Of a stretch of 64,000 bases of DNA, positions 1-64,000 are shown one piece after another. This DNA comes from Leucothrix mucor DSM 2157 (GTDB taxonomy: Bacteria > Pseudomonadota > Gammaproteobacteria > Thiotrichales > Thiotrichaceae). How positions within the stretch are numbered: position 1 is the stretch's first letter; each line of letters begins with the position of its first letter. Under the pieces are notes generated by a model, which saw only the letters and a program-made list of their open reading frames with translations, was not told the DNA's origin and did not search any database. Made by a program: the position numbers and the translations under genes. The DNA lies in NCBI RefSeq assembly GCF_000419525.1, contig NZ_ATTE01000001.1:1612001-1676000 (forward strand). The letters run 5' to 3'.

Positions 1-2334
1 CTGTAAACCATCTGGAGTCGCCGTATCCAGCTGAAGCTCCTCAACTTCCGTTAATCCATAATGCTGTGCAACGGCATCACCCAAACGATTGCGTTGTGAC
101 CTTGAAAAGTGCTCAAATCCAGCTCGTAAATGCACGAGCATCAGGTCAAAGGTTGTTTGGTCGACGCGCTCCAGCAATGAATCAATGGCGGCAATCAGTG
201 CTTTAGCGCCTAACAGTATCGACGTTTGTGACGTGGTCATGACGCCCTGGATAAACTGACTGCAATGCACAACCTCTTCCGGCGGTGCATAACGATACTG
301 TTCAATATGCGCGGCTAAAGCCTGTCCATCACGTTGTTTTATCTCCATCAGCACTCCCCAGAAACTACCTTGTAAAAAGGGAGCCTGATAGCTGTCTGCG
401 GCTTGTTGCAGGTATTCGATAAATAAGTCTCGATCAAGCCCTGGCAAATCATCACTAAGGTAGGTCTGAGTCAGCTGCAATAAGCCTTGAATAATCGCTG
501 TATCATTTTCTCCGGGTGTGCTGCTAATCAGTAGTAAGCTATGCGTGGCCCGCAAAAAACACTGCTCCAGTAACGGCTCCAGCGATGGAATCTGATGATC
601 CAGTCGCGCGAGTTGATGCCTGCAGCGCTGTAAGTTGGCGACACTGTTAGCCAGTGATATGAAGTGTTGATCTCGTTGTAAGGCTTGTTGACACAGGCTA
701 TGCGCTTTCATGATGACCTGCGGTAAGTCCATCTTCAGTGCATCGAGCAAAGTGTGACTGATCGCCTGCATGGATTGCCGTGCATTGGCGAGCTGGTCAT
801 TAATATGACCGAGTATGACCGTCTCAATCGTATCGCCATAAGGGCTAAGCCTGATTAGGCTTTCCTCGGTACCCACCTGAAACTCACAGTGCCATGTTTC
901 GGTAAATATCAGATTGTCGTCATCCGATGAAAACTGCTGTTCAGAAAATGGAATGCTGAGATAACTCAGCCGGTGTAGAAACGCACTGGTAGAGCGCCCA
1001 TTTTCCGTACGGATATCAAGCTTACATTGCCAGCCATAACCCTTGTTCTTGTTTAATTCATACCGCGCTAATAACTGATAAAAGTGACTCACCAGCGGTA
1101 ATTGGCCGGCACGCGGCGTAATGTATCCGCGCTTTATACCAATCAGGGCTTTATCCAATGCGCGTTGCAGGGCCAGGCCTTCTTGTTCAGGGTTCCCTTT
1201 ACAACAGCAAGTGATGATTGCATCCAGTATGTCATCGAGGATTGGCCGCATCCGGTTACGGAGTTGGCATAACATAAGCGCGTGTTGGCTACTCGATAAG
1301 GTATCAGCAGCGGATAAGCTTTCACCTTGCTGGCGGGCGCTATGGATCAGATATTGCATGGATTTATACAGGGCTTCTTCGTTCAGCTGTTCGGCGATTA
1401 GGTTTTGCCATTGCAGCTGGTAAAAGTAGGGCGCGCGATTGCCCGCCTGATAGCCACTTTGCTCGGATAGCCGCTCGTAGGTGTAAGGCACCAGCGTGTG
1501 ATAAGCCTGTCCAATATTATCTTGATAAGCGATGTGGCGCTGATGTTGCTCCATAAATAGGTGCAAGCCACCACACACGACCATTGCCTCATCCGGTTGT
1601 TTTAGGTGTTGCTGAATGTGTTGCCACATAAACGCCTCGCGCTTCAGCGTATCTGCGCTGAGCTGCGTGGTTGCCCGTACGGCCGCGCAAAAGCAGGCCA
1701 GTTGATAGCGGAACTGTTCTGGCTCAATGGCATCCCGTTCAAAATGCGCATCCCAGCATTCATTCCAGCTTTGATAGCCACCGTTCTCTACTAACTGCTG
1801 ATAGAAATGACTCGTGAGAAAAGGCGTGATGTCATCCGACTCATCGGCTTCATCGCTATCAGAGTTCGCTTCGGTGAATGACGGACGCATATACGCAGGC
1901 AGGTCAATCAGAATGACTTCTGCGCCTATTTCCTTGGCGAGCTGAATCGCCACGTATTCAGGTGAGTAACTTAGCAGCGGGTGCCAGGTGCCCAAGCTGG
2001 GCATGATGTCGGCTGAGGGCGTATTGATGTTAGCCAGACCAAGCTCATTATGTTGGTCGCTAAAGCTAGAATATAGCGCCACGGGCGGCTTGGTTTGAGG
2101 GTCGGTGAGTAGGGGTAGTACTTCTGAAAACGAATAGGGCAGTTCAATAAAGATTTGTTTGGGACGACGCTTGAGAATGGCCTTACGCAAAAAATAAGCA
2201 CAGTGAGGCGAGTGATGGCGTATCGGAAACCAATACAGTGCCTCATCCAGACGCGTTTGTACCTGATCTTGCAGTTGCTCAATGAGCGGCTCATCTAAAC
2301 CGGCTTGCTGCCAAAGCGTGTTGATAGCGGGCAC
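1..2334 (-). CDS. DUF5682 / YehM-like protein, partial at left edge
   Basis: An open frame of 778 codons reads leftward from a GTG at 2334, one base beyond the TAA of the MoxR gene (2336-2338), and is still open at position 1, so the C-terminus lies outside the window. The N-terminal part carries a WFPIRHHSPHCA stretch, followed by an IFIELP segment and later VVCGGLH. To my memory these are typical of DUF5682 proteins (E. coli YehM type), which are encoded beside MoxR ATPases and VWA proteins. The role is unknown; MoxR partners are usually chaperone-like or protein-maturation factors. The reading frame was checked by hand at several places along its length. GTG is the only good start next to the upstream stop. 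The family name is from memory of the motif, not a search. Confidence 0.75.
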   Translation of the reverse strand, partial: MPAINTLWQQAGLDEPLIEQLQDQVQTRLDEALYWFPIRHHSPHCAYFLRKAILKRRPKQIFIELPYSFSEVLPLLTDPQTKPPVALYSSFSDQHNELGLANINTPSADIMPSLGTWHPLLSYSPEYVAIQLAKEIGAEVILIDLPAYMRPSFTEANSDSDEADESDDITPFLTSHFYQQLVENGGYQSWNECWDAHFERDAIEPEQFRYQLACFCAAVRATTQLSADTLKREAFMWQHIQQHLKQPDEAMVVCGGLHLFMEQHQRHIAYQDNIGQAYHTLVPYTYERLSEQSGYQAGNRAPYFYQLQWQNLIAEQLNEEALYKSMQYLIHSARQQGESLSAADTLSSSQHALMLCQLRNRMRPILDDILDAIITCCCKGNPEQEGLALQRALDKALIGIKRGYITPRAGQLPLVSHFYQLLARYELNKNKGYGWQCKLDIRTENGRSTSAFLHRLSYLSIPFSEQQFSSDDDNLIFTETWHCEFQVGTEESLIRLSPYGDTIETVILGHINDQLANARQSMQAISHTLLDALKMDLPQVIMKAHSLCQQALQRDQHFISLANSVANLQRCRHQLARLDHQIPSLEPLLEQCFLRATHSLLLISSTPGENDTAIIQGLLQLTQTYLSDDLPGLDRDLFIEYLQQAADSYQAPFLQGSFWGVLMEIKQRDGQALAAHIEQYRYAPPEEVVHCSQFIQGVMTTSQTSILLGAKALIAAIDSLLERVDQTTFDLMLVHLRAGFEHFSRSQRNRLGDAVAQHYGLTEVEELQLDTATPDGLQ

Positions 2335-2335
2335 C

Positions 2336-3460
2336 TTATAGTGCCGCGCGAGTGGCCGCGTAAAACTTATCCCACAAGGCGCTATCGGCTGCCCGTCGTT
2401 TGGCGACGAGATTCAGGTATTCGCGCAGGGTGTTGCGGTCCGCTTCATCTTCTTTAACCACCGCGCCCACCAAGTTTGCGGCGATGTCATCGATGCGTAC
2501 TTTACCGCCACCTAAATACTGGGCATGAATGGCAGCATCCAGTAAAACAGAGATACTTTCAGCCGTTGATAAGGTGCTATTCACCTCGGTAATCTTCACT
2601 CCCTCGGTCGTTCGCCCCTGCCGTAACTCCCGAAATACCGTACTGAGTAGTTCAATGATATTAGGCTCAATGTCTACCTGTAGCTGATACTGGCTACTCA
2701 ATTCAGTGATGCGTTGTCGAATAATCGCCTGTTCGGTGGCGCTATCCTTAGTCATGGGAATATGGATGTAATTAAAACGGCGTTTTAGCGCAGCTGATAA
2801 CTCATTCACCCCTTGATCTCGTGAATTAGCCGTGGCTATGACATTAAAACCGGGCGTTGCCCAGACCATATTGTCATCCGGTAGCTCAGGGACTGCGATG
2901 GATTTTTCCGAGAGGATTGAAACCAGACTGTCCTGCACATCAGGCACACAACGCGTGATTTCTTCAAAGCGTAATAGGCCACCTTGCTGCATGGCGGTCA
3001 TGGACGGCGACGGGATGCGGTTTGAGCTGCTGTAACCTTCGGCAATCACCTTGGCGATATTCCAGGTGTATTTAATATGCTCTTCTGTGGTGCCCGCCGT
3101 GCCTTGAATCGTTAGCGTTGAGTTGCCACTAATGGCCGCAGCCAGATTTTCAGATAACCAGCTTTTACCAGTGCCCGGATCACCGATTAGTAGCAAGGCG
3201 CGCTCTGAGGTCAGCGTAACAATGGCACGCTCAACTAAGCGATGATCCCCAAAAAACTTGGTAGGAATCTCCACCTCAATGGTTTTGCGTCCTTTTTTTA
3301 AGGTTTGAGGCTTGCCACCCACAATAAACTCCAAGACCTTACGGGGAGATAGCTTCCATGAAGGGGGCGCAACATCGGTATCATTCTGTTTTAAGGCAGC
3401 TAACTGCTCGCTGTATTGTTGCTCCAGTGGCGCTCGGAGTACCTTGTTTTTAGTGGCCAT
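2336..3460 (-). CDS. MoxR-family AAA+ ATPase (YehL-like)
   Basis: A 374-residue AAA+ ATPase of the MoxR group. Walker A GDPGTGKS is at residues 93-100, Walker B LLRFEE at 162-167, sensor-1 IATAN at 208-212, and an arginine-rich ALKRRF at 224-229. Length and neighbourhood match E. coli YehL. MoxR ATPases typically remodel or mature partner proteins, often together with VWA-domain proteins. It starts 4 bp after the 378-residue protein gene and is followed directly by the DUF5682 gene, so these genes form one operon read leftward. The substrate is not visible from sequence. The ATPase class is certain; the YehL subgroup is inferred from the adjacent gene. Confidence 0.9.
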   Translation of the reverse strand: MATKNKVLRAPLEQQYSEQLAALKQNDTDVAPPSWKLSPRKVLEFIVGGKPQTLKKGRKTIEVEIPTKFFGDHRLVERAIVTLTSERALLLIGDPGTGKSWLSENLAAAISGNSTLTIQGTAGTTEEHIKYTWNIAKVIAEGYSSSNRIPSPSMTAMQQGGLLRFEEITRCVPDVQDSLVSILSEKSIAVPELPDDNMVWATPGFNVIATANSRDQGVNELSAALKRRFNYIHIPMTKDSATEQAIIRQRITELSSQYQLQVDIEPNIIELLSTVFRELRQGRTTEGVKITEVNSTLSTAESISVLLDAAIHAQYLGGGKVRIDDIAANLVGAVVKEDEADRNTLREYLNLVAKRRAADSALWDKFYAATRAAL

Positions 3461-3464
3461 ATTG

Positions 3465-4601
3465 TTACCGTAATTTTTTTAATAGTGTTTTATAGTCTGT
3501 TTTATCCTGACCCAACATCAAGTGGCGTGGGCCATTTTCTTCCAGCACGCTGAGTGGCTGTAACACTCGCTGCCCCAACTCGTAATGCATCAATGCAAAT
3601 AAAGGTGGATGCGATGCTGACTTTTTCAATGCATTGAGTGCCAGTAATAAAGCCTCGCCTTCGGTGTAACTGCTGACCAAGGCAATGTAATCCGTGCCTG
3701 CTGCTCTGATATCGATGACGTAACGATCTTCAAAAGCCGGATCATGGCGCGTATCACCCATTTCCCAGGTCTCTAATAAGATCTCACTTTGCAGATCAAT
3801 CTCCAGATCAAAAGGGCTTGGGCAATAGTTTTTTAACTGCGCCCGAACAGTTTCAGGGTTTTCGCGTGCTAGCGTGGAAAGTCCATCCTGATGCGCTATG
3901 GGGTGTAAGGCTGTCACAGTAGAATCTGGCGTTAATGTGAGCCTTGCTCGCTGCTCGGTTTCATGACTTATTTTGACATGACTAAAACGAATAGCGTGAG
4001 AAAGCAGGAAGCGAGGGTAATAGTTTTGTGGTTGGCTAAAATCGAGAAAAGCTTCAGGGTGAACAGTCGCTTCCTTGCCTTTGGACGCTAGCGAAAACAC
4101 CAAAGAAAATATCAACGTTTTACCTGCTAAGGCATGCTCTTGGTCGAGCACTCGCAGTCGAAACTCAAAGGCTGCAAACACATTGGCGATCAGTTTTTTG
4201 GAGACACCTAAGGTAATCACTTCGAGGTCATCCAGAGTTTCAGTGGAGGGCGTTAGATTTAGCGATTGCCAAAGTGTTTCGTTCTGTTGCTGCATGGCTT
4301 CCTGTAAGCCTTGGCACATCAGCCAGCTACGGTTTAAAAAGAACGATAAGCGTCTCGCGGAAAAGGCATCATCTTGCTTAACATAGCGCTGTATTTCCTG
4401 AGTTAATAAACGCAGATTAGAGCCTAAACGCGTGACACCTAAGCTGGAAATATGACTAAATGATTCACCAAATTGGGCGACGGTATGATCGGAGCTGGTG
4501 CTCATGCCTGTTTGCAACAATCGCTCAATGGCCGTACTGGTTTGGGTGAGGGCAATAATCAGTGCCTTGCCTTGAGAAGAGTCTGCACAAATTAGCTGCA
4601 T
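3465..4601 (-). CDS. conserved hypothetical protein in MoxR operon
   Basis: A 378-residue protein with no signal peptide or clear membrane segment, probably cytosolic. Its ATG overlaps the stop of the upstream 112-residue gene by one base (TAATG), and the MoxR gene follows 4 bp later, so the three are translationally coupled. I recognise no catalytic motif. The N-terminal half looks helical and leucine-rich, and the C-terminal half is richer in beta-type segments. It occupies the place where other MoxR/DUF5682 clusters carry accessory proteins (SWIM-type or DUF5691), but I see no CxC...CxH zinc motif, so I do not assign it to those families. Confidence 0.7.
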   Translation of the reverse strand: MQLICADSSQGKALIIALTQTSTAIERLLQTGMSTSSDHTVAQFGESFSHISSLGVTRLGSNLRLLTQEIQRYVKQDDAFSARRLSFFLNRSWLMCQGLQEAMQQQNETLWQSLNLTPSTETLDDLEVITLGVSKKLIANVFAAFEFRLRVLDQEHALAGKTLIFSLVFSLASKGKEATVHPEAFLDFSQPQNYYPRFLLSHAIRFSHVKISHETEQRARLTLTPDSTVTALHPIAHQDGLSTLARENPETVRAQLKNYCPSPFDLEIDLQSEILLETWEMGDTRHDPAFEDRYVIDIRAAGTDYIALVSSYTEGEALLLALNALKKSASHPPLFALMHYELGQRVLQPLSVLEENGPRHLMLGQDKTDYKTLLKKLR

Positions 4602-4939
4602 TATATATCCACTCCAAAACCTTGCTCATCATCACTTTCAACGATGTCGGCTAAACAAGCCTGCTGGGTAAATAAGCGCTCAAATAGAAAGAGTGCGGTT
4701 TGTAATTTTAGGCACGCGATGGCCGCATCGGACTGTTGGTGAATGGCTTCGGAGAGTTGCTTTAAGCAATCGGCGAGATAAGTCGCATCTTGTGATGAAA
4801 AAAGTATTTGGGCTTGTTCCAGTAATTGCAGCTCGGATTCATCGACCGAACTTAAGCCGCGTAATAGCAGCCTGTCGAGTAAGCTTTTTAGGTAAACCAG
4901 AGTGTTTACCACTTCTTGTCGAGTGTCAGAATCAATCAT
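4601..4939 (-). CDS. small hypothetical protein, first gene of MoxR operon
   Basis: A 112-residue acidic protein, predicted helical and cytosolic, rich in Leu, Gln, Asp and Glu. It has two short stretches of heptad-like leucines (around residues 13-25 and 35-65) and two cysteines near the C-terminus. It is the first gene of the leftward operon: its stop overlaps the ATG of the next gene, and 177 bp of noncoding DNA with a divergent gene lies upstream. No family recognised. It could be an adaptor for the MoxR complex, but that is only position-based inference. Confidence 0.6.
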   Translation of the reverse strand: MIDSDTRQEVVNTLVYLKSLLDRLLLRGLSSVDESELQLLEQAQILFSSQDATYLADCLKQLSEAIHQQSDAAIACLKLQTALFLFERLFTQQACLADIVESDDEQGFGVDI

Positions 4940-5116
4940 TTTTATTTTTATAAATAGAACAGATCGGGCAATATTAGCACAGATTAGTGGACGATATTAT
5001 GGGAACCCATTCCAATAGACGGCATGGGCTAAGTGGGTCTAATCATCTCTTGTAATTGGCTTTTTGTAGCGTATTGTTAGGTTTAGATCAAATAGCAATT
5101 AAATCAAGGATTTTCT

Positions 5117-7336
5117 ATGTCTCCACGTTTTCAGGTATCCAGACTATCACTTTGTTTATGCCTAGCACTCTTCGCGCACCACGCCAGCGCGGATGAGAGT
5201 GAAGCGCTTGCTGATAAACTGAAAGCAGTTGCCATTTCAGCTCAATCAATAGAATCCAATAAAGACTCTAATTTACGGCCCGTTGTTCTGGAAACAGAGC
5301 GTAAGTTAGTGATGCCTGCCTATTTACGAACAAGACTTCCCGAATCAGCCATAGCGTATGCCAGAGTGCCAAATATCTGGAGCGCTTTAGGAACTGCGAG
5401 TAACGATGTGCTTGATTCTGCTAACGGCTCACAAGCATTCGTAAATGCCACTCGCTCGATAAAAGAGGGATTTGTCGAGACATTAATCCCAGAATTCCCC
5501 CAAGGCTTACGCCAACTTGTAGAGCTAGTACTGCAACATACAAACTCTCCCATAGAAGCCGTTGCATTGAAAAGTGCCGCTTCAGGTCCTCTTCCTGCGA
5601 ACCTACTTATCACCACTGCAGCAGACTTTGAATCACTTGATGTGCTTAAAGAAATATTGACTGAAATAGCGTCACGTTCTCCTAAAATAACAATCCAGCA
5701 AGCATTGGACGAAGACGGCTTTTCAGAAATAATCGTTGATGATTTAAAAGTACAAATCGTTTGGAGCAAGACACTATCCCGCCTGTTTTTCTTCATTGGC
5801 CAAGGCGCTACAAAAGAGAGTGTGATAAGCCTCGCCACTAATTTGAAACTCAATGAAAGTCACACAATGCTCGTCGCAGAAAAAGACATTGATGATAGTG
5901 AGCAGGGTAGTTTTCTTTGGGTAGGTCCGCCGCAGCTAATCAGTATAGCCAAGAAAATAGGATTCTCATCAAGTGATCTGTCTGTGCTTTCAACAGCAGG
6001 GGTAAACACCATGAGCAGTGCCGCGGTAGGTATTGGCTCTCACAATGGAATCAATCATTTGAAGCTTGCTTTTGACATGCAAGCAATGGGCTTGAGAGCA
6101 CTGATCCCCAGCATTGATACTTTTCCGACCTTTAACTTGAATGGAAAAACCAGCCTGGTTGCGACCATAGGCCTTCCAGAAAAGTCACACATCATGGCTT
6201 ATGAAACGATGATGTCAATGGGCTCACCGGAGAGCATGGCGGGCTACAACCAATTCAAAAAAGCCTTTGCAGAGACCGCGGGGTTTAAGCTGGAAGATAT
6301 CTTTGACTTTTTTGGTCAAGACATCAGTATTGTGTTTGGCGAAAGCGGCACCTTTTTCGCAGTGCGTTTAAGCAATGAAGCCGCATTCAAAACAGTCCTT
6401 GAAAAGTCGGTTAAAGATTTTAATCTGGCCTATGAGCAACGAGAAATATCTGGCCACACCTACCATCATCTACAGCTACCAAATATTTCTCTTGATGAGG
6501 CAGTAATCGCTAATCTAACCAGCAGCAATGGTATTGTTGCTAAGCGACTGCTCTCTGTTCCGACGCATTTGTATTGGGAGCAAGAGGGTGAGTATTTAAT
6601 TATAGCCAGTCTTCCCCAAACATTGATGGATCGACATAATGTGTCACCCTCTGTACCAGCCAATGAGTGGCTCAAGGATACCCAACGCGTCGACCCTGAT
6701 GGGGCATTGCTGATGGTCTCGGCCGTCACTGAGGGCGTTCCTGCGTCTGTTTATCGTACGCAACTGTCCATGCTCAGCTTTTTTGGAGACTTAACCGAGC
6801 GGCCTGTGGATCTTTTTAAATTACCCACGCCCAGAGAAGCCAAGCTCCCCAAGCAAGGCACTTATGGGTTAAAGCTAACGTCCAGTGACACAGGACTTGC
6901 GATAGAACTTTCTTTTGAAGACAATCCCTTTGAGTTGTTTGGCGGCAGCACTTACCTCAGCACTGCCGTTGCAGGTGCTGCAGCACTCATTGGAATATCC
7001 GCACAAGAGGAATACGAAAAACAACAGGTTCGACAAAAAGTAGCCGTTGGCTTTACTGCAGCTAAAAGCGTCAGCGATGCACTCGACCAGTACAAGACTA
7101 AATACGGTAACTACCCAGACCAAGCAACCATAGATTTACTTGATTTAGAAAGACAAGAAGTGACTTATACGCTATCTATTGAAGATACTACCGGCATCGT
7201 GAAAATTGAGTACCACATCAATAAGTACTTGGGTGGAGACGATCAATTAATACTGCAGCCACCCTCCGGTGAGTCATTAGAGTGGGTCTGTGAGTCAGGT
7301 ATTTTCTCTTGGTATTTACCGGAATCATGCCTGTAA
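5117..7336 (+). CDS. exported DUF3352-like protein with C-terminal type IV pilin-like domain
   Basis: A 739-residue protein. An N-terminal signal peptide covers about residues 1-25 (hydrophobic core, ASA cleavage region). A long periplasmic body begins with an LPESAIAYARVPN segment, which resembles DUF3352-type proteins. At about residues 608-628 there is a hydrophobic segment (TAVAGAAALIG), followed by EEYEKQQVRQKV and an AVGFTAAKSVSDALDQY helix, then KYGNYP. The chain ends with WVC...LPESCL, two cysteines framing a short loop. That order (hydrophobic helix, charged stretch, amphipathic helix, N-[GT]-YP, cysteine-bounded loop) is that of type IVa pilins, but here it is C-terminal and lacks a prepilin leader. 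The gene starts at an ATG after AAGGA and stands alone, divergent from the MoxR operon. Function unknown. Confidence 0.75.
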   Translation: MSPRFQVSRLSLCLCLALFAHHASADESEALADKLKAVAISAQSIESNKDSNLRPVVLETERKLVMPAYLRTRLPESAIAYARVPNIWSALGTASNDVLDSANGSQAFVNATRSIKEGFVETLIPEFPQGLRQLVELVLQHTNSPIEAVALKSAASGPLPANLLITTAADFESLDVLKEILTEIASRSPKITIQQALDEDGFSEIIVDDLKVQIVWSKTLSRLFFFIGQGATKESVISLATNLKLNESHTMLVAEKDIDDSEQGSFLWVGPPQLISIAKKIGFSSSDLSVLSTAGVNTMSSAAVGIGSHNGINHLKLAFDMQAMGLRALIPSIDTFPTFNLNGKTSLVATIGLPEKSHIMAYETMMSMGSPESMAGYNQFKKAFAETAGFKLEDIFDFFGQDISIVFGESGTFFAVRLSNEAAFKTVLEKSVKDFNLAYEQREISGHTYHHLQLPNISLDEAVIANLTSSNGIVAKRLLSVPTHLYWEQEGEYLIIASLPQTLMDRHNVSPSVPANEWLKDTQRVDPDGALLMVSAVTEGVPASVYRTQLSMLSFFGDLTERPVDLFKLPTPREAKLPKQGTYGLKLTSSDTGLAIELSFEDNPFELFGGSTYLSTAVAGAAALIGISAQEEYEKQQVRQKVAVGFTAAKSVSDALDQYKTKYGNYPDQATIDLLDLERQEVTYTLSIEDTTGIVKIEYHINKYLGGDDQLILQPPSGESLEWVCESGIFSWYLPESCL

Positions 7337-7353
7337 TACGGGTTGATATCAGT

Positions 7354-7391
7354 AGCGACAGAGCCAACAAACGAAAGTGTCGCTGGCTCTG
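7354..7391 (+). other. potential H-type pseudoknot after the pilin-like gene
   Basis: Just after the stop at 7336, AGCGACA (7354-7360) can pair with TGTCGCT (7378-7384), and CAGAGCCA (7359-7366) with TGGCTCTG (7384-7391). The pairings interleave in A-B-A'-B' order, so they form either two alternative stems or a pseudoknot. No T-run follows, so it is not a standard intrinsic terminator. Confidence 0.4.
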
Positions 7392-7541
7392 CGCACTGTC
7401 TACTTATAGCGATAATGGAAAATAACACCCCCTAAAATTGCACCAATGACCCAAGCATATACAAAGCAGCTTATTTGCTAAATTTAATCAAAAACTGATA
7501 TATAATCCGGCGCTTTAATACTACTTTAGAGAATAATCATA

Positions 7542-7952
7542 ATGAAAAGTAAGATACTAACAGCCACCCTAGGCGTAATAGTGATGACGGGTTGTGCACC
7601 TTCATTTCTTATAGATAAGAACCTAGAAGCACAAAATTCAGCTCGTATCAAAAACGCCGTAGCAAAAGACTATACGCTGAACACTCAAAAAGCCTATTTA
7701 ACCAAAGTTGACGGCGACACGATTGCTGAGATTCCACGAGAGTTTTTCCACTTTGTAAAATCTGGCAGACGCCAGTTAACTGCTCGGTGTTTTTACAAGC
7801 TTAACTCATTTAAATCTTACATCGGCGAAGAAACTATCACAGCAGACTTAGTTAAAGGGCGTTCATACGAGCTATTCCCCATTGTTGATCTTAAGAAAGT
7901 CCCGAAGGATGAGACTTGTAAGGTTGGCATCAGAGATATTACCGCTGAATAA
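7542..7952 (+). CDS. small putative outer-membrane lipoprotein
   Basis: A 136-residue protein. A lipoprotein signal with lipobox VMTGC puts the lipidated cysteine near residue 18, and the following residues (APS) lack the inner-membrane-retention Asp at +2, so it is likely outer-membrane. The mature part is about 118 residues and basic, with two further cysteines that could form a disulfide in the periplasm. It has a recognisable start codon after AGAGAATAATC and no close neighbour in an operon (205 bp upstream, 134 bp downstream). No family recognised. Confidence 0.75.
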   Translation: MKSKILTATLGVIVMTGCAPSFLIDKNLEAQNSARIKNAVAKDYTLNTQKAYLTKVDGDTIAEIPREFFHFVKSGRRQLTARCFYKLNSFKSYIGEETITADLVKGRSYELFPIVDLKKVPKDETCKVGIRDITAE

Positions 7953-8086
7953 AGGGTTATGAGAAGGGGCTTATCTAGCGTTTAAAATTCAAGCGCACTT
8001 TAGGCAAAAATTGATTCTAGTCAATCCGCATAGGCGCAGCTTCGGCTAAAGTCTGCGACCGTCGATTAACCAGCCAGCCAATAATT

Positions 8087-9421
8087 ATGAGCACAGAACT
8101 TCTCTCACCTGCCGGAACCCTAAAAAGCATGCGCTATGCCTTTGCCTATGGCGCAGATGCGGTCTACGCAGGCCAACCACGTTACAGCCTGCGGGTTCGC
8201 AATAATGAATTTAAGCACTTAGAGAACCTGCAAGCGGCGATCAATGAAGCCCATGCACAGGATAAGAAGTTCTATCTGGCCAGCAATATCGCCCCGCATA
8301 ACAGCAAGGTCGATACCTACCTGAAAGATCTGGAGCCGGTGATCGCCATGCAGCCGGATGCGCTGATTATGTCAGACCCCGGGCTCATTATGATGGTGTG
8401 CGAAGCGTGGCCGGAGCAAACGATTCATCTCTCGGTACAAGCCAATGCGGTAAACTACGCGGCGGTAAAATTCTGGGCGAATCAGGGCATTGAGCGCGTC
8501 ATTTTATCGCGCGAGTTATCCATTGATGAGATTGAAGAAATTCGCCAGCGCGTGCCAGAAATGGAGCTTGAGGTGTTTGTGCACGGTGCGCTGTGTATTG
8601 CGTATTCCGGGCGCTGTTTGCTGTCTGGCTATATGAGCCATCGCGATCCGAACCAAGGGGCTTGCACCAACTCTTGTCGTTGGGAATACAACGCGCACGA
8701 TGCTAAAGAAAATGAAATTGGCGATCTGGTGGCGGTCGATACCAGCGCAATGGGGCAATGGTCGCCGCACGATGAAGTGCAGCCGGTATTGCTGCAAGAG
8801 AAGAACCGCCCCGGTGAGTTTATGCCTGCTTATGAAGATGAGCACGGCACTTACATTATGAATTCCAAAGATTTGCGCGCGGTGCAACATGTCGAGCGGC
8901 TAGTGAAAATGGGGATTCACTCCCTGAAAATTGAAGGACGCACCAAGTCGCATTACTACGTCGGGCGCACCGCTCAAGTGTATCGTCGGGCAATCGATGC
9001 GGCAGTGGCAGGTGAAACCTTTGATATGAACCTGATGACGCAGCTGGATCATTTAGCTAATCGTGGCTATACCGAAGGCTTTTATCGTCGCCATGTACCG
9101 AGTGAATATCAGAACTATGGCAAAGGCGCGTCGGATAATCCGAATCAGCAATTTGTGGCTGAGGCGATTGCCTGTGATACGCAAGCTGGGTGGTTAACGC
9201 TGGATGTGAAAAATCGCTTTGGTTTGAAAGATGATATGGAATTGGTCACGCCAGCGGGTAATATCCGCTTTAACTTGCAGCAGCTGGAAACACAGACTGG
9301 GCAAGCGATTGAAGTGGCACCTGGCTCTGGGCATGTGGTGCGTATTCCATTGGATAATTTGGCAGGGGTGAAGTTGGCTGAAGATGGCGGGTATGCTTTG
9401 TTGATGCGGCATATTGGCTAA
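8087..9421 (+). CDS. trhP: tRNA 5-hydroxyuridine modification protein TrhP (YegQ, peptidase U32 family)
   Basis: A 444-residue U32-family protein close to E. coli YegQ/TrhP in length. It opens with ELLSPAGTLKSMRYAFAYG and has AVYAGQPRYSLRVRNNEF. The U32 signature EVFVHGALC...SGRC is at about residues 160-175, with further conserved cysteines (ACTNSCRW) nearby that suit an iron-sulfur site. In E. coli, TrhP takes part in prephenate-dependent hydroxylation of U34 in tRNAs to make 5-hydroxyuridine, the precursor of cmo5U. No operon partner is adjacent. The peptidase label of the family is historical; tRNA modification is the known role. Confidence 0.93.
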   Translation: MSTELLSPAGTLKSMRYAFAYGADAVYAGQPRYSLRVRNNEFKHLENLQAAINEAHAQDKKFYLASNIAPHNSKVDTYLKDLEPVIAMQPDALIMSDPGLIMMVCEAWPEQTIHLSVQANAVNYAAVKFWANQGIERVILSRELSIDEIEEIRQRVPEMELEVFVHGALCIAYSGRCLLSGYMSHRDPNQGACTNSCRWEYNAHDAKENEIGDLVAVDTSAMGQWSPHDEVQPVLLQEKNRPGEFMPAYEDEHGTYIMNSKDLRAVQHVERLVKMGIHSLKIEGRTKSHYYVGRTAQVYRRAIDAAVAGETFDMNLMTQLDHLANRGYTEGFYRRHVPSEYQNYGKGASDNPNQQFVAEAIACDTQAGWLTLDVKNRFGLKDDMELVTPAGNIRFNLQQLETQTGQAIEVAPGSGHVVRIPLDNLAGVKLAEDGGYALLMRHIG

Positions 9422-9453
9422 TGCAACTCTGACTTACCTTGGAGAGGTTAGAT

Positions 9454-9957
9454 TTACTTTTCTAGCAATTTGCCAATGGTGGCAATCGGCAAGAATAAGT
9501 TATCTAACTTCTCCGGCAGGCTAAGAAAACCAAACTGTTCGTAATATTGCTTGGCAGCGTTATGTTTGGCGTCAACAAATAACCCAGCTATACCCAAGTT
9601 CTGAGCTGCCAATAATGTCTTCTCCATTGCGTCAATCATCATCAGCTGGCCATAGCCTTGCCGCTGCATTTGGTTATTAACTGCTAATCGGGCTAATTTG
9701 GCAGCTGGGATAATCGCTGGATATTTCTTTGCGGATTTCTCTGGAATCTCAGCTGAGGCTACTTCACAAACAGTTATTGTCATATAGGCAAGAATGTCGG
9801 AAGGGGCAGCTGAGTCAATGAGTACGAATGTTCTCGAAATACCTTTGTCGATGTGCTGTCTGGCAACCTTGACCAAATAGTTATCTAGTGCTTCATCACC
9901 ACAACTGAACTGAGTACGATTATGCTTTTTAGTGAGTACTTCAATATTTAATGACAA
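9454..9957 (-). CDS. GNAT-family toxin of a DUF1778-GNAT toxin-antitoxin module
   Basis: A 167-residue GCN5-type N-acetyltransferase. The acetyl-CoA loop reads RQGYGQ at about residues 110-115, preceded by LARLAVN on the beta4 strand, and the C-terminal catalytic-type tyrosine sits in QYYEQFGF. It has the N-terminal NRTQFSCGDEALDNYL segment seen in TacT/AtaT-type toxins, which acetylate aminoacyl-tRNAs and stop translation. The gene lies 5 bp downstream of a DUF1778 antitoxin gene. It starts at the ATG after a purine-rich AAAGG. The tRNA target is family knowledge, not shown here. Confidence 0.88.
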   Translation of the reverse strand: MSLNIEVLTKKHNRTQFSCGDEALDNYLVKVARQHIDKGISRTFVLIDSAAPSDILAYMTITVCEVASAEIPEKSAKKYPAIIPAAKLARLAVNNQMQRQGYGQLMMIDAMEKTLLAAQNLGIAGLFVDAKHNAAKQYYEQFGFLSLPEKLDNLFLPIATIGKLLEK

Positions 9958-9962
9958 AGGAA

Positions 9963-10235
9963 TTAACCTATCTTTAGTCGATAGTTAGCAAGTGCTTTCT
10001 TTAGCTTTTGATTCGGCTCTGGCGGGCTATCCAAGGCATCAAAAAATAGCTCACTGTCCCTTCTTCCAAGATAAATTACCCGTTCTTTTTCGATAATGGC
10101 TTCTGCCTTCTCTAGTGCAGCCTGTACCAAAAATTGGTTTAAGGTCGCGCCGACTAGCTCAGCAGCAGCGCTTAGTGTGCTTTTCACCTCATCATTAACC
10201 CTTGCAGTGATGCGATCATTTTTTATTGTAGACAT
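9963..10235 (-). CDS. DUF1778 ribbon-helix-helix antitoxin
   Basis: A 90-residue antitoxin. The N-terminal ribbon-helix-helix (NDRITARVNDEVKSTLSAAA) binds DNA, and a helix with NQFLVQAALEKAE completes the fold. The C-terminal tail (about residues 60-90) would wrap the acetyltransferase toxin. It is the first gene of the pair, the usual order. A 17-bp perfect inverted repeat lies 15-31 bp upstream of its ATG and suits autorepression by the antitoxin or the toxin-antitoxin complex. AGAGGA precedes the ATG. Confidence 0.9.
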   Translation of the reverse strand: MSTIKNDRITARVNDEVKSTLSAAAELVGATLNQFLVQAALEKAEAIIEKERVIYLGRRDSELFFDALDSPPEPNQKLKKALANYRLKIG

Positions 10236-10249
10236 CGGTCCTCTCCAGT

Positions 10250-10266
10250 GGTGTCATAATGACACC
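10250..10266. promoter_or_regulatory. operator of the GNAT/DUF1778 toxin-antitoxin operon
   Basis: GGTGTCATAATGACACC is a perfect inverted repeat with 7-bp arms around TAA. It sits directly upstream of the antitoxin start (ATG at 10235), where RHH antitoxins bind to shut off their own promoter. Confidence 0.7.
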
Positions 10267-10278
10267 GTATTTCTTTTT

Positions 10279-10482
10279 ATGGATATAGTCAAGTCAACTA
10301 GGGGCGATTCATTGTCATTTATTGATCCAGATGACCAACAAATGCAAATTGTATTAAATATCATTGGGTCGAGAGTAGATACCTTATCGAATCCTCTAGC
10401 GAAAAATGATGAGCTCTGTAGCTCAATGATAGAGTTTGGAAAATTACTTATCAAAATAGGTGAAAGTGGGCTTCCAAAGTGA
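10279..10482 (+). CDS. possible small hypothetical protein
   Basis: A 67-codon frame from ATG at 10279, without a clear ribosome-binding site, overlapping nothing else. The translation is acidic and protein-like (FIDPDDQQMQIVLNIIGSRV near the N-terminus) but I recognise no family. The rest of the 10236-10627 gap holds the toxin-antitoxin operator and a GC-rich stretch around 10485-10515. It could be a leftover of a transferred segment around the toxin-antitoxin pair. Weakly supported. Confidence 0.2.
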   Translation: MDIVKSTRGDSLSFIDPDDQQMQIVLNIIGSRVDTLSNPLAKNDELCSSMIEFGKLLIKIGESGLPK

Positions 10483-10627
10483 TTCAGGCGCTGCGCCGGT
10501 GGCCGCCCAAACTCCATAATTTCTCCACGTTTAAACCTGACCACTGGATGTCTATCAGCGCATAATGTTGTCTTAATTTTATTGTTAACTACTTGCAAAC
10601 CAAGCAACGTCATTAAGAGAGTTAGTT

Positions 10628-11848
10628 ATGAAATACCGATATTCAGCTTATGCTTTACCTCTAACAGCCTTGCTCAGCCTATCGCTAAGCAGTGCGCAAG
10701 CAGCTAGTTATCCGCTAGTCGATACCATGCAGGATAAGTGCTTTGATGTGGCGGGTAATGCGATTGGATGCCCAGCTCCGGGCGCAGCGCTGTATGGTCA
10801 GGATGCGCAGCACAAGCATTTGCCAGCGTCTTATACCAATCTGAATAATGGCACGGTGAAAGACAACAATACCCAGCTAATCTGGCAAAAAACGCCCACC
10901 AATCAGCGCTTGCAATTTGCAGAGGCAAAAACTTATTGCGGCTCGCTTAGCTTAGGTGGCTTGTCTAATTGGCGCGTACCCACCATTAAAGAACTGTATT
11001 CGCTGGCCGATTTTCGCGGTGAATTGCTCAAGCCAGAGCAGGGCAAGCCGACGCCATATATCGACACCACCGCATTTGACTTTAGCTATCCAAACCCACC
11101 GATGGTATTTGCTGGTCAGTACTGGAGCAGCACGCTGTATGTAAAAGGGCCGGTAATGAATGGTAAGAATGAGGGCGCATTCGGCTTTAATTTCGCGGAT
11201 GGTCATATTAAAGCTTATGGCACGGGTTTGGACTTTTTTACGGGCAAGGCAGCGGCCAGCAGTGGCTTATCTAATGGCCCAAAAGATGGCAAAGCGCCGG
11301 GTAATTATGTGCGCTGCGTGAGCGGTGATGAGAACAACTATGGCATGAATGCCTTTGTTAAGCATGACGATGGCACAGTTTCAGATACGGCCACAGGGCG
11401 TGTTTGGCAGCAGGCGGATGATGGCGTCAGGCGCGAATGGAAAGAGGCTTTGGCCTATTGCGAGGGCTTGGAGCTGGCAGGGTATAAGGACTGGTATTTG
11501 CCGAATTCTAAAGAGCTTCAAAGCATTGTGGACTACGATAAGAAGGATTTTCCTGCAATTAATGAATCGCTATTTGGTATCACCAAGGACTCTGAAACAC
11601 TGGATTATTGGACCAGTACCACCTTTGGCGATATTAAAAGCCATGCCAATGTAATTGCTTTTGGAAAGGCACTGAGTAAGGCCGGTGACCAAACTGAGTA
11701 TACGGATTGGCATGGTGCGGGTGCGCAGCGCTCATCCATAAAATCATTGGCAGATACCGCACTGACCGAGGAAGATACCTGTTCGGTGAATGCCTGTGAT
11801 GTGGATCGGCCTGATAATCTGGTGCGTTGCGTGCGGCTTGGTTCCTAA
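10628..11848 (+). CDS. secreted DUF1566 (Lcl C-terminal domain) protein
   Basis: A 406-residue exported protein with signal peptide about residues 1-25 (ending AQAAS). It has two DUF1566/Lcl-type modules. The first, at about 75-230, shows GTVKDNNTQLIWQK, then NWRVPTIKELYSLADF, then QYWSST, and closes with YVRCVSG. The second, at about 245-405, has GTVSDTATGRVWQQ, YKDWYLPNSKELQSIVDY, DYWTSTTF and VRCVRLG. The modules resemble a C-type-lectin-like fold (legionella collagen-like protein family) and occur in surface proteins. Paired cysteines in each module fit disulfides. The biological role is unknown. It converges with the LacI-type gene, ending 1 bp before it. Confidence 0.85.
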   Translation: MKYRYSAYALPLTALLSLSLSSAQAASYPLVDTMQDKCFDVAGNAIGCPAPGAALYGQDAQHKHLPASYTNLNNGTVKDNNTQLIWQKTPTNQRLQFAEAKTYCGSLSLGGLSNWRVPTIKELYSLADFRGELLKPEQGKPTPYIDTTAFDFSYPNPPMVFAGQYWSSTLYVKGPVMNGKNEGAFGFNFADGHIKAYGTGLDFFTGKAAASSGLSNGPKDGKAPGNYVRCVSGDENNYGMNAFVKHDDGTVSDTATGRVWQQADDGVRREWKEALAYCEGLELAGYKDWYLPNSKELQSIVDYDKKDFPAINESLFGITKDSETLDYWTSTTFGDIKSHANVIAFGKALSKAGDQTEYTDWHGAGAQRSSIKSLADTALTEEDTCSVNACDVDRPDNLVRCVRLGS

Positions 11849-11849
11849 G

Positions 11850-12860
11850 CTAATGCGTAATTAAGGTTGAAGCGCGCACCTCTAGCTCAAAGCCAAGGTC
11901 AACAATTCTAGCCTCATTACTGAGCGGCTCTTTCTGGGCCGCCAGTATCATTTCAACGGCTGTTTTCCCCACTTCAAATCGTGGCGTGTGCACGGAGGTT
12001 ATCTCCGGATAAATCTGCGACGTGGTTCCCAAATCATTAAAGCCACAAATCCCAAAATCGTCCGGAATCCGAATGCCTTTACGTTGGCATTCAAAAGAAG
12101 CACCGACTGCCAAGTCATCATTGCTAAAAAAGCCTGCATCGCACTCTGGCACATTGCTGAGTAATTGATTAAACAACTTACGGCCAAGTTCGGCGCTGGA
12201 AGGTTCTGGGGTCGTGACTATCAGGCGCTCATCAAGCAAGCCGTGGGATTGCATCACTTCGCGATAGGTCATCATCCGTCGTTGAGTTCGAAGGTCCATG
12301 CGTGCGGCGACAAAGCCAATTTTCTTAAAGCCTTGTCCGATCATGTGTTCTAGCGCTTGGGTCGTGGCGTCTGCATTGGAAAACCCCACAATCATATCGA
12401 AGGGCTGATCGCTTAAGTCCATCACCTGTACCACGGGGCATTGCGCTTGGGTTAACAAGGCTTTGGAGTAGGGCGTTTGATCGATTCCGGAAATAATCAG
12501 GCCAGCGGGTTTTACGCTTAAGAAGCTGGCGAGTTGCGCTTCTTCCATTTGCTGGTTGTATTGCATATTACCGATCTGGATATTAAAACGGGTGTCTTTA
12601 GCGGCTTCATAGGCGCCGGCCAATACATCGGCAAAGACGCTATTGGAGAAGGAGGGAATCAGCATGCCGATAATGTTTGAGCGGTTGGAGGCCAGTGTTG
12701 CGGCGGCAGAGTCTGGCACGTAGTTGAGCTTTTTAACCGCAGCGGCCACTTTCAGGCGCATGGCTTCAGAGACCAAGTCGGGCTGGCGCAGGGTGCGGGA
12801 TACGGTAATCGGGCTAACTCCGGCTTCCTGTGCGACATCTATTAGCGTTGGCTTTTTCAT
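11850..12860 (-). CDS. LacI-family repressor of the TRAP/sugar-acid operon (GntR-like)
   Basis: A 336-residue LacI/GalR regulator. The N-terminal helix-turn-helix is TLIDVAQEAGVSPITVSRTLRQP, the hinge region is around residue 50-60 (AAATLASNRS), and a periplasmic-binding-type sugar domain follows with IGMLIPSFSNSVFADVL. It most resembles the gluconate-repressor branch. It is transcribed divergently from the TRAP operon, and the shared region 12861-13062 holds a promoter with two operator-like palindromes, so it probably represses that operon until a sugar acid or its keto-deoxy product binds. The effector is inference. Confidence 0.9.
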   Translation of the reverse strand: MKKPTLIDVAQEAGVSPITVSRTLRQPDLVSEAMRLKVAAAVKKLNYVPDSAAATLASNRSNIIGMLIPSFSNSVFADVLAGAYEAAKDTRFNIQIGNMQYNQQMEEAQLASFLSVKPAGLIISGIDQTPYSKALLTQAQCPVVQVMDLSDQPFDMIVGFSNADATTQALEHMIGQGFKKIGFVAARMDLRTQRRMMTYREVMQSHGLLDERLIVTTPEPSSAELGRKLFNQLLSNVPECDAGFFSNDDLAVGASFECQRKGIRIPDDFGICGFNDLGTTSQIYPEITSVHTPRFEVGKTAVEMILAAQKEPLSNEARIVDLGFELEVRASTLITH

Positions 12861-12947
12861 CCTCTCCCCATTAAATTTTGAGCCGGATTTTACATTGAAT
12901 TCAATGCTATAGCAGCTACTTAATAAGCATCTCCAAAATTATATTGG

Positions 12948-12975
12948 TTGACTTATGATTGCGCTATCATATACT
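12948..12975 (+). promoter_or_regulatory. sigma70 promoter of the TRAP/sugar-acid operon
   Basis: TTGACT (12948-12953) and TATACT (12970-12975) are separated by 16 bp. The spacer is filled by operator-like ATGATTGCGCTATCAT (12955-12970). Transcription would start near 12982, inside a second palindrome, about 80 bp before the dctP start codon. Confidence 0.75.
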
Positions 12976-13001
12976 TGCCACAAATGATTGCGCAATCATT
13001 T
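12955..13001. promoter_or_regulatory. tandem operators for the LacI-type regulator
   Basis: Site 1 is ATGATTGCGCTATCAT (12955-12970, a palindrome with one mismatched pair). Site 2 is the perfect 20-bp palindrome AAATGATTGCGCAATCATTT (12982-13001). Their centres are 29 bp apart. The central GC with symmetric arms is typical of LacI-family operators. Site 1 lies between -35 and -10 and site 2 on the expected transcription start, a layout for repression. Confidence 0.8.
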
Positions 13002-13062
13002 TCACTCCGGTTTATTTATTCAAGCAATGACCGGTTCAATGTTCCATTAGGAGGAAACATCC

Positions 13063-14085
13063 ATGAAACAATTACTTAGCACACTATTAGTGAGTGCGGC
13101 AGTAAGCGTTAGCGTTGCAGGTACAGCATTTGCAGCTGACTATAATTTCAAATTCCAGTCTTCAGACCCTTCAGGAAATTCAAACTTTATTCTGCAACAA
13201 GGGTGGACTGAGCGCGTTAAAGCAATGTCCGATGGCAAGATTGAAGTGGAGTTGCTGCCGGTAAACTCAATCGTGGCGCACACTGAAACTCAGGATGCGA
13301 TTGCCGGTGGCATTTTAGATGGCCACATCACTGATACCTCGTATTTCTCCGGTCGTGATCCCGCTTTTGGTTTGATTGCTAATCCGGTTGGTGCGTGGTC
13401 TGCACCGCAAGAAATGTTTGATTTCATGGCGACCGGTGGCGGAAAAGAGCTAATGAATGAGCTGGTTGAGCCCTATGGCCTGCACTTTATTGGCGCAACA
13501 ACACCGGGCTTGGAAGCGTTTATTTCCAAGAAACCACTGAATAGCGTTGCGGATTTAAAAGGCTTGAAAATGCGTGCGCCAGAAGGTTTGGTACAGCAAG
13601 TGTTTGCAGCCGCAGGCGCATCGCCGGTTAATCTGCCGGGCTCTGAAGTGTTCACTTCCTTGGATAAAGGCGTAATTGATGCGGCTGATTATTCGGTGTA
13701 TTCCACTAATGACGCGCAAGGCATGCACGATGTCGCGCCGTTCCCTGTATACCCAGGTTTCCACTCTATGCCATTGGTAGAGATCTCGATGAACAAGCAA
13801 AAGTGGGACAAGTTACCGGCTGATTTGCAGGAAGTGATGGAGAAGTCAGTCACTGAGTTTGCAAAATCCCAAGTGGCAGCGCTATCTGAAAAAGATATGG
13901 CCGCGGTTGAGAAGGCGAAAGCTGGTGGCAAGGTGACCGTGTCTGACTGGTCAGCAGAAGAGCGCGCTAAGTTTCGTACGATCGCCACTAGCCAGTGGGT
14001 CAAAGTTGCTGAGCGTTCGCCCAATGCAAAGAAAGTTTACGATGTCTTGACGACTTACCTGAAAACCAATGGCTTGATGAACTAA
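13063..14085 (+). CDS. dctP: TRAP transporter substrate-binding protein (DctP family)
   Basis: A 340-residue periplasmic solute receptor with a signal peptide of about 25 residues (ending AFAAD). It shows the DctP-type layout: ILQQGWTERVKAMSDGKIEVEL, then the mid-region GLKMRAPEG. The family-conserved Arg that binds the ligand carboxylate is probably the one in LKMRAPEG (near residue 171). It delivers an organic acid to the DctQM permease encoded next. AGGAGG lies 9 bp before the ATG. The downstream catabolic genes suggest a sugar acid such as galactonate; specificity is inferred from context. Confidence 0.92.
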   Translation: MKQLLSTLLVSAAVSVSVAGTAFAADYNFKFQSSDPSGNSNFILQQGWTERVKAMSDGKIEVELLPVNSIVAHTETQDAIAGGILDGHITDTSYFSGRDPAFGLIANPVGAWSAPQEMFDFMATGGGKELMNELVEPYGLHFIGATTPGLEAFISKKPLNSVADLKGLKMRAPEGLVQQVFAAAGASPVNLPGSEVFTSLDKGVIDAADYSVYSTNDAQGMHDVAPFPVYPGFHSMPLVEISMNKQKWDKLPADLQEVMEKSVTEFAKSQVAALSEKDMAAVEKAKAGGKVTVSDWSAEERAKFRTIATSQWVKVAERSPNAKKVYDVLTTYLKTNGLMN

Positions 14086-14159
14086 AGCCGCCTCGCACGA
14101 TGAATGACAGGTGGGTCGGGTGAGTGCCCGATCTGCCTGATAACGCTAAGGAGCTTAAC

Positions 14160-14711
14160 ATGCTTGAGCAGGGAACAGAGAGACCTGACGAGGTGGTCGA
14201 GGTCGCTATTCCGGAGTCGGGATGGCTTGGCAAGGTCGTAGATAAAGTGGGGATCGTGTTTGCGTTGGGCATTCTCGCTTCAATGGCGATTCTGATTAAT
14301 GAAATCGTGTTGCGCTATGTGTTTAACGAGCCGACCAATTGGGCACACGAAACCACAATATTCCTGTGCGGGACCGCGTTTATATACGGCGGGCTTTACT
14401 GCACGGTACGCGACAAACACATTCGCGTTGTACTCATTTATGACATGGTGCCGGCTGGTGTGCGGCGCGTGTTTGACTTTGTTATCTCGGTCATTTCAGC
14501 GGTGGCCAGCGGCATGTTCGCTTGGGCCGCTTGGGTGATGGTAAAGCGCGCGGCGTTTATGCCCGATGGCAGTTTTCGATTAGAGCGCTCCGGTAGCGCG
14601 TGGGACCCGGTGTTTCCGGGTTTACTGAAAGTCTTTCTATTTGTAGTACTGGTGCTGATGGCTATTCAGTTCTTAGTGCTGGCAGTCAATTATATGCGGA
14701 GAGCTAAATAA
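14160..14711 (+). CDS. dctQ: TRAP transporter small membrane subunit (DctQ family)
   Basis: A 183-residue inner-membrane protein with four predicted helices. The family motif falls in the RYVFNEPTNWAHETTIFLCG region (helix 2), followed by KHIRVVLIYDMVP. I start it at ATG 14160 because AAGGAG lies just before it; a GTG at 14124 would add 12 residues without a better site. DctQ joins the large subunit in a sodium-driven uptake system. It ends one base into the ATG of dctM (TAATG), so the two are coupled. Confidence 0.92.
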   Translation: MLEQGTERPDEVVEVAIPESGWLGKVVDKVGIVFALGILASMAILINEIVLRYVFNEPTNWAHETTIFLCGTAFIYGGLYCTVRDKHIRVVLIYDMVPAGVRRVFDFVISVISAVASGMFAWAAWVMVKRAAFMPDGSFRLERSGSAWDPVFPGLLKVFLFVVLVLMAIQFLVLAVNYMRRAK

Positions 14712-16027
14712 TGGAGTTTTTTGGTTCACTGCAATCGCTGGGGATTGAGTACGGCACCTTGGTTATGTTCGGGCTGTTACTCGCGCTATTAGTTAGCGGG
14801 ATTCCTCTGGCTTATGTGACGTTATTAGTCGCACTGGTATTTGCGCTGGGTTGGTTTGGGCCGCAGGTGGTGCCACTGATTACCAGTCGCGTGTATTCCT
14901 TTGTATCCTCGTTTGTGTTTGTCTCGGTGCCCATGTTTGTGCTGATGGCCGCGATACTCGACCGCTCCGGCATTGCCCGCGATTTGTTTGATGCGATGCG
15001 CATTATCGGAGGCCGGTTACGCGGTGGTATTGCGGTGCAAACGATTCTGGTTGCTGTTGTGCTGGCGGCCATGAGCGGCATTATCGGGGGCGAAATTGTT
15101 CTGCTGGGCTTGGTGGCTTTGCCGCAAATGTTGCGCTTAGGCTATGACAAGCATTTGGCGATTGGTGTGGTATGTGCCGGTGGTGCGCTGGGTACCATGG
15201 TGCCGCCATCCATTGTACTGATCATCTATGGCTTAACGGCGAATGTGTCGGTGGGCGATCTGTTTACCGCTTCCTTTTTACCGGGCTTAATGCTGGCAAG
15301 TTTCTATGTCGCCTATGTGTTGATTCGCTCTTACCTGAATCCGAATTTAGCGCCGATCCCAGAAGCGGAAGACATTCCAACCGCTGAAAAGATGCGCTTA
15401 ATGAAGGGCCTGTTTTTACCAATGTGCGTAGTCACGGGGGTCTTGGGTTCTATTTATGGTGGTATTGCCAGCGTGACCGAAGCCTCAGCAGTCGGCGTGG
15501 CGGGAGTCATCCTATCGACCGTGGTGCGCGGTGAATTCACCTTTATCATGATTAAAGATGCCGCGCTGCAAACCTTGCAAACGGTTGGCATGATCGTCTG
15601 GATTGGAATGGGGGCTAGTGCCTTGGTTGGTGTATTCAATCTCATGGGCGGCATCAATTTTGTCTCCGATCTCATTACTGGCGTGTCAGACAATCCAACC
15701 ATTATTTTGCTGTTTATGATGCTGATTTTGTTTGTGCTGGGTATGTTCTTAGACTGGGTGGGTATTGCGCTTTTGACTATGCCGATCTTCGTGCCGATTA
15801 TTGTGACGCTGGGGTATGACCCGGTTTGGTTCGGCGTGTTATTTGCCATGAATATGCAAGTGTCGTTTCTCTCGCCGCCGTTTGGGCCCGCCGCGTTTTA
15901 CCTCAAAAGTGTGGCACCCGAAGGCATTACTTTGGCGACTATTTTCAGATCATTGCTGCCATTTATCGCACTGCAAGTGTTAGCGGTGGCGTTGCTGATC
16001 GCCTTCCCCGGAATCACCGGGCGTTAA
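14711..16027 (+). CDS. dctM: TRAP transporter large membrane subunit (DctM family)
   Basis: A 438-residue membrane protein with about twelve hydrophobic segments. Typical DctM features are the VSVPMFVLMAAILDRSGIA segment, GGALGTMVPPSIVLIIYG, and near the C-terminus MQVSFLSPPFGPAAFYLK. It forms the transport channel with DctQ, moving the solute handed over by DctP with sodium. Its ATG overlaps the dctQ stop. It is followed after 109 bp by the dehydratase gene. Length is usual for the family. Confidence 0.95.
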   Translation: MEFFGSLQSLGIEYGTLVMFGLLLALLVSGIPLAYVTLLVALVFALGWFGPQVVPLITSRVYSFVSSFVFVSVPMFVLMAAILDRSGIARDLFDAMRIIGGRLRGGIAVQTILVAVVLAAMSGIIGGEIVLLGLVALPQMLRLGYDKHLAIGVVCAGGALGTMVPPSIVLIIYGLTANVSVGDLFTASFLPGLMLASFYVAYVLIRSYLNPNLAPIPEAEDIPTAEKMRLMKGLFLPMCVVTGVLGSIYGGIASVTEASAVGVAGVILSTVVRGEFTFIMIKDAALQTLQTVGMIVWIGMGASALVGVFNLMGGINFVSDLITGVSDNPTIILLFMMLILFVLGMFLDWVGIALLTMPIFVPIIVTLGYDPVWFGVLFAMNMQVSFLSPPFGPAAFYLKSVAPEGITLATIFRSLLPFIALQVLAVALLIAFPGITGR

Positions 16028-16047
16028 AGGCGAGGCGGATTAAAACA

Positions 16048-16137
16048 ATGACTGAACTCAATACAGTATCAATTTATAGGATGATGGAAATGACAACAAT
16101 TGCAATGCGTGGGCTTTGGCTTAAGGAGTGTAACTAA
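16048..16137 (+). CDS. possible 29-residue coupling peptide
   Basis: An ATG-started frame of 29 codons fills the dctM-dehydratase gap. Its TAA overlaps the next ATG (TAATG at 16135-16139), and the Shine-Dalgarno AAGGAG of the dehydratase lies within it. It may couple translation of the catabolic genes to upstream ribosomes, or may be chance. No family recognised. Confidence 0.25.
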   Translation: MTELNTVSIYRMMEMTTIAMRGLWLKECN

Positions 16138-17879
16138 TGACATTTGTACCGGCTAAATGGCCTCGCAAACTGCGCTCTACAGAATGGTTTGGTGGCGTTT
16201 CCAAAGATCATATTTATCATCGCAGCTGGATGAAAAGCCAAGGCTTACCGGCAGACTTATTCGATGGCAGACCGGTGATTGGTATCTGCAATACCTGGTC
16301 GCAGCTAACACCCTGTAACTCGCATTTACGTGACTTGGCTGAGCGGGTAAAGCATGGCATCTATGAAGCCGGTGGCTTGCCGATGGAGTTTCCGGTGTTC
16401 TCTGCCAGTGAAAGTGCGCTGCGCCCAACGGCGATGATGTATCGCAATTTGGCGGCGATGGATGTTGAGGAAGCCTTGCGAGCAAATCCATTGGATGGCG
16501 TGGTGCTATTAGCAGGCTGTGATAAAACCACTCCGGCTTTACTCATGGGTGCAGCAAGTTGCGATATTCCGGCGATTATGGTTTCTGGTGGTCCAATGCT
16601 CAATGGCTGGTTCCGTGGTGAGCGCATGGGCTCAGGTACCGCCATTCGCCAAATGAATGAAGATATTAAAGCCGGCAGAATGTCGACCGAAGATTTTCTG
16701 GAAGCTGAGCAGTCGATGTCGCGTAGTGCCGGTGGGTGTAACACCATGGGGACCGCCTCGACCATGGCGAGCATTGCTGAAGCACTCGGCATGGCGCTCT
16801 CAGGTAATGCGGCGATTCCGGCAGTCGATAGCCGTCGTCGGGTGATCGCGCATTTAAGTGGTCGCCGCATTGTTGATATGGTTAAAGATGACTTAAAGCC
16901 TAGCGATATCTTAACTCGCGATGCCTTTGAAAACGCGATGCGGGTGAATGGCGCAATTGGTGGCTCTACCAATGCGGTTGTGCATTTATTGGCGCTGGCA
17001 GGGCGGGTAGGCATCGATATCACGCTGGATGACTGGGATATTCAAGGGCGCGATATTGCGACGATTGTGAACTTGATGCCATCCGGCGAATACCTGATGG
17101 AAGAGTTTTTCTATGCCGGTGGCTTGCCTGTAGTGATCAAGGCGTTAGCGGATGCGGGCAAGTTGCATTCTGATGCGCTGACCGTTTCTGGCCTTTCAAT
17201 TGGCGAGGAAGTTGAGGGCGTTAAAAACTGGAACGAGGATGTGATTCGTCCCGTTGAACGCGCACTGACTCAGCAAGGTGGCATTGCGGTGTTACGCGGC
17301 AATCTCTCGCCCAATGGTGCGGTATTAAAGCCATCTGCAGCGTCTCCTGAGCTAATGAAGCATCGCGGTCGGGCAGTGGTGTTTGATGATATCGCCGACT
17401 ATAAAGCCAAGATCGAAGATGAAGACTTGGATATCGATGAGACCTGCGTGATGGTGCTGAAAAACTGCGGCCCTCGCGGTTATCCCGGTATGGCCGAAGT
17501 TGGCGATATGGGCTTGCCGCCGAAGATATTGCGTAAAGGCATTAAAGATATGGTGCGTATTTCGGATGCCAGAATGTCGGGAACCGCGTATGGCACGGTA
17601 GTGCTGCACGTCTCGCCAGAAGCGGCTTTAGGTGGTCCACTGGCTATCGTTAAAAACGGCGACATGATTGAGCTGGACGTGGAAGCACGACGACTGCATT
17701 TGGATATCTCAGATGAAGAGTTTGCACAGCGAATAGCGGATTGGGAACCAACCATTCAGCCGCCTGCCAGTGGCTATGCTAAGCTATTTTTCGATCATGT
17801 CGAAGGGGCTGAAACTGGGGCCGACTTTGACTTTCTGAAAGGCTGTCGTGGCTCTGCAGTGCCTAAAGAAAGCCATTAA
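16137..17879 (+). CDS. IlvD/Edd-family sugar-acid dehydratase (arabinonate/galactonate dehydratase-like)
   Basis: A 580-residue enzyme of the dihydroxy-acid/6-phosphogluconate dehydratase family. It closely follows the L-arabinonate dehydratase pattern: WFGG..KDHIYHRSWMK at the N-terminus and GICNTWSQLTPCN. The presumed iron-sulfur ligands are Cys60, Cys128 and Cys201, and Lys130 in GCDKTTPA is the position carbamylated in characterised homologues. It would remove water from an aldonic acid to give a 2-keto-3-deoxy acid. The neighbouring kinase and aldolase are of the galactonate type, so D-galactonate is a plausible substrate; L-arabinonate or D-fuconate remain possible. AAGGAG precedes the ATG. 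Confidence 0.88.
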   Translation: MTFVPAKWPRKLRSTEWFGGVSKDHIYHRSWMKSQGLPADLFDGRPVIGICNTWSQLTPCNSHLRDLAERVKHGIYEAGGLPMEFPVFSASESALRPTAMMYRNLAAMDVEEALRANPLDGVVLLAGCDKTTPALLMGAASCDIPAIMVSGGPMLNGWFRGERMGSGTAIRQMNEDIKAGRMSTEDFLEAEQSMSRSAGGCNTMGTASTMASIAEALGMALSGNAAIPAVDSRRRVIAHLSGRRIVDMVKDDLKPSDILTRDAFENAMRVNGAIGGSTNAVVHLLALAGRVGIDITLDDWDIQGRDIATIVNLMPSGEYLMEEFFYAGGLPVVIKALADAGKLHSDALTVSGLSIGEEVEGVKNWNEDVIRPVERALTQQGGIAVLRGNLSPNGAVLKPSAASPELMKHRGRAVVFDDIADYKAKIEDEDLDIDETCVMVLKNCGPRGYPGMAEVGDMGLPPKILRKGIKDMVRISDARMSGTAYGTVVLHVSPEAALGGPLAIVKNGDMIELDVEARRLHLDISDEEFAQRIADWEPTIQPPASGYAKLFFDHVEGAETGADFDFLKGCRGSAVPKESH

Positions 17880-17949
17880 GTAATGGTCAGTAACGCACCA
17901 AACAACACACCATTTGATAAGCACAGCTCATAATAAAGGAACCAAATTA

Positions 17950-18861
17950 ATGACAGTACCAAGTTGGATAGGCGTGGATTGGGGAACCAGCAACCTACGT
18001 GCCTTTGCAATTAATGCCTCCGGTAATCTCCTTGCCGAAGGCGGCTCAGATCGCGGTATGGGCACTTTGGAGCCGGATCAGTTCGAGTCGGCGTTGATCG
18101 AAGTTATCGGCCCATGGTTGACGGAAGGCAAGGTCACGCCTGTGTTTGCCTGCGGCATGGTTGGGGCGCGACAAGGCTGGGTTGAGGCGCTGTATCGCTG
18201 CGTGCCTTGCGAGCCGGTTAGTGGCAGTGGCTTGACCACCGTTCCCACTAATGATCCTAGGATTCAGGTACAAATCCTGCCCGGTTTATCGCAAGCCGAA
18301 CCCGCTGATGTGATGCGCGGTGAAGAGACGCAAATTGCAGGCTTGCTTGCCGATCAACCGCAATTTAGCGGTGCTATCTGCTTACCCGGAACACATGCGA
18401 AATGGGTGCGAATGGAAGCCGGACAAGTACAGCAATTCCAGACCTTTATGACCGGTGAGATGTACTCGGTATTGTCCAAGCATTCGGTATTGCGCCATAG
18501 TATTGCGGCTAATGCGGAGCTGGATAAAGAGGCCTTTTTAAGCGCCGCGTTAGAAGCTGCTGCTAAGCCTGAAATGGTCGCCAGCGCCTTATTTAGCCTG
18601 CGGGCGACGTCATTGCTGCATGGCACATCACCCGAAACGAATGCGGCGCGACTCTCTGGCTTGTTAATTGGTCAGGAGATTGGCATTGCGCGCAGCTACT
18701 GGGATGGCAAGCCAGTTGTTCTAATCGGCGCGACAGAAATCACCCAACTATACGCTGAGGCTTTACAGGCCTTAGACATCAATTCAACGATTATCAATGC
18801 GGCTAAGGCAACCATAAAAGGCTTGTTTATCGCCGCGACACAACACAGAGAATTAAACTAA
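17950..18861 (+). CDS. dgoK: 2-dehydro-3-deoxygalactonokinase
   Basis: A 303-residue kinase. The start WIGVDWGTSNLRAFA carries the phosphate-1 motif DxGTSxxR (Asp10-Arg17), and GAICLPGTHAKWV and TFMTGEMYSVL are hallmarks of DgoK. It phosphorylates 2-keto-3-deoxy-galactonate at the 6-position with ATP. I start it at ATG 17950 because AAAGGA lies 10 bp before; a further upstream TTG (17914) would add an unlikely 12-residue tail. Its stop overlaps the aldolase ATG by one base. Standard length for the family. Confidence 0.93.
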   Translation: MTVPSWIGVDWGTSNLRAFAINASGNLLAEGGSDRGMGTLEPDQFESALIEVIGPWLTEGKVTPVFACGMVGARQGWVEALYRCVPCEPVSGSGLTTVPTNDPRIQVQILPGLSQAEPADVMRGEETQIAGLLADQPQFSGAICLPGTHAKWVRMEAGQVQQFQTFMTGEMYSVLSKHSVLRHSIAANAELDKEAFLSAALEAAAKPEMVASALFSLRATSLLHGTSPETNAARLSGLLIGQEIGIARSYWDGKPVVLIGATEITQLYAEALQALDINSTIINAAKATIKGLFIAATQHRELN

Positions 18862-19469
18862 TGAGCAGAAATTTGATTGCGATTCTTCGCGGCATCCAAC
18901 CTCATGAAGTAGAAGCAGTTGCTGAAGTTTTGATTGATGCGGGCATTACCAAGATCGAAGTGCCACTAAACTCACCAGAGCCATTTGATAGCATTGAGCG
19001 AATCATCAAGCGCTTTGGCGATGTTGCAGAAATTGGCGCAGGGACTGTGGTCAAGGTTGCAGATGTGCAGCGCTTATCTGGGATTGGCGCGCGCATGGTG
19101 GTATCGCCCAACTGCAATGTTAAAGTGATTGAAGCGACTAAAGCGGCGGGAATGAGTTCTTACCCTGGCGTAATGACGCCGACCGAGTGCTATGCCGCGT
19201 TGGATGCAGGGGCTGATGGCTTGAAGTTTTTCCCATCATTTTTGGTTGGCACCAAAGGCTTGGAAGCGATCGCGACTATCTTGCCAGCGGAAACAGAGCT
19301 GTTTGCTGTGGGTGGCGTAGGGCCGGACAATTTTGCGGAATGGGTAGAGGCTGGGGCGACTGGCTTTGGGATTGGCTCAGCGTTGTATAAGCCGGGTAAG
19401 TCGCTGGAGTCGATTGAAGCGGTGGCTAAGCAAATGGTTGTGGCATTTGATCATTGTATGGCCAAGTAA
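18861..19469 (+). CDS. dgoA: 2-dehydro-3-deoxy-6-phosphogalactonate aldolase
   Basis: A 202-residue class I aldolase of the KDPG/KDPGal family. Arg10 (ILRGI), Glu33 (KIEVPLNSPEP) and the Schiff-base Lys122 (GLKFFPS) are present. It splits KDPGal to pyruvate and glyceraldehyde-3-phosphate, ending the De Ley-Doudoroff branch. The sequence resembles E. coli DgoA (205 residues) more than Eda. It is the last gene of the TRAP operon, followed by a hairpin terminator. Confidence 0.94.
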   Translation: MSRNLIAILRGIQPHEVEAVAEVLIDAGITKIEVPLNSPEPFDSIERIIKRFGDVAEIGAGTVVKVADVQRLSGIGARMVVSPNCNVKVIEATKAAGMSSYPGVMTPTECYAALDAGADGLKFFPSFLVGTKGLEAIATILPAETELFAVGGVGPDNFAEWVEAGATGFGIGSALYKPGKSLESIEAVAKQMVVAFDHCMAK

Positions 19470-19503
19470 TATTAGTATTCTGGCTACGGCTCAAATGTAG
19501 ATG

Positions 19504-19545
19504 GGGCGCAATGCAGGAAGTTAATCTGTATTGCGCCCAATCTTT
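19504..19545 (+). terminator. terminator between dgoA and aglK
   Basis: GGGCGCAAT (19504-19512) pairs with ATTGCGCCC (19530-19538), followed by a short T-rich AATCTTTAT. It sits between two convergent operons and may serve dgoA; the weak T-run makes it less certain. Confidence 0.55.
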
Positions 19546-19558
19546 ATGCCAAAAAATC

Positions 19559-20650
19559 TCAGCCATGCACCAAACTAAGCCCCGCCACATCAAACAAATG
19601 CAGCTTATCGGCCTTAGCAGTAAACGCAACTTTATCACCACGCTTTAGCTCAATAATACCGGGCAACTTCGCCACAATCGGCTCTTCATGATCTGCGATA
19701 TTCACATACAGCATGGTCACTTCACCCAGCGACTCAATAAACGACACCTTACCCTTTAAGATGCTGTCTTCAGCATCGCACAGGGTTAAGTCCTCAGGGC
19801 GTACCCCAAAGTGAACAGGCTTAGCTTGTTGCGCCGCATCGACTGCAATTGGCAATTTAATCCGATGCTTATCCACCAATTCAATTTCACTACTTTCGCC
19901 GGTAGCCGTTACCGTCGCAGGTAAAATATTCATTGCTGGCGAACCAATAAATTGCGCCACAAATAGATTCGCAGGGCGGGTATACAGCTCTAGCGGGGAG
20001 CCCACTTGCTCAATAATTCCTCGTGATAACACCACAATCCGATCAGCCAATGTCATGGCTTCCACCTGATCATGGGTTACATAAATCATGGTAGTTTCAG
20101 GCATGCTTTCTTTGAGGTTGGCAATTTCTAAACGCGTTTTTACCCGCAGCGCCGCATCAAGGTTGGATAGCGGCTCATCAAATAAAAACACTTTCGGATT
20201 ACGCACAATCGCACGTCCAATAGCTACCCGCTGACGCTGCCCACCAGACAAAGCTTTCGGCAAACGATTCAAGTATTCCGTCAGCTGCAGCATCTCTGCT
20301 GAGTCACGCACACGCTTATCGATTTCCGCTTTGCTGGCTTTAGTAATCCGCAGGCTAAAGGCCATATTGTCGTACACGGTCATGTGCGGATAGAGCGCAT
20401 AACTTTGGAAGACCATGGCGATGCCGCGCAATGAGGGCGGTACTTCATTTACGCGCTTGCCATCAATTTGCAGCTCGCCATCAGTGATGGATTCCAGCCC
20501 GGCAATCATGCGCAATAACGTTGATTTACCACACCCTGAAGGGCCAACAAACACAATAAATTCGCCTTTCTCGATCTCCAGATCGACGCCGTGCATTACT
20601 TCGACTTTACCGTAAGATTTCTTGATATTGGTGAGTTTCAATCCGGCCAT
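19559..20650 (-). CDS. aglK: alpha-glucoside ABC transporter ATPase (MalK/AglK type)
   Basis: A 363-residue ATPase. Walker A GPSGCGKST is near residue 36, with signature LSGGQRQRVAIGRAI and Walker B VFLFDEPLSNLDAAL. The C-terminal OB-like regulatory domain (FGVRPEDL) is of the MalK/UgpC group. It drives the AglEFG importer encoded upstream. I start it at ATG 20650 (MAGLKLTNIKKSYG): the frame continues upstream, but that stretch overlaps the glucosidase gene and lacks homology. The start lies 1 bp after the glucosidase stop (20652), which implies coupling. Confidence 0.92.
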   Translation of the reverse strand: MAGLKLTNIKKSYGKVEVMHGVDLEIEKGEFIVFVGPSGCGKSTLLRMIAGLESITDGELQIDGKRVNEVPPSLRGIAMVFQSYALYPHMTVYDNMAFSLRITKASKAEIDKRVRDSAEMLQLTEYLNRLPKALSGGQRQRVAIGRAIVRNPKVFLFDEPLSNLDAALRVKTRLEIANLKESMPETTMIYVTHDQVEAMTLADRIVVLSRGIIEQVGSPLELYTRPANLFVAQFIGSPAMNILPATVTATGESSEIELVDKHRIKLPIAVDAAQQAKPVHFGVRPEDLTLCDAEDSILKGKVSFIESLGEVTMLYVNIADHEEPIVAKLPGIIELKRGDKVAFTAKADKLHLFDVAGLSLVHG

Positions 20651-20651
20651 C

Positions 20652-22343
20652 TTACAGTTCCTTAGCGTCGGTGTTAGTGGATAAATGCAGGTGTGGAATG
20701 CGCACAATCGAAGCACTCCAGGCAGGTAGCGCCAGTGATTGATCGCTGAGTGTGCTATTAAACAGCCCATGCTCAGCAATGTTTTCAGCACCCACGGGTA
20801 GCTCTACTGTCACCGCCTGGTCGCTAATATTAAAAGCGCAAAGCAGGCTTTCATTATCATCGTGACGTACAAATTGCAGTAGCTGATCAGTCGCCTTTAG
20901 CTCACTTAACGCACCTTTTGCGAGTACAGAATGTCTACGGCGCATGGCTAGAGCAGATTGGTAGAAATGAAGCATTGAGTGCTCTGCTTCTTGCTGTGTA
21001 TCCACACTTAAAAAGCGGTGTGGTTCGGCCAGTGGCAGCCACGGTTGATGGCCACTAAATCCGGCATTCAGCGCTTCATGCTCCCAAGGCATTGGCGTGC
21101 GGCAACCATCGCGGCCTTTGAATTTTGGCCAGAAGGTGATGCCATACGGGTCTTGTAAATCCTCAAACGCCACATCGGCTTCTGGTAAACCCAGCTCTTC
21201 ACCTTGGTACAAACACACCGAGCCACGCAGGCATAAAATCAGCGTCGTCATCAGGCATAGGTAATCATGTTGTTGTGGGTGATGCTCAGCCCAACGCGTC
21301 GCATGGCGAACTACATCATGATTGGAAAAAGCCCAGCATGACCAACTCTCCGGCGCTTCAGTCATAAAGCTGCGTAATACCGCTTCGATGCGTGGCGCAT
21401 CGGGCGCATCACCAGATAAAAACTCAAAGGAGTAACACATTTGCACACGCTTATCGCCAGCGGTGTAGTCCGCCAGTATTTGCATGCCGTATTGCGCATC
21501 GCCCACTTCACCGACGGCAGCAGCTGCAGGGTATTCATCCATCACGCCGCGCAAGCGCTCCAGAAATTCAATGTTCTCTGGTTGGTTTTTGTCGTAGAGG
21601 TGGTTCTGGAAATTATAAGGATTCACCGAGGGCGCAATGCTGCTATTGCGTTGGCTATCGGGTAGGGCAGGATTATCCCGCAATAATTTATCGCAGAAGT
21701 AGAAGTTAATAGTATCCAGACGGAAGCCATCGACGCCACGGGCTAACCAGAAGTCCGCCACATCCAATAAAGCATCCTGCACCTTAGGGTTATGGAAGTT
21801 GAGGTCGGGCTGCGAGGTTAAAAAGTTGTGCATATAGTACTGGCAACGAGTGGTATCCCAAGTCCAGGCTGGGCCACCAAAAATGGAGAGCCAGTTATTG
21901 GGTGCGGTGCCGTCTGGCTTGGCGTCTGCCCACACATACCAGTCATGGTATTCATTATCCCGACTGCTGCGACTTTCTTTAAACCACTCGTGTTGATCAG
22001 CCGTGTGCGAGAGCACTAAGTCAATCATGATTTTCAGGCCGAGGTGATGCGCCGTTTTAATCAGCTCATCAAAGTCATGCAGATTACCGAAGATTGGGTC
22101 GACGTCTTTATAGTCAGAGACATCGTAGCCAAAGTCTTTCATTGGCGACTTAAAGAATGGCGAGATCCAAACGGCATCTACACCCAATCCTGCAATATAA
22201 GGCAGGCGCTGGGTAATGCCTTTTAAGTCGCCAATCCCATCGCCATTAGCGTCTTGATAAGAGCGAGGGTAGATCTGATAGATTACGGCGCCACGCCACC
22301 AGTCTTTATCAACGTCTGGAACAACTGAAATATTTGAATTCAA
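20652..22343 (-). CDS. GH13 alpha-glucosidase
   Basis: A 563-residue cytosolic glycoside hydrolase of family 13, like oligo-1,6-glucosidase/AglA. The start WWRGAVIYQIYPRSY and DANGDGIGDLKGI are typical. The catalytic set is Asp210 (GFRLD) as nucleophile, Glu279 (VGEVGD) as acid/base, and Asp343 (SNHD) as stabiliser. It splits imported alpha-glucosides such as sucrose, maltose or trehalose to hexoses; the preferred sugar is not readable. It lies inside the agl operon between permease and ATPase. Confidence 0.92.
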   Translation of the reverse strand: MNSNISVVPDVDKDWWRGAVIYQIYPRSYQDANGDGIGDLKGITQRLPYIAGLGVDAVWISPFFKSPMKDFGYDVSDYKDVDPIFGNLHDFDELIKTAHHLGLKIMIDLVLSHTADQHEWFKESRSSRDNEYHDWYVWADAKPDGTAPNNWLSIFGGPAWTWDTTRCQYYMHNFLTSQPDLNFHNPKVQDALLDVADFWLARGVDGFRLDTINFYFCDKLLRDNPALPDSQRNSSIAPSVNPYNFQNHLYDKNQPENIEFLERLRGVMDEYPAAAAVGEVGDAQYGMQILADYTAGDKRVQMCYSFEFLSGDAPDAPRIEAVLRSFMTEAPESWSCWAFSNHDVVRHATRWAEHHPQQHDYLCLMTTLILCLRGSVCLYQGEELGLPEADVAFEDLQDPYGITFWPKFKGRDGCRTPMPWEHEALNAGFSGHQPWLPLAEPHRFLSVDTQQEAEHSMLHFYQSALAMRRRHSVLAKGALSELKATDQLLQFVRHDDNESLLCAFNISDQAVTVELPVGAENIAEHGLFNSTLSDQSLALPAWSASIVRIPHLHLSTNTDAKEL

Positions 22344-22346
22344 GGT

Positions 22347-23498
22347 CTAGCCTCCTTTAACCGAGCCAGCGAGTAGTCCACGGACCAAGTAACGCTGCAA
22401 GCTGAAAAATACTAATAAGGGAACAGTGATGGTGATGAATGCGGAAGCGGTCAGGATTTCCCAGTTACCACCCCGCGAGCCGAGCATTTCACGCAAGCGG
22501 CCGGTTAGTACTAATTCATCCTCGCCATTGCCTAAGAACACCATCGCAATCAACAGGTCATTCCATACCCAAAGGAACTGGAAAATGGCGAATGACGCCA
22601 GCGCCGGAAATGATAATGGCAGTACTATTTTTCTGAAAATGGTGAAGTGATTCGCGCCATCAACACGCGCTGATTCCATAATTTCACGGGGCAAGCCAGC
22701 GATATAATTACGCAGTAAATAGATGGCAAGTGGTAAGCCAAAGCCGGTATGCGCCAACCATATCCCGAGATAGCCTTTTGCACCCACGCCAAAGAATGCA
22801 CCAACGCCGTTGTACATTTGGAGTAGGGGGATGAGCGACATTTGCAGCGGTACAACCAGTAAGCCAACCACGGTTGCGATCAGGATTGCACGTCCGGGGA
22901 ATTGCATCCAAGCCAATGCATAGGCAGCAAAGGCGGCGATCAATATCGGAATCACGGTGGCGGGAATGGTAACCGTCAACGAGTTGATAAAGGATTGTCC
23001 GATGCCTTCAGAACTGAGTACTTCGCGGTAATTATCCAGCGTAAAGCGTGGAGGAATATCGGCGGTATAGAATACCCGCTTACCCCGCGAACCGGTCCAA
23101 GGCTCGGGCGAGCTGAACTCGTATTGGCCATCGGCTTGCACGGTGAGTTGCTGACCTTTGCGCATTTCTGCGGTCACGCCTGGGGGAAATTCAGCGGGGT
23201 TTTGTGACTGCCAACCAAAAGCAGAGACCACACCAGTACCTTCCTCGAATACATTGCCCGATAAAATATAGCGGCCATCGCGCTCGATTTGTTTATCAGG
23301 GTCTAGCGAGCGACCGACTAAATTTTGCTGCGAAGTCGCTAGTGACGTCCACCAGCCAGAGACTGCCAGTTGGTCTTTATCACGCAGAGATGAGATAAAT
23401 AATCCGGCGGTAGGAAGGGTCCACATAATCACCAGAATCAATACGCTGAGGTGTAAAAAAACAGTGACAGCGGCACGGTTTTTCGTTGCTTGTAACAT
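22347..23498 (-). CDS. aglG: alpha-glucoside ABC transporter permease AglG
   Basis: A 383-residue MalG-like permease. One N-terminal helix (about residues 15-35) is followed by an unusually long periplasmic insertion of about 120 residues, then five helices and the EAA-type loop with ESARVDGANHFTIFRKIVLP. The large insertion is typical of AglG. It ends 3 bp before the glucosidase start. It pairs with AglF in the inner membrane. Confidence 0.9.
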   Translation of the reverse strand: MLQATKNRAAVTVFLHLSVLILVIMWTLPTAGLFISSLRDKDQLAVSGWWTSLATSQQNLVGRSLDPDKQIERDGRYILSGNVFEEGTGVVSAFGWQSQNPAEFPPGVTAEMRKGQQLTVQADGQYEFSSPEPWTGSRGKRVFYTADIPPRFTLDNYREVLSSEGIGQSFINSLTVTIPATVIPILIAAFAAYALAWMQFPGRAILIATVVGLLVVPLQMSLIPLLQMYNGVGAFFGVGAKGYLGIWLAHTGFGLPLAIYLLRNYIAGLPREIMESARVDGANHFTIFRKIVLPLSFPALASFAIFQFLWVWNDLLIAMVFLGNGEDELVLTGRLREMLGSRGGNWEILTASAFITITVPLLVFFSLQRYLVRGLLAGSVKGG

Positions 23499-23499
23499 C

Positions 23500-24519
23500 T
23501 TATCGTGCTCCTGAATCCTGATTAGCCTGACGAATATTCCAGATCATAATCGGAACCACCAATATCATAATAACCACCGCAATCGCGGCACCTCGCCCGA
23601 AGTCACCGCCACCGCGGAACATCCAATCGAACATGAGGTTCGCGAGTACTTGTGTGCTCCACTGGCCATTAGTCATAGCGAGTACGATGTCGAATACCTT
23701 AAGCACTAGGATAGTGATGGTGGTCCAAACCACGGCAATCGTGCCCCAGATTTGCGGGATCATAATTTTAAAGAAAATCTGAAAACCATTTGCGCCATCA
23801 ATCACCGCAGCTTCAACCGTTTCCTCTGGAATGCCTCGCAATGCGGCCGATAAAATCACCATGGCAAAGCCGGTTTGTACCCAGACCAAAATGATCATCA
23901 GGAAGATATTGTTCCAAAATGGCACGGTAATCCATGCTTGGGCATCGCCACCAAAATACTGAACGACGGCATTTAACAGACCAATTTGCTCAGCACCTTC
24001 GCCACGATAATCGTAGATAAACTTCCAGATAATGGAGGCACCGATAAAGGAGATGGCCATCGGCATAAAGATTAGGCTTTTGGCGATATTACCCCACCAA
24101 ACCCGGTCGGTCAGGGCGGCAATAATCAGGCCAAAAAAGGTGGAGAGCGCCGGTACCACGATCAGCCATAACATATTGTTTTTGAATGACTGACGGAATT
24201 CTTCATCATCAAACAGCCACAAGTAATTGGCGAGCCCGACGAACTCCTCACTGCTGCGCCCATAGAGCGACAGTCGCAGCGATTCAAACACCGGATACAC
24301 CAAGTAGATCCCGAGTGCCAGCAAAGCCGGCCCCATGAATAACCACGGGCGTATCATTGCAATGCGGCGTAAATTGCGCGAGGCAACATCAGGAGATTTC
24401 CCCTCAATGCTGTAAATGCGGTCCAATAACACATTGGAGCCGACAAAATATAAAACACAGCCAGCAATGCCAAGCAGCATGACTAGTAGGGCGGATAGGA
24501 TTTGTTCCATAACTTTCAA
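23500..24519 (-). CDS. aglF: alpha-glucoside ABC transporter permease AglF
   Basis: A 339-residue MalF-like permease with about eight hydrophobic segments and an EAA loop (EAAVIDGANGFQIFFKIMIP). The N-terminal helix before the first large loop resembles AglF of alphaproteobacterial alpha-glucoside systems. It forms the membrane channel with AglG. The gap to aglG is 1 bp. Confidence 0.9.
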   Translation of the reverse strand: MKVMEQILSALLVMLLGIAGCVLYFVGSNVLLDRIYSIEGKSPDVASRNLRRIAMIRPWLFMGPALLALGIYLVYPVFESLRLSLYGRSSEEFVGLANYLWLFDDEEFRQSFKNNMLWLIVVPALSTFFGLIIAALTDRVWWGNIAKSLIFMPMAISFIGASIIWKFIYDYRGEGAEQIGLLNAVVQYFGGDAQAWITVPFWNNIFLMIILVWVQTGFAMVILSAALRGIPEETVEAAVIDGANGFQIFFKIMIPQIWGTIAVVWTTITILVLKVFDIVLAMTNGQWSTQVLANLMFDWMFRGGGDFGRGAAIAVVIMILVVPIMIWNIRQANQDSGAR

Positions 24520-24592
24520 CGACTAGAAGGTTAGGTAGCGGATAAGCCAGACTCGAAAGTGGAGTCTGGCTTAGGTCAGAACGTGCGGGGCT

Positions 24593-25954
24593 TTACTTTT
24601 TCAGGTCATCCCAAGTCTTTTGGATGGCTGCGCCGACTTCGGCAGAAGATTTGCCGCCGGCATAATCAACCATGCCAGTCCAGAACGCACCGGCACCGAT
24701 TTTGCCCGGCATCAGATCAGAGCCATCAAAGCGGAAGGTCGTGGCTTCCAGCAGAATATTACCTTGCTTCTTCAGCGACTCATTGGCGTACAGCTCAGGG
24801 TTAGCACCCTTGAATGGAGTCAGGAAGCCTGATTGCGCCATCCAGACTTCATGCGCAATCGGCGTTTTCAGGAAGTCGATAAAGGCCGTTGCTGCCTTGG
24901 ATGGGTTGGTAATCGCGAATAACGTACCTGCGCCCAATACCGGCTTACCCAAATCCTTTTCTGCATAAGCAGGGAAGTAGAAGAAGTCAGCATCTTCGCC
25001 CAGCTCAGTGCCTTCAGGAAAGAAGGATGGAATAAATGACGCTTGGCGGTGCATGTAGCACTTTGGTGGCGAGCTAAACAAACCTTTAGGGCTTTCACGG
25101 AAGTCATTAGTCGCAACAGAAGCTGAGCCACCATCGACGTATTTATCGTTACGGGCGAACCAACCAAACTCATCAATGGCACCCAATACTTTAGGGTCAT
25201 CAAATTTCAGTTCATTGCTTACCCACTTATCATAATCTTCAGGAGATTGTGTGCGCAGCATCATGTCTTCAACCCAGTCGGTTGCAGGCCAGCCTGTCGC
25301 ACCACCGGAACCCAGACCAATACACCATGGCTTGCCACCATCGGCAGCAATTTTCTTGGTCAACGCTTTGAGCTCTTCCATTGAAGTCGGGACTTCATAG
25401 CCCGCATCCTCAAAGTTCTCAGGGATGTACCAAGTCAGTGACTTCACATCGACTTTATAAAAGAAGCCGTAGTATTCCTTTTCGCCTTCTTTATTGGCGT
25501 ACGTTCCCAGATCAACCCACGACTGGCCCGCACCGTAATTCTCAGCAACCCAGGCTTTCGTGTCATCACCTAATGGTGAGAGCAGGCCTTTGGAAGCTAG
25601 GTCAGCAGCCAAGCCAGGCTGAGGGAAGATGGAGATATTAGGAGGGCTACCCGCTTGGGTATCAATAACGATTTGCTGCTCAAAGGAGTCAGAGCCTGCG
25701 TACTTTACTTCAGCGCCAGTGGCGGCTTCAAAGTAGTCGATGACGCTTTCGATTAAGTCTTTATCGGGGCCAAGCCAAGGGCCAAATACCGTGATTGACT
25801 CACCTTTAAGGTCGGTTTTCTTTAGGGCTTCATAGCTATCCCAGTTAAAGCGCTTGTCTTTGCCTGGTGCAAATTTAAGCTTTGGGGTATCTGCCATGAC
25901 ACTGCCACAGGTCAGGCTAGCGGCAATGGCTGCCGTAAGTAAAAGTTTGTTCAT
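24593..25954 (-). CDS. aglE: alpha-glucoside ABC transporter substrate-binding protein AglE
   Basis: A 453-residue periplasmic receptor. I start it at ATG 25954, where GGAGG lies 11 bp upstream and a signal peptide (KLLLTAAIAASLTCGSVMAD) begins; the frame extends upstream to 26074 only by chance. The mature part has an ITVFGPWLGPDK segment and tryptophan-rich regions used for sugar stacking. It is the first gene of the leftward agl operon. An operator-like palindrome (26023-26036) lies 69 bp upstream of its start. Confidence 0.92.
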   Translation of the reverse strand: MNKLLLTAAIAASLTCGSVMADTPKLKFAPGKDKRFNWDSYEALKKTDLKGESITVFGPWLGPDKDLIESVIDYFEAATGAEVKYAGSDSFEQQIVIDTQAGSPPNISIFPQPGLAADLASKGLLSPLGDDTKAWVAENYGAGQSWVDLGTYANKEGEKEYYGFFYKVDVKSLTWYIPENFEDAGYEVPTSMEELKALTKKIAADGGKPWCIGLGSGGATGWPATDWVEDMMLRTQSPEDYDKWVSNELKFDDPKVLGAIDEFGWFARNDKYVDGGSASVATNDFRESPKGLFSSPPKCYMHRQASFIPSFFPEGTELGEDADFFYFPAYAEKDLGKPVLGAGTLFAITNPSKAATAFIDFLKTPIAHEVWMAQSGFLTPFKGANPELYANESLKKQGNILLEATTFRFDGSDLMPGKIGAGAFWTGMVDYAGGKSSAEVGAAIQKTWDDLKK

Positions 25955-26022
25955 CGTCTGAGTATCCTCCCGGTAACTCCAGTCAAAAATAGAAACTATC
26001 AATTCTAAAAGTCTGGCCTTAT

Positions 26023-26036
26023 CCAAAGCGCTTTGG
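26023..26036. promoter_or_regulatory. LacI-type operator upstream of aglE
   Basis: CCAAAGCGCTTTGG is a perfect 14-bp palindrome with central CG, typical of LacI-family sites. An identical copy lies at 26174-26187 in front of the regulator gene. Confidence 0.8.
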
Positions 26037-26173
26037 TTTTGCGTTTGGGTAATCTGGAGCCTATAGGAAAACAAAAAGACAGGATTAAGTCAATGAAATG
26101 TTAAAAATCTGCAATATAACCGTGAGGCTTGTTAGTTTTATTGGCTTGGGCTATATTCGGTAAATTGAAATAA

Positions 26174-26187
26174 CCAAAGCGCTTTGG
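26174..26187. promoter_or_regulatory. LacI-type operator upstream of the agl regulator
   Basis: The second copy of CCAAAGCGCTTTGG, 151 bp from the first and 26 bp before the regulator start at 26213. It probably provides autoregulation and may loop with the first copy. Confidence 0.8.
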
Positions 26188-26212
26188 GTGCTTTGATGAA
26201 AATCAGGTGGCT

Positions 26213-27238
26213 ATGAATCTCAAACAACTTGCTCAGCATCTTAAGCTTTCGCCGACGACCGTTAGCCGTGCGTTAAATGGCTACCCCGAAGTCAGTGAAC
26301 GGACCCGCGAGCGAGTCATGAGCGCCGCCGCGCAACACAATTACCATCCGAGTCATCATGCCACCAGCCTTGCGATTGGTAAATCCCGAGCCATCGGCCA
26401 TGTGGTGCCGCTGACGGAGCATAGGATGATTAACCCGCATTTCTCGGACTTTATTGCAGGAGCAGGGGACGCCTACGCCAAAGCGGGCTTTGATATGTTA
26501 TTGAGTGTCGTGCCTGAGTCAGAGGAGGAAGCGGTCTACCGACGCTTCGCCAAAGACGGGCGAGTCGATGGCGTGATTGTGCATGGCCCTTTGGTTGAAG
26601 ATTCCCGCATTGAGTTATTACAGTCTTTAGGATTGCCATTTGTGGTGCATGGTCGCACCTTGGATGAGGAGTCTACCTACAGTTGGATGGATGTGAATAA
26701 CTTCCGCGCCTTTGAGCGGGCGACTCAGTTTTTGATTGATTTGGGTCATCAACATATCGGCTTAGTGAATGGTTTTGAATACATGAACTTTGCTGCACGA
26801 CGCCGTGATGGCTACTTTAAAGCCTTGAGAAATGCTGGTATTCAACATGACCCTGAGTTGCGCTTTAGCGGGGAAATGGTCGAGCCGCAAGGCTATCAGG
26901 CGGTGCAAGCACTAATCGCTGCGAATAAAGTCCCAACAGCTTTGCTGTTTTCCAGTATTTTACCGGCACTTGGTGCGGTACGGGCCATGCATGAGCATAA
27001 TTTAGTGCCGGGCAAAGACATTTCATTAATTGTCTATGACGATCAATTATCATTTCTGCAAAACAGTGGCGACATTCCGATGTTTACCTCACTGCGCTCA
27101 TCGATTCAGGATGCAGGGAGTAGCGTCGCGCAAATGTTAATCGACATGATTAATAGTAACGATACCCAACCCCGAAATTTACTTTGGGAAGCCGAGCTGG
27201 TGCTTGGTAGTTCGACTGCGCCGCCGCGTTCCTTGTAA
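26213..27238 (+). CDS. LacI-family regulator of the agl genes
   Basis: A 341-residue LacI/GalR regulator. The DNA-binding start is MNLKQLAQHLKLSPTTVSRAL, and the core domain begins with AIGHVVPL. I choose ATG 26213; a GTG two codons upstream (26207) is in frame as well. It is divergent from aglE with two identical operators in between, so it most likely represses the alpha-glucoside operon and itself, released by a sugar or sugar phosphate. The GH1 gene follows 115 bp downstream on the same strand. Confidence 0.92.
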   Translation: MNLKQLAQHLKLSPTTVSRALNGYPEVSERTRERVMSAAAQHNYHPSHHATSLAIGKSRAIGHVVPLTEHRMINPHFSDFIAGAGDAYAKAGFDMLLSVVPESEEEAVYRRFAKDGRVDGVIVHGPLVEDSRIELLQSLGLPFVVHGRTLDEESTYSWMDVNNFRAFERATQFLIDLGHQHIGLVNGFEYMNFAARRRDGYFKALRNAGIQHDPELRFSGEMVEPQGYQAVQALIAANKVPTALLFSSILPALGAVRAMHEHNLVPGKDISLIVYDDQLSFLQNSGDIPMFTSLRSSIQDAGSSVAQMLIDMINSNDTQPRNLLWEAELVLGSSTAPPRSL

Positions 27239-27353
27239 ATGACAGCGCTCACCGCCAACTCTTGTTAATAACTACCTAATAAACTTGACCACTAAATCTC
27301 GACTGATAACCGCTATCACTAACCCCAGCCAATTTTAGAAAACGGATAAAACC

Positions 27354-28682
27354 ATGACTATTGAATTCACACGTAAAGATTTTCCCGAAGGTTTCGAATT
27401 TGGCGTAGCAACCTCAGCCTATCAAATTGAAGGTAGTCAGTTTGGTGGTTGCGGCCCCTCACAATGGGATGACTTTGCGCTCACGCCGGGCAATGTGGTG
27501 CGGGGTGAAAATGGCTCACGTGCCTGTGACCATTACCATCGCTGGGCGGAAGATTTAGACTTAATTCAAGGCTCGGGCTTGGACTCTTATCGCTTTTCAA
27601 CCTCGTGGTCGCGAGTGATGCCAGAAGGACGCGGACAGGTAAATCAGGATGGATTGGATTATTACGACCGGTTAGTAGATGGCTTACTGGAACGCAATAT
27701 CAAACCCTATGCCACCCTATATCATTGGGAATTGCCCAGTGCCTTACTGGATATGGGCGGCTGGCGTAACCGTGATATCGCGGATTGGTTTGCGGACTTC
27801 ACACAAGTCATTATGGGGCGCATTGGTGATCGTGTTGAAGCGGCAGCGACTTTTAATGAGCCTTGGTGTATTGCGTGGCTGAGTCACTTTCTTGGGCATC
27901 ATGCACCGGGCGTTAAAGACATTCGTGCAGCCAGCCGCGCCATGCATCACATCCTGCTAGCCCACGGCAAAGCGATTCAAGCCATGCGTGGTTTAGGCAT
28001 GGATAACTTAGGTGTGGTGATGAACTTTGAATACGCCACACCGGCGGACAACTCCGAAGAGGCCATTGCCGCAGCGGATCTTTATGATGGGATTTATAAC
28101 CGCTGGTTCTTAGGTGGCGTATTTAAGCAGGCATACCCTGAAGATGTCTTAGTAGGCTTGGAGCCTCACTTACCCAAGAATTATGCCGATGACTTCCCAA
28201 CGATCGCCACCCCAGTTGATTGGCTCGGCGTGAACTACTACACCCGTAAATTAATTGGGCCAGATGGCACTAATCAGTTCCCATACCACAAGGAATTTCC
28301 GGGGCCACTGCCAAAAACTGCCATGGACTGGGAAATCTACCCCGATGGCTTACATCATTTCCTAACCTGGGCTGATCGTGAATACACCAAAGGCTTACCC
28401 ATTTATGTGACTGAAAATGGCATGGCTTCTTACGATGAAGTGGCTAATGGCGCTGTATCCGATCAGGCACGTATCGAATATTTGAATCAACACTTAGCTG
28501 CCGTGAAGCGCGCAATTGATGATGGTTCGCCGGTTAAAGGCTATTTCATCTGGTCGTTATTGGATAATTACGAGTGGTCGCTAGGCTATGACAAGCGCTT
28601 TGGGCTGGTGCATGTTGATTTTGACAGCTTAAAACGCACACCAAAAGATTCGTATCTGGCATTGCAGAAAGCCTTGCGTTAA
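27354..28682 (+). CDS. GH1 beta-glucosidase
   Basis: A 442-residue glycoside hydrolase of family 1. Glu169 in TFNEP is the acid/base and Glu354 in VTENG the nucleophile. The start FPEGFEFGVATSAYQIEG and DSYRFSTSWSRVMPEG are standard. It lacks a signal peptide, so it is cytosolic, releasing glucose (or related sugars) from imported beta-glycosides. It follows the LacI regulator but no operator copy lies before it. Length matches the family. Confidence 0.95.
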   Translation: MTIEFTRKDFPEGFEFGVATSAYQIEGSQFGGCGPSQWDDFALTPGNVVRGENGSRACDHYHRWAEDLDLIQGSGLDSYRFSTSWSRVMPEGRGQVNQDGLDYYDRLVDGLLERNIKPYATLYHWELPSALLDMGGWRNRDIADWFADFTQVIMGRIGDRVEAAATFNEPWCIAWLSHFLGHHAPGVKDIRAASRAMHHILLAHGKAIQAMRGLGMDNLGVVMNFEYATPADNSEEAIAAADLYDGIYNRWFLGGVFKQAYPEDVLVGLEPHLPKNYADDFPTIATPVDWLGVNYYTRKLIGPDGTNQFPYHKEFPGPLPKTAMDWEIYPDGLHHFLTWADREYTKGLPIYVTENGMASYDEVANGAVSDQARIEYLNQHLAAVKRAIDDGSPVKGYFIWSLLDNYEWSLGYDKRFGLVHVDFDSLKRTPKDSYLALQKALR

Positions 28683-28746
28683 ATACTGATATCGCGGTCA
28701 GCTTTACGGTAGAATGAGCGATTGATTGATTGTTACTGTGAATACC

Positions 28747-30246
28747 ATGCCTACTATACCTGAAGTTCATCCATTCGCTCGTTTTGAGCTGGATCCCGTA
28801 TTGCTGACTGCGATTACTGCGCAGGGATTTTCGCGTCCTATGCCGATTCAGGGGCGTAGTATTCCGAAAATCATCGAAGGCCGCGATGTGCTGGCCCGCG
28901 CTGAAACCGGTAGCGGAAAAACCGCCGCGTATGTGCTGCCACTCCTGCAAAAGCTGATTTCTCAGCGCCGCGAAGAAGGGTTGCAAGCCGCTCGTGGTCA
29001 CCATATCCGTGCGTTGATTTTAGTGCCAACCCGTGAGCTGGCCTTACAAGTGTCAGAAGTGGTTGCGGCACTCGGTGCCGAGATGCGCCCAACCGTGCGT
29101 TGCGCTTGTGTATATGGCGGTGGTGATATTGAGCATCAAGTCACGGTGTTAAAACGCGGCGTTGAAGTGTTGGTTGCGACACCGGCTCGCTTGCTGGATT
29201 TGATCTCTGCCAAAGCGGTAGTCTTTAACAAGCTCAGAACCTTGGTGCTGGATGAAGTTGATCGCATGGTCAGCGTTGATTTTCAGGATGAGGTAGAAAC
29301 GATTCTGCGCCACCTGCCAAACAGCCGCCAAAACCTATTCTTTACGGCCACATTCCCGGATTCCATTCGTGACTTAGTGCGTAAGGTGCTGGACAACCCA
29401 GAAGTTATCGATGTACCAGCAGGCCCTAAAATCCTGATTGACCAACACGTTGCCGTGGTTAATTTGCGGGATAAGATCCATGCGCTTAACTACCTGTTAA
29501 AAGAGAATGACTGGGAACAAGTACTGGTGTTTGCCACCACGAAGACCAGTTGTAATGAATTAGTCGCAGCGTTGAAATCGTTAGGGGTTGATGTATTGGC
29601 GCTGCACGGCAATATTCCTACTGATCAGCGCGAAGCAGCGCTTACTAAGTTTAAAATGGGTGATTTGCGTGTATTGGTGGCTACCGATATCGCTGCCCGT
29701 GGCTTGGATATTGGTTCGCTGGATTGTGTAATTAACTACGAGTTACCACGCCAGGCGAATGATTATCAGCATCGGATTGGTCGTACTGGTCGTGCCGGTA
29801 AAACCGGTCAGGCAATCAATCTGGTTGCGCACCATGAAATGACGCACTTTGAAGCGATTGAAAAGTTCTACCGTGAGCAATTCCCACGTGAGACGATTCC
29901 AGGCTTTGAAGCAGATGCTGTTGCACCGCCACCACCTGCGCGTAAAAAGCCGAAGAAAGTGATTGGTAAAAAGCGCAAGGTGCAGCGTAAAGTGGAGAAG
30001 AAAGGTCGTCGCGAGAAAAAGCCATTTGGCTCTAATCTTGCAGCAAGCAAATCTGAATCGACTAGCCCGAATAAAAAGACGGAGTCGGAAAGCAGCTCAG
30101 TGTATGGCTCAGCCAAAACGACGAGCACTTCTAGCAGCCCTTACAAAAAATCGACTCCAGCTACACCAGCTTCTGATAAGCCGGTCGCAGCAAAGAAGCC
30201 CGGCGCATCTTTTTACAAGAGTATGCCGGACTCCGACGACGATTAA
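28747..30246 (+). CDS. DEAD-box-family RNA helicase with DEVD motif (RhlE-like)
   Basis: A 499-residue helicase. The Q motif is GFSRPMPIQ, motif I AETGSGKT, motif II DEVD (instead of DEAD), motif III TAT, motif V ARGLDIG and motif VI HRIGRTGRAGKTG. After about residue 390 comes a basic, then Ser/Thr/Lys-rich low-complexity tail, probably for RNA binding. I choose ATG 28747; a TTG seven codons upstream is possible, and neither has a clear ribosome site. It should unwind structured RNA in ribosome assembly or decay. It stands alone. Confidence 0.9.
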   Translation: MPTIPEVHPFARFELDPVLLTAITAQGFSRPMPIQGRSIPKIIEGRDVLARAETGSGKTAAYVLPLLQKLISQRREEGLQAARGHHIRALILVPTRELALQVSEVVAALGAEMRPTVRCACVYGGGDIEHQVTVLKRGVEVLVATPARLLDLISAKAVVFNKLRTLVLDEVDRMVSVDFQDEVETILRHLPNSRQNLFFTATFPDSIRDLVRKVLDNPEVIDVPAGPKILIDQHVAVVNLRDKIHALNYLLKENDWEQVLVFATTKTSCNELVAALKSLGVDVLALHGNIPTDQREAALTKFKMGDLRVLVATDIAARGLDIGSLDCVINYELPRQANDYQHRIGRTGRAGKTGQAINLVAHHEMTHFEAIEKFYREQFPRETIPGFEADAVAPPPPARKKPKKVIGKKRKVQRKVEKKGRREKKPFGSNLAASKSESTSPNKKTESESSSVYGSAKTTSTSSSPYKKSTPATPASDKPVAAKKPGASFYKSMPDSDDD

Positions 30247-30264
30247 TTAATCGCCTTAGGCACA

Positions 30265-30297
30265 GTGCAGTGTGGCATCACTCGATGCGCACTGCAC
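30265..30297. terminator. hairpin at convergent gene ends
   Basis: GTGCAGTG (30265-30272) pairs with CACTGCAC (30290-30297), and the inner GGCATC/GATGC extends the stem. It lies between the helicase gene and the SH3 gene end (stop at 30278-30280). No T-run, so it could act as a two-way barrier rather than a classic terminator. Confidence 0.45.
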
Positions 30298-31030
30298 GAC
30301 AGCAACCTTTAAACGTATCCCCATCCAAATTGGCTTCAACCCAATAATGCACACGCTCATTGCGTAAGGTGTAGTTGCATTGCTTGGTGTATTTGATGGT
30401 CATGTTAGTGCTGAATGGGCCATTGGTGGCTTTCAGTACCGTCTTCATTGCCGTATTCCAGCGGTTACGATTCTGCTTCTCATAGGTAATTGGCAGCATG
30501 CCGATAGCTTGGCCGTGCTTATTCACATCCAACGCTTTAGGGTGAACGACTACCCGCCAGAATGGACTGCGATCGCCACACTCTAATACCCATTTACCTT
30601 TAGAGTTACTAACAGCCGGGGTTCGCGCAGTGGTTGGGCGTATCGCTTGCGGCTGAGCTGCAGGTGGCTGCGCATTAGCCGTATTACGAGAGGCTGGCGC
30701 AGCAGGTCTGGGGGCAGGGGCTGGCGCACTAGCCGCTTGCATTGGGCGAATATAACGAGAGCTAACCCAGCCATTTCGGCCTTGCCAGATCACATTTACC
30801 CAAGTGGTATTACCCACCTTAACTTGCTTTCCGAGATGGCGGATATTTTGACCATTAGCTGGGATTTTGCCAACCACGCTAGCCGATGCGCCGGGCTTTG
30901 CGCGCATGTTTAAAGAGTCCCAATTGGCAACACCTGCAATTTGAAACATGGAGGCATGAGCCATTTGAAAGCTCAGTAGCGTGCCCGCAGCCATCAGGCA
31001 GACCTGTTTGATCGTACGAATGCTTTTCAT
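30278..31030 (-). CDS. exported bacterial SH3-domain protein
   Basis: A 250-residue protein. I start it at ATG 31030 (AAGGA 9 bp before), giving a signal peptide of about 26 residues that ends QMAHAS. An SH3_3-type domain follows (about 30-95: WDSLNMRAKPGASASVVGKIP...WVNVIWQGRNGWVSSRYI), then an Ala/Pro/Gln-rich linker, and a C-terminal domain (about 150-250) with four cysteines. The SH3 part is homologous to that of the next upstream gene, so the pair are partly paralogous. SH3_3 domains usually bind peptidoglycan or peptides at the cell wall. The C-terminal domain is not recognised. Confidence 0.8.
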   Translation of the reverse strand: MKSIRTIKQVCLMAAGTLLSFQMAHASMFQIAGVANWDSLNMRAKPGASASVVGKIPANGQNIRHLGKQVKVGNTTWVNVIWQGRNGWVSSRYIRPMQAASAPAPAPRPAAPASRNTANAQPPAAQPQAIRPTTARTPAVSNSKGKWVLECGDRSPFWRVVVHPKALDVNKHGQAIGMLPITYEKQNRNRWNTAMKTVLKATNGPFSTNMTIKYTKQCNYTLRNERVHYWVEANLDGDTFKGCCRAVRIE

Positions 31031-31055
31031 ATAAACAATCCTTATTATTGATAGA

Positions 31056-31094
31056 CAAAAAAAGCCCCGAAACAAGATCCATCTTGCCGGGGCT
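31056..31094 (-). terminator. intrinsic terminator or attenuator ahead of the SH3 gene
   Basis: On the minus strand AGCCCCG pairs with CGGGGCT (31063-31069 / 31088-31094), with an inner CAAGAT/ATCTTG stem, followed by seven U. It ends 26 bp before the start of the 30278-31030 gene, and lies 131 bp downstream of the His-rich gene. Confidence 0.85.
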
Positions 31095-31224
31095 ATATTG
31101 GGGTCTGACATACGGGGGTATTAGTTTTGTGCTTAAATTAATACCAGTTGAGTCATTCCGTCACCCGCTAAACACTGACCAATGGTCATAAAAGCGTGAT
31201 GACCGACCCCAACACCACAGGCAA

Positions 31225-32373
31225 TTAGCGAGCACCGCCATAGTTGTGGTTATGCGAGTTAGCACCGTTTAAATGGGTATGTGTCACTGAGTTGGTGAAC
31301 TGATTCTTAGGGTGCGTATGTGTATTAGCAGAGACTTGAACTTGCTGCTGCGCTTGAGTCTGTACCGCAGCTCTAGGCATCAGGAAGTCATGTGGATGAA
31401 TCACATCACCGCCAGCATGGGTATGTGTCACTTGCTGGTTATACTGTGTCGCTGGGTGAATGTGAGTCACGAGTGCGCCTTGCGCTACTGTAACCTGCTG
31501 GCGAACTTGCTGCTGTTGAGTCGCTGCATTATTTCCTGCACGCTGACCGCCATAGTTATGACTATGACCCGCTGTACCACCTGGGTGGCTGTGAGTTACT
31601 GCATTGGTAAATTGGTTACGTGGATGAGTGTGTGAACCCGCCTGAGTAACACGAACCGCAGTTTGGCCTTGGTTCACATTCGCTGCACGTACTTGCACTT
31701 GTGGACGCGCTGCTGGTTGAGCTTGGCCTTGGCAACTGTAGCGATGTGAATGCTGGTTAGCACCGTTTGGATGCGTATGAGAAACCGAGCGTGTGCAACG
31801 GTTAGCAGGGTGGCTATGCGTATTTGCAGTATTGGCAGCTGCTACTTGTGTGCGGTTAACATAAACTGGGGCTGGGCGTTGCTTGCTAACAATCGGTGGC
31901 AAACCTGCGCCAGGGCCAACATAGACACTTCGGGTCGCGCCGGTATTAGTGGATGTTGATGAGCCTGCGGCATAAATGCTAATGCCTGAGCGATTAACCG
32001 TTGCTGGCAGTGGTGTCGGCGCAGGTCTTGGTGCTGTTTTTACCGCAGGAATTGCGCTGTAGCTGTAATCAGTCGCCAGATAGCGCTTGTTAACCCAACC
32101 ACTGACACCATTGTAAGCCACTTTTACCCAAGTACTACGACCAACCTGAGTGCTTTCGCCATTACTGGTTACGTTGCTGCCGGATGCTGGAATCTCACCA
32201 ATAATGGTGCTGCTAGCATTTGGCTGGCTGCGCATATTCAGGGTATCCCAGCTCGCAACGCCTGAGACGATGTAACGCTCGGCAGCCACTGTCTGGCTCA
32301 TTGGCGCCATGCCGAGGCTGAAAATAATGGTAGACACAGAAGCTACCTGCTTTAATCGGCTCATAACATTCAT
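31225..32373 (-). CDS. exported SH3-domain protein with four histidine-rich repeats
   Basis: A 382-residue protein. A signal peptide covers about residues 1-31 and an SH3_3-type domain 34-100 (WDTLNMRSQPNASSTIIGEIP). A Pro/Ala linker leads to four repeats of about 28-30 residues at about 185-214, 247-275, 303-330 and 351-380, each shaped THxHPxNxxTxxVxHxHxxGxxxHxH. The repeats hold more than twenty histidines, and the first also has two cysteines. Gln/Ala-rich spacers separate them. The histidine clusters suggest binding of zinc, nickel or copper at the cell surface or wall; that is inference. It shares its SH3 domain with the following gene. No family recognised for the repeat. Confidence 0.8.
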   Translation of the reverse strand: MNVMSRLKQVASVSTIIFSLGMAPMSQTVAAERYIVSGVASWDTLNMRSQPNASSTIIGEIPASGSNVTSNGESTQVGRSTWVKVAYNGVSGWVNKRYLATDYSYSAIPAVKTAPRPAPTPLPATVNRSGISIYAAGSSTSTNTGATRSVYVGPGAGLPPIVSKQRPAPVYVNRTQVAAANTANTHSHPANRCTRSVSHTHPNGANQHSHRYSCQGQAQPAARPQVQVRAANVNQGQTAVRVTQAGSHTHPRNQFTNAVTHSHPGGTAGHSHNYGGQRAGNNAATQQQQVRQQVTVAQGALVTHIHPATQYNQQVTHTHAGGDVIHPHDFLMPRAAVQTQAQQQVQVSANTHTHPKNQFTNSVTHTHLNGANSHNHNYGGAR

Positions 32374-32732
32374 AAATGTTCCTTCCCTGATATCGGTTTT
32401 ATTAAATTAGTCAGTCAACTCGGTAACTTACTGTACATTTTGAGCGTTTATCTTATAGCACTAAGCAAGTAGTATCAAAGGTTTGCACGGACTTTGTTAT
32501 AAACTTATGCGCTTATCCAAGATGCTCTGAGCACATAATAATCAATGTGCTTTTAATGCCGTTAGTCTGTCATTTCCGACTCCCTATGCCGACCAGAGGT
32601 TCCCTGAGCGGGCAATAAGAAGCCAGCTGATTAATAACTTGGCCTGAAGTTATTAGGTTAATCGATGATCTGGAAAATGAAGCTGCTATGATGCGAAGCT
32701 ATTAAAAATAGCCATTTATCAACGAGGTAAGC
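32374..32732. other. intergenic region between SH3 gene and cobU
   Basis: This 359-bp region separates two divergent genes and should carry both promoters. I found no ORF, clear hairpin terminator, or recognisable cobalamin riboswitch core. Confidence 0.5.
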
Positions 32733-33254
32733 ATGTCAATTTCATTAGTACTAGGTGGTGCTCGCTCAGGCAAAAGCCGCTACGCCGAAAATCTGGCTAA
32801 AGCCGCGGCGCAGACGGTTGTGTATGTCGCCACTGCCGAAGTGCGAGATGAAGCTATTCAAGCCCGAGTCGAATTACATCAGGCAGACCGTCCTGAGTAT
32901 TGGCAAACCGTTGAAAGCCCTTTGCAATTGGCTGAGACCTTAAAGCGTCATGCCAGTGAAAACACTACGCTACTTGTTGACTGCCTAACCATGTGGATCA
33001 CCAATCTATTATGTGCGGAGGAGGCCGTTGATATTAAGGGCGAGACGCAAGACTTTCTTGAGGCGCTAGCAACACTGCCGGGGGAGATCATTCTAGTGAG
33101 TAATGAAGTAGGTATGGGCATTATCCCAATGGGCTCGCTTACACGGGACTATGTCGATACTGCCGGTCGCTTACATCAGGATATCGCACACATTGCAGAT
33201 CACGTGGTATTGGTGGTTGCAGGCTTGCCGATGGCATTCAAAGGAAAGGCATAA
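32733..33254 (+). CDS. cobU: adenosylcobinamide kinase / guanylyltransferase CobU
   Basis: A 173-residue bifunctional enzyme of cobalamin salvage. The P-loop GGARSGKS is at residues 8-15, VYVATAE at 30-36, and DCLTMWITNLL and VSNEVGMGIIP further on. It phosphorylates adenosylcobinamide, then transfers GMP from GTP to it for the lower-ligand step. It stands alone here, without cobS, cobT or cobC next to it. The nearby radical SAM protein (58845) belongs to a cobalamin-binding group, which would need the cofactor. Confidence 0.93.
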   Translation: MSISLVLGGARSGKSRYAENLAKAAAQTVVYVATAEVRDEAIQARVELHQADRPEYWQTVESPLQLAETLKRHASENTTLLVDCLTMWITNLLCAEEAVDIKGETQDFLEALATLPGEIILVSNEVGMGIIPMGSLTRDYVDTAGRLHQDIAHIADHVVLVVAGLPMAFKGKA

Positions 33255-33341
33255 ACGGTATGGCCTCCCGTCTGATGATTGATTGATTCGTGTTTTATGG
33301 CGTTATCATTCAGCTACCACTAATAATAAGGGAGTTTAGCC

Positions 33342-33875
33342 ATGTCTGACCTGTATATAAGCTATGGCACTCGAGAACGACACTGGGTCTCTTTATTGGC
33401 CTCACGATTGGATGATGCCGGTTACGATGTCTGCTGGAATAGTACCGTTGTACCCGGACAAGATTTTTATGAAAGCAATGGCCAAGCCATGCAAGCCTCG
33501 CGCTGTATTTTGAGTATCTGGTCTGAGACTTCAGTAGAGGATTACTGGGTATTAAACGATAGCGAAGCGGCGATGGCTAATAATACCTTGCTGTCATTAC
33601 GGCATCGTGAGGTCGTTATTCCTGAATCCATGCGCATCGCTCCCACTGTAGATGTCACGGCTTGGGATGAAGGCTCATTAGATAGCGTATTAGAACCACT
33701 ACTCAAGCTTGTTGCCAGCCGCTGCGAACCGAGCAAACCGACCTTATTAGAGCGCAAGCAAGCGGCAACAGAGCGAGAGAATCGGCTCAAAGCGGAGTCA
33801 GCTCGTCGTGAAGCTTCGCGCCAGAAGCGTGAACAGCGCGCAGCCGGACGCCGTAAAAATACCGTCAGTAGTTAG
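33342..33875 (+). CDS. stand-alone TIR-domain protein
   Basis: A 177-residue protein. Residues about 3-125 fold-match a TIR domain: LYISYGTRERHWVSLLASRL is beta1-alphaA, DVCWNSTVVPGQDFYE the BB-loop region, CILSIWSETSVEDYWVLNDSEAA the core, with Glu75 at the position of the catalytic glutamate of NADase TIRs. The C-terminal 45 residues are charged and helical (Lys/Arg/Glu). No signal peptide. Bacterial TIR proteins often cleave NAD or make cyclic-ADP-ribose-type signals in antiphage systems, but no defence partner adjoins. GGGAG precedes the ATG. Confidence 0.8.
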   Translation: MSDLYISYGTRERHWVSLLASRLDDAGYDVCWNSTVVPGQDFYESNGQAMQASRCILSIWSETSVEDYWVLNDSEAAMANNTLLSLRHREVVIPESMRIAPTVDVTAWDEGSLDSVLEPLLKLVASRCEPSKPTLLERKQAATERENRLKAESARREASRQKREQRAAGRRKNTVSS

Positions 33876-33878
33876 CCG

Positions 33879-33903
33879 AATACGTTTATCGCCGTATTTT
33901 TGT
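33879..33903 (+). terminator. terminator after the TIR gene
   Basis: AATACG (33879-33884) pairs with CGTATT (33893-33898), followed by TTT. A short stem of six base pairs with a GC-containing loop; moderate support. Confidence 0.5.
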
Positions 33904-33972
33904 GTGCTTTGGTTTTACTCTGCCAGTAATCCGAATACACTAGGGAAGATATAAATTTCCCAGGAGTTGATT

Positions 33973-34812
33973 ATGGTTGTAATGCCCGAGAGTGTGACAT
34001 TGTCTCAACGCTCTGATGTAATAGAAGTTCTTGAGATCGACAATGAATTTGCAGCCGCCTCAATTTCTTTGTGGGGTGCCCACATGCTGAGCTTTGAGCC
34101 CAAGCATGATAGCCGTGAGCGGCTGTGGGTTAGCGAGACGGCACGCTTCGATGGCAGTAAATCTATTCGCGGTGGTATTCCGGTCTGCTGGCCTTGGTTT
34201 GGTAGCCGCGATGACGACTTACAAGCACATGGCTATGCCAGAAAGCGCTACTGGCGAGTGATTAATGCCTCTGACGAGCCATTATTTACCGAAATTACAC
34301 TGGAGCTGACCGATACGGCCGGCAAAGGCTTTGAAGGGTCTGCCAGCTTATTGCTGACCATTCGGGTTGGCGACTCTTTATCCGTATCATTAAGTACTGA
34401 AAATACCGGCGATACCGCGTTTACTTATAACGGTGCCCTGCATACGTATTTTGATGTGCTTGATATTAATCACACTGAGTTGCAAGGCTTGTCTGGCGAC
34501 TATTCTGATAAAACGCAGAACTGGGCCATTCTGCCAACGCCGGAACCGTATCGCTTTAGCGAAGAGACTGACCGCATCCACTTGAACCCTGTAGGTCGTG
34601 TGAGCATTGCGCAGGGCGATGGTAAAACGACGGTGGACTCCGTTGGGCATGACAGCTTGGTGGTTTGGAACCCGTGGACTAAGCGTTCGGCAGATCTTGT
34701 CGACATGGCTGATGATGGTTATCTGGGTATGTTGTGCGTAGAAACCGCAGTCACTCAGGGAAAAACCTTGGAGCCTGGCGAAGTTCATGTGCTGGAACAG
34801 ACCATCTCTTAG
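33973..34812 (+). CDS. yeaD: D-hexose-6-phosphate mutarotase (YeaD-like)
   Basis: A 279-residue aldose-1-epimerase-fold protein. The IRGGIPVCWPWFG segment, DDLQAHGYARKRYW and VVWNPWTKRSADL are hallmarks of the YeaD/glucose-6-phosphate 1-epimerase group. It interconverts alpha and beta anomers of hexose-6-phosphates. AGGAG lies 6 bp before the ATG at 33973, whereas upstream TTG 33967 in frame is less favoured. Not in an operon with the sugar genes, but fits a hexose-using cell. Confidence 0.9.
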   Translation: MVVMPESVTLSQRSDVIEVLEIDNEFAAASISLWGAHMLSFEPKHDSRERLWVSETARFDGSKSIRGGIPVCWPWFGSRDDDLQAHGYARKRYWRVINASDEPLFTEITLELTDTAGKGFEGSASLLLTIRVGDSLSVSLSTENTGDTAFTYNGALHTYFDVLDINHTELQGLSGDYSDKTQNWAILPTPEPYRFSEETDRIHLNPVGRVSIAQGDGKTTVDSVGHDSLVVWNPWTKRSADLVDMADDGYLGMLCVETAVTQGKTLEPGEVHVLEQTIS

Positions 34813-35292
34813 TGTAAAATTAAAACTCAATTATTGGAATTATACTACGCAAGGATATGCGCCGATCTGACTAATTATAAAGCAATGAGAGAGGCTCAAT
34901 TTTCAGATAAAACAGCAATTGGCAAGTCTATTATTTCTGTTTTTTAGCTAAAATGAGCCGTTTTTCGCTTGACTCGGTAGTCTGCAAACTTGTCCACAGA
35001 AGTTGTGGATAAGTCTGTTAGTAGTGTTTCAAAAAGCCGCTTCAGACCTTTAAATATCAGACTCTAAGCAGATTGATTAGTTTTTATTCATTTATTTTTT
35101 TACGCTTACAATCAATAACTTAGAGTGCTTTACAATATTGCACATTTACACCCTAAAAGGTCTTGACATTTCGTCGCCGACGAACGGTATGTGTGAATAA
35201 GTGACAAAGCTACTACGCCAAAAATGGCCGAAACCGATATGGCGTAAGCCCGCTATAATGACACTAATCTTTGAACGTGAGACACTTCAGGC
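34813..35292. other. 480-bp noncoding region with a DnaA-box-like inverted pair
   Basis: AT-rich. TTGTCCACA (34990-34998) faces TGTGGATAA (35004-35012, reverse complement TTATCCACA), so the second is a perfect DnaA box. TTCGTCG-C-CGACGAA (35170-35184) is a perfect inverted repeat right after TTGACA (35163-35168), suggesting an operator on a promoter of the following cassette. No ORF seen. Confidence 0.55.
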
Positions 35293-36003
35293 ATGATTAA
35301 ACGCTATACCTTAATTGCAGCAGCGTTCTCGCTGCCTTTACTCGCTGCATTCTTCTGGTGGTTTCAAGGCAACCTAATGGCCACCGGCTTGTACCTTGTG
35401 GTCGCGGCTGTGGCAGTCCTCAGTGTGCCATTAGTCTATCGCTTCGCGGGCTACTCCGAGTCAGATGATGTGGAGTGGCTGGAGGAGCGGGAAGCCAAAG
35501 AACATGCCGAAATGAGCCAACGGCTCAAAGACATTAAAACCGAACTCAAGCAATTGAAGCTTGATGAGGGGATTCGTCAGGCCGATGTACTCAATGACAT
35601 CATTGATGATTATCATTCGGTGGTAGAGACTCGCTTCTTTGGCAAACCCAATAGCCCGGTTACTTATTTAAGTGCTGCGCGTACCGTTCAAAAACATGCC
35701 ATTCAAAACTTGGCCGATATTACGGCGGTGAGCCACAGCATGTCATCCTTATCGCGCAACTACCGCCAACAAGAACAGATCGGAACCAGCCAGCAGCAAG
35801 AACGCCACGATAAACAAACCGAGCTCTATGATGAGCAACAGCAGCGCATGAATAAGCTACTGGAAGAAAATAATAAATTGTTCCACTCATTGACTGAAAC
35901 AGCGGTTGAGATCGCCAATATCCGCTCCTTCAGCCAGTTTGAGCGAACCGATGCCTTGGCCCGACTGGTTGCTCTGGCCCAAATTGCTAATAATGATCGC
36001 TAA
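35293..36003 (+). CDS. membrane-anchored coiled-coil protein of VWA cassette
   Basis: A 236-residue protein. Two hydrophobic helices (about residues 5-22 and 30-50) form an N-terminal hairpin in the inner membrane, and then a long acidic/basic helical region (70-236) with heptad patterns, including QQQERHDKQTELYDEQQQRMN. It resembles in architecture a scaffold for a partner protein. The next gene, 19 bp on, codes for a VWA lipoprotein. I recognise no named family. It begins at ATG 35293 without a strong ribosome site (CTTCAGGC). Confidence 0.6.
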   Translation: MIKRYTLIAAAFSLPLLAAFFWWFQGNLMATGLYLVVAAVAVLSVPLVYRFAGYSESDDVEWLEEREAKEHAEMSQRLKDIKTELKQLKLDEGIRQADVLNDIIDDYHSVVETRFFGKPNSPVTYLSAARTVQKHAIQNLADITAVSHSMSSLSRNYRQQEQIGTSQQQERHDKQTELYDEQQQRMNKLLEENNKLFHSLTETAVEIANIRSFSQFERTDALARLVALAQIANNDR

Positions 36004-36022
36004 TAAAGCACAGGAATTTACT

Positions 36023-37714
36023 ATGTCACTCCCACGCTTCACCCGTCACGCTAAACGATTTTCAACTTTGTTTATAGTTAGTACGGTGGCTATCGTTCTG
36101 AACGCCTGTACCACCGAAATTGATTCTCCTGAGAAAGCCGCAGAGAACATTAAGAAACTGGTCACCGAGACGGTTCAACCGACTTATCGTGAGAATCAGG
36201 TTCGCGCCAATATCCAGCTGACTAAAACCAATCTACTGTCTATGTTGCCAGACTTGGCAGAGTACCCGATTTCACTAAATGCGCGGGATGATATGCGTAC
36301 TGAGGCGGTAGAGATTTTCACGTCCTCGGAGAAAGCCGGGCAAGGGCGTGATGGCTTCTATATTGAGATGGCAGAAGCCTTTAATCGTCAAGGCAAAACC
36401 ATTAGTAATGGCAAGCAGGCTAAGATCGCGATTCGTAAAATGGCATCGGGTTTAGGTGCTCAGTTTATGCAAGCGCGCCGCTATATGCCGGATGCTTATT
36501 CGCCAAGTAGCCAGCTTTGGGCTGATTTGCTGAATGCCAATGGTGTGCCACTGGAAACGATTGCGGAAGTCACTGCACCCAATACCGCCGGCATTATCGT
36601 TAAAAAATCCAAGGTGGATATGATTGCCACCGATGGCAAACTGGATGTCGCCAAGCTGTTGACCAATGTAAGTAGCGGCAGCTTTGCAATGGGTTACACC
36701 AATCCTTATCAATCCAGTACCGGTCTTAACTTCCTGCTGACTGTATTGAACTCCTTTGCTCAAGGCGATGAGTCACAAATGCTGTCACCAGATGTGGCAA
36801 GCGCCTTTGAAGCGTTCCAAACGGGTGTGCCATTTGTCGCGCAAAACACCATCCAGATGCGTGATGCCGCGCAAGGTAGTGGGGTGCTGGATGCCTTAGT
36901 GATGGAGCATCAGACTTGGGTAAATGTCTCCGGCATGAACGACTATCAATTCTTGCCATTCGGGGTACGCCATGACAGCCCACTTTATGCAACACCTGAA
37001 GCCGATCCTGCTGAGCGCGAAGTGTTAAAACTATTTGCTGAGTTTATTGAATCCCAGCAGTCAGTTTTTGATCGCTTTGGTTTTGGTAAAACCAGTGATT
37101 ACAAAGATGCTTATGCATTTAAAGATGGCTCGATTATTGGACAGGCACAGAAGCTTTGGAAATTGAAAAAGTCTGGCGGTCGCCCAGTTGCTGCAGTATT
37201 TGTTGCGGATGTCTCCGGCTCAATGGAAGGCACACGAATTAAAAACCTGAAGCTCGCTTTGGCCGAGTCCTCTGATCTGATCAGCTCAACCAATGCCATC
37301 GGCTTGGTTACTTACAGTGACAAGGTGAATGTAGATTTATTTATCCGTCCATTCGATGTTCAGCAAAAGGCGTTGTTTAACGGCGCAGTAGGGCGCTTAA
37401 CCACTGGCGGGCGAACCGCAACGAATGATGCGGTGTTGGTCGCTTCTGAACTGTTATTAGAGTTTGGTAAGCAAAACCCGGATCATAAGAAAGTCATCTT
37501 CCTGCTGTCGGATGGCGAAACTAACCGTGGCGTTGATTTTGCTGATATCCAGACAACATTAGAATGGTCTGGCATTCCAATTCACACGATCGCTTATGAG
37601 CTTAGCTCAGAGCACTTACGTTCGCTGGCCAGCTTGGCAGAAGGGGCTTATCTTGAATCAAGCACTGGCTCTGCCTCTTACCGAATTGGTAACTTGCTGA
37701 ACTCGGAGATGTAA
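36023..37714 (+). CDS. lipoprotein with substrate-binding-like and VWA domains
   Basis: A 563-residue lipoprotein. I start it at ATG 36023 (AGGA nearby): the frame overlaps the previous gene further upstream by chance. The lipobox is LNAC (Cys near residue 29). Residues about 60-370 look like a periplasmic substrate-binding fold (e.g. GYTNPYQSSTGLNFLLTVL), and residues 380-550 are a von Willebrand A domain with the MIDAS motif DVSGSM, a conserved Thr in TGGRTATNDA, and SDGE. It would bind divalent metal and a protein ligand in the periplasm. Its job is unknown; the cassette may sense or bind a surface ligand. Confidence 0.82.
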   Translation: MSLPRFTRHAKRFSTLFIVSTVAIVLNACTTEIDSPEKAAENIKKLVTETVQPTYRENQVRANIQLTKTNLLSMLPDLAEYPISLNARDDMRTEAVEIFTSSEKAGQGRDGFYIEMAEAFNRQGKTISNGKQAKIAIRKMASGLGAQFMQARRYMPDAYSPSSQLWADLLNANGVPLETIAEVTAPNTAGIIVKKSKVDMIATDGKLDVAKLLTNVSSGSFAMGYTNPYQSSTGLNFLLTVLNSFAQGDESQMLSPDVASAFEAFQTGVPFVAQNTIQMRDAAQGSGVLDALVMEHQTWVNVSGMNDYQFLPFGVRHDSPLYATPEADPAEREVLKLFAEFIESQQSVFDRFGFGKTSDYKDAYAFKDGSIIGQAQKLWKLKKSGGRPVAAVFVADVSGSMEGTRIKNLKLALAESSDLISSTNAIGLVTYSDKVNVDLFIRPFDVQQKALFNGAVGRLTTGGRTATNDAVLVASELLLEFGKQNPDHKKVIFLLSDGETNRGVDFADIQTTLEWSGIPIHTIAYELSSEHLRSLASLAEGAYLESSTGSASYRIGNLLNSEM

Positions 37715-37721
37715 TTTCACT

Positions 37722-38108
37722 ATGAAACTACTGAAGGTGTTTTCGCTATTTATTGTGCTACACGTTGCGAGCTGGGGTGTCGGTCATTGGTACTTCAGCT
37801 CACATCAGTCCCAAGTACTGGTAGTGGTTGATACTTCCTACTCCATGAAGCCGAAATTTGCGGATATGGATGATTGGATCAGTGACTTGAAATCAAGCTC
37901 TCGCTATCAAACCGTGATTGTCGGTACTGATAAGGCCATGCTGGGCGAGCTGGATGCGCTGAAGTCGCAATCAGTGATTTTTCGCACTGCCTTTGGACGC
38001 ATGACTGAGGAGAGCTTGAATCGCTATACAGGCTCATTGGCCAAGCAGAAGATTCTGCTATCCGATGGCTCGATTCAGCCTCCGGGTTGGACCTTAGTGA
38101 AGTTTTAA
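37722..38108 (+). CDS. mini VWA-like membrane protein
   Basis: A 128-residue protein. One N-terminal hydrophobic segment (about residues 5-23), then a short periplasmic part with VVVDTSYSM (residues about 33-41) and KILLSDG near residue 110. DxSxS and SDG are MIDAS-type motifs, but the central part of a VWA domain is missing, so it is a reduced or degenerate relative. It starts 7 bp after the VWA lipoprotein gene and probably works with it. Confidence 0.6.
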   Translation: MKLLKVFSLFIVLHVASWGVGHWYFSSHQSQVLVVVDTSYSMKPKFADMDDWISDLKSSSRYQTVIVGTDKAMLGELDALKSQSVIFRTAFGRMTEESLNRYTGSLAKQKILLSDGSIQPPGWTLVKF

Positions 38109-38126
38109 TTACTTACAGATAAGCCT

Positions 38127-38342
38127 ATGAATACGATCAATCCTAAGAAGCTGCTTAATAGCAAATGGACTGCGGTTAATCCACTAAACCGTGAAAAGCA
38201 TTTCATGGTGACAGAGGTGGAGTTTGATGAGGAGGGCGTTGTTATTGCTTGCCTGATCGAAGCCGTGCTATCAAAGCGCGCCACGCCGATTGAGTGGCAG
38301 GACTTAAAAGACAGCGAGCAATGGCTGCAGGGCTGGAAGTAA
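38127..38342 (+). CDS. TIGR02450 family Trp-rich protein
   Basis: A 71-residue protein that matches, from memory, the TIGR02450 family: NPKKLLNSKWTAVNPLNREKHFMVTEV at the N-terminus, ending with a WLQGWK tail. Four tryptophans. Function unknown in the family. It lies 18 bp after the mini VWA gene and a strong terminator follows, so it may be the last gene of that operon. Confidence 0.85.
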   Translation: MNTINPKKLLNSKWTAVNPLNREKHFMVTEVEFDEEGVVIACLIEAVLSKRATPIEWQDLKDSEQWLQGWK

Positions 38343-38369
38343 ACCGCTACGCAACCAGTATAACTAGGA

Positions 38370-38400
38370 AAAGGCTTTGTTTCTGACAAGGCCTTTTTAT
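38370..38400 (+). terminator. strong intrinsic terminator
   Basis: AAAAGGCTTTGT (38370-38381) pairs with ACAAGGCCTTTT (38387-38398), with one G-U pair and a 5-nt loop, followed by T. The A-run on the other side allows use for the minus-strand diguanylate cyclase as well. Confidence 0.8.
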
Positions 38401-38430
38401 TGCCTTATCAATGAGCCACTGACCTTAAGC

Positions 38431-40179
38431 CTAATCGTTGACTGGTTCGCGCTCCGCAGGGCCAAAAGCATAATGAGTTACCTTATTACGCCCATCCGTT
38501 TTGGAAGCGTACATGGCTTGATCTGCCAGCCTGAAGAAATCCTTTACCGCCATTTTTCCATCTGAAATATGATGAACTGTGCCAATCGATAAGGTTAGAT
38601 TGAGATCACCATCCGGTATTTTAAGTGGCGTAGTTTGTGTTAAGTAACGGATGCTTTCAGCGATTCGCGACAAGGTTTTCTGGTCAGCCGAGTGAATGTA
38701 AATAACGAACTCATCCCCACCCAAACGTGCAAGTACATCCTCTTTGCGAACGGCACGTTTAAAAATCGCTGCTAAATGAATCAACGCGGCATCACCGATC
38801 TCATGGCCATATTGGTCGTTAATCGACTTGAAGTGGTCAACATCAATAAATATAACGCCGATAGACTCGCGCGTTTTGCGAGATAGCACTTCGTCCAAAT
38901 GGTTGCTGAAATAGCGTCGGTTAGGCAGTGATGTTAGGTGGTCTAAAATACTGACTTCATACAACTCTTTATTCTTGGCCAGCAATGCTTCAGTCGCTTT
39001 TTCAATATCCTGACTCAGCGACACATTAAGCCGCTTAATCTCTTTATTTGAGGCTTGCAAACCGGTTAGCAAACGTGAGAATGAGCGCCATAGCTTTTTG
39101 ATTTCCTTGGGGCTGTTGTAAGGAATTGCGCCCAGACTGAATGAATCACGACGGTGTTCCAGGTTTTCAGTTCTAACGATAAGCTCTTTAATTGGGCTAA
39201 CAATTTGCACCGATAAGCGCCATGCCACCCATGCAGCAATAAGTACCCCCGCCAGTAGCCAAAGCAGGGTGTTATTGCGTACCGCATTGAAGGTATAGAC
39301 CAGCTCAGACTTAGGCTGAGGAATCATAACGCCCCAGCCTAGCTTCGGAACGGCGCTAAAGCCCGCGACCATTTGAGCTTGCAGTGCAGGTGAATAAAAC
39401 TCAGTAGTACCTGATTCCCCAGCCATCATTTTTTTAACGATACTAACTTTTGATATATCACGAATGTCACTAACCCAGTTTTTATTGGGGTGTGCAGCCA
39501 CCTGACCTAGGTTATCCACAATCGCGCAGTGACCTTTAACACCAAAGTTAATTTTTGAGCACATCTTGGCGATATTGAACAATGATATCTCGGAAAATAA
39601 GGTGCCTAGCAGCTTTCCGTCTTCGTCCAGTACACCATACTTCAACAACACAACTGGCTTTTTAGTCACGCTACTTTTAAATACTGCCGATAAGTAATCA
39701 GGCTCTGAAGCCTCTGGAACGGCACTGCTAATGGGGTGAGCCAAAACATCGTCATAATTGGGCCTAAACTCACGATCAACTCCAAGCTGATTGGTCGCAA
39801 CACAATGGATTTTGGAGTCTGCGCCGGGAGCAAATGACAGTGCAACCATGTCGCTGAAGTTTCGAAAATGGCTATCTAAAATAGTTTGGACTGCCGCCTT
39901 CCTATCGATAATAGAGGGCTTTGAGAAAGCGTGAACAATGTTAGCACCGACCATACGCAGTGATTGCTGACGGGAGGCAATAAAAAAATTTAATGGCTCA
40001 ACTAGTGCCGAAGAGATTAAATGGTGCTTTTCCAGCATGCTTTGTTCGGCCTGATCCCAAGAGTGTTGGTACAAACTATTGATGAAAAAACCAATCGGAA
40101 GCAGCAGCACAATAACAAAGCTTGCGATGACTAAACGGCTGATCGATTTTTCAAAAAAGTCTGGAAATAGGGTAACCAT
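38431..40179 (-). CDS. membrane diguanylate cyclase with Cache sensor
   Basis: A 582-residue inner-membrane protein. A transmembrane helix at about 15-35, a periplasmic double-Cache-like domain (about 40-285), a second helix near 290-310, a HAMP-like and helical linker, and a GGDEF domain (about 415-575) with RLGGDEF. An intact inhibitory site RKED lies five residues before GGDEF, so product inhibition by c-di-GMP is expected. It should make c-di-GMP in response to an external ligand. It is a single gene. Confidence 0.93.
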   Translation of the reverse strand: MVTLFPDFFEKSISRLVIASFVIVLLLPIGFFINSLYQHSWDQAEQSMLEKHHLISSALVEPLNFFIASRQQSLRMVGANIVHAFSKPSIIDRKAAVQTILDSHFRNFSDMVALSFAPGADSKIHCVATNQLGVDREFRPNYDDVLAHPISSAVPEASEPDYLSAVFKSSVTKKPVVLLKYGVLDEDGKLLGTLFSEISLFNIAKMCSKINFGVKGHCAIVDNLGQVAAHPNKNWVSDIRDISKVSIVKKMMAGESGTTEFYSPALQAQMVAGFSAVPKLGWGVMIPQPKSELVYTFNAVRNNTLLWLLAGVLIAAWVAWRLSVQIVSPIKELIVRTENLEHRRDSFSLGAIPYNSPKEIKKLWRSFSRLLTGLQASNKEIKRLNVSLSQDIEKATEALLAKNKELYEVSILDHLTSLPNRRYFSNHLDEVLSRKTRESIGVIFIDVDHFKSINDQYGHEIGDAALIHLAAIFKRAVRKEDVLARLGGDEFVIYIHSADQKTLSRIAESIRYLTQTTPLKIPDGDLNLTLSIGTVHHISDGKMAVKDFFRLADQAMYASKTDGRNKVTHYAFGPAEREPVND

Positions 40180-40333
40180 GTGCTGAAAAGTGCCTTTCTT
40201 ATTGTTCTAATGTTGTTTAAATATATATCACTTTTGGGGTCAAGTACACAGGATAAGCGGTAAGAAAAGCATCAAAACAATCGATCTATTGAGGGATATG
40301 ACCGGATTAAAACAAAAGGCGTACACTCAGCCC

Positions 40334-40468
40334 ATGAGCAAGTATTCATTCCATCCGGCTGTTGCGGATTGGTTCGATCAAAGCTTTGATCAACTGATTT
40401 CTGGGCAACTTCAATCCTGGGCCGCCATGGCAATATATGCATTATCATATATCGCTATGATGCATTAA
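40334..40468 (+). pseudogene. remnant of Lhr-like helicase N-terminus
   Basis: A 44-codon frame starts MSKYSFHPAVADWFDQSF and continues with GQLQSWAAM. The pattern FHPAVxxWFxxxFxxxxxxQxxxW is that found at the start of Lhr-type DExH helicases. It then diverges and stops at 40466-40468. No helicase motif follows, so it looks like a cut-down fragment. It could also be a chance resemblance. Confidence 0.4.
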
Positions 40469-40494
40469 CAAAAAGCAATAAAAGCAGAAAATCC

Positions 40495-40586
40495 TTGATC
40501 GGTGGCTGTATTATGCCTATTCTAAACATCCCCAATCTAGCAGTACCTCTGGCTCACTTCGGTCTCCGATCTGAGCCGGTTTTTTA
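40495..40586 (+). ncRNA. candidate small RNA with own promoter and terminator
   Basis: TTGATC (40495-40500), 17 bp spacer, TATTCT (40518-40523), then a start near 40530. A strong hairpin follows: GGCTCA (40551-40556), inner TCGG/CCGA, TGAGCC (40572-40577), then TTTTTT. The transcript would be about 57 nt. No protein gene on this strand lies before the terminator. Could instead be a leader attenuator for ampD. Confidence 0.45.
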
Positions 40587-40625
40587 TCTGGACCAAACAC
40601 ATTTTATTGATCGGGGCATCCTTAC

Positions 40626-41231
40626 TTGAATATCTGCAAACAATCCGGCTTATTATCAAACGCACGCTTTGTGGCTTCGCCCAATTTTGATGAGCGCAGC
40701 AATCCGGACGATATCAAACTTATCGTTATCCATAATATTTCCTTACCACCGAATGAATTTGGTGGGCACTATATCGACCAGCTATTCACTAACTGCCTAT
40801 GCGCCAACGAGCATCCGTTCTTTGCGGAGATTGATCATTTGCGCGTCTCCAGTCATGTGTTAATCCGTCGGGATGGCGAGATTGTGCAGTATGTTCCGTT
40901 CCATTCTCGGGCATGGCATGCGGGTGTTTCTTGCTTTCAGGGTAGGGAAGTGTGCAATGATTTTTCGATTGGCATTGAGCTGGAAGGTACTGACACCGAG
41001 CCATTTACGGATGCGCAATATACTGCGTTAAATACGCTCGTCCCGTTACTGCAGAAAACGTATCCCAGCCTTGAAAAACAAGCGATTACCGGTCATGAGC
41101 ATATTGCTCCGGGTCGCAAGACTGATCCCGGTCCATTTTTTGAATGGGATAGAGTTGGCGAGGCTTTAGCGCTTAAGTTGCCAGCTGAGGCGGGGTTACC
41201 CAATGATACTGAGCAGACTGCCATTAGCTAA
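40626..41231 (+). CDS. ampD: 1,6-anhydro-N-acetylmuramyl-L-alanine amidase AmpD
   Basis: A 201-residue zinc amidase of the cytosol. IVIHNISLPPNEFGG, RAWHAGVS and GHEHIAPGRKTDPGP are the family landmarks; the zinc ligands are the His of IHN, the His of GHEH and the Asp of TDPG by homology. It cuts the peptide from anhydro-muropeptides during wall recycling and so keeps beta-lactamase inducer low. The start is TTG at 40626, since no ATG precedes the conserved part and the length then fits E. coli AmpD. Confidence 0.93.
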   Translation: MNICKQSGLLSNARFVASPNFDERSNPDDIKLIVIHNISLPPNEFGGHYIDQLFTNCLCANEHPFFAEIDHLRVSSHVLIRRDGEIVQYVPFHSRAWHAGVSCFQGREVCNDFSIGIELEGTDTEPFTDAQYTALNTLVPLLQKTYPSLEKQAITGHEHIAPGRKTDPGPFFEWDRVGEALALKLPAEAGLPNDTEQTAIS

Positions 41232-41270
41232 TCTGCAAAATAATGAATGGCTTGCAGAAGTGATGCGGTT

Positions 41271-41654
41271 TTAGCTAGCCGCATCATCCTTGGTCGAGAT
41301 CAAACGTCCGGCCAAGTTAGCACCTTGTTCTAATTCGATATCATCGTAGTGAATATTGCCAATCACAATCGCGCCGGGTTTTAGATTAATCCGGCGAGCA
41401 AATACATCACCCGTGATTTTGCCTTTCACCATGATGTACGGCGCTCGCACTTCGCCCGTGATCGTTGCGCTGGGCTCAACCAACAAGGTTGCGTCAGAAT
41501 CTGCCGGTGCGATCACATTCCCATAAATATTTCCCTTGAGCTGCAACAGGCCAGAAAAGGAAATATCCCCCACTAATTTGACATCAGGCTCTAACTGCGA
41601 GGCGATTTGTTTTTTAGGTTGAGAGGGGGCAGGTTTAGTCTTTTTTCCGAACAT
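41271..41654 (-). CDS. bactofilin
   Basis: A 127-residue polymer-forming protein (DUF583 / bactofilin). A basic disordered N-terminus (about 1-20) is followed by a beta-helical core (about 25-115) with repeating hydrophobic/glycine turns, such as LKGNIYGNVIAP and APYIMVKGKITGDVFA. Bactofilins form cytosolic filaments that set cell shape, stalks, polarity and, in some bacteria, the position of small GTPases. It is divergent from the GTPase/FimV block by 295 bp; co-function is inference. Confidence 0.93.
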   Translation of the reverse strand: MFGKKTKPAPSQPKKQIASQLEPDVKLVGDISFSGLLQLKGNIYGNVIAPADSDATLLVEPSATITGEVRAPYIMVKGKITGDVFARRINLKPGAIVIGNIHYDDIELEQGANLAGRLISTKDDAAS

Positions 41655-41949
41655 GAGTGCGCAGGCCTTTGGGCGATTTAAACGGTTTTTTCTTGTCGAT
41701 TTATACTAACAAAGCTTAGTGCTACGGTGGCGATACAAGCCAGCAATAAATCGATTTAATGTGTTTATAGATGGCTGTGCAGTATAAAGCCGGATGATTT
41801 TTATTATCAATGCTTTCTTGGCGGGACTGAAAAACGTGTGTGAAAAAACACCTTGCGTGTATCTTTTTATTTACCTTTCTTATAAAGTCACGACAGTCAC
41901 ATTCCAGAACTCCTTGAGTGTCAATCAGGATTTTAGGTAACAAACTCAT
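41655..41949. other. divergent promoter region
   Basis: A 295-bp gap between the bactofilin gene and the polarity block, probably carrying promoters in both directions. No ORF or hairpin found. Confidence 0.5.
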
Positions 41950-42645
41950 ATGAATGTAAGCCGTTTACCCGCAAATGCGCTGGACGTCTGCCAATTGCCT
42001 GCCACATTCAGCATGGATAATCTTAACGCGTTACAGCTGGATGCTAGATATACGTCACCCCCATGTCGTAAACATTTAGCCCACCATGTAAAGCGGTATC
42101 CGCTGGATCTTCGTGCGCAAGTGCAACGCGTTTTAGCTAGCCAAGACCAAGATAACCTGCCCGGTGTGTTGCAGGATTTATTCATTGCCTTGAAAGATAA
42201 AGGGCTAAAGCTGCGTGGCTTGGTATTTGAGCAAGTGCGTGAAAGGCTCTCTGAGGCTGATCAAACCTATTTCTCCAATTGGCTAACCCACGATTTTGAG
42301 CACAGTTATGATGGCCGCTTTCTACCAGGCTCAGTGCTAGCCACTGGCGTCGCTCAAGCACCTCAGCCATTGATTGTGCAGGCCGCGAGAGTACAAAGCA
42401 GCTACACCAGTTTTTACCAGGAAGCGCTGGATTGTTTGGAATACGGGCAACTTGAAACGGCTCAGGAATTACTGGAGCAGGAGCTATTAAATCCCGAAGG
42501 GGATGAGCGCGCAGAGCAAGAATTGCTGCGTGTTTATAGCTACACCAAAGATTATGAAAGTCAATCACGCTTGATGCAGCTATTGCAGTCGCAGGGACGT
42601 GAACCGGGTGCGGAATGGAATCTGCCCGATCCGGATACTAAGTAA
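41950..42645 (+). CDS. hypothetical protein of the GTPase/FimV block
   Basis: A 231-residue soluble protein without signal peptide. The N-terminal part is not recognised, and residues about 150-215 look like TPR-type helices (EALDCLEYGQLETAQELLEQ), similar in style to the FimV C-terminal domain. It is the first gene of a run of seven genes on this strand. The next gene starts 16 bp downstream. The ATG at 41950 follows a weak site (GGATTTTAGG). Function unknown. Confidence 0.65.
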   Translation: MNVSRLPANALDVCQLPATFSMDNLNALQLDARYTSPPCRKHLAHHVKRYPLDLRAQVQRVLASQDQDNLPGVLQDLFIALKDKGLKLRGLVFEQVRERLSEADQTYFSNWLTHDFEHSYDGRFLPGSVLATGVAQAPQPLIVQAARVQSSYTSFYQEALDCLEYGQLETAQELLEQELLNPEGDERAEQELLRVYSYTKDYESQSRLMQLLQSQGREPGAEWNLPDPDTK

Positions 42646-42661
42646 CATTGACAGAGACCTA

Positions 42662-43978
42662 ATGATGGTTGAAACCAAGCAGAATATGACTTTGAAGGTG
42701 TGTCTTGAGGATGTAGGCACCCATAACAAGGCAATTCTCGATTTCTTTTTTACAAAACTCGGACAGCATATTTTCCAGCAGGTGGACAGCCAGCAAGCGG
42801 CGAATACGTTGATCATTGATTATGATTATCCGCCAGCACGTCAACGCTTTGAAGTGGATTATAAGGATTGGCAAAAGCCTGCCTTAATTCTGTCCATTGC
42901 GCCGGTGGCGCTGGATAATGTGATCTGGCTGGCAAAGCCACTGACCAGCCGTGCTTTGCTGGAAGCTGCTGAAAAAATTCAAGTGCAGTTGCGTGATGGG
43001 ATTAGTCATTCTGATCCAGCGCCTGCCGCAGTTTCAGAAGCACCAGTTAGCCCGGTAACTGATACCCCAACTGAGTCACAAGCTCCCGCTAAACCGGTTG
43101 AGCAAACAACACGATTTGCACCTCCCGTACAGCGACCAGAAAAGAAACCTGCCACAGCACCGGTTAATTTACCGCTGGTTAAAGATGCCAAGGAAGAGGC
43201 GGCAGCGGACTCAACGTCTGCACCAATACCGGTGGCTTATCGCAAATCATTACTTTCAGAGTCCGAACAAACTCAGCGCAGGATTGATCTGTGTGGTGAA
43301 CGAGATGATGTGCCCACCACAACGGATGTGGAAGAACTACAAGGCGATGACCGTTTTTTCCTCTCCAGCTTAAAAGATGCGGTGAGATTAGCCAGACAAT
43401 GCCAACAAGGCGTGATGCTGGATTTCCCACAACTTAGAATTTATGTGTTACCAGAAATACATCGGGTGTTCTGCGCGGTAGATCTTTACAGTGATGAGTT
43501 TATTCGCCTGACCAGAGAGTGCAATGCAGGACAGGGCGGCAAGATGCACATCCTTAGCACTAAAGAGATTCATGAGCTCAATGACATGATCGCTCAGCAG
43601 GTTTCAGCCTTATACGACCTGGAAGCTTTCCTCTGGAGTAGCGCACTATTATCATCACAGGGATTGTTATCTCGGGGACTTGATCCAACGCAGGCTGTGG
43701 GCTTACGGCACTGGCCAGGACTGACCCGAATTGAGCACTTTCCGCACGTTATGTCGATTGCCGCACAGTGGTCTGTCGCAGCCATTAGCGCATTTGAGGT
43801 TGCAAGGTCATTAAATATCCCGCAACGCTATGTGTTTTCCTTTTATAATGCGGCAAATGCCCTAGGTTTGATCGAACAGGATCCTGATAAGTTGATTAAG
43901 AAAAAGTCCGTACCCCGTACCACCGAAGCCCCGCGCGGCCTATTCTCGCGGTTATTGAAACGGTTGATTGGGGGGTAA
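42662..43978 (+). CDS. hypothetical protein of the GTPase/FimV block
   Basis: A 438-residue soluble protein. Residues about 1-110 look receiver-like (alternating beta and alpha, LKVCLEDVGTHN...TLIIDYDYP); then a Pro/Ala/Thr-rich linker (about 115-200), and a C-terminal all-helical domain (about 240-415) with a winged-helix-like end. ATG 42662 is chosen over an upstream GTG (42599) that overlaps the previous gene. The phosphoacceptor Asp is not evident, so a receiver fold is a guess. It is the second gene of the block. Confidence 0.6.
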   Translation: MMVETKQNMTLKVCLEDVGTHNKAILDFFFTKLGQHIFQQVDSQQAANTLIIDYDYPPARQRFEVDYKDWQKPALILSIAPVALDNVIWLAKPLTSRALLEAAEKIQVQLRDGISHSDPAPAAVSEAPVSPVTDTPTESQAPAKPVEQTTRFAPPVQRPEKKPATAPVNLPLVKDAKEEAAADSTSAPIPVAYRKSLLSESEQTQRRIDLCGERDDVPTTTDVEELQGDDRFFLSSLKDAVRLARQCQQGVMLDFPQLRIYVLPEIHRVFCAVDLYSDEFIRLTRECNAGQGGKMHILSTKEIHELNDMIAQQVSALYDLEAFLWSSALLSSQGLLSRGLDPTQAVGLRHWPGLTRIEHFPHVMSIAAQWSVAAISAFEVARSLNIPQRYVFSFYNAANALGLIEQDPDKLIKKKSVPRTTEAPRGLFSRLLKRLIGG

Positions 43979-43988
43979 TGACACTATT

Positions 43989-44534
43989 ATGAGTACCGTT
44001 AACAGGAAAATAATTTTCACTGGTCCAGTCGGTGCGGGTAAAACAACCGCCATTCGCTCCATCAGTGATATCGAAATTGTCACCACTGACGAGCAAGCCT
44101 CCGACATGGCTAAAGCCCGTAAACCAGCGACCACAGTGGCCATGGATTATGGAATGATTAAGCTTGGCGATGAAGAGCGGGTACACCTCTACGGCACGCC
44201 GGGTCAGGAACGCTTTAGCTTTATGTGGGACATTCTCACTGAAGGCGGCATTGGTCTGGTGTTATTGCTGGATAACTCCCGCAAAGACCCACAGCAAGAC
44301 CTCAAATTTTACACCCACGCATTTCGCGACTTTATTCAGGCACAGCAATTGGTGGTTGGTATCACTCGTATGGACACGCATCGTGTGCCAGCGGTGAACG
44401 ATTACCGTCAGTGGCTGGATCAGTTAAAAATCAAAGCACCCGTATTTGAAATTGATGCCCGTCAGCGTGACGATGTGTCTCTCTTAGTACAGGCGATGCT
44501 GATCTCTTTGGCACCGGGAGCAGAAATAACATGA
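43989..44534 (+). CDS. MglA-like small GTPase (COG2229 type)
   Basis: A 181-residue Ras-like GTPase. G1 GPVGAGKT (residues 12-19), G2 Thr near 48-49, G3 GTPGQERF (69-76) and G4 TRMD (126-129, replacing NKxD). It lacks a membrane anchor. Such COG2229 GTPases, like MglA, often work with roadblock proteins (two here) as GTPase-activating partners and act in cell polarity and type IV pilus motility. Starts at ATG 43989; an upstream GTG in frame is less likely. Its stop overlaps the next gene by four bases. Confidence 0.88.
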   Translation: MSTVNRKIIFTGPVGAGKTTAIRSISDIEIVTTDEQASDMAKARKPATTVAMDYGMIKLGDEERVHLYGTPGQERFSFMWDILTEGGIGLVLLLDNSRKDPQQDLKFYTHAFRDFIQAQQLVVGITRMDTHRVPAVNDYRQWLDQLKIKAPVFEIDARQRDDVSLLVQAMLISLAPGAEIT

Positions 44535-45187
44535 GTGAATACGTTTCAAGCGAAGGACTGTTCATGGGAGTCACTCCCGGTGGCAGCTTTTATGCCGTTC
44601 AGGATGATGCAGACGAGTTTGGTCGGCAATTCTTGCGTCGCCTATTGAGCGCCGATGAGACACCGTCCTTTAATTTAGAGATTGCGCAAGACTTAAGCGG
44701 CCTGAATGATCAAACCGAAACAATGGAGTTTGTGCATTTACTACAAGATGCCGGCTTTATTTATGGTCAGGCAAAAAAAGAAGCGGCTCCGGCTGGCAGC
44801 TTGGAAAGCATGCTTCCGGATATCTTGCAGCGCTTATCGGGTGATGGCCGTGCCGTATTGGCTGAGGGACAGGGCTTGTATCTAGGCAGCTCTGGCTTTC
44901 CTCATGAGGCCGCTGAAGAGCTAGCCGCATTGAGTGCCAGCTTGAGCGCTATTTATCGTCGCCATAAAGATGTATTGAAAGGAAATTTGGGCTACCGCCA
45001 ACGCGCCTGGGGATTGATTGACGCGGCGGGTAATAGTGAAATTGGCTTCTGGCCATTATACATAGGTAAAGATCGTTTTACCTTGATTGTTGGCGGGATG
45101 CCACAATTGAATCAACCAGCTTTTACACAATTAATCTGGGCACTTGAGCGTCGCTACGGCTCAACAAGCCCATTACAGCTAAATTAA
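44531..45187 (+). CDS. divergent roadblock-like protein
   Basis: A 218-residue protein. Its ATG overlaps the GTPase stop (ATGA), so they are coupled. Residues about 105-210 look like a roadblock/LC7 domain: GQGLYLGSSGFPHEAAEELAALSASL, then the ending with FTLIVGG. The N-terminal part (1-100) is not recognised. It could bind the GTPase. Confidence in the fold is moderate and based on pattern alone. Confidence 0.6.
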   Translation: MSEYVSSEGLFMGVTPGGSFYAVQDDADEFGRQFLRRLLSADETPSFNLEIAQDLSGLNDQTETMEFVHLLQDAGFIYGQAKKEAAPAGSLESMLPDILQRLSGDGRAVLAEGQGLYLGSSGFPHEAAEELAALSASLSAIYRRHKDVLKGNLGYRQRAWGLIDAAGNSEIGFWPLYIGKDRFTLIVGGMPQLNQPAFTQLIWALERRYGSTSPLQLN

Positions 45188-45210
45188 AATACGTTACCGG
45201 AGAAAGGGAT

Positions 45211-45573
45211 ATGCGTGCGGAAATGTTAAATTCGATATTGAGCGACCTGAATGGGTCAACAGCTGACATTGAAGCGTCAGCTGTGCTATCAAAAGATGGT
45301 CTGATGATGGCGGCTTTGCTACCGGCATCGATGGATGAAGATCGGGTTGGCGCAATGAGTGCGGCAATGTTGTCACTGGGTGATCGTACAGCTCAGGAGC
45401 TGGCACGCGGTACGTTGGAGCAAGTCCTAATCAAAGGTGACCACGGTTACATTCTAATGACGCATGCGGGCCATGAAGCAGTTGTTACCGTATTGGCAAA
45501 GCCAAATGCACGCTTAGGTTTGATCTTCTTAGATGTGAAGCGTGCTGCCGAAAGCATCGCCAAGATTCTTTGA
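45211..45573 (+). CDS. roadblock/LC7-domain protein (MglB-like)
   Basis: A 120-residue single-domain roadblock protein: EASAVLSKDGLMMAALLP is the first strands, then helix DRVGAMSAAML, followed by LEQVLIKGDHGYILMT and LGLIFLDV. The fold is that of MglB, the GAP-like partner of MglA in Myxococcus. It follows the GTPase by two genes, so a GTPase-regulator pair is likely. Good ribosome site (GGAGAAAGGG). Confidence 0.88.
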   Translation: MRAEMLNSILSDLNGSTADIEASAVLSKDGLMMAALLPASMDEDRVGAMSAAMLSLGDRTAQELARGTLEQVLIKGDHGYILMTHAGHEAVVTVLAKPNARLGLIFLDVKRAAESIAKIL

Positions 45574-45583
45574 GGGTAATCTA

Positions 45584-47248
45584 ATGACAACCCATTCACA
45601 CGTGGCTTTAGGTGTTAAACGCGCGCTAGGTTTAGCGGTACTGGCTACCTCTATTAGCTTGCCATTGGCGCATGCAGATACCAATTATGGTCCTGTTCGC
45701 CCCGGTGAAACACTGAGCGATATTGTGAATGGGCATTATCTGGTCAGCCCGCTATCTGATCAAGCCATTATGCAGGCGATTGTCCGGAATAATCCCGGCG
45801 CCTTTATTAATGGTGATATTGGGCGGTTGCGGCAGGGTGTGATTTTAAGCTTGCCAGCTGATCCTGCAATCAGTCAGCTGCAAAATGGTGGCATTGATCT
45901 TGATGCGGTGAGCCGCCTGGTGAGTTCGCAGTCAAGCCGACCTGCGCCACGTGCTGTGGTCAGCGCGCCTGTCACGCCATCACCTTCTAATACTTCCGAG
46001 CTGAGCAGCCTCCGTCAGGACCTATCTCAATTGCGTCGCGAACGGGATTCATTGAAAGATGAATTAAGTACGCTGGAGCAAAACACGGATGAGCTTCGAA
46101 GCAAACTGCAGGCGCTAGAAACCGAAAACAGGCAGGTCAATCGTCAGTTGTTATCGGCTGAAAGCTCATTAAATACGGTACGTGAGCAACTTAAGCAGGC
46201 CGAAGCGGATAAGGCTGAAGCATTGGAATCAGCTACTGCCGCTCAGGCGAAGGTTGAGGCGTCAGAAGAAGCCGCGACAAGTGCTCAGCAAGCTGGTATC
46301 AATACTGATATCAGTAGCAGTGAGCCAGCTAACGATAATAGAGATATAACATCTGAAAGCGAATCAGCGGCAGCGCCAGATCCTGAAATACTGGCTAAAG
46401 AAGGTCGCCGTGTTGCCGAGTTAGAGCACACCATACGGGAAATCCAAACTCAAAAAGAGCGTGAGTTGGCAGACTTACGTGATGCAATCGCTGAGAAATC
46501 CACGATTCAAGAGGCCATGGAAGGAAATCTCAATGATCTTGATGAAACGGTACGACGTTACGAAGCAGAAATATTCGAATTAAAAACAACAATCACCACA
46601 CTGAATGATCGCATTGATGCAACGGCATTAACGGGTGAGGCTCCAGCGGCTTCAACCCAAGTTGTTCAGGAAAACAGCAGTACTGAAATCATTACTGAAG
46701 CTTCGCAAGCGCTGACTCAAACCACCGCCTTCGATCCATTTAGTGTTCGCTCGGTTGATGATTTAAAGCAGTCAGTCAATGTACCGCTCTGGGGCTTACT
46801 ACTTGGCGCTTTGGCACTGGCCTTAACCAGCTTAATGACCTTACTAGGGCGCAGAAAACGTCATGATGAAGTCATTGCATCGCCGAAGATTACTCCAATT
46901 ATCGAGAATGAGCCGGCAGCGGAATTGGTATTCCGCACCGGAGCCTCTCAGCTGCAAGACCCTGATGTAGAAAGCTTACGTGTACCCCCAAGACGTGATG
47001 CTTCTCGTGTTGCCGTATTAGACCCAAGCATCATCTCGAGTACAGAAACTGCAAACGAGCCGGAAGCCACCGAGTCGGAATACACTGCAGAGCAATTACA
47101 AGAAGGGCAGCTAAAACTCGCGATGGCAGAAGCTTATTTAGAGCTTGATGATGAGTCAGCGGCAGCGGAGCTACTGCAGGAAGTGCGCCAAGAAGGCTCG
47201 ACTGAGCAAATTGCCACAGCCAATAAGTTACTGAGCCGACTGGCTTAA
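45584..47248 (+). CDS. FimV-like protein 1
   Basis: A 554-residue inner-membrane protein. A signal peptide of about 31 residues, a LysM-like domain (about 33-90, YGPVRPGETLSDIV), two coiled-coil regions (about 140-240 and 275-345), one transmembrane helix near 400-420 (WGLLLGALALALTSLM), and a cytoplasmic FimV-type C-terminal domain (about 505-554: LKLAMAEAYLELDDESAAAEL). FimV is a polar peptidoglycan-binding landmark that promotes type IV pilus and twitching. I start it at ATG 45584 after GAGGG. It lies 10 bp after the roadblock gene. Confidence 0.85.
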   Translation: MTTHSHVALGVKRALGLAVLATSISLPLAHADTNYGPVRPGETLSDIVNGHYLVSPLSDQAIMQAIVRNNPGAFINGDIGRLRQGVILSLPADPAISQLQNGGIDLDAVSRLVSSQSSRPAPRAVVSAPVTPSPSNTSELSSLRQDLSQLRRERDSLKDELSTLEQNTDELRSKLQALETENRQVNRQLLSAESSLNTVREQLKQAEADKAEALESATAAQAKVEASEEAATSAQQAGINTDISSSEPANDNRDITSESESAAAPDPEILAKEGRRVAELEHTIREIQTQKERELADLRDAIAEKSTIQEAMEGNLNDLDETVRRYEAEIFELKTTITTLNDRIDATALTGEAPAASTQVVQENSSTEIITEASQALTQTTAFDPFSVRSVDDLKQSVNVPLWGLLLGALALALTSLMTLLGRRKRHDEVIASPKITPIIENEPAAELVFRTGASQLQDPDVESLRVPPRRDASRVAVLDPSIISSTETANEPEATESEYTAEQLQEGQLKLAMAEAYLELDDESAAAELLQEVRQEGSTEQIATANKLLSRLA

Positions 47249-47403
47249 CTCGCTAGAAAATACCGTTAGTCTGTTTTTAAATGATTTTGCTAAGACTGGT
47301 GATACATTGTCAGGCATGATTCGTGCCAAAATAAAATAATAACTCGCACAAATTCCGGAGCCATCGAAACAACTCGTTGGCACCTGTCTGGAGCATAACA
47401 ATA

Positions 47404-48681
47404 ATGACAATGATTACTTCCCTTCAAAACATTTCCCTTAAACCACTCGCCAGTGGCTTAGCCTTTGCCTTGATCGCAGGCTTAAGTTCACCTGCTTTTG
47501 CCGATCAGGTTTATGGGCCGGTGGCATCGAAGGACACGCTGGGGAAGATTGTTAATCGTTTTTATGTAGGCCCCAATCGCAGCACGATACAGCTAATGCG
47601 CGACATCGTACAAAAGAATCCCCAAGCCTTTATTAGCGGCAATATGAACCGGCTAAAGCTAAATGCCTTACTGACATTGCCTGGCGATGAGTGGCTAGTT
47701 AATGAGCCCCGTTTTCGTACTCCCGGCGCACAAGCGGCTGCGGTAGCCATTGCCAATAGCCGCAGTATTCCTGTTAGTATTGCGAAGACTGTCTCTGCTG
47801 ATTTGCCAACGGATAAAATGCGTTCACGTTTAGTCTTTTTGGAGGCCGAACGTAGCAGCTTAATCAGTCAGGTCGCTGAACTTGAGCGGGAAACCGAGCG
47901 CTTAGAAGCGGTTATTAAGCAGTTAGAAATCAATAGCCGCGCCAGTGATGAGCAGTTGCGCGCATTAGATATTGAAATTTCTCGCCTGACTAAACTACTT
48001 GAAGGTAAGCAGGGTGTACCGCTTGCATCGGGTGAAGTGATGCAATTAAGTGCTCTGCAAGATCGCCTCGAAGCAGTTCAAAACGAGACGCAATCCTTAC
48101 GCCGTGAGCTTTCAAAAGCCAATACTGAATTAGCAAATAACGCCTTTTTAAAGCAGCAAGCTGACGAGACGATTACCAAGCTAACTCAGGAAAACCGTCA
48201 GCTACATCATTTACTTCAAGATACTCAGCCGGGCGTTAATTACTTCGGCGAGAAATCTGAAGAATACCAATTAAGCTTTTTCGACGGCAAACTTCAGTTT
48301 CCACTCTGGATGGCGATTGTTGGCGGAGCCTTGTTGTCTGTCATGATGATCACTTTGCTTGCGACACGCCGTAAAAACCGTTCACCAGAGCCGGAGCCAA
48401 CGGATGCATTGAATGATTCCACTCCGGCGAATTACAATGATTTACTAAGTGGCCATACCGATCACATCGACCCAGAGATTAACCCTGAAATTCCTGAAGA
48501 AAATGTCTTCAAAATGTTTGATGAGGGCTCGCTGGAAGTGGAGCTTAAGCTAGACATGGCTGAAGCCTATCTGGAAGTGTCTGACTTTGATTCGGCGCGC
48601 AATATTTTGGAAGAAGTCATGGAAACAGGCAGTGAAATGCAGCAACGTAAAGCAGCCCGCTTGTTAAAGCAGGCCGCTTAA
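47404..48681 (+). CDS. FimV-like protein 2
   Basis: A 425-residue relative of the preceding gene. Signal peptide (about 1-38), LysM-like segment (YGPVASKDTLGKIV), coiled coil (about 140-260), transmembrane helix near 300-320 (FPLWMAIVGGALLSVMMI), and C-terminal FimV domain (LKLDMAEAYLEVSDFDSARNIL). It is shorter than most FimV proteins. ATG 47404 is preferred over an upstream start that would precede the signal peptide. The gap to gene 1 is 155 bp, so it may have its own promoter. Confidence 0.85.
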   Translation: MTMITSLQNISLKPLASGLAFALIAGLSSPAFADQVYGPVASKDTLGKIVNRFYVGPNRSTIQLMRDIVQKNPQAFISGNMNRLKLNALLTLPGDEWLVNEPRFRTPGAQAAAVAIANSRSIPVSIAKTVSADLPTDKMRSRLVFLEAERSSLISQVAELERETERLEAVIKQLEINSRASDEQLRALDIEISRLTKLLEGKQGVPLASGEVMQLSALQDRLEAVQNETQSLRRELSKANTELANNAFLKQQADETITKLTQENRQLHHLLQDTQPGVNYFGEKSEEYQLSFFDGKLQFPLWMAIVGGALLSVMMITLLATRRKNRSPEPEPTDALNDSTPANYNDLLSGHTDHIDPEINPEIPEENVFKMFDEGSLEVELKLDMAEAYLEVSDFDSARNILEEVMETGSEMQQRKAARLLKQAA

Positions 48682-48691
48682 CACCAAGCGA

Positions 48692-49078
48692 TTATGGCTG
48701 GTCGACATGCTTACCCGCTTGTGACCAGCTAGAAAACCCACCATGTACATTAGTCACAGAGTTGAATCCCATTTGTTGTAGGGTTTGAGTCGCCAATGCT
48801 GAACGTCCACCCGTTTGGCAAAACACTAACCAGTTATCATCTCGACCATCACGAAGAGCAGGGTTAGCACCTTCAAAGTCAATATCCGCAGCCGCTTCGA
48901 GCAAGCCGCGAGGTACATTTAAAGCGCCCTTAATGGTTCCATTCAAATACTCACCCGGCTCGCGAACGTCTAAAATACGATAGCCTTGTGCCATCAATTT
49001 CTCTGCCTGATCAATATCCACTTCTTTTACATTTGATAGCGCTTCCGCAATCATCCCTCTAAATGTTTTATCCGACAT
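48692..49078 (-). CDS. rhodanese-domain protein
   Basis: A 128-residue single rhodanese domain, with ILDVREPGEYLNGTI and the active loop FCQTGGRSA (Cys near 88). It transfers sulfane sulfur to a thiophilic acceptor; the partner is not known. No signal peptide. It ends 10 bp after the FimV-like gene on the other strand. Its ATG follows AGGACTG. Confidence 0.93.
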   Translation of the reverse strand: MSDKTFRGMIAEALSNVKEVDIDQAEKLMAQGYRILDVREPGEYLNGTIKGALNVPRGLLEAAADIDFEGANPALRDGRDDNWLVFCQTGGRSALATQTLQQMGFNSVTNVHGGFSSWSQAGKHVDQP

Positions 49079-49221
49079 AGTCAGTCCTCATGGTTAAATT
49101 TTAAATTAATGTATTAGCAAATACTTATATTGTCAATTAAATAGTTCCGCTTAGTGTTTGCCTGTAGCCTTTAATAAGCGCCATAATTGGCTTATTTGGC
49201 AATCGCATCATTTTAAGACTT

Positions 49222-49899
49222 ATGACTGAAGCAGCAGTAATCACTATCGACGGCCCCGCAGGTTCGGGAAAAGGCACTATTGCAGAGCGGGTTGCATCCG
49301 CTTTGGGGTGGCATATTTTGGATAGCGGTGCACTGTATCGTTTGGTGGCGTATTCTGCCGAACAAAAACAGGTCAGTTTTGACGATCCTGACGGCTTAAC
49401 TCAGATTGCGCTTAATTTAGATGTGACCTTTCAGGCGCAACCTGAGGGCATCGTACTGACCATTCTGGAAGGTGAAGATGTCAGCCAAGCCATTCGCAGC
49501 GAAACCGCGGGGGAGGCGGCTTCTAAGGTCGCCGCAGTTGGTGAGGTTCGTGATGCTTTGCTAACACGCCAACGTGCATTTGCCACAGCGCCCGGTCTGG
49601 TGGCTGATGGGCGAGATATGGGAACAGTCGTTTTTCCGCAAGCACCGCTTAAAGTCTATCTCACGGCAAGTGCCGAAGTTCGTGCACAAAGACGCTTGAA
49701 ACAGTTGAAAGATCATGGGCTTAATGCTAATCTCGCCGGCTTGGTAAGTGATATTCAGGAACGTGATGCCCGCGATATGAATCGGGAGCATTCACCTTTA
49801 CGTCCGGCAAGCGACGCGGTAACAATTGATACCAGCGCGCTAACGATCGATGAAGTAGTGGCAAGAGTTTTGTCATTTTTCGAATCCCGCAAACCATAA
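49222..49899 (+). CDS. cmk: cytidylate kinase
   Basis: A 225-residue nucleoside monophosphate kinase. P-loop GPAGSGKG is at residues 12-19; SGALYRLVA and DGRDMGTVVFP are typical of Cmk. It phosphorylates CMP and dCMP. Its place upstream of rpsA is the usual gammaproteobacterial order. No clear ribosome site before the ATG. Confidence 0.96.
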   Translation: MTEAAVITIDGPAGSGKGTIAERVASALGWHILDSGALYRLVAYSAEQKQVSFDDPDGLTQIALNLDVTFQAQPEGIVLTILEGEDVSQAIRSETAGEAASKVAAVGEVRDALLTRQRAFATAPGLVADGRDMGTVVFPQAPLKVYLTASAEVRAQRRLKQLKDHGLNANLAGLVSDIQERDARDMNREHSPLRPASDAVTIDTSALTIDEVVARVLSFFESRKP

Positions 49900-50066
49900 T
49901 AATAGCAAGCACTGCATAACGCCCTGTTGACTACGTTTTCTTTTTTATCAGTCATTTAGCCGTGTAAGCTGATTTGTTTTTCCAGATAATACTGTCTTGG
50001 AAAAAATTAACTCAACCCCGACGTAGGCAGGGTGCTGTCGTCTATATTTATTTAAGGTTTTATACC

Positions 50067-51731
50067 ATGAGCGAAAGTTTTGCAGAGTTATTTGAAGAGA
50101 GTCTAACGTTTATCGAGATGACACCAGGCTCTTTAGTCAACGCTACCGTTGTCGAAGTAACTGCTGATTTTGTTACCGTAAGCGCAGGCCTGAAATCTGA
50201 AGGCGTTATTCCTGCTGAGCAGTTCAAGAACGAAGCCGGCGAAGTGACTGTTGTCCGTGGCGATGTTGTTGAAGTTGCACTGGAAAGCGTTGAAGATGGT
50301 TTCGGTGAGACTAAGTTGTCTCGCGAGAAGGCTCGTCGTCTGCGTGCGTGGGAAGTTCTTGAAGAAGCGCTCGAAAATGACGAAATCATTACGGGTATCA
50401 TCAGCGGCAAAGTGAAAGGTGGTTTCACTGTTGAGCTGGGCGATATTCGTGCATTCCTACCAGGTTCATTGGTTGATGTGCGTCCTGTACGTGACACAAC
50501 TTACTTGGAAGGTAAGGAACTAGAATTCAAACTGATCAAATTGGATCAGCGTCGTAACAACGTGGTTGTATCACGTCGTGCAGTAGTTGAAGAAGAGTAC
50601 AGCGCAGAGCGTGATGCACTTCTGGAAACTCTGGCAGAAGGCAAAGTAGTTAAAGGTATCGTTAAGAACCTGACTGACTACGGTGCATTTATCGACTTGG
50701 GTGGAATCGACGGTCTGTTGCACATCACAGATATGGCATGGAAGCGTGTTAAGCATCCTTCTGAGATCATCCAAATGGGTGACGAGATCGATGTTAAGAT
50801 CCTGAAGTTCGACAAAGAGAAGAGCCGCGTATCTTTGGGTCTGAAGCAGTTGGGTGAAGATCCATGGCAAGATCTGGTACGTCGTTACCCGGTTAACACA
50901 CACCTGTTCGGTAAGGTGAGCAACCTGACTGACTACGGTTGTTTCGTGGAAATCGAAGATGGCGTTGAAGGTCTGGTACACGTTTCAGAAATGGATTGGA
51001 CTAACAAGAACGTTAACCCATCTAAAGTTGTAACACTGGGCGAAGAAGTTGAAGTCATGATCCTTGACATCGACGCAGAACGTCGTCGTATCTCTCTGGG
51101 TATGAAGCAGTGTAAAGCGAATCCTTGGGATGAGTTTGCTAAGTCATTCAACAAGAACGACATCGTTAAAGGCAACATCAAGTCAATCACTGACTTCGGT
51201 ATCTTTATCGGTTTGGACGGCGGCATCGACGGTCTGGTTCACTTGTCTGATATCTCTTGGAGTCTTCCGGGTGAAGAAGCAGTTCGTGACTACAAGAAGG
51301 GCGATGAAGTTGAAGCAATCGTTCTGGCTGTTGATCCTGAGCGCGAGCGTATCTCTCTGGGTATCAAGCAGATGGATCAAGACCCATTCACAGCATTCTT
51401 CGCAGCTAACCCTAAGGGCAGCATCGTGAAAGGTACTGTGGTTGAAGTGACTCCTAAGATGGCTAAAATCGACTTAGGCGATGGCATCGAAGGTTCACTA
51501 CGCGCCTCTGAGTTGTCTCGTGAGCGTGTTGAAGATGCTGGTACTATCCTGAAAGTTGGCGAAGCTATTGAAGCTAAGTTCATGGGCGTGGATCGTAAGA
51601 GCCGCACTATCAACTTGTCTATCAAAGCGAAGGAATTCGCGGATGAAGCTGAAGTAATGAAAGAGTACAGCAATCGCTCTTCTTCAGGTACTTCACTGGG
51701 TGATATCTTCAAAGAGCAAATGGGTGAGTAA
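50067..51731 (+). CDS. rpsA: 30S ribosomal protein S1
   Basis: A 554-residue protein with six S1 RNA-binding repeats: each begins with a GxVxxxTDYGxFV or VKG-type strand (such as [17 protein letters not shown]). I start it at ATG 50067, as in E. coli ([12 protein letters not shown]). The frame continues upstream only by chance. S1 lets the ribosome bind structured mRNA leaders and is autoregulated in E. coli. Codon use looks biased toward highly expressed genes. A terminator follows. Confidence 0.97.
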
Positions 51732-51800
51732 TTACGTAATCACTACGTAGAAAACCCCGATAAGATAGACCGTTTTATAACGATCTGACTTATTAAAAAG

Positions 51801-51833
51801 AGCCGGTTATGCTGATGCATGATCGGCTTTTTT
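51801..51833 (+). terminator. rpsA terminator
   Basis: AGCCGGTTATGC and GCATGATCGGCT form an imperfect stem around TGAT (51801-51827), followed by TTTTTT. Confidence 0.85.
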
Positions 51834-51926
51834 CATTGAAATTCAAACCCTTATTAACTTTCATTCTATTAATTTGTATAGAGTCGTAGTAAACTCTAAG
51901 CGAATCATGTCAGGAGGACACCTTGT

Positions 51927-52235
51927 ATGACTAAATCCGAAATTATTGATATCCTTTCCAGAAAACAAAGTCACCTCAGTGCTCGTGATGTGGAATCATC
52001 AGTTAAAATTCTGCTGGAGCAAATGAGTGATACCTTGTCATCAGGTGGGCGTATCGAAATCAGAGGATTTGGCAGCTTTTCTCTGCATCACCGTGCTGCC
52101 CGTCGTGGCCGCAATCCGAAAACGGGTGAGACTGTAGATTTGTCACCGAAACATGTCCCACATTTTAAGCCAGGTAAAGCATTGCGCGACCGGGTTGATG
52201 CCTCCAAGGATACTTTCCCAATTCGCGAGCAATAA
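51927..52235 (+). CDS. ihfB: integration host factor beta subunit
   Basis: A 102-residue DNA-bending protein of the HU/IHF family. [13 protein letters not shown] is the beta-arm start and GRNPKTGE holds the intercalating proline. It pairs with IhfA (not in the window). Good Shine-Dalgarno AGGAGG. Its location after rpsA is conserved. Confidence 0.96.
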
Positions 52236-52275
52236 ATCTCACCTGCTAAGATCAACTCCGAGAGGTCGCTTATCC

Positions 52276-53424
52276 ATGAATGAGCTGTTGTTTTTACTGC
52301 TACCCATTGCATTTTATTCCGGGTGGCGAGCTTCCGGAAAAACTAGCAAACGCAAAGCGCCCGAAAAACGTCCACTGTCTGATAACTTTGTTAAAGGGGT
52401 AAACTACCTCTTAAGCGAAGAACCTGACAAGGCACTGGATGTTTTCTTAAACCGCCCCGAAATCGATGAATACACCGCTGAGACTTACTTGTTATTAGGT
52501 AATCTGTTTCGTAATCGTGGTGAGGTTGATCGCGCCCTTAGCGTGCATCAAAACCTGATTGGGCGAGCAACGCTAAGCCGCGAGCAAAAGACAGTCACCA
52601 TGTTAGCGCTGGGAAAGGACTTCCTGGCTGCTGGCATGTTGGACCGCGCTGAGCGAGTTTTCAATGAGTTACTGCAAAGTGACAGTGAAGATATCGAAGC
52701 TCGCGAGGCCTTACGCGCTATCTATGAGCAAACTCAGGAATGGGTTAAAGCAATTCAGGTCACCGAAGAAGTCCAGCGCCTGAAAGCCGAAGATGTTTCC
52801 AATCTAATTGCCAATTACTATTGTGAACTTGCCGAGCAAGAGCTGGATAAAGGCCACCTACACCGCTGCGCTGAATACCTGACTCAAGCCGGCGAAGTCT
52901 GCCCGGAATCTACTCGCACTCAAGTACTGCTCGCCAGCATGAATGTGCTACAGCAAGAATACCCACAAGCCTGCGAGCGTTATCTCGATATCGCTCACAA
53001 AGCACCGCGCTTGCTGGGAATGATCTTTGAGCCGATGGTCAATGCCTATGAAAAAGCAGGTATTATCACTCAACTGCAAGATCAACTCTTTGATGTGTAC
53101 GAAGAGTGTAAGGACGTCAAAGTATTGGAGTTCACATTACGCTTAGCTATTGAGCATGGCGTAAGCGATAAAGTAAAAGAACAATTACCCGACGTACTCA
53201 GCCAAAAACAGCTCAATGTGCGGACCATCAGCAAAGCAGTCAGCTTATTCCGTGATCAAAAGCCTGTAGAAGCGCCGGTAGCGTTAGAGCTATTGGAAAA
53301 GTCGATGGGTAACTATCTGTCAACACAGCCTGGCTTCCAATGCCGTTTTTGCGGCTACAAAATGCATGATTTCTTATGGCGCTGCCCAGCGTGTAATCAA
53401 TGGGATGAAGTGGCCCACGTCTAA
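52276..53424 (+). CDS. lapB: LPS assembly regulator LapB (YciM)
   Basis: A 382-residue protein. One N-terminal membrane helix (about 2-20), TPR repeats through the body, and a C-terminal rubredoxin-like zinc knuckle with CRFCG and CPAC. In E. coli it stimulates FtsH to degrade LpxC and so sets LPS amount. I start it at ATG 52276, as the frame extends upstream into ihfB by chance. The order ihfB-lapB-pyrF is conserved. Confidence 0.95.
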   Translation: MNELLFLLLPIAFYSGWRASGKTSKRKAPEKRPLSDNFVKGVNYLLSEEPDKALDVFLNRPEIDEYTAETYLLLGNLFRNRGEVDRALSVHQNLIGRATLSREQKTVTMLALGKDFLAAGMLDRAERVFNELLQSDSEDIEAREALRAIYEQTQEWVKAIQVTEEVQRLKAEDVSNLIANYYCELAEQELDKGHLHRCAEYLTQAGEVCPESTRTQVLLASMNVLQQEYPQACERYLDIAHKAPRLLGMIFEPMVNAYEKAGIITQLQDQLFDVYEECKDVKVLEFTLRLAIEHGVSDKVKEQLPDVLSQKQLNVRTISKAVSLFRDQKPVEAPVALELLEKSMGNYLSTQPGFQCRFCGYKMHDFLWRCPACNQWDEVAHV

Positions 53425-53444
53425 TATTTTAATACAGGATTTTT

Positions 53445-54134
53445 ATGTCTAGCATGTTAATTGTTGCTCTGGATTTCCCAACAGCCGATCAGGCTCTACA
53501 GTTTATCGAGCCATTGTCGCCTGAGGACTGCATTTTAAAGGTAGGTCTGCAGTTATATGTCGCTTCAGGGCCAACATTTGTAAAGCGCCTGGTTGATGCC
53601 GGTTTTCGGGTATTTCTGGATCTTAAATTCCATGATATTCCGAATACCGTGGCAGGCGCCTGTCAAAGTGCTGCCGACCTTGGCGTATGGATGATCAACG
53701 TGCACGCTTGTGGTGGCCCGGTCATGCTAGAGGCTGCCGCCAAATCATTACAGCAATACAAGCAGGCTCCGTTGCTTATCGGCGTAACCGTATTAACCTC
53801 GATGGATCAGGCTCAGCTTGAAACCACGGGTATCAGCATCGAGCCACAAGATCAGGTTAAACGCCTTGCTAAACTAACGGCTGACTGCGGATTAAATGGA
53901 GTTGTATGCTCAGCCCAAGAGTCTGCCATTTTGAGAGCGCAGCAGGGCAGTGACTTTGTACTGGTTACACCGGGAATTCGTCCAGCAGGCTCAGCTCAAG
54001 ATGACCAGCAACGAATTATGACACCGCTCGATGCAAAAAAGGCCGGCTCCAACTATATTGTGGTAGGCCGACCCATTACTAAAGCAGAGAATCCTGTTTC
54101 AGTGATTCAAAGCATCAATCAATCGCTGAGTTAA
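53445..54134 (+). CDS. pyrF: orotidine 5'-phosphate decarboxylase
   Basis: A 229-residue TIM-barrel enzyme of UMP synthesis. IVALDFPT and LDLKFHDIPNTV (with the catalytic Lys-Asp set) are present, and VTPGIRP near the phosphate site. AGGA lies 10 bp before the ATG. It converges with the lytic transglycosylase gene, 4 bp apart. Confidence 0.96.
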   Translation: MSSMLIVALDFPTADQALQFIEPLSPEDCILKVGLQLYVASGPTFVKRLVDAGFRVFLDLKFHDIPNTVAGACQSAADLGVWMINVHACGGPVMLEAAAKSLQQYKQAPLLIGVTVLTSMDQAQLETTGISIEPQDQVKRLAKLTADCGLNGVVCSAQESAILRAQQGSDFVLVTPGIRPAGSAQDDQQRIMTPLDAKKAGSNYIVVGRPITKAENPVSVIQSINQSLS

Positions 54135-54138
54135 TCAC

Positions 54139-54963
54139 TTAACGTAATCTGATTTTACTGCCGACTTTAATCGTATTTGATTTTAGTCGGTTCAAACGCT
54201 TTAGTTTTGCCACCGTCGTATTGTTTGCTCGCGCAATGCTGTAAAGCGTATGGCCTGTCTTAACATGATGTGCCTTCTTAATGCTGACTCTTCTTGTATA
54301 ACGCTTGCTTTGAGCCTTACGTGCTTTCACACGAATAGTTTTAGCGCTACGCTTTTTGTACTTTCGTCCCTTACTTAGCGTGTTATAAGCGCGCATCACA
54401 TTTCTGGAATAGCGTTTTACCTGCTTAAACTTCGGCCCATGTACCTTGCTGACCGCACCTGGACCACCATTATAAGCGGCGGCTGCAAAGTGCTTATTGC
54501 CGTTGTAACGATCTAACAAGCTGCGTAAATAACGCGTACCGCCATGAATATTTTGCCAAGGGTTGTAGCCATTTTTTACACCCAGCTCGCGAGCCGTTCC
54601 GGGCATTAACTGCATCAAACCTTTTTCACCCAAGCCACCACGGGCACGAGGGTTAAAGCAGCTCTCTACAGCAATCACCGCAGTTATAAAGTGAGGGCTG
54701 ACATTATATTTTCGGGACGCCTGATTAATGGTCTTTCTAAAGCGAGCCGATTTGCGTATCAACGTTTTGTGACCGTACTGATCACAAGTAAACACGCGGC
54801 GGGGCTTTTTACGACGTTTTGAGGATTGCTTATAGCCGAGGGACTGCTTGCTGACAAGCTGACTTTTAGCGGATTTGGCAGAGGTTTCTGCGAGCGATAA
54901 AGACACCGGACTCAGGGCTAACATTACTGCCAAAGTACTCAGGCAGACAAAAAACTTGTTCAT
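54139..54963 (-). CDS. lytic transglycosylase with LysM domain
   Basis: A 274-residue exported enzyme. Signal peptide (about 1-25), a basic linker, an SLT domain (about 80-190) with ESCFNPRARGG (catalytic Glu), GLMQLMPGTA and AAYNGGPGAV, then a Lys/Arg-rich region and a C-terminal LysM (HHVKTGHTLYSIARANN). It cleaves peptidoglycan glycan strands. I start it at ATG 54963 with GGAG before it; an upstream ATG six codons away is less likely. Confidence 0.93.
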   Translation of the reverse strand: MNKFFVCLSTLAVMLALSPVSLSLAETSAKSAKSQLVSKQSLGYKQSSKRRKKPRRVFTCDQYGHKTLIRKSARFRKTINQASRKYNVSPHFITAVIAVESCFNPRARGGLGEKGLMQLMPGTARELGVKNGYNPWQNIHGGTRYLRSLLDRYNGNKHFAAAAYNGGPGAVSKVHGPKFKQVKRYSRNVMRAYNTLSKGRKYKKRSAKTIRVKARKAQSKRYTRRVSIKKAHHVKTGHTLYSIARANNTTVAKLKRLNRLKSNTIKVGSKIRLR

Positions 54964-55767
54964 TACAACTCCATGCAACATATCATCCGGCCACGAATAA
55001 GTTGGAGTGACCGTAAAATTCCGGAACAGATTTTTTGACTAATGGGTAAGTAGAACAAGCAGCTATCAATTGAATAAGCACATAAAAAGACGGTCAGGTA
55101 ACACGACCCAACCATCCATAGCATACACAGTTCATTTATTTTGGCTATATGCCGAATAAACGTTTATCCAGGCTAAAGGTAAGTTTCCAACATCCTTGTT
55201 CTAACAAAACCGTTAGTCGATAAATACACAAGCTTCGGGGGTAAAACTGTGCATTAAAGCACCACAACAGTCCATTCCATTTGATCCATTGTGGCCCTAT
55301 AGCGAACCCTTCCAGTTCAGCTGACGCTAAGGTCTCATTAAGCTTATGCGCATGCAAATAAATAATGATAATTTGGTGTTATTATTAAAATGAATCATTT
55401 TACTATTCAAAGTGAATAAATTGCTTATCTAGTAGACACTCAGGCTAATTAATATTCTAATAATGATCAGTAAGCCTATGAACCTAAATTAGAAATTTAT
55501 TTCACCACAATCGGTTTAGTCCAATTATAGTGAAAATAGAGGTACGTAGATCAGGATTAAAGCTCACCACTAAACCCCCTAAAAACACAGTCATTGAATT
55601 TATTAATACCACCATAAAACAGCTATAAATGCATAGCTGATCGACAAAAAGGGAGAAAGTGAACCCTGAACTTTATTTTTTAGTTTGCTAATATGAACGA
55701 AATAACGATTAAAACCGACACTCAATTACTCCCCTTATTCCTTTAATCAAGTGATCTGAAACCATCT
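54964..55767. other. 804-bp AT-rich noncoding region
   Basis: A region between divergent genes. It holds a 17-bp palindrome TAAAATGAATCATTTTA (55386-55402) and no convincing gene; a 70-codon minus-strand frame (55145-55357) lacks support. A ribosome site for the PLD gene is not clear. Confidence 0.5.
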
Positions 55768-57144
55768 ATGTTAAAAGCATCCGACACGCTGGACTCTCTG
55801 ACACACAGTCAGATTCGTGATAACAACTTCATTCGCTTCCTGCCTAGCGGTGGCGAGTCGTACGAGGTTCGCTGGAAATTGTTAGACAAGGCTCGGCACT
55901 CAATTCACATAGCCACCTTTTCAATGATGAAAGATGAGACCACCGACCGCCTTGAAAAAGTGCTCATGGAAAAATTGAAGCAGGGTGTTGAGGTTCGGAT
56001 TATTCTGGATGAAATCGTTAATCGCAGCACCTTCGCTGGTCCAATGATTAAACGATTACGCGCAGCGGGCGCGATGGTTCATGGCTATAACGGTTTGCTG
56101 GAAGAATGGTTGCCAACCCCGGCTCACCTTGGCCCATTCAAATATGCCATGCGCAATATCAAGCTTAAGCTAAAGCGCCATTATCATGAGAAATACATGA
56201 TTGTGGATGGGCGTGATGTGGTTCTGGGTGGCATTAACTGGGGTGACAAGTATGCTTACGGCGGCATTAAATCTTTCGCTTGGCGGGATACTGATGTGTA
56301 TATGCGTGGCCCGGTGGTTAACGATATCCAGATTCAGTTTCTAAAAGATTTCACTCGCTATCAAGACTGGGATCATCGTGATTCCTCTCAACCGGGCGGC
56401 TATCCGGAGTTTGTAATTCAGCAACAAGTACCGAGCGAAGCCGATATTCGCAACCAATACCCAAAGCACATTCCCGCACAAGCTGCCGAGGGCACCGCTG
56501 CAGTACGCTATGTGGCGCACAAGCCTTACGATGATAATGACCTGCCATTGACCAATGCGTTTTTATCCTTGATTGAGTCGGCAGAGCATTCTATTTACTG
56601 GGGCTGTCATGGTATTCGTCCGCCTAAAATTGTGGGTGAATACTTGGCTCAAGCCGTGGCTCGCGGCGTTAAAGTGCATTTGATTACCAATTCCCAGTAC
56701 TCCTCGCAGTCGCTAATGGTCAAAGGCTTATTAGGTTGGATGTATAAGGAGTGCACCAAGCATTACCGCTGGTTACTAGAACGTGGCGTACACATCCACG
56801 AATGGCAGTTGGAAGGCGCATTTCACTCTAAAAACTTTTTGGTCGATAATGAAATTGCCTCAATCGGTTCATACAACATTGCACGTGGCTCGACCTATCA
56901 TCACTCCGAAAGCAATGTCTTTGTGTACGACGCAGGCTTCTGCGCACAAGTCGCTCAGCAATTTCAGGATGATCTAACGCACTGCAAACCCATCACCTTA
57001 GAAGAGCATGGCGCACGTTTGCCCGCAGAAGATGCTTTTGCGCGCCCACTGCACGAGCGTGATCTGATGGTGAATAAGGAACTCATTCCCGAAACTATCC
57101 AAATGGAATTGGATACTGGTAATTACATAAGGATTTTGACATGA
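55768..57144 (+). CDS. phospholipase D-family protein (cardiolipin synthase-like)
   Basis: A 458-residue protein with two HKD motifs: HEKYMIVD at residues 140-147 and HSKNFLVD starting at His353. It has no clear signal or membrane segment. The family includes cardiolipin synthases and phosphatidyl transferases. Its stop overlaps the next gene's ATG by four bases (ATGA), so they are translationally coupled. The substrate is unknown; the lipid role is family-based inference. Confidence 0.88.
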   Translation: MLKASDTLDSLTHSQIRDNNFIRFLPSGGESYEVRWKLLDKARHSIHIATFSMMKDETTDRLEKVLMEKLKQGVEVRIILDEIVNRSTFAGPMIKRLRAAGAMVHGYNGLLEEWLPTPAHLGPFKYAMRNIKLKLKRHYHEKYMIVDGRDVVLGGINWGDKYAYGGIKSFAWRDTDVYMRGPVVNDIQIQFLKDFTRYQDWDHRDSSQPGGYPEFVIQQQVPSEADIRNQYPKHIPAQAAEGTAAVRYVAHKPYDDNDLPLTNAFLSLIESAEHSIYWGCHGIRPPKIVGEYLAQAVARGVKVHLITNSQYSSQSLMVKGLLGWMYKECTKHYRWLLERGVHIHEWQLEGAFHSKNFLVDNEIASIGSYNIARGSTYHHSESNVFVYDAGFCAQVAQQFQDDLTHCKPITLEEHGARLPAEDAFARPLHERDLMVNKELIPETIQMELDTGNYIRILT

Positions 57145-57839
57145 GTCTGTGGACACAGATTTACAACACCACACTAAAAATATTTGGTGATTTGAAGGTT
57201 TACAAGTTTCCGTTTTTCTTCCTGTATGACCCCGGCAGCTACCTGATCAAGGGCGATGAAACCCGCGAGATCATGAATATCTTAAAGCCCGGCGATATTG
57301 TGGTTCGTGGTTATAAAAATTACCTGGACGGCTACTTTATTCCAGGCTTTTTCTCACACGTGGGCTTGTATGTGGGTAATGTGCCGAACGAAGATAACAT
57401 CACCTTATTACCCTCAGCGAAAACGGAATTTTATGCCGAAGGCGAGCAAATTATGATCCATGCCATGGCGGAAGGCGTGTTTATGGAAGACTTGCTCAAC
57501 TTCTGTCGCTGTGATTACATACTGATACTGCGCTCAAAACACGTGACACAAGATAACGTCAACGAAATCTATAATCGTGCGCTCATGCGTCTTGGCACGC
57601 CTTACGATTTCAAATTCGACTTTGCGCAATACAATAATTTATCCTGTACCGAATTTGTGTATTTATGTCTGGAAGATATTCTGGAGCAGGAAGGTGTTAA
57701 GTTGCGAGACCGCCGCGCCCCAATAACACCACGCCCAACGTTGATCCCCGATGATTTTATCAATTCATCCCTTCAACAGGTTTGGCGGAGTAAAACAATA
57801 CCCGATGGCAAGCTTGAAGCCATCCGCAGCAAGCCCTAA
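57141..57839 (+). CDS. permuted NlpC/P60-like (YiiX/LRAT type) protein
   Basis: A 232-residue protein. LKPGDIVVRGYKN and FFSHVGLYVGN (His73) come first, and LSCTEFVYLCLE (Cys169) later. The His-before-Cys order is that of the circularly permuted papain-like group (YiiX/YebB/LRAT), which include lipid or peptide acyl hydrolases. It is coupled to the upstream phospholipase D-type gene, suggesting work on the same lipid or lipoprotein substrate. Confidence 0.78.
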   Translation: MSLWTQIYNTTLKIFGDLKVYKFPFFFLYDPGSYLIKGDETREIMNILKPGDIVVRGYKNYLDGYFIPGFFSHVGLYVGNVPNEDNITLLPSAKTEFYAEGEQIMIHAMAEGVFMEDLLNFCRCDYILILRSKHVTQDNVNEIYNRALMRLGTPYDFKFDFAQYNNLSCTEFVYLCLEDILEQEGVKLRDRRAPITPRPTLIPDDFINSSLQQVWRSKTIPDGKLEAIRSKP

Positions 57840-57871
57840 TAACCGATAATAAATGACCCCAAGGAGCTTTA

Positions 57872-58753
57872 ATGAGTTTTAGCGATCAGTCCAGTCCTTA
57901 CCGCGTGCCTGCCGATGGCAAGTTTGATTTTTCCGAACTTAAAACCTCGCCAGGCGATGACGTTCCCGAAAAGTCAGCCCTCAAAAAAGCACTGAAAAAA
58001 GAAATCCAGAAAATCACCGAGCTGCAACATACTTTGTATGCCGAAGATAAGCGCTCTGTGTTAATGGTATTTCAGGCAATGGATGCGGCGGGCAAAGATA
58101 GCACCATCCGCGCCGTCCTCACTGGCGTCAACCCAGCTGGCTTTCAGGTGTTTTCATTTAAGCAGCCGTCCCAGCTGGAACTTGAACATGACTTCCTGTG
58201 GCGCACTCACTCACGCATGCCAGAGCGGGGCAGAATAGGGGTGTTTAATCGCAGTTATTATGAAGAAGTGCTGGTCGTTAAAGTGCATCCTGAATACCTG
58301 AGTAATGAGCGATTTGATTTGCCGGAGAATATGGATTCCTTCTGGGATGATCGCTATGAGTCAATTAATAACTCTGAAAAGCACTTAGAGAAAAATGGCA
58401 CGGTCATTCTTAAGTTCTTTTTAAATGTGTCTAAGGATGAACAGAAACAACGTTTTCTCTCCCGCATTGATGATGAACATAAAAACTGGAAATTCTCCAG
58501 CTCAGACCTGAAAGAACGGGCGCTGTGGCCTCAGTATCAACAAGCCTATAAAGACCTGCTGGAAGTGACATCAACCGATATTGCACCGTGGTATGCGATT
58601 CCGGCGGATAACAAACCGTATATGCGCTTACAAGTGGCGACCATTCTGCGCAAAACGCTGGAAAATATGAATCCGCAATTCCCGCAGGTTGGTGACAATA
58701 AACTTGAACGTTTGCAGGAAGCTGAGCGCGTTTTAAATAACGAGAAAGACTAA
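57872..58753 (+). CDS. ppk2: polyphosphate kinase 2 family protein
   Basis: A 293-residue PPK2 enzyme. Walker A region MDAAGKDS (70-77), and Walker B-type GVFNRSYYEEVL from residue 123. A single domain, of the class that uses polyphosphate to phosphorylate nucleoside mono- or diphosphates. Which nucleotide cannot be read. It lies 32 bp after the previous gene, with AAGGAG before its ATG. Confidence 0.93.
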   Translation: MSFSDQSSPYRVPADGKFDFSELKTSPGDDVPEKSALKKALKKEIQKITELQHTLYAEDKRSVLMVFQAMDAAGKDSTIRAVLTGVNPAGFQVFSFKQPSQLELEHDFLWRTHSRMPERGRIGVFNRSYYEEVLVVKVHPEYLSNERFDLPENMDSFWDDRYESINNSEKHLEKNGTVILKFFLNVSKDEQKQRFLSRIDDEHKNWKFSSSDLKERALWPQYQQAYKDLLEVTSTDIAPWYAIPADNKPYMRLQVATILRKTLENMNPQFPQVGDNKLERLQEAERVLNNEKD

Positions 58754-58844
58754 CAATTGATTGAACACAAAGCACTCGGGTAAATTATTACTAGCTTACT
58801 GATAATACTTGTGGGGCGGCTTATTTTAAGGTATTTCTTAAGCC

Positions 58845-60332
58845 ATGAAATCAGCCCCCCATACCCCCGAACTGCTGTTTATCGATCTGAATAATTTTGC
58901 TGCGTATCCAACCTTAGCGGTTGGCTACCTGATCAGATCCCTTCGCGATGCTCAATTCAAAGTCAGGCTATTAAGCCCCTTGGCTTTGGGAGTACCTGCA
59001 TTCACCCGCGACAATCCGGAAGGCTGGAAAGATCAGCTAATCAGGCGACTGTATTTTTCCGGTAATCCCATTATGAGTCGCAGCCGGGACTTCTTGCGAG
59101 AACAAGTCTCGCGCTGGAACTCAAGGCCGCACCCTGCGATGATTGCGGAGGTGGAACGCGCCATTGCAGCCAAACCTGCCGCCATCCTTATTTCTTCCTA
59201 TTTAGATCACTATGAAATGTGCCGGTTTATTGGCGAACGCGCTAAAGCTGAAGGCATTCCCGTGTTATTGGGCGGGCCATTCTTCAACCTCAATCGCGTC
59301 ACCGAGCAGTGGTTATCATTACCCGGCATTGCCGCCATTGTCGGTGGCGAAGTAGAGTTTGAGCTACCGCAAATGGTCAAGGCGCTATTAGCCGGTGATT
59401 CACTAAAAGGTCGCGCAGGCGTATTTACTCAAGACTCCGATGAAACCGTCAAACCACTACTACCTCTGCAAAACCTACAACGCTTACCCGTACCAGACTT
59501 TACGGACTTCCCATGGGAAAAGTACCCACACAAAATTATCCCACTGATGTCCGGTCGTGGCTGTGGCTGGGGTGCTTGTACCTTCTGCGGGGATGTCGTC
59601 TCAGCAAACGGTAGAACCTTCCGCTCACGTGGATTAGATGCTGTCTTACAAGAACTCAAGCAACAATCCGAAACCCATCAAAGCACCGACTTTATTTTTC
59701 TGGATATCAAACTCAACTCAGACCTTGAGCTCTGGTACGGCTTAATCGAAAACATACAACGCGTCGTGCTGGGTGCTCGCTGGATTGCCACCGTTCACGT
59801 TAACCACCTCGGTGATAATGGCTTAGACAAGGACACCTTATTAGCCGCCAGCAAAGCCGGCTTAACCCGTATCTCTTTCGGTTTAGAGTCTGGCAGCCAA
59901 CGCCTGCTGGATACCATGAAAAAGGGCACCAAGGTCGAAGAAGCCGGTGACTTCTTAAAACATGCTTACGATGCTGGAATTAGCGTGCGTACTTCCATGA
60001 TGCAGGGCTTCCCCGGCGAGACAGCGGATGACTTGCGGCTCACCGTGGAGTTCATAGATCAACACGAGCAATACCTGGATCGAATTCGCCTGTCACGCTT
60101 TAAACCCTTACCCGATACGCCGTTTGACCGCCTCTATCAAAAGCAACCCGAACGTTTCCCCTACATGAAGCATTTCAGCTGGGACTACAAACTCGCCCGC
60201 GGTTTATATCAGTACATGCCACCACGCGATAAGGAATACCGACAGCAGAAAAACCGCTTACTCAAACAGGTTTATCAAATTAATTGTAAGGCGCTAAGAG
60301 ACGATGCCAGCAAGTTCAACGGGATGATGTAG
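58845..60332 (+). CDS. cobalamin-binding-type radical SAM protein
   Basis: A 495-residue protein. An N-terminal B12-binding-like domain (about 1-180, ending GGEVEFELPQMV) and a radical SAM core with CGWGACTFC (Cys240, Cys245, Cys248). The spacing is C-x4-C-x2-C, rather than C-x3-C-x2-C. GLESGSQRLLDTMKKG and MQGFPGET are typical of the B12-radical SAM group. The substrate is unknown; the gene stands alone, so neighbours give no clue. Confidence 0.88.
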   Translation: MKSAPHTPELLFIDLNNFAAYPTLAVGYLIRSLRDAQFKVRLLSPLALGVPAFTRDNPEGWKDQLIRRLYFSGNPIMSRSRDFLREQVSRWNSRPHPAMIAEVERAIAAKPAAILISSYLDHYEMCRFIGERAKAEGIPVLLGGPFFNLNRVTEQWLSLPGIAAIVGGEVEFELPQMVKALLAGDSLKGRAGVFTQDSDETVKPLLPLQNLQRLPVPDFTDFPWEKYPHKIIPLMSGRGCGWGACTFCGDVVSANGRTFRSRGLDAVLQELKQQSETHQSTDFIFLDIKLNSDLELWYGLIENIQRVVLGARWIATVHVNHLGDNGLDKDTLLAASKAGLTRISFGLESGSQRLLDTMKKGTKVEEAGDFLKHAYDAGISVRTSMMQGFPGETADDLRLTVEFIDQHEQYLDRIRLSRFKPLPDTPFDRLYQKQPERFPYMKHFSWDYKLARGLYQYMPPRDKEYRQQKNRLLKQVYQINCKALRDDASKFNGMM

Positions 60333-60401
60333 TTTTACTATCGGCAATCTATTATATTTTTTGCTGGCTATGAAATTCCGCTTTCCGATAAACTGCCCGC
60401 T

Positions 60402-60416
60402 CTGTAACGATTACAG
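60402..60416. promoter_or_regulatory. inverted repeat upstream of glyA
   Basis: CTGTAACGATTACAG is a perfect inverted repeat with 6-bp arms around CGA, 50 bp before the glyA start; possible operator. Confidence 0.4.
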
Positions 60417-60465
60417 CCTAATCAATCCGTTTTAGTAATAGCAGTAAAATGTCAGGAGTAGTGAC

Positions 60466-61722
60466 GTGTTTTCCATCAATATGAATATCGAAGATTACGA
60501 TCAGGAACTGTATAACGCTTTGGCTGACGAAGCCCAGCGTCAGGAAGATCATATCGAATTGATCGCCTCTGAAAACTATACCAGCCCCCGCGTTATGGAA
60601 GCACAAGGTTCTGTGCTGACTAACAAGTATGCGGAAGGCTACCCTTCGAAGCGTTATTACGGCGGTTGTGAGTTCGTCGATGTCGCTGAAGATTTAGCTA
60701 TTTCACGCGTTAAAGAATTGTTCGGTGCGGACTATGCCAATGTGCAGCCTCACTCCGGCTCTTCAGCTAACTTGTCTGTGTTTATGGCACTGCTTCAGCC
60801 AGGCGATACGGTTCTGGGTATGAGCTTGTCAGACGGTGGTCACTTGACTCACGGTTCTCACGTTAGTTTCTCTGGTAAAGTTTACAATGCGGTTCAGTAC
60901 GGCCTGAAAGCTGAGACTGGCGAAGTTGATTACGATCAAGTTGAAGCACTGGCTAAAGAACACAAGCCAAAAATGATTATTGCTGGTTTCTCAGCATACT
61001 CTCGCATTATGGATTGGCAGCGTTTCCGCGATATTGCGGATGAAGTGGGTGCCATTCTGTTTGTGGATATGGCTCACGTTGCAGGTTTGGTTGCAGCGGG
61101 TATCTACCCATCACCAGTACAGATTGCTGATGTGACGACTTCAACGACTCACAAAACATTGCGCGGCCCACGTGGCGGTATCATTCTGGCTAAAGCTAAT
61201 CCTGAAATCGAGAAGAAGCTGAACTCAGCGGTATTCCCGGGTACTCAGGGTGGCCCTCTAATGCACGTGATTGCAGCGAAAGCCGTTGCATTCAAAGAAG
61301 CAATGGAGCCTGGCTTTAAAGATTACCAAGTGCAAGTTGTGAAGAACGCACAAGCGATGGCCAATACCTTTATTGAGCGCGGCTTCAATATCGTGTCTGG
61401 CGGTACTGACAATCACTTATTCCTGCTGGATCTGATCGATAAGGGTCTGACGGGTAAGCAAGCTGACGCAGCACTGGGTAATGCCCACATCACGGTAAAC
61501 AAAAACTCCGTACCAAACGATCCACAGTCGCCATTCGTGACCAGTGGTATCCGTATCGGTACGCCAGCGGTCACCACACGCGGCTTTAAAGAGCAGGATT
61601 GTGTTGATTTGACTAACTGGATCTGTGATATATTGGAAAACATTGAAGATCAATCTGTCAGCGACGGCGTTACAGCCAAAGTCAGTGAGATCTGCCAACG
61701 TCTTCCGGTTTACGCAGAGTAA
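60466..61722 (+). CDS. glyA: serine hydroxymethyltransferase
   Basis: A 418-residue PLP enzyme. [11 protein letters not shown], the PLP-lysine motif [12 protein letters not shown], and [13 protein letters not shown] are diagnostic. It converts serine and tetrahydrofolate to glycine and methylene-THF. I start it at GTG 60466, since AGGAG lies 7 bp before; ATG 60481 would be too far from it. Its place before nrdR is common. Confidence 0.97.
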
Positions 61723-61731
61723 TAGTTTGTC

Positions 61732-62205
61732 ATGCATTGTCCGTTTTGCAGTGCCACCGACACCCGAGTTGTGGATTCACGACTGGGTGCCGAGGGAGAT
61801 CAGGTTCGCCGCCGCCGCAAATGCGGAAGCTGTGGTGAACGATTCACTACCTATGAAGTAGCCGACCTCAATATGCCGCGTGTGCTGAAAAGCGACGGGG
61901 TAGGGGAAGCCTTCAATGTGGAAAAGCTGCGAGCGGGTATGATGCTTGCGCTGGAAAAGCGTCCGGTCAGTATGAGTAGTATTGACCGGGCGATTCAGCA
62001 GATTAAGAAAAAAATTCTCAGCAGCGGCCTGCGCGAAGTCAAATCCCATTGGATTGGCGAGCGGGTCATGCACGAGCTGCGGGAGCTGGATGGCGTGGCG
62101 TATATTCGCTTTGCGTCGGTGTATCGCAGCTTTAACGACATCGATGAGTTTGTGGAAACCATCAACCTGATGGAACAAAAAGCGGCGACACAATCCGACA
62201 ACTGA
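61732..62205 (+). CDS. nrdR: transcriptional repressor NrdR
   Basis: A 157-residue repressor. The zinc ribbon is CPFC...CGSCGERF at the N-terminus, and an ATP-cone domain (about 49-140) follows. It senses ATP/dATP and represses ribonucleotide reductase genes by binding NrdR boxes; I did not find a pair of boxes in the window. 9 bp after glyA. Confidence 0.97.
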
Positions 62206-62215
62206 AGATTCTGCC

Positions 62216-63367
62216 ATGCACTCTGACCAATATTCTCTGAACGCTACCACGCACCTGTCATTTATGGCACGCGCGATTACGCTTGCCCGCAAAGGTCAGT
62301 ACACTACGCACCCCAATCCTCGGGTTGGTTGTGTCTTGGTTAAAGATGAGCAGGTCATTGCAGAAGGCTATCATCAGCGCGCTGGTGGCCCACATGCCGA
62401 AGTCGTGGCCTTACGCGCGGCTGGCGATGCGGCTAAAGGCGCAACCGCCTATGTCACTTTAGAGCCTTGCTCCCATACCGGTAGAACGCCGCCTTGTGCC
62501 GATGCATTGGTCCGTGCTGGCGTCAGTATTGTCGTGATTGCAATGCAAGACCCTAATCCTTGTGTTGCCGGTAGTGGCATTGCTCGCTTAAAAGCCGCTG
62601 GCATCCAAGTCATTTATGGCGTGATGGAAGCCGAAGCCCGCGCACTCAATCCGGGATTCATCCGGCGTATGGAGCATGGCTTGCCATTTGTTCGTCTAAA
62701 AATGGCGACCAGCCTAGATGGCCGTACTGCCTTAGCCTCTGGAGAAAGCAAATGGATTACGGGCGCCGCTGCGCGACGTGATGTGCAATTCTGGCGTGCC
62801 CGTAGCGATGCGATTCTAACCGGTATCAATACCGTTCTAGCCGATGACCCATCTTTGAATGTGCGCCTAAGCGCTCAAGAGCTTGGGATTGAAGGCGAAG
62901 TCATTCAACCGATTCGCGTGATTATGGATTCACAATTGCGCTGCCCGCCTGACATTAAACTCTTAAGCTTGCCCGGTGAAACGCTGATCTACACCAAGCG
63001 CTATAACTCCGATAAGGTTTATGAGTTAGAGCAGGCTGGCGCTACCGTCGTGGTATTGGAAAGTGCCGACCCAACCGCGCGTTTATCACTGGAAGCTGTG
63101 CTGCGCGACTTGGCAAAGCGCGAAGTGAATGAAATCCATATTGAAGCAGGCTCCATCCTTGCAGGCCAGTTACTGGAAACCGGCATGGCGAGTGAGCTAT
63201 TATTATACATGGCGCCGAATATACTCGGCAGCGATGCCATGGGGGCCTTCCGATTACCCAACTTGCAGCAGATGCAGGACAGAATTAACCTGAAAATTCA
63301 GGATATTCGTGCAATTGGTGAAGATTGGCGTATCATAGCCGCCCTTGAACAAACACAGGTTGTATAG
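62216..63367 (+). CDS. ribD: riboflavin biosynthesis deaminase/reductase RibD
   Basis: A 383-residue bifunctional enzyme. An N-terminal deaminase with HAEVVALRAAG and PCSHTGRTPPC (zinc ligands), and a C-terminal reductase (about 160-380) with SLDGRTAL. It carries out two steps from the GTP-derived pyrimidine. Its stop is directly followed by the ribE ATG. Confidence 0.96.
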   Translation: MHSDQYSLNATTHLSFMARAITLARKGQYTTHPNPRVGCVLVKDEQVIAEGYHQRAGGPHAEVVALRAAGDAAKGATAYVTLEPCSHTGRTPPCADALVRAGVSIVVIAMQDPNPCVAGSGIARLKAAGIQVIYGVMEAEARALNPGFIRRMEHGLPFVRLKMATSLDGRTALASGESKWITGAAARRDVQFWRARSDAILTGINTVLADDPSLNVRLSAQELGIEGEVIQPIRVIMDSQLRCPPDIKLLSLPGETLIYTKRYNSDKVYELEQAGATVVVLESADPTARLSLEAVLRDLAKREVNEIHIEAGSILAGQLLETGMASELLLYMAPNILGSDAMGAFRLPNLQQMQDRINLKIQDIRAIGEDWRIIAALEQTQVV

Positions 63368-64000
63368 ATGTTTACCGGGATTATTCAAGCCGTAGGTACC
63401 ATACGCACACTCCGCGAAAAAGGCGGCGATGTCGCGCTACATGTGGGCACTGGCAAGCTCAAAATGAGCAATGTCGCACTGGGCGATAGTATCGCAGTGA
63501 ATGGCGTTTGCCTGACTGCTGTGCAGTTAAGTGACGATGGCTTTGTCGCTGATGTCTCGCGCGAAACCTTATCGCTAACCTCCTTAGGCCAGCTCAGTAC
63601 CGGCTCTTCTGTGAACCTCGAAAAAGCCCTGACCCTGCAAGACCATTTAGGTGGTCATTTGGTGAGTGGCCATGTCGATGGCTTAGGCATTGTCGAAGCG
63701 CGCCGTCACGATGCACGCTCCGAGTGGTTCCGCTTACAAGTCCCTGCTGAATTAGCAAAATACATTGCGGCCAAAGGCTCCATCACGATTGATGGCGTGA
63801 GCCTGACCGTCAACCGCGTGGATGGCTGCGCGTTTGAAATCAATATCGTTCCCCATACCTTGCAGGAAACCGTTATCGGCACCTATCAAGCGGGTACGAA
63901 AGTCAATCTTGAGGTCGATCTGGTAGCGCGTTATCTTGAACGCTTGCTGCAGGGCGACCAAGCTGCAATCAGCAGTTCAGGCCAAGGTGGAATCACCGAG
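63368..64000 (+). CDS. ribE: riboflavin synthase alpha subunit, partial at right edge
   Basis: An open frame of 211 codons beginning MFTGIIQAVGTI. Two lumazine-binding domains: the first has GDSIAVNGVCLT, the second GSITIDGVSLTVN. It turns two 6,7-dimethyl-8-ribityllumazine molecules into riboflavin. No stop before the window ends, but the length is near complete (about 210-220 expected). Confidence 0.95.
   Translation, partial: MFTGIIQAVGTIRTLREKGGDVALHVGTGKLKMSNVALGDSIAVNGVCLTAVQLSDDGFVADVSRETLSLTSLGQLSTGSSVNLEKALTLQDHLGGHLVSGHVDGLGIVEARRHDARSEWFRLQVPAELAKYIAAKGSITIDGVSLTVNRVDGCAFEINIVPHTLQETVIGTYQAGTKVNLEVDLVARYLERLLQGDQAAISSSGQGGITE

Follow-up and report, generated by a model that had tools for sequence, protein, structure and literature searches.

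It is the N-terminus that defines a type IV pilin, and a gene of Leucothrix mucor DSM 2157 raises the question of what a pilin fold does at the opposite end of a large exported protein. The window analysed here comprises 64,000 nucleotides of contig NZ_ATTE01000001.1 (positions 1,612,001 to 1,676,000), and the gene, with all features given below, is located on its forward strand (5117..7336). The open reading frame is intact from the ATG at 5117 to the stop codon at 7336 and encodes 739 amino acids; the 5.2 Mb genome contains one copy of it. From the sequence, a Sec-type, SPI-like signal peptide was read at residues 1 to about 25 (5117..5191, AHHASA/DE, no lipobox). It is followed by an N-terminal domain at residues 60-602 (5294..6922), which resembles TP0453 by fold, and by a C-terminal module at residues 603-739 (6923..7333). 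Scans with Pfam and NCBIfam named no family anywhere in the protein. Landmarks of the module are a hydrophobic stretch at about residues 612-627, the motifs YEKQQVRQKV and GNYP, and the terminal WVC...LPESCL. Predicted structure and alignment place a long alpha1-like helix at residues 612-663 (6950..7105) and a C-terminal loop between Cys725 and Cys738 (7289..7330), which are invariant in the family and would form a disulfide like that of the pilin D-region.

The identity of the tail (residues 603-739, approximately) as a type IV pilin module was confirmed by sequence comparison and by its predicted structure. Used as a single-sequence query, residues 614-738 were matched by stand-alone pilins of other genomes (best E-value per genome 1e-6). 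All 13 of the 13 intact homologues that were scanned whole pass the gathering cut-off of PF00114 (Pilin, 22 bits) at the same place with 25.9-61.9 bits, while the window copy stays below it because its helix motif is degenerate and has no Pro22. PF07963 had zero matches in all fusions scanned. A profile of 32 tails matched PilE in the PDB at 1e-32; since the alignment to Neisseria PilE runs from residue 7 to the end, pilin residues 1-6 are absent from the module. When the tail was modelled alone with AlphaFold, a helix at positions 13-61 and four strands were predicted (pLDDT 86). In the model of the whole protein (mean pLDDT 80), the helix lies at 612-663 and the strands at 684-727, and the helix length is 49-52 residues across both models. 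The best PDB matches of the tail model in a Foldseek search are pilins of Neisseria and Pseudomonas: 1ay2 (E 9.6e-4), 5vxx, 8p3b and, lower, 1oqw (TM-scores 0.68/0.65) are all type IV pilins, with a probability of 1.00.

The original prediction of a pilin-like domain at the C-terminus of a large Sec-exported protein is thus borne out by homology, by PF00114 in the relatives and by the predicted fold, in which both the pilin helix and the four-stranded sheet appear. With the type IVa pilins (PF00114; Neisseria PilE, Pseudomonas PAK PilA) the module shares the long alpha1, a head of four antiparallel strands and the C-terminal loop framed by cysteines, the disulfide itself being putative; the GILAAIAIPAYQDY..RA segment of these pilins also occurs in relatives of the window protein. 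Unlike them, it has no class III signal, no Glu5 and no residues 1-6, and it is located C-terminally in an exported protein.

Homologues with the same fusion could be found in number: 36 relatives were identified in the Gammaproteobacteria, giving 37 proteins including that of the window. Twelve full-length relatives with 22-42% identity in alignment A1 came from a protein query of 274 Gammaproteobacteria genomes, in which a query with the tail only also returned ordinary stand-alone pilins. Another 20 were found on GTDB contigs, including those of Kangiella, Rhodanobacter, Dyella, Tahibacter, the Osedax symbiont Rs2, Candidatus Venteria and Woeseiaceae, and four came from class- and order-wide profile searches. 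A GTDB scan with the single window protein as query gave no match, and the scan with the alignment used a helix-motif pattern, which biases these loci towards intact helices. The presence of the fusion is patchy, as only 4 of the 63 genomes of the window's order have it. The N-terminal domain, about 545 amino acids long in the family, was never found without the module in 369 genomes of the class: all 14 real matches lie in frames of 707-831 amino acids that contain it. A match to the domain profile in genome G044 (L080) was discarded as a chance fragment in an aminotransferase-like ORF. One GTDB protein from Saccharospirillum (L059) ends directly after the hydrophobic half of alpha1, referred to as the half-helix below, and has no head, so the pilin head is dispensable at least in this protein.

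Neither a conserved gene neighbourhood nor a link to pilus operons was found among the 12 relatives. In none of them does the gene have the diverging upstream neighbours or the small lipoprotein-like gene that lies 205 bases downstream in the window, and an operon conserved together with the adjacent MoxR-type ATPase genes was rejected due to the absence of synteny in the same 12. A four-gene run on the reverse strand of the window (1-4939) includes a MoxR-like AAA+ ATPase (2336-3460) and looks by eye like a putative MoxR/VWA-type cluster. Elsewhere in the window, on the forward strand, two adjacent proteins at 45542-48681 have putative FimV-like N-termini (YGPVRPGETLSDIV / YGPVASKDTLGKIV), and a cluster at 41950-45187 consists of a putative small MglA-like GTPase (43968-44534) and its neighbours.

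The trees of the N-terminal domain and of the module agree in several groups, including Kangiella and the group of the window protein with L002 and L038. In the module tree, three small groups are scattered among the stand-alone pilins. Repeated independent capture of the module, as suggested by this scatter, was not adopted, since a single clade of fusion modules is not rejected by the AU test (p = 0.27). One stand-alone pilin (L103, G032:C250:1018-1401), encoded beside canonical pilins and starting with GFVFIDLL instead of GFTLIEL, falls among the fusion modules in the tree.

What the family lacks in comparison with stand-alone pilins is the processing site. A prepilin motif occurs in 42 of 43 stand-alone pilins and in 0 of 33 fusions, none of which has Glu5. 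For this reason, the module would not be able to enter a pilus as a regular subunit; the family is related to pilins by descent and is not a pilin by definition. Further along the helix, Pro22 is kept in 32 and Gly14 in 26 of the 33 fusions; the window copy, which has lost Pro22 and the AIPAY motif, is an exception within the family. Because GTDB loci found by the helix-motif pattern favour intact helices, conservation was recomputed on 17 proteins chosen independently of this motif. In this set, the half-helix is the best-conserved 17-residue segment of the entire protein, with a majority identity of 0.77 versus 0.46 in the N-terminal domain, and conservation of the pilin head is low (0.42). 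Within the head, alignments A1 and A4 show no variation at Trp723, Cys725 and Cys738.

For the N-terminal domain, a Foldseek search with the full model revealed TP0453 of Treponema pallidum (PDB 3k8g-3k8j; E 2.3e-6, probability 1.00, TM-score 0.50 on the target, rmsd 7-9). Six TP0453 chains lie below E 1e-3, with moderate TM-scores of 0.44-0.51 on the target, and the likeness concerns the fold of a part of the domain. TP0453 is an outer-membrane-associated lipoprotein, and most members of the window family have a lipobox. In contrast to the family, it has about 250 amino acids instead of about 545 and no pilin module; the N-domain profile had no match to TP0453 among the PDB sequences, and the window member is without a lipobox. 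Judged by their titles, the TP0453 papers deal with amphipathic helices, with a change from a closed to an open state and with the permeability of membranes. An internal tandem repeat in the domain, hinted at by the order of the predicted elements, was dismissed, as comparing the profiles of its two halves gave a probability of 0.7%.

A lipobox is present in 27 of the 37 family members, among them the closest relatives of the window protein, including those of its own taxonomic family (L116-L118). The alpha1 helix has the usual length of about 50 residues, while its hydrophobic half is shorter, often 13-17 residues, and weaker than in pilins. Its Kyte-Doolittle maximum averages 1.87 in the window family, versus 2.94 in stand-alone pilins and a mean of 2.94 in eight C-terminal pilin fusions with cytoplasmic or membrane domains; the p-value of 7e-6 for this difference overstates independence, as the members are related. 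The window copy reaches 1.39. A transmembrane half-helix would place the Cys-framed head in the cytoplasm, since the N-terminal domain is exported. Judged from its sequence, the half-helix is probably weak enough to be translocated, and the whole protein would then be periplasmic, usually lipid-anchored, with a TP0453-like N-terminal domain.

Canonical pilins are located at 3.05 Mb in the window genome, which also has PilQ, and 12 of the 13 other fusion genomes searched contain at least one further pilin-type match; the exception, G196, has no other one at the search threshold. PilQ is matched strongly, at E 1e-145 or better, in 13 of the 14 fusion genomes. However, PilQ exceeds the cut-off in 306 of the 369 class genomes, and due to this near ubiquity its co-occurrence with the fusion is uninformative.

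As the best explanation, held tentatively at a probability of about 0.42, we propose a periplasmic exported protein in which a module that does not stop in the membrane serves as a docking part to pilins or the pilus machine. The whole chain would pass through the Sec translocon and fold in the periplasm, tethered by lipid where a lipobox exists. The shortened and less hydrophobic half-helix would not stop transfer, so that the cysteine pair could form its disulfide. With less certainty, and as a working hypothesis, the conserved alpha1 segment from Gly14 over Pro22 to Arg30, which serves filament packing in pilins, may bind pilins or the pilus machine from the periplasm, while the TP0453-like domain may act on the envelope or membrane. 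The decay of the helix motif in the window organism might mean that the role of this copy is weakened or altered. Docking is opposed by the lack of a conserved neighbourhood, by G196 without another pilin, by the headless L059 and by the window copy without the helix motif.

Almost as good as the docking hypothesis in merit, if somewhat improbable when taken by itself, is a function of the half-helix unrelated to pili, as a lid or self-association element. It would pack into a hydrophobic cavity of the N-terminal domain or bundle several copies in the manner of a pilus core, thereby controlling lipid or membrane binding. The Foldseek match to TP0453 fits this, together with the amphipathic helices and the closed-to-open transition named in the TP0453 titles, as do the conservation of the half-helix and not the head, its retention in L059 and the constant coupling of the N-terminal domain to the module in the 369 class genomes. 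However, TP0453 is similar by fold only, without a sequence-profile match, and the full model predicts no packing, as the start of the helix (residues 614-630) has a pLDDT below 50. The half-helix might also be a genuine transmembrane segment holding the exported protein in the inner membrane. Its hydrophobicity maximum is about 1.9 in most members and, in nearly all of these proteins, exceeds that of any other segment; the residues flanking it carry more negative charge on the N-terminal side, and members without a lipobox need some anchor. We consider this unlikely, as a disulfide-type head would end up in the cytoplasm behind the exported domain, and the short segment is weaker than in pilin fusions that should span the membrane, above all in the window copy. 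Anchoring of the window protein by the tail, which the original prediction had considered, is possible but not favoured, given the attenuated half-helix, the lipid anchor of most members and the cytoplasmic cysteine pair that stop-transfer would entail.

Its other suggestion, that the protein joins a pilus-like assembly, is not supported for a subunit, as the prepilin peptidase site and Glu5 are missing in every member checked. A subunit at the tip or base that escapes prepilin processing would agree with the conserved filament-packing residues Gly14, Pro22, Tyr24 and Arg30, and Glu5 is sometimes absent in tip-capping minor pilins (PMC10191384). Such a subunit is nevertheless very improbable: its signal would be of the Sec or lipoprotein type and not class III, and the N-terminal domain of 600 amino acids would occupy the place where the N-terminus of alpha1 has to enter the filament core (PMC10191384). 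Slightly less improbable, and still doubtful, is a relic of one old fusion that is kept by inertia and decaying. The poorly conserved head, its truncation in L059, the degenerate helix of the window copy and a single origin compatible with the tree test would be expected from a relic, in contrast to the strong conservation of the half-helix and a cysteine pair and Trp723 that are invariant across families.

The window family can be compared with other pilin fusions. The modular pilins PilB and PilC of S. sanguinis (PMC8179133) also join a pilin module to a large unrelated domain. Their pilin part is N-terminal with a class III signal, and the domain order is reversed in all members of the window family. 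As the survey PMC8179133 covered only proteins with an N-terminal IPR012902, fusions of the window type fell outside it. A literature search, to which most subscription journals were out of reach, turned up neither a description of uncleavable pilin modules at a C-terminus nor literature on DUF3352 or on PF00114 with domain architecture, and nothing relevant on DUF805 with pilin. In the genomes, three M48 peptidases from three genomes (L121, L122, L123; PF01435 and PF00114) have a C-terminal pilin module without prepilin motif, and further uncleavable modules follow DUF2628 (L119), a zinc ribbon with DUF2628 (L124), TM2 (L125), GYF_2 (L126) and DUF805 (L062). Two other long frames with pilin matches, L120 and L127, were excluded as ordinary pilins on account of their canonical prepilin motif. 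Like the window family, the M48, DUF2628, TM2, GYF_2 and DUF805 fusions have lost Glu5 and kept Gly14 and Pro22 in a PF00114 module behind another domain. Their partners, however, are membrane or cytoplasmic domains and their helix, as hydrophobic as that of a normal pilin, should cross the membrane in the normal direction, whereas in the window family an attenuated helix follows an exported partner.

It thus seems that other envelope proteins reuse the pilus-subunit fold as a plug-in part, without the processing site but with the remainder of the first helix. It is conceivable, if speculative, that an uncleavable module, trimmed at the prepilin peptidase and Glu5 region, is widely reused in Gammaproteobacteria and, behind exported lipoproteins, M48, GYF_2, TM2, DUF2628 and DUF805, brings proteins from the periplasmic side to pilins or to the type IV pilus system. 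Should the module have kept its binding to pilins, current searches miss a layer of pilus-attached envelope proteins; otherwise, a pilin helix and head are used outside filaments. Two further arrangements were observed. In G198, the genome with the closest full-length match to the window protein, a frame (L115:3805-6342) encodes a protein with a hydrophobic segment at its N-terminus, behind which lie a pilin head (PF00114 at 31 bits) and, further on, ankyrin repeats. About 1.8 kb from the window-family copy of its own genome, another frame (L055:1449-2033) encodes a secreted DUF4124 domain and, behind it, a pilin head that lacks the hydrophobic helix.
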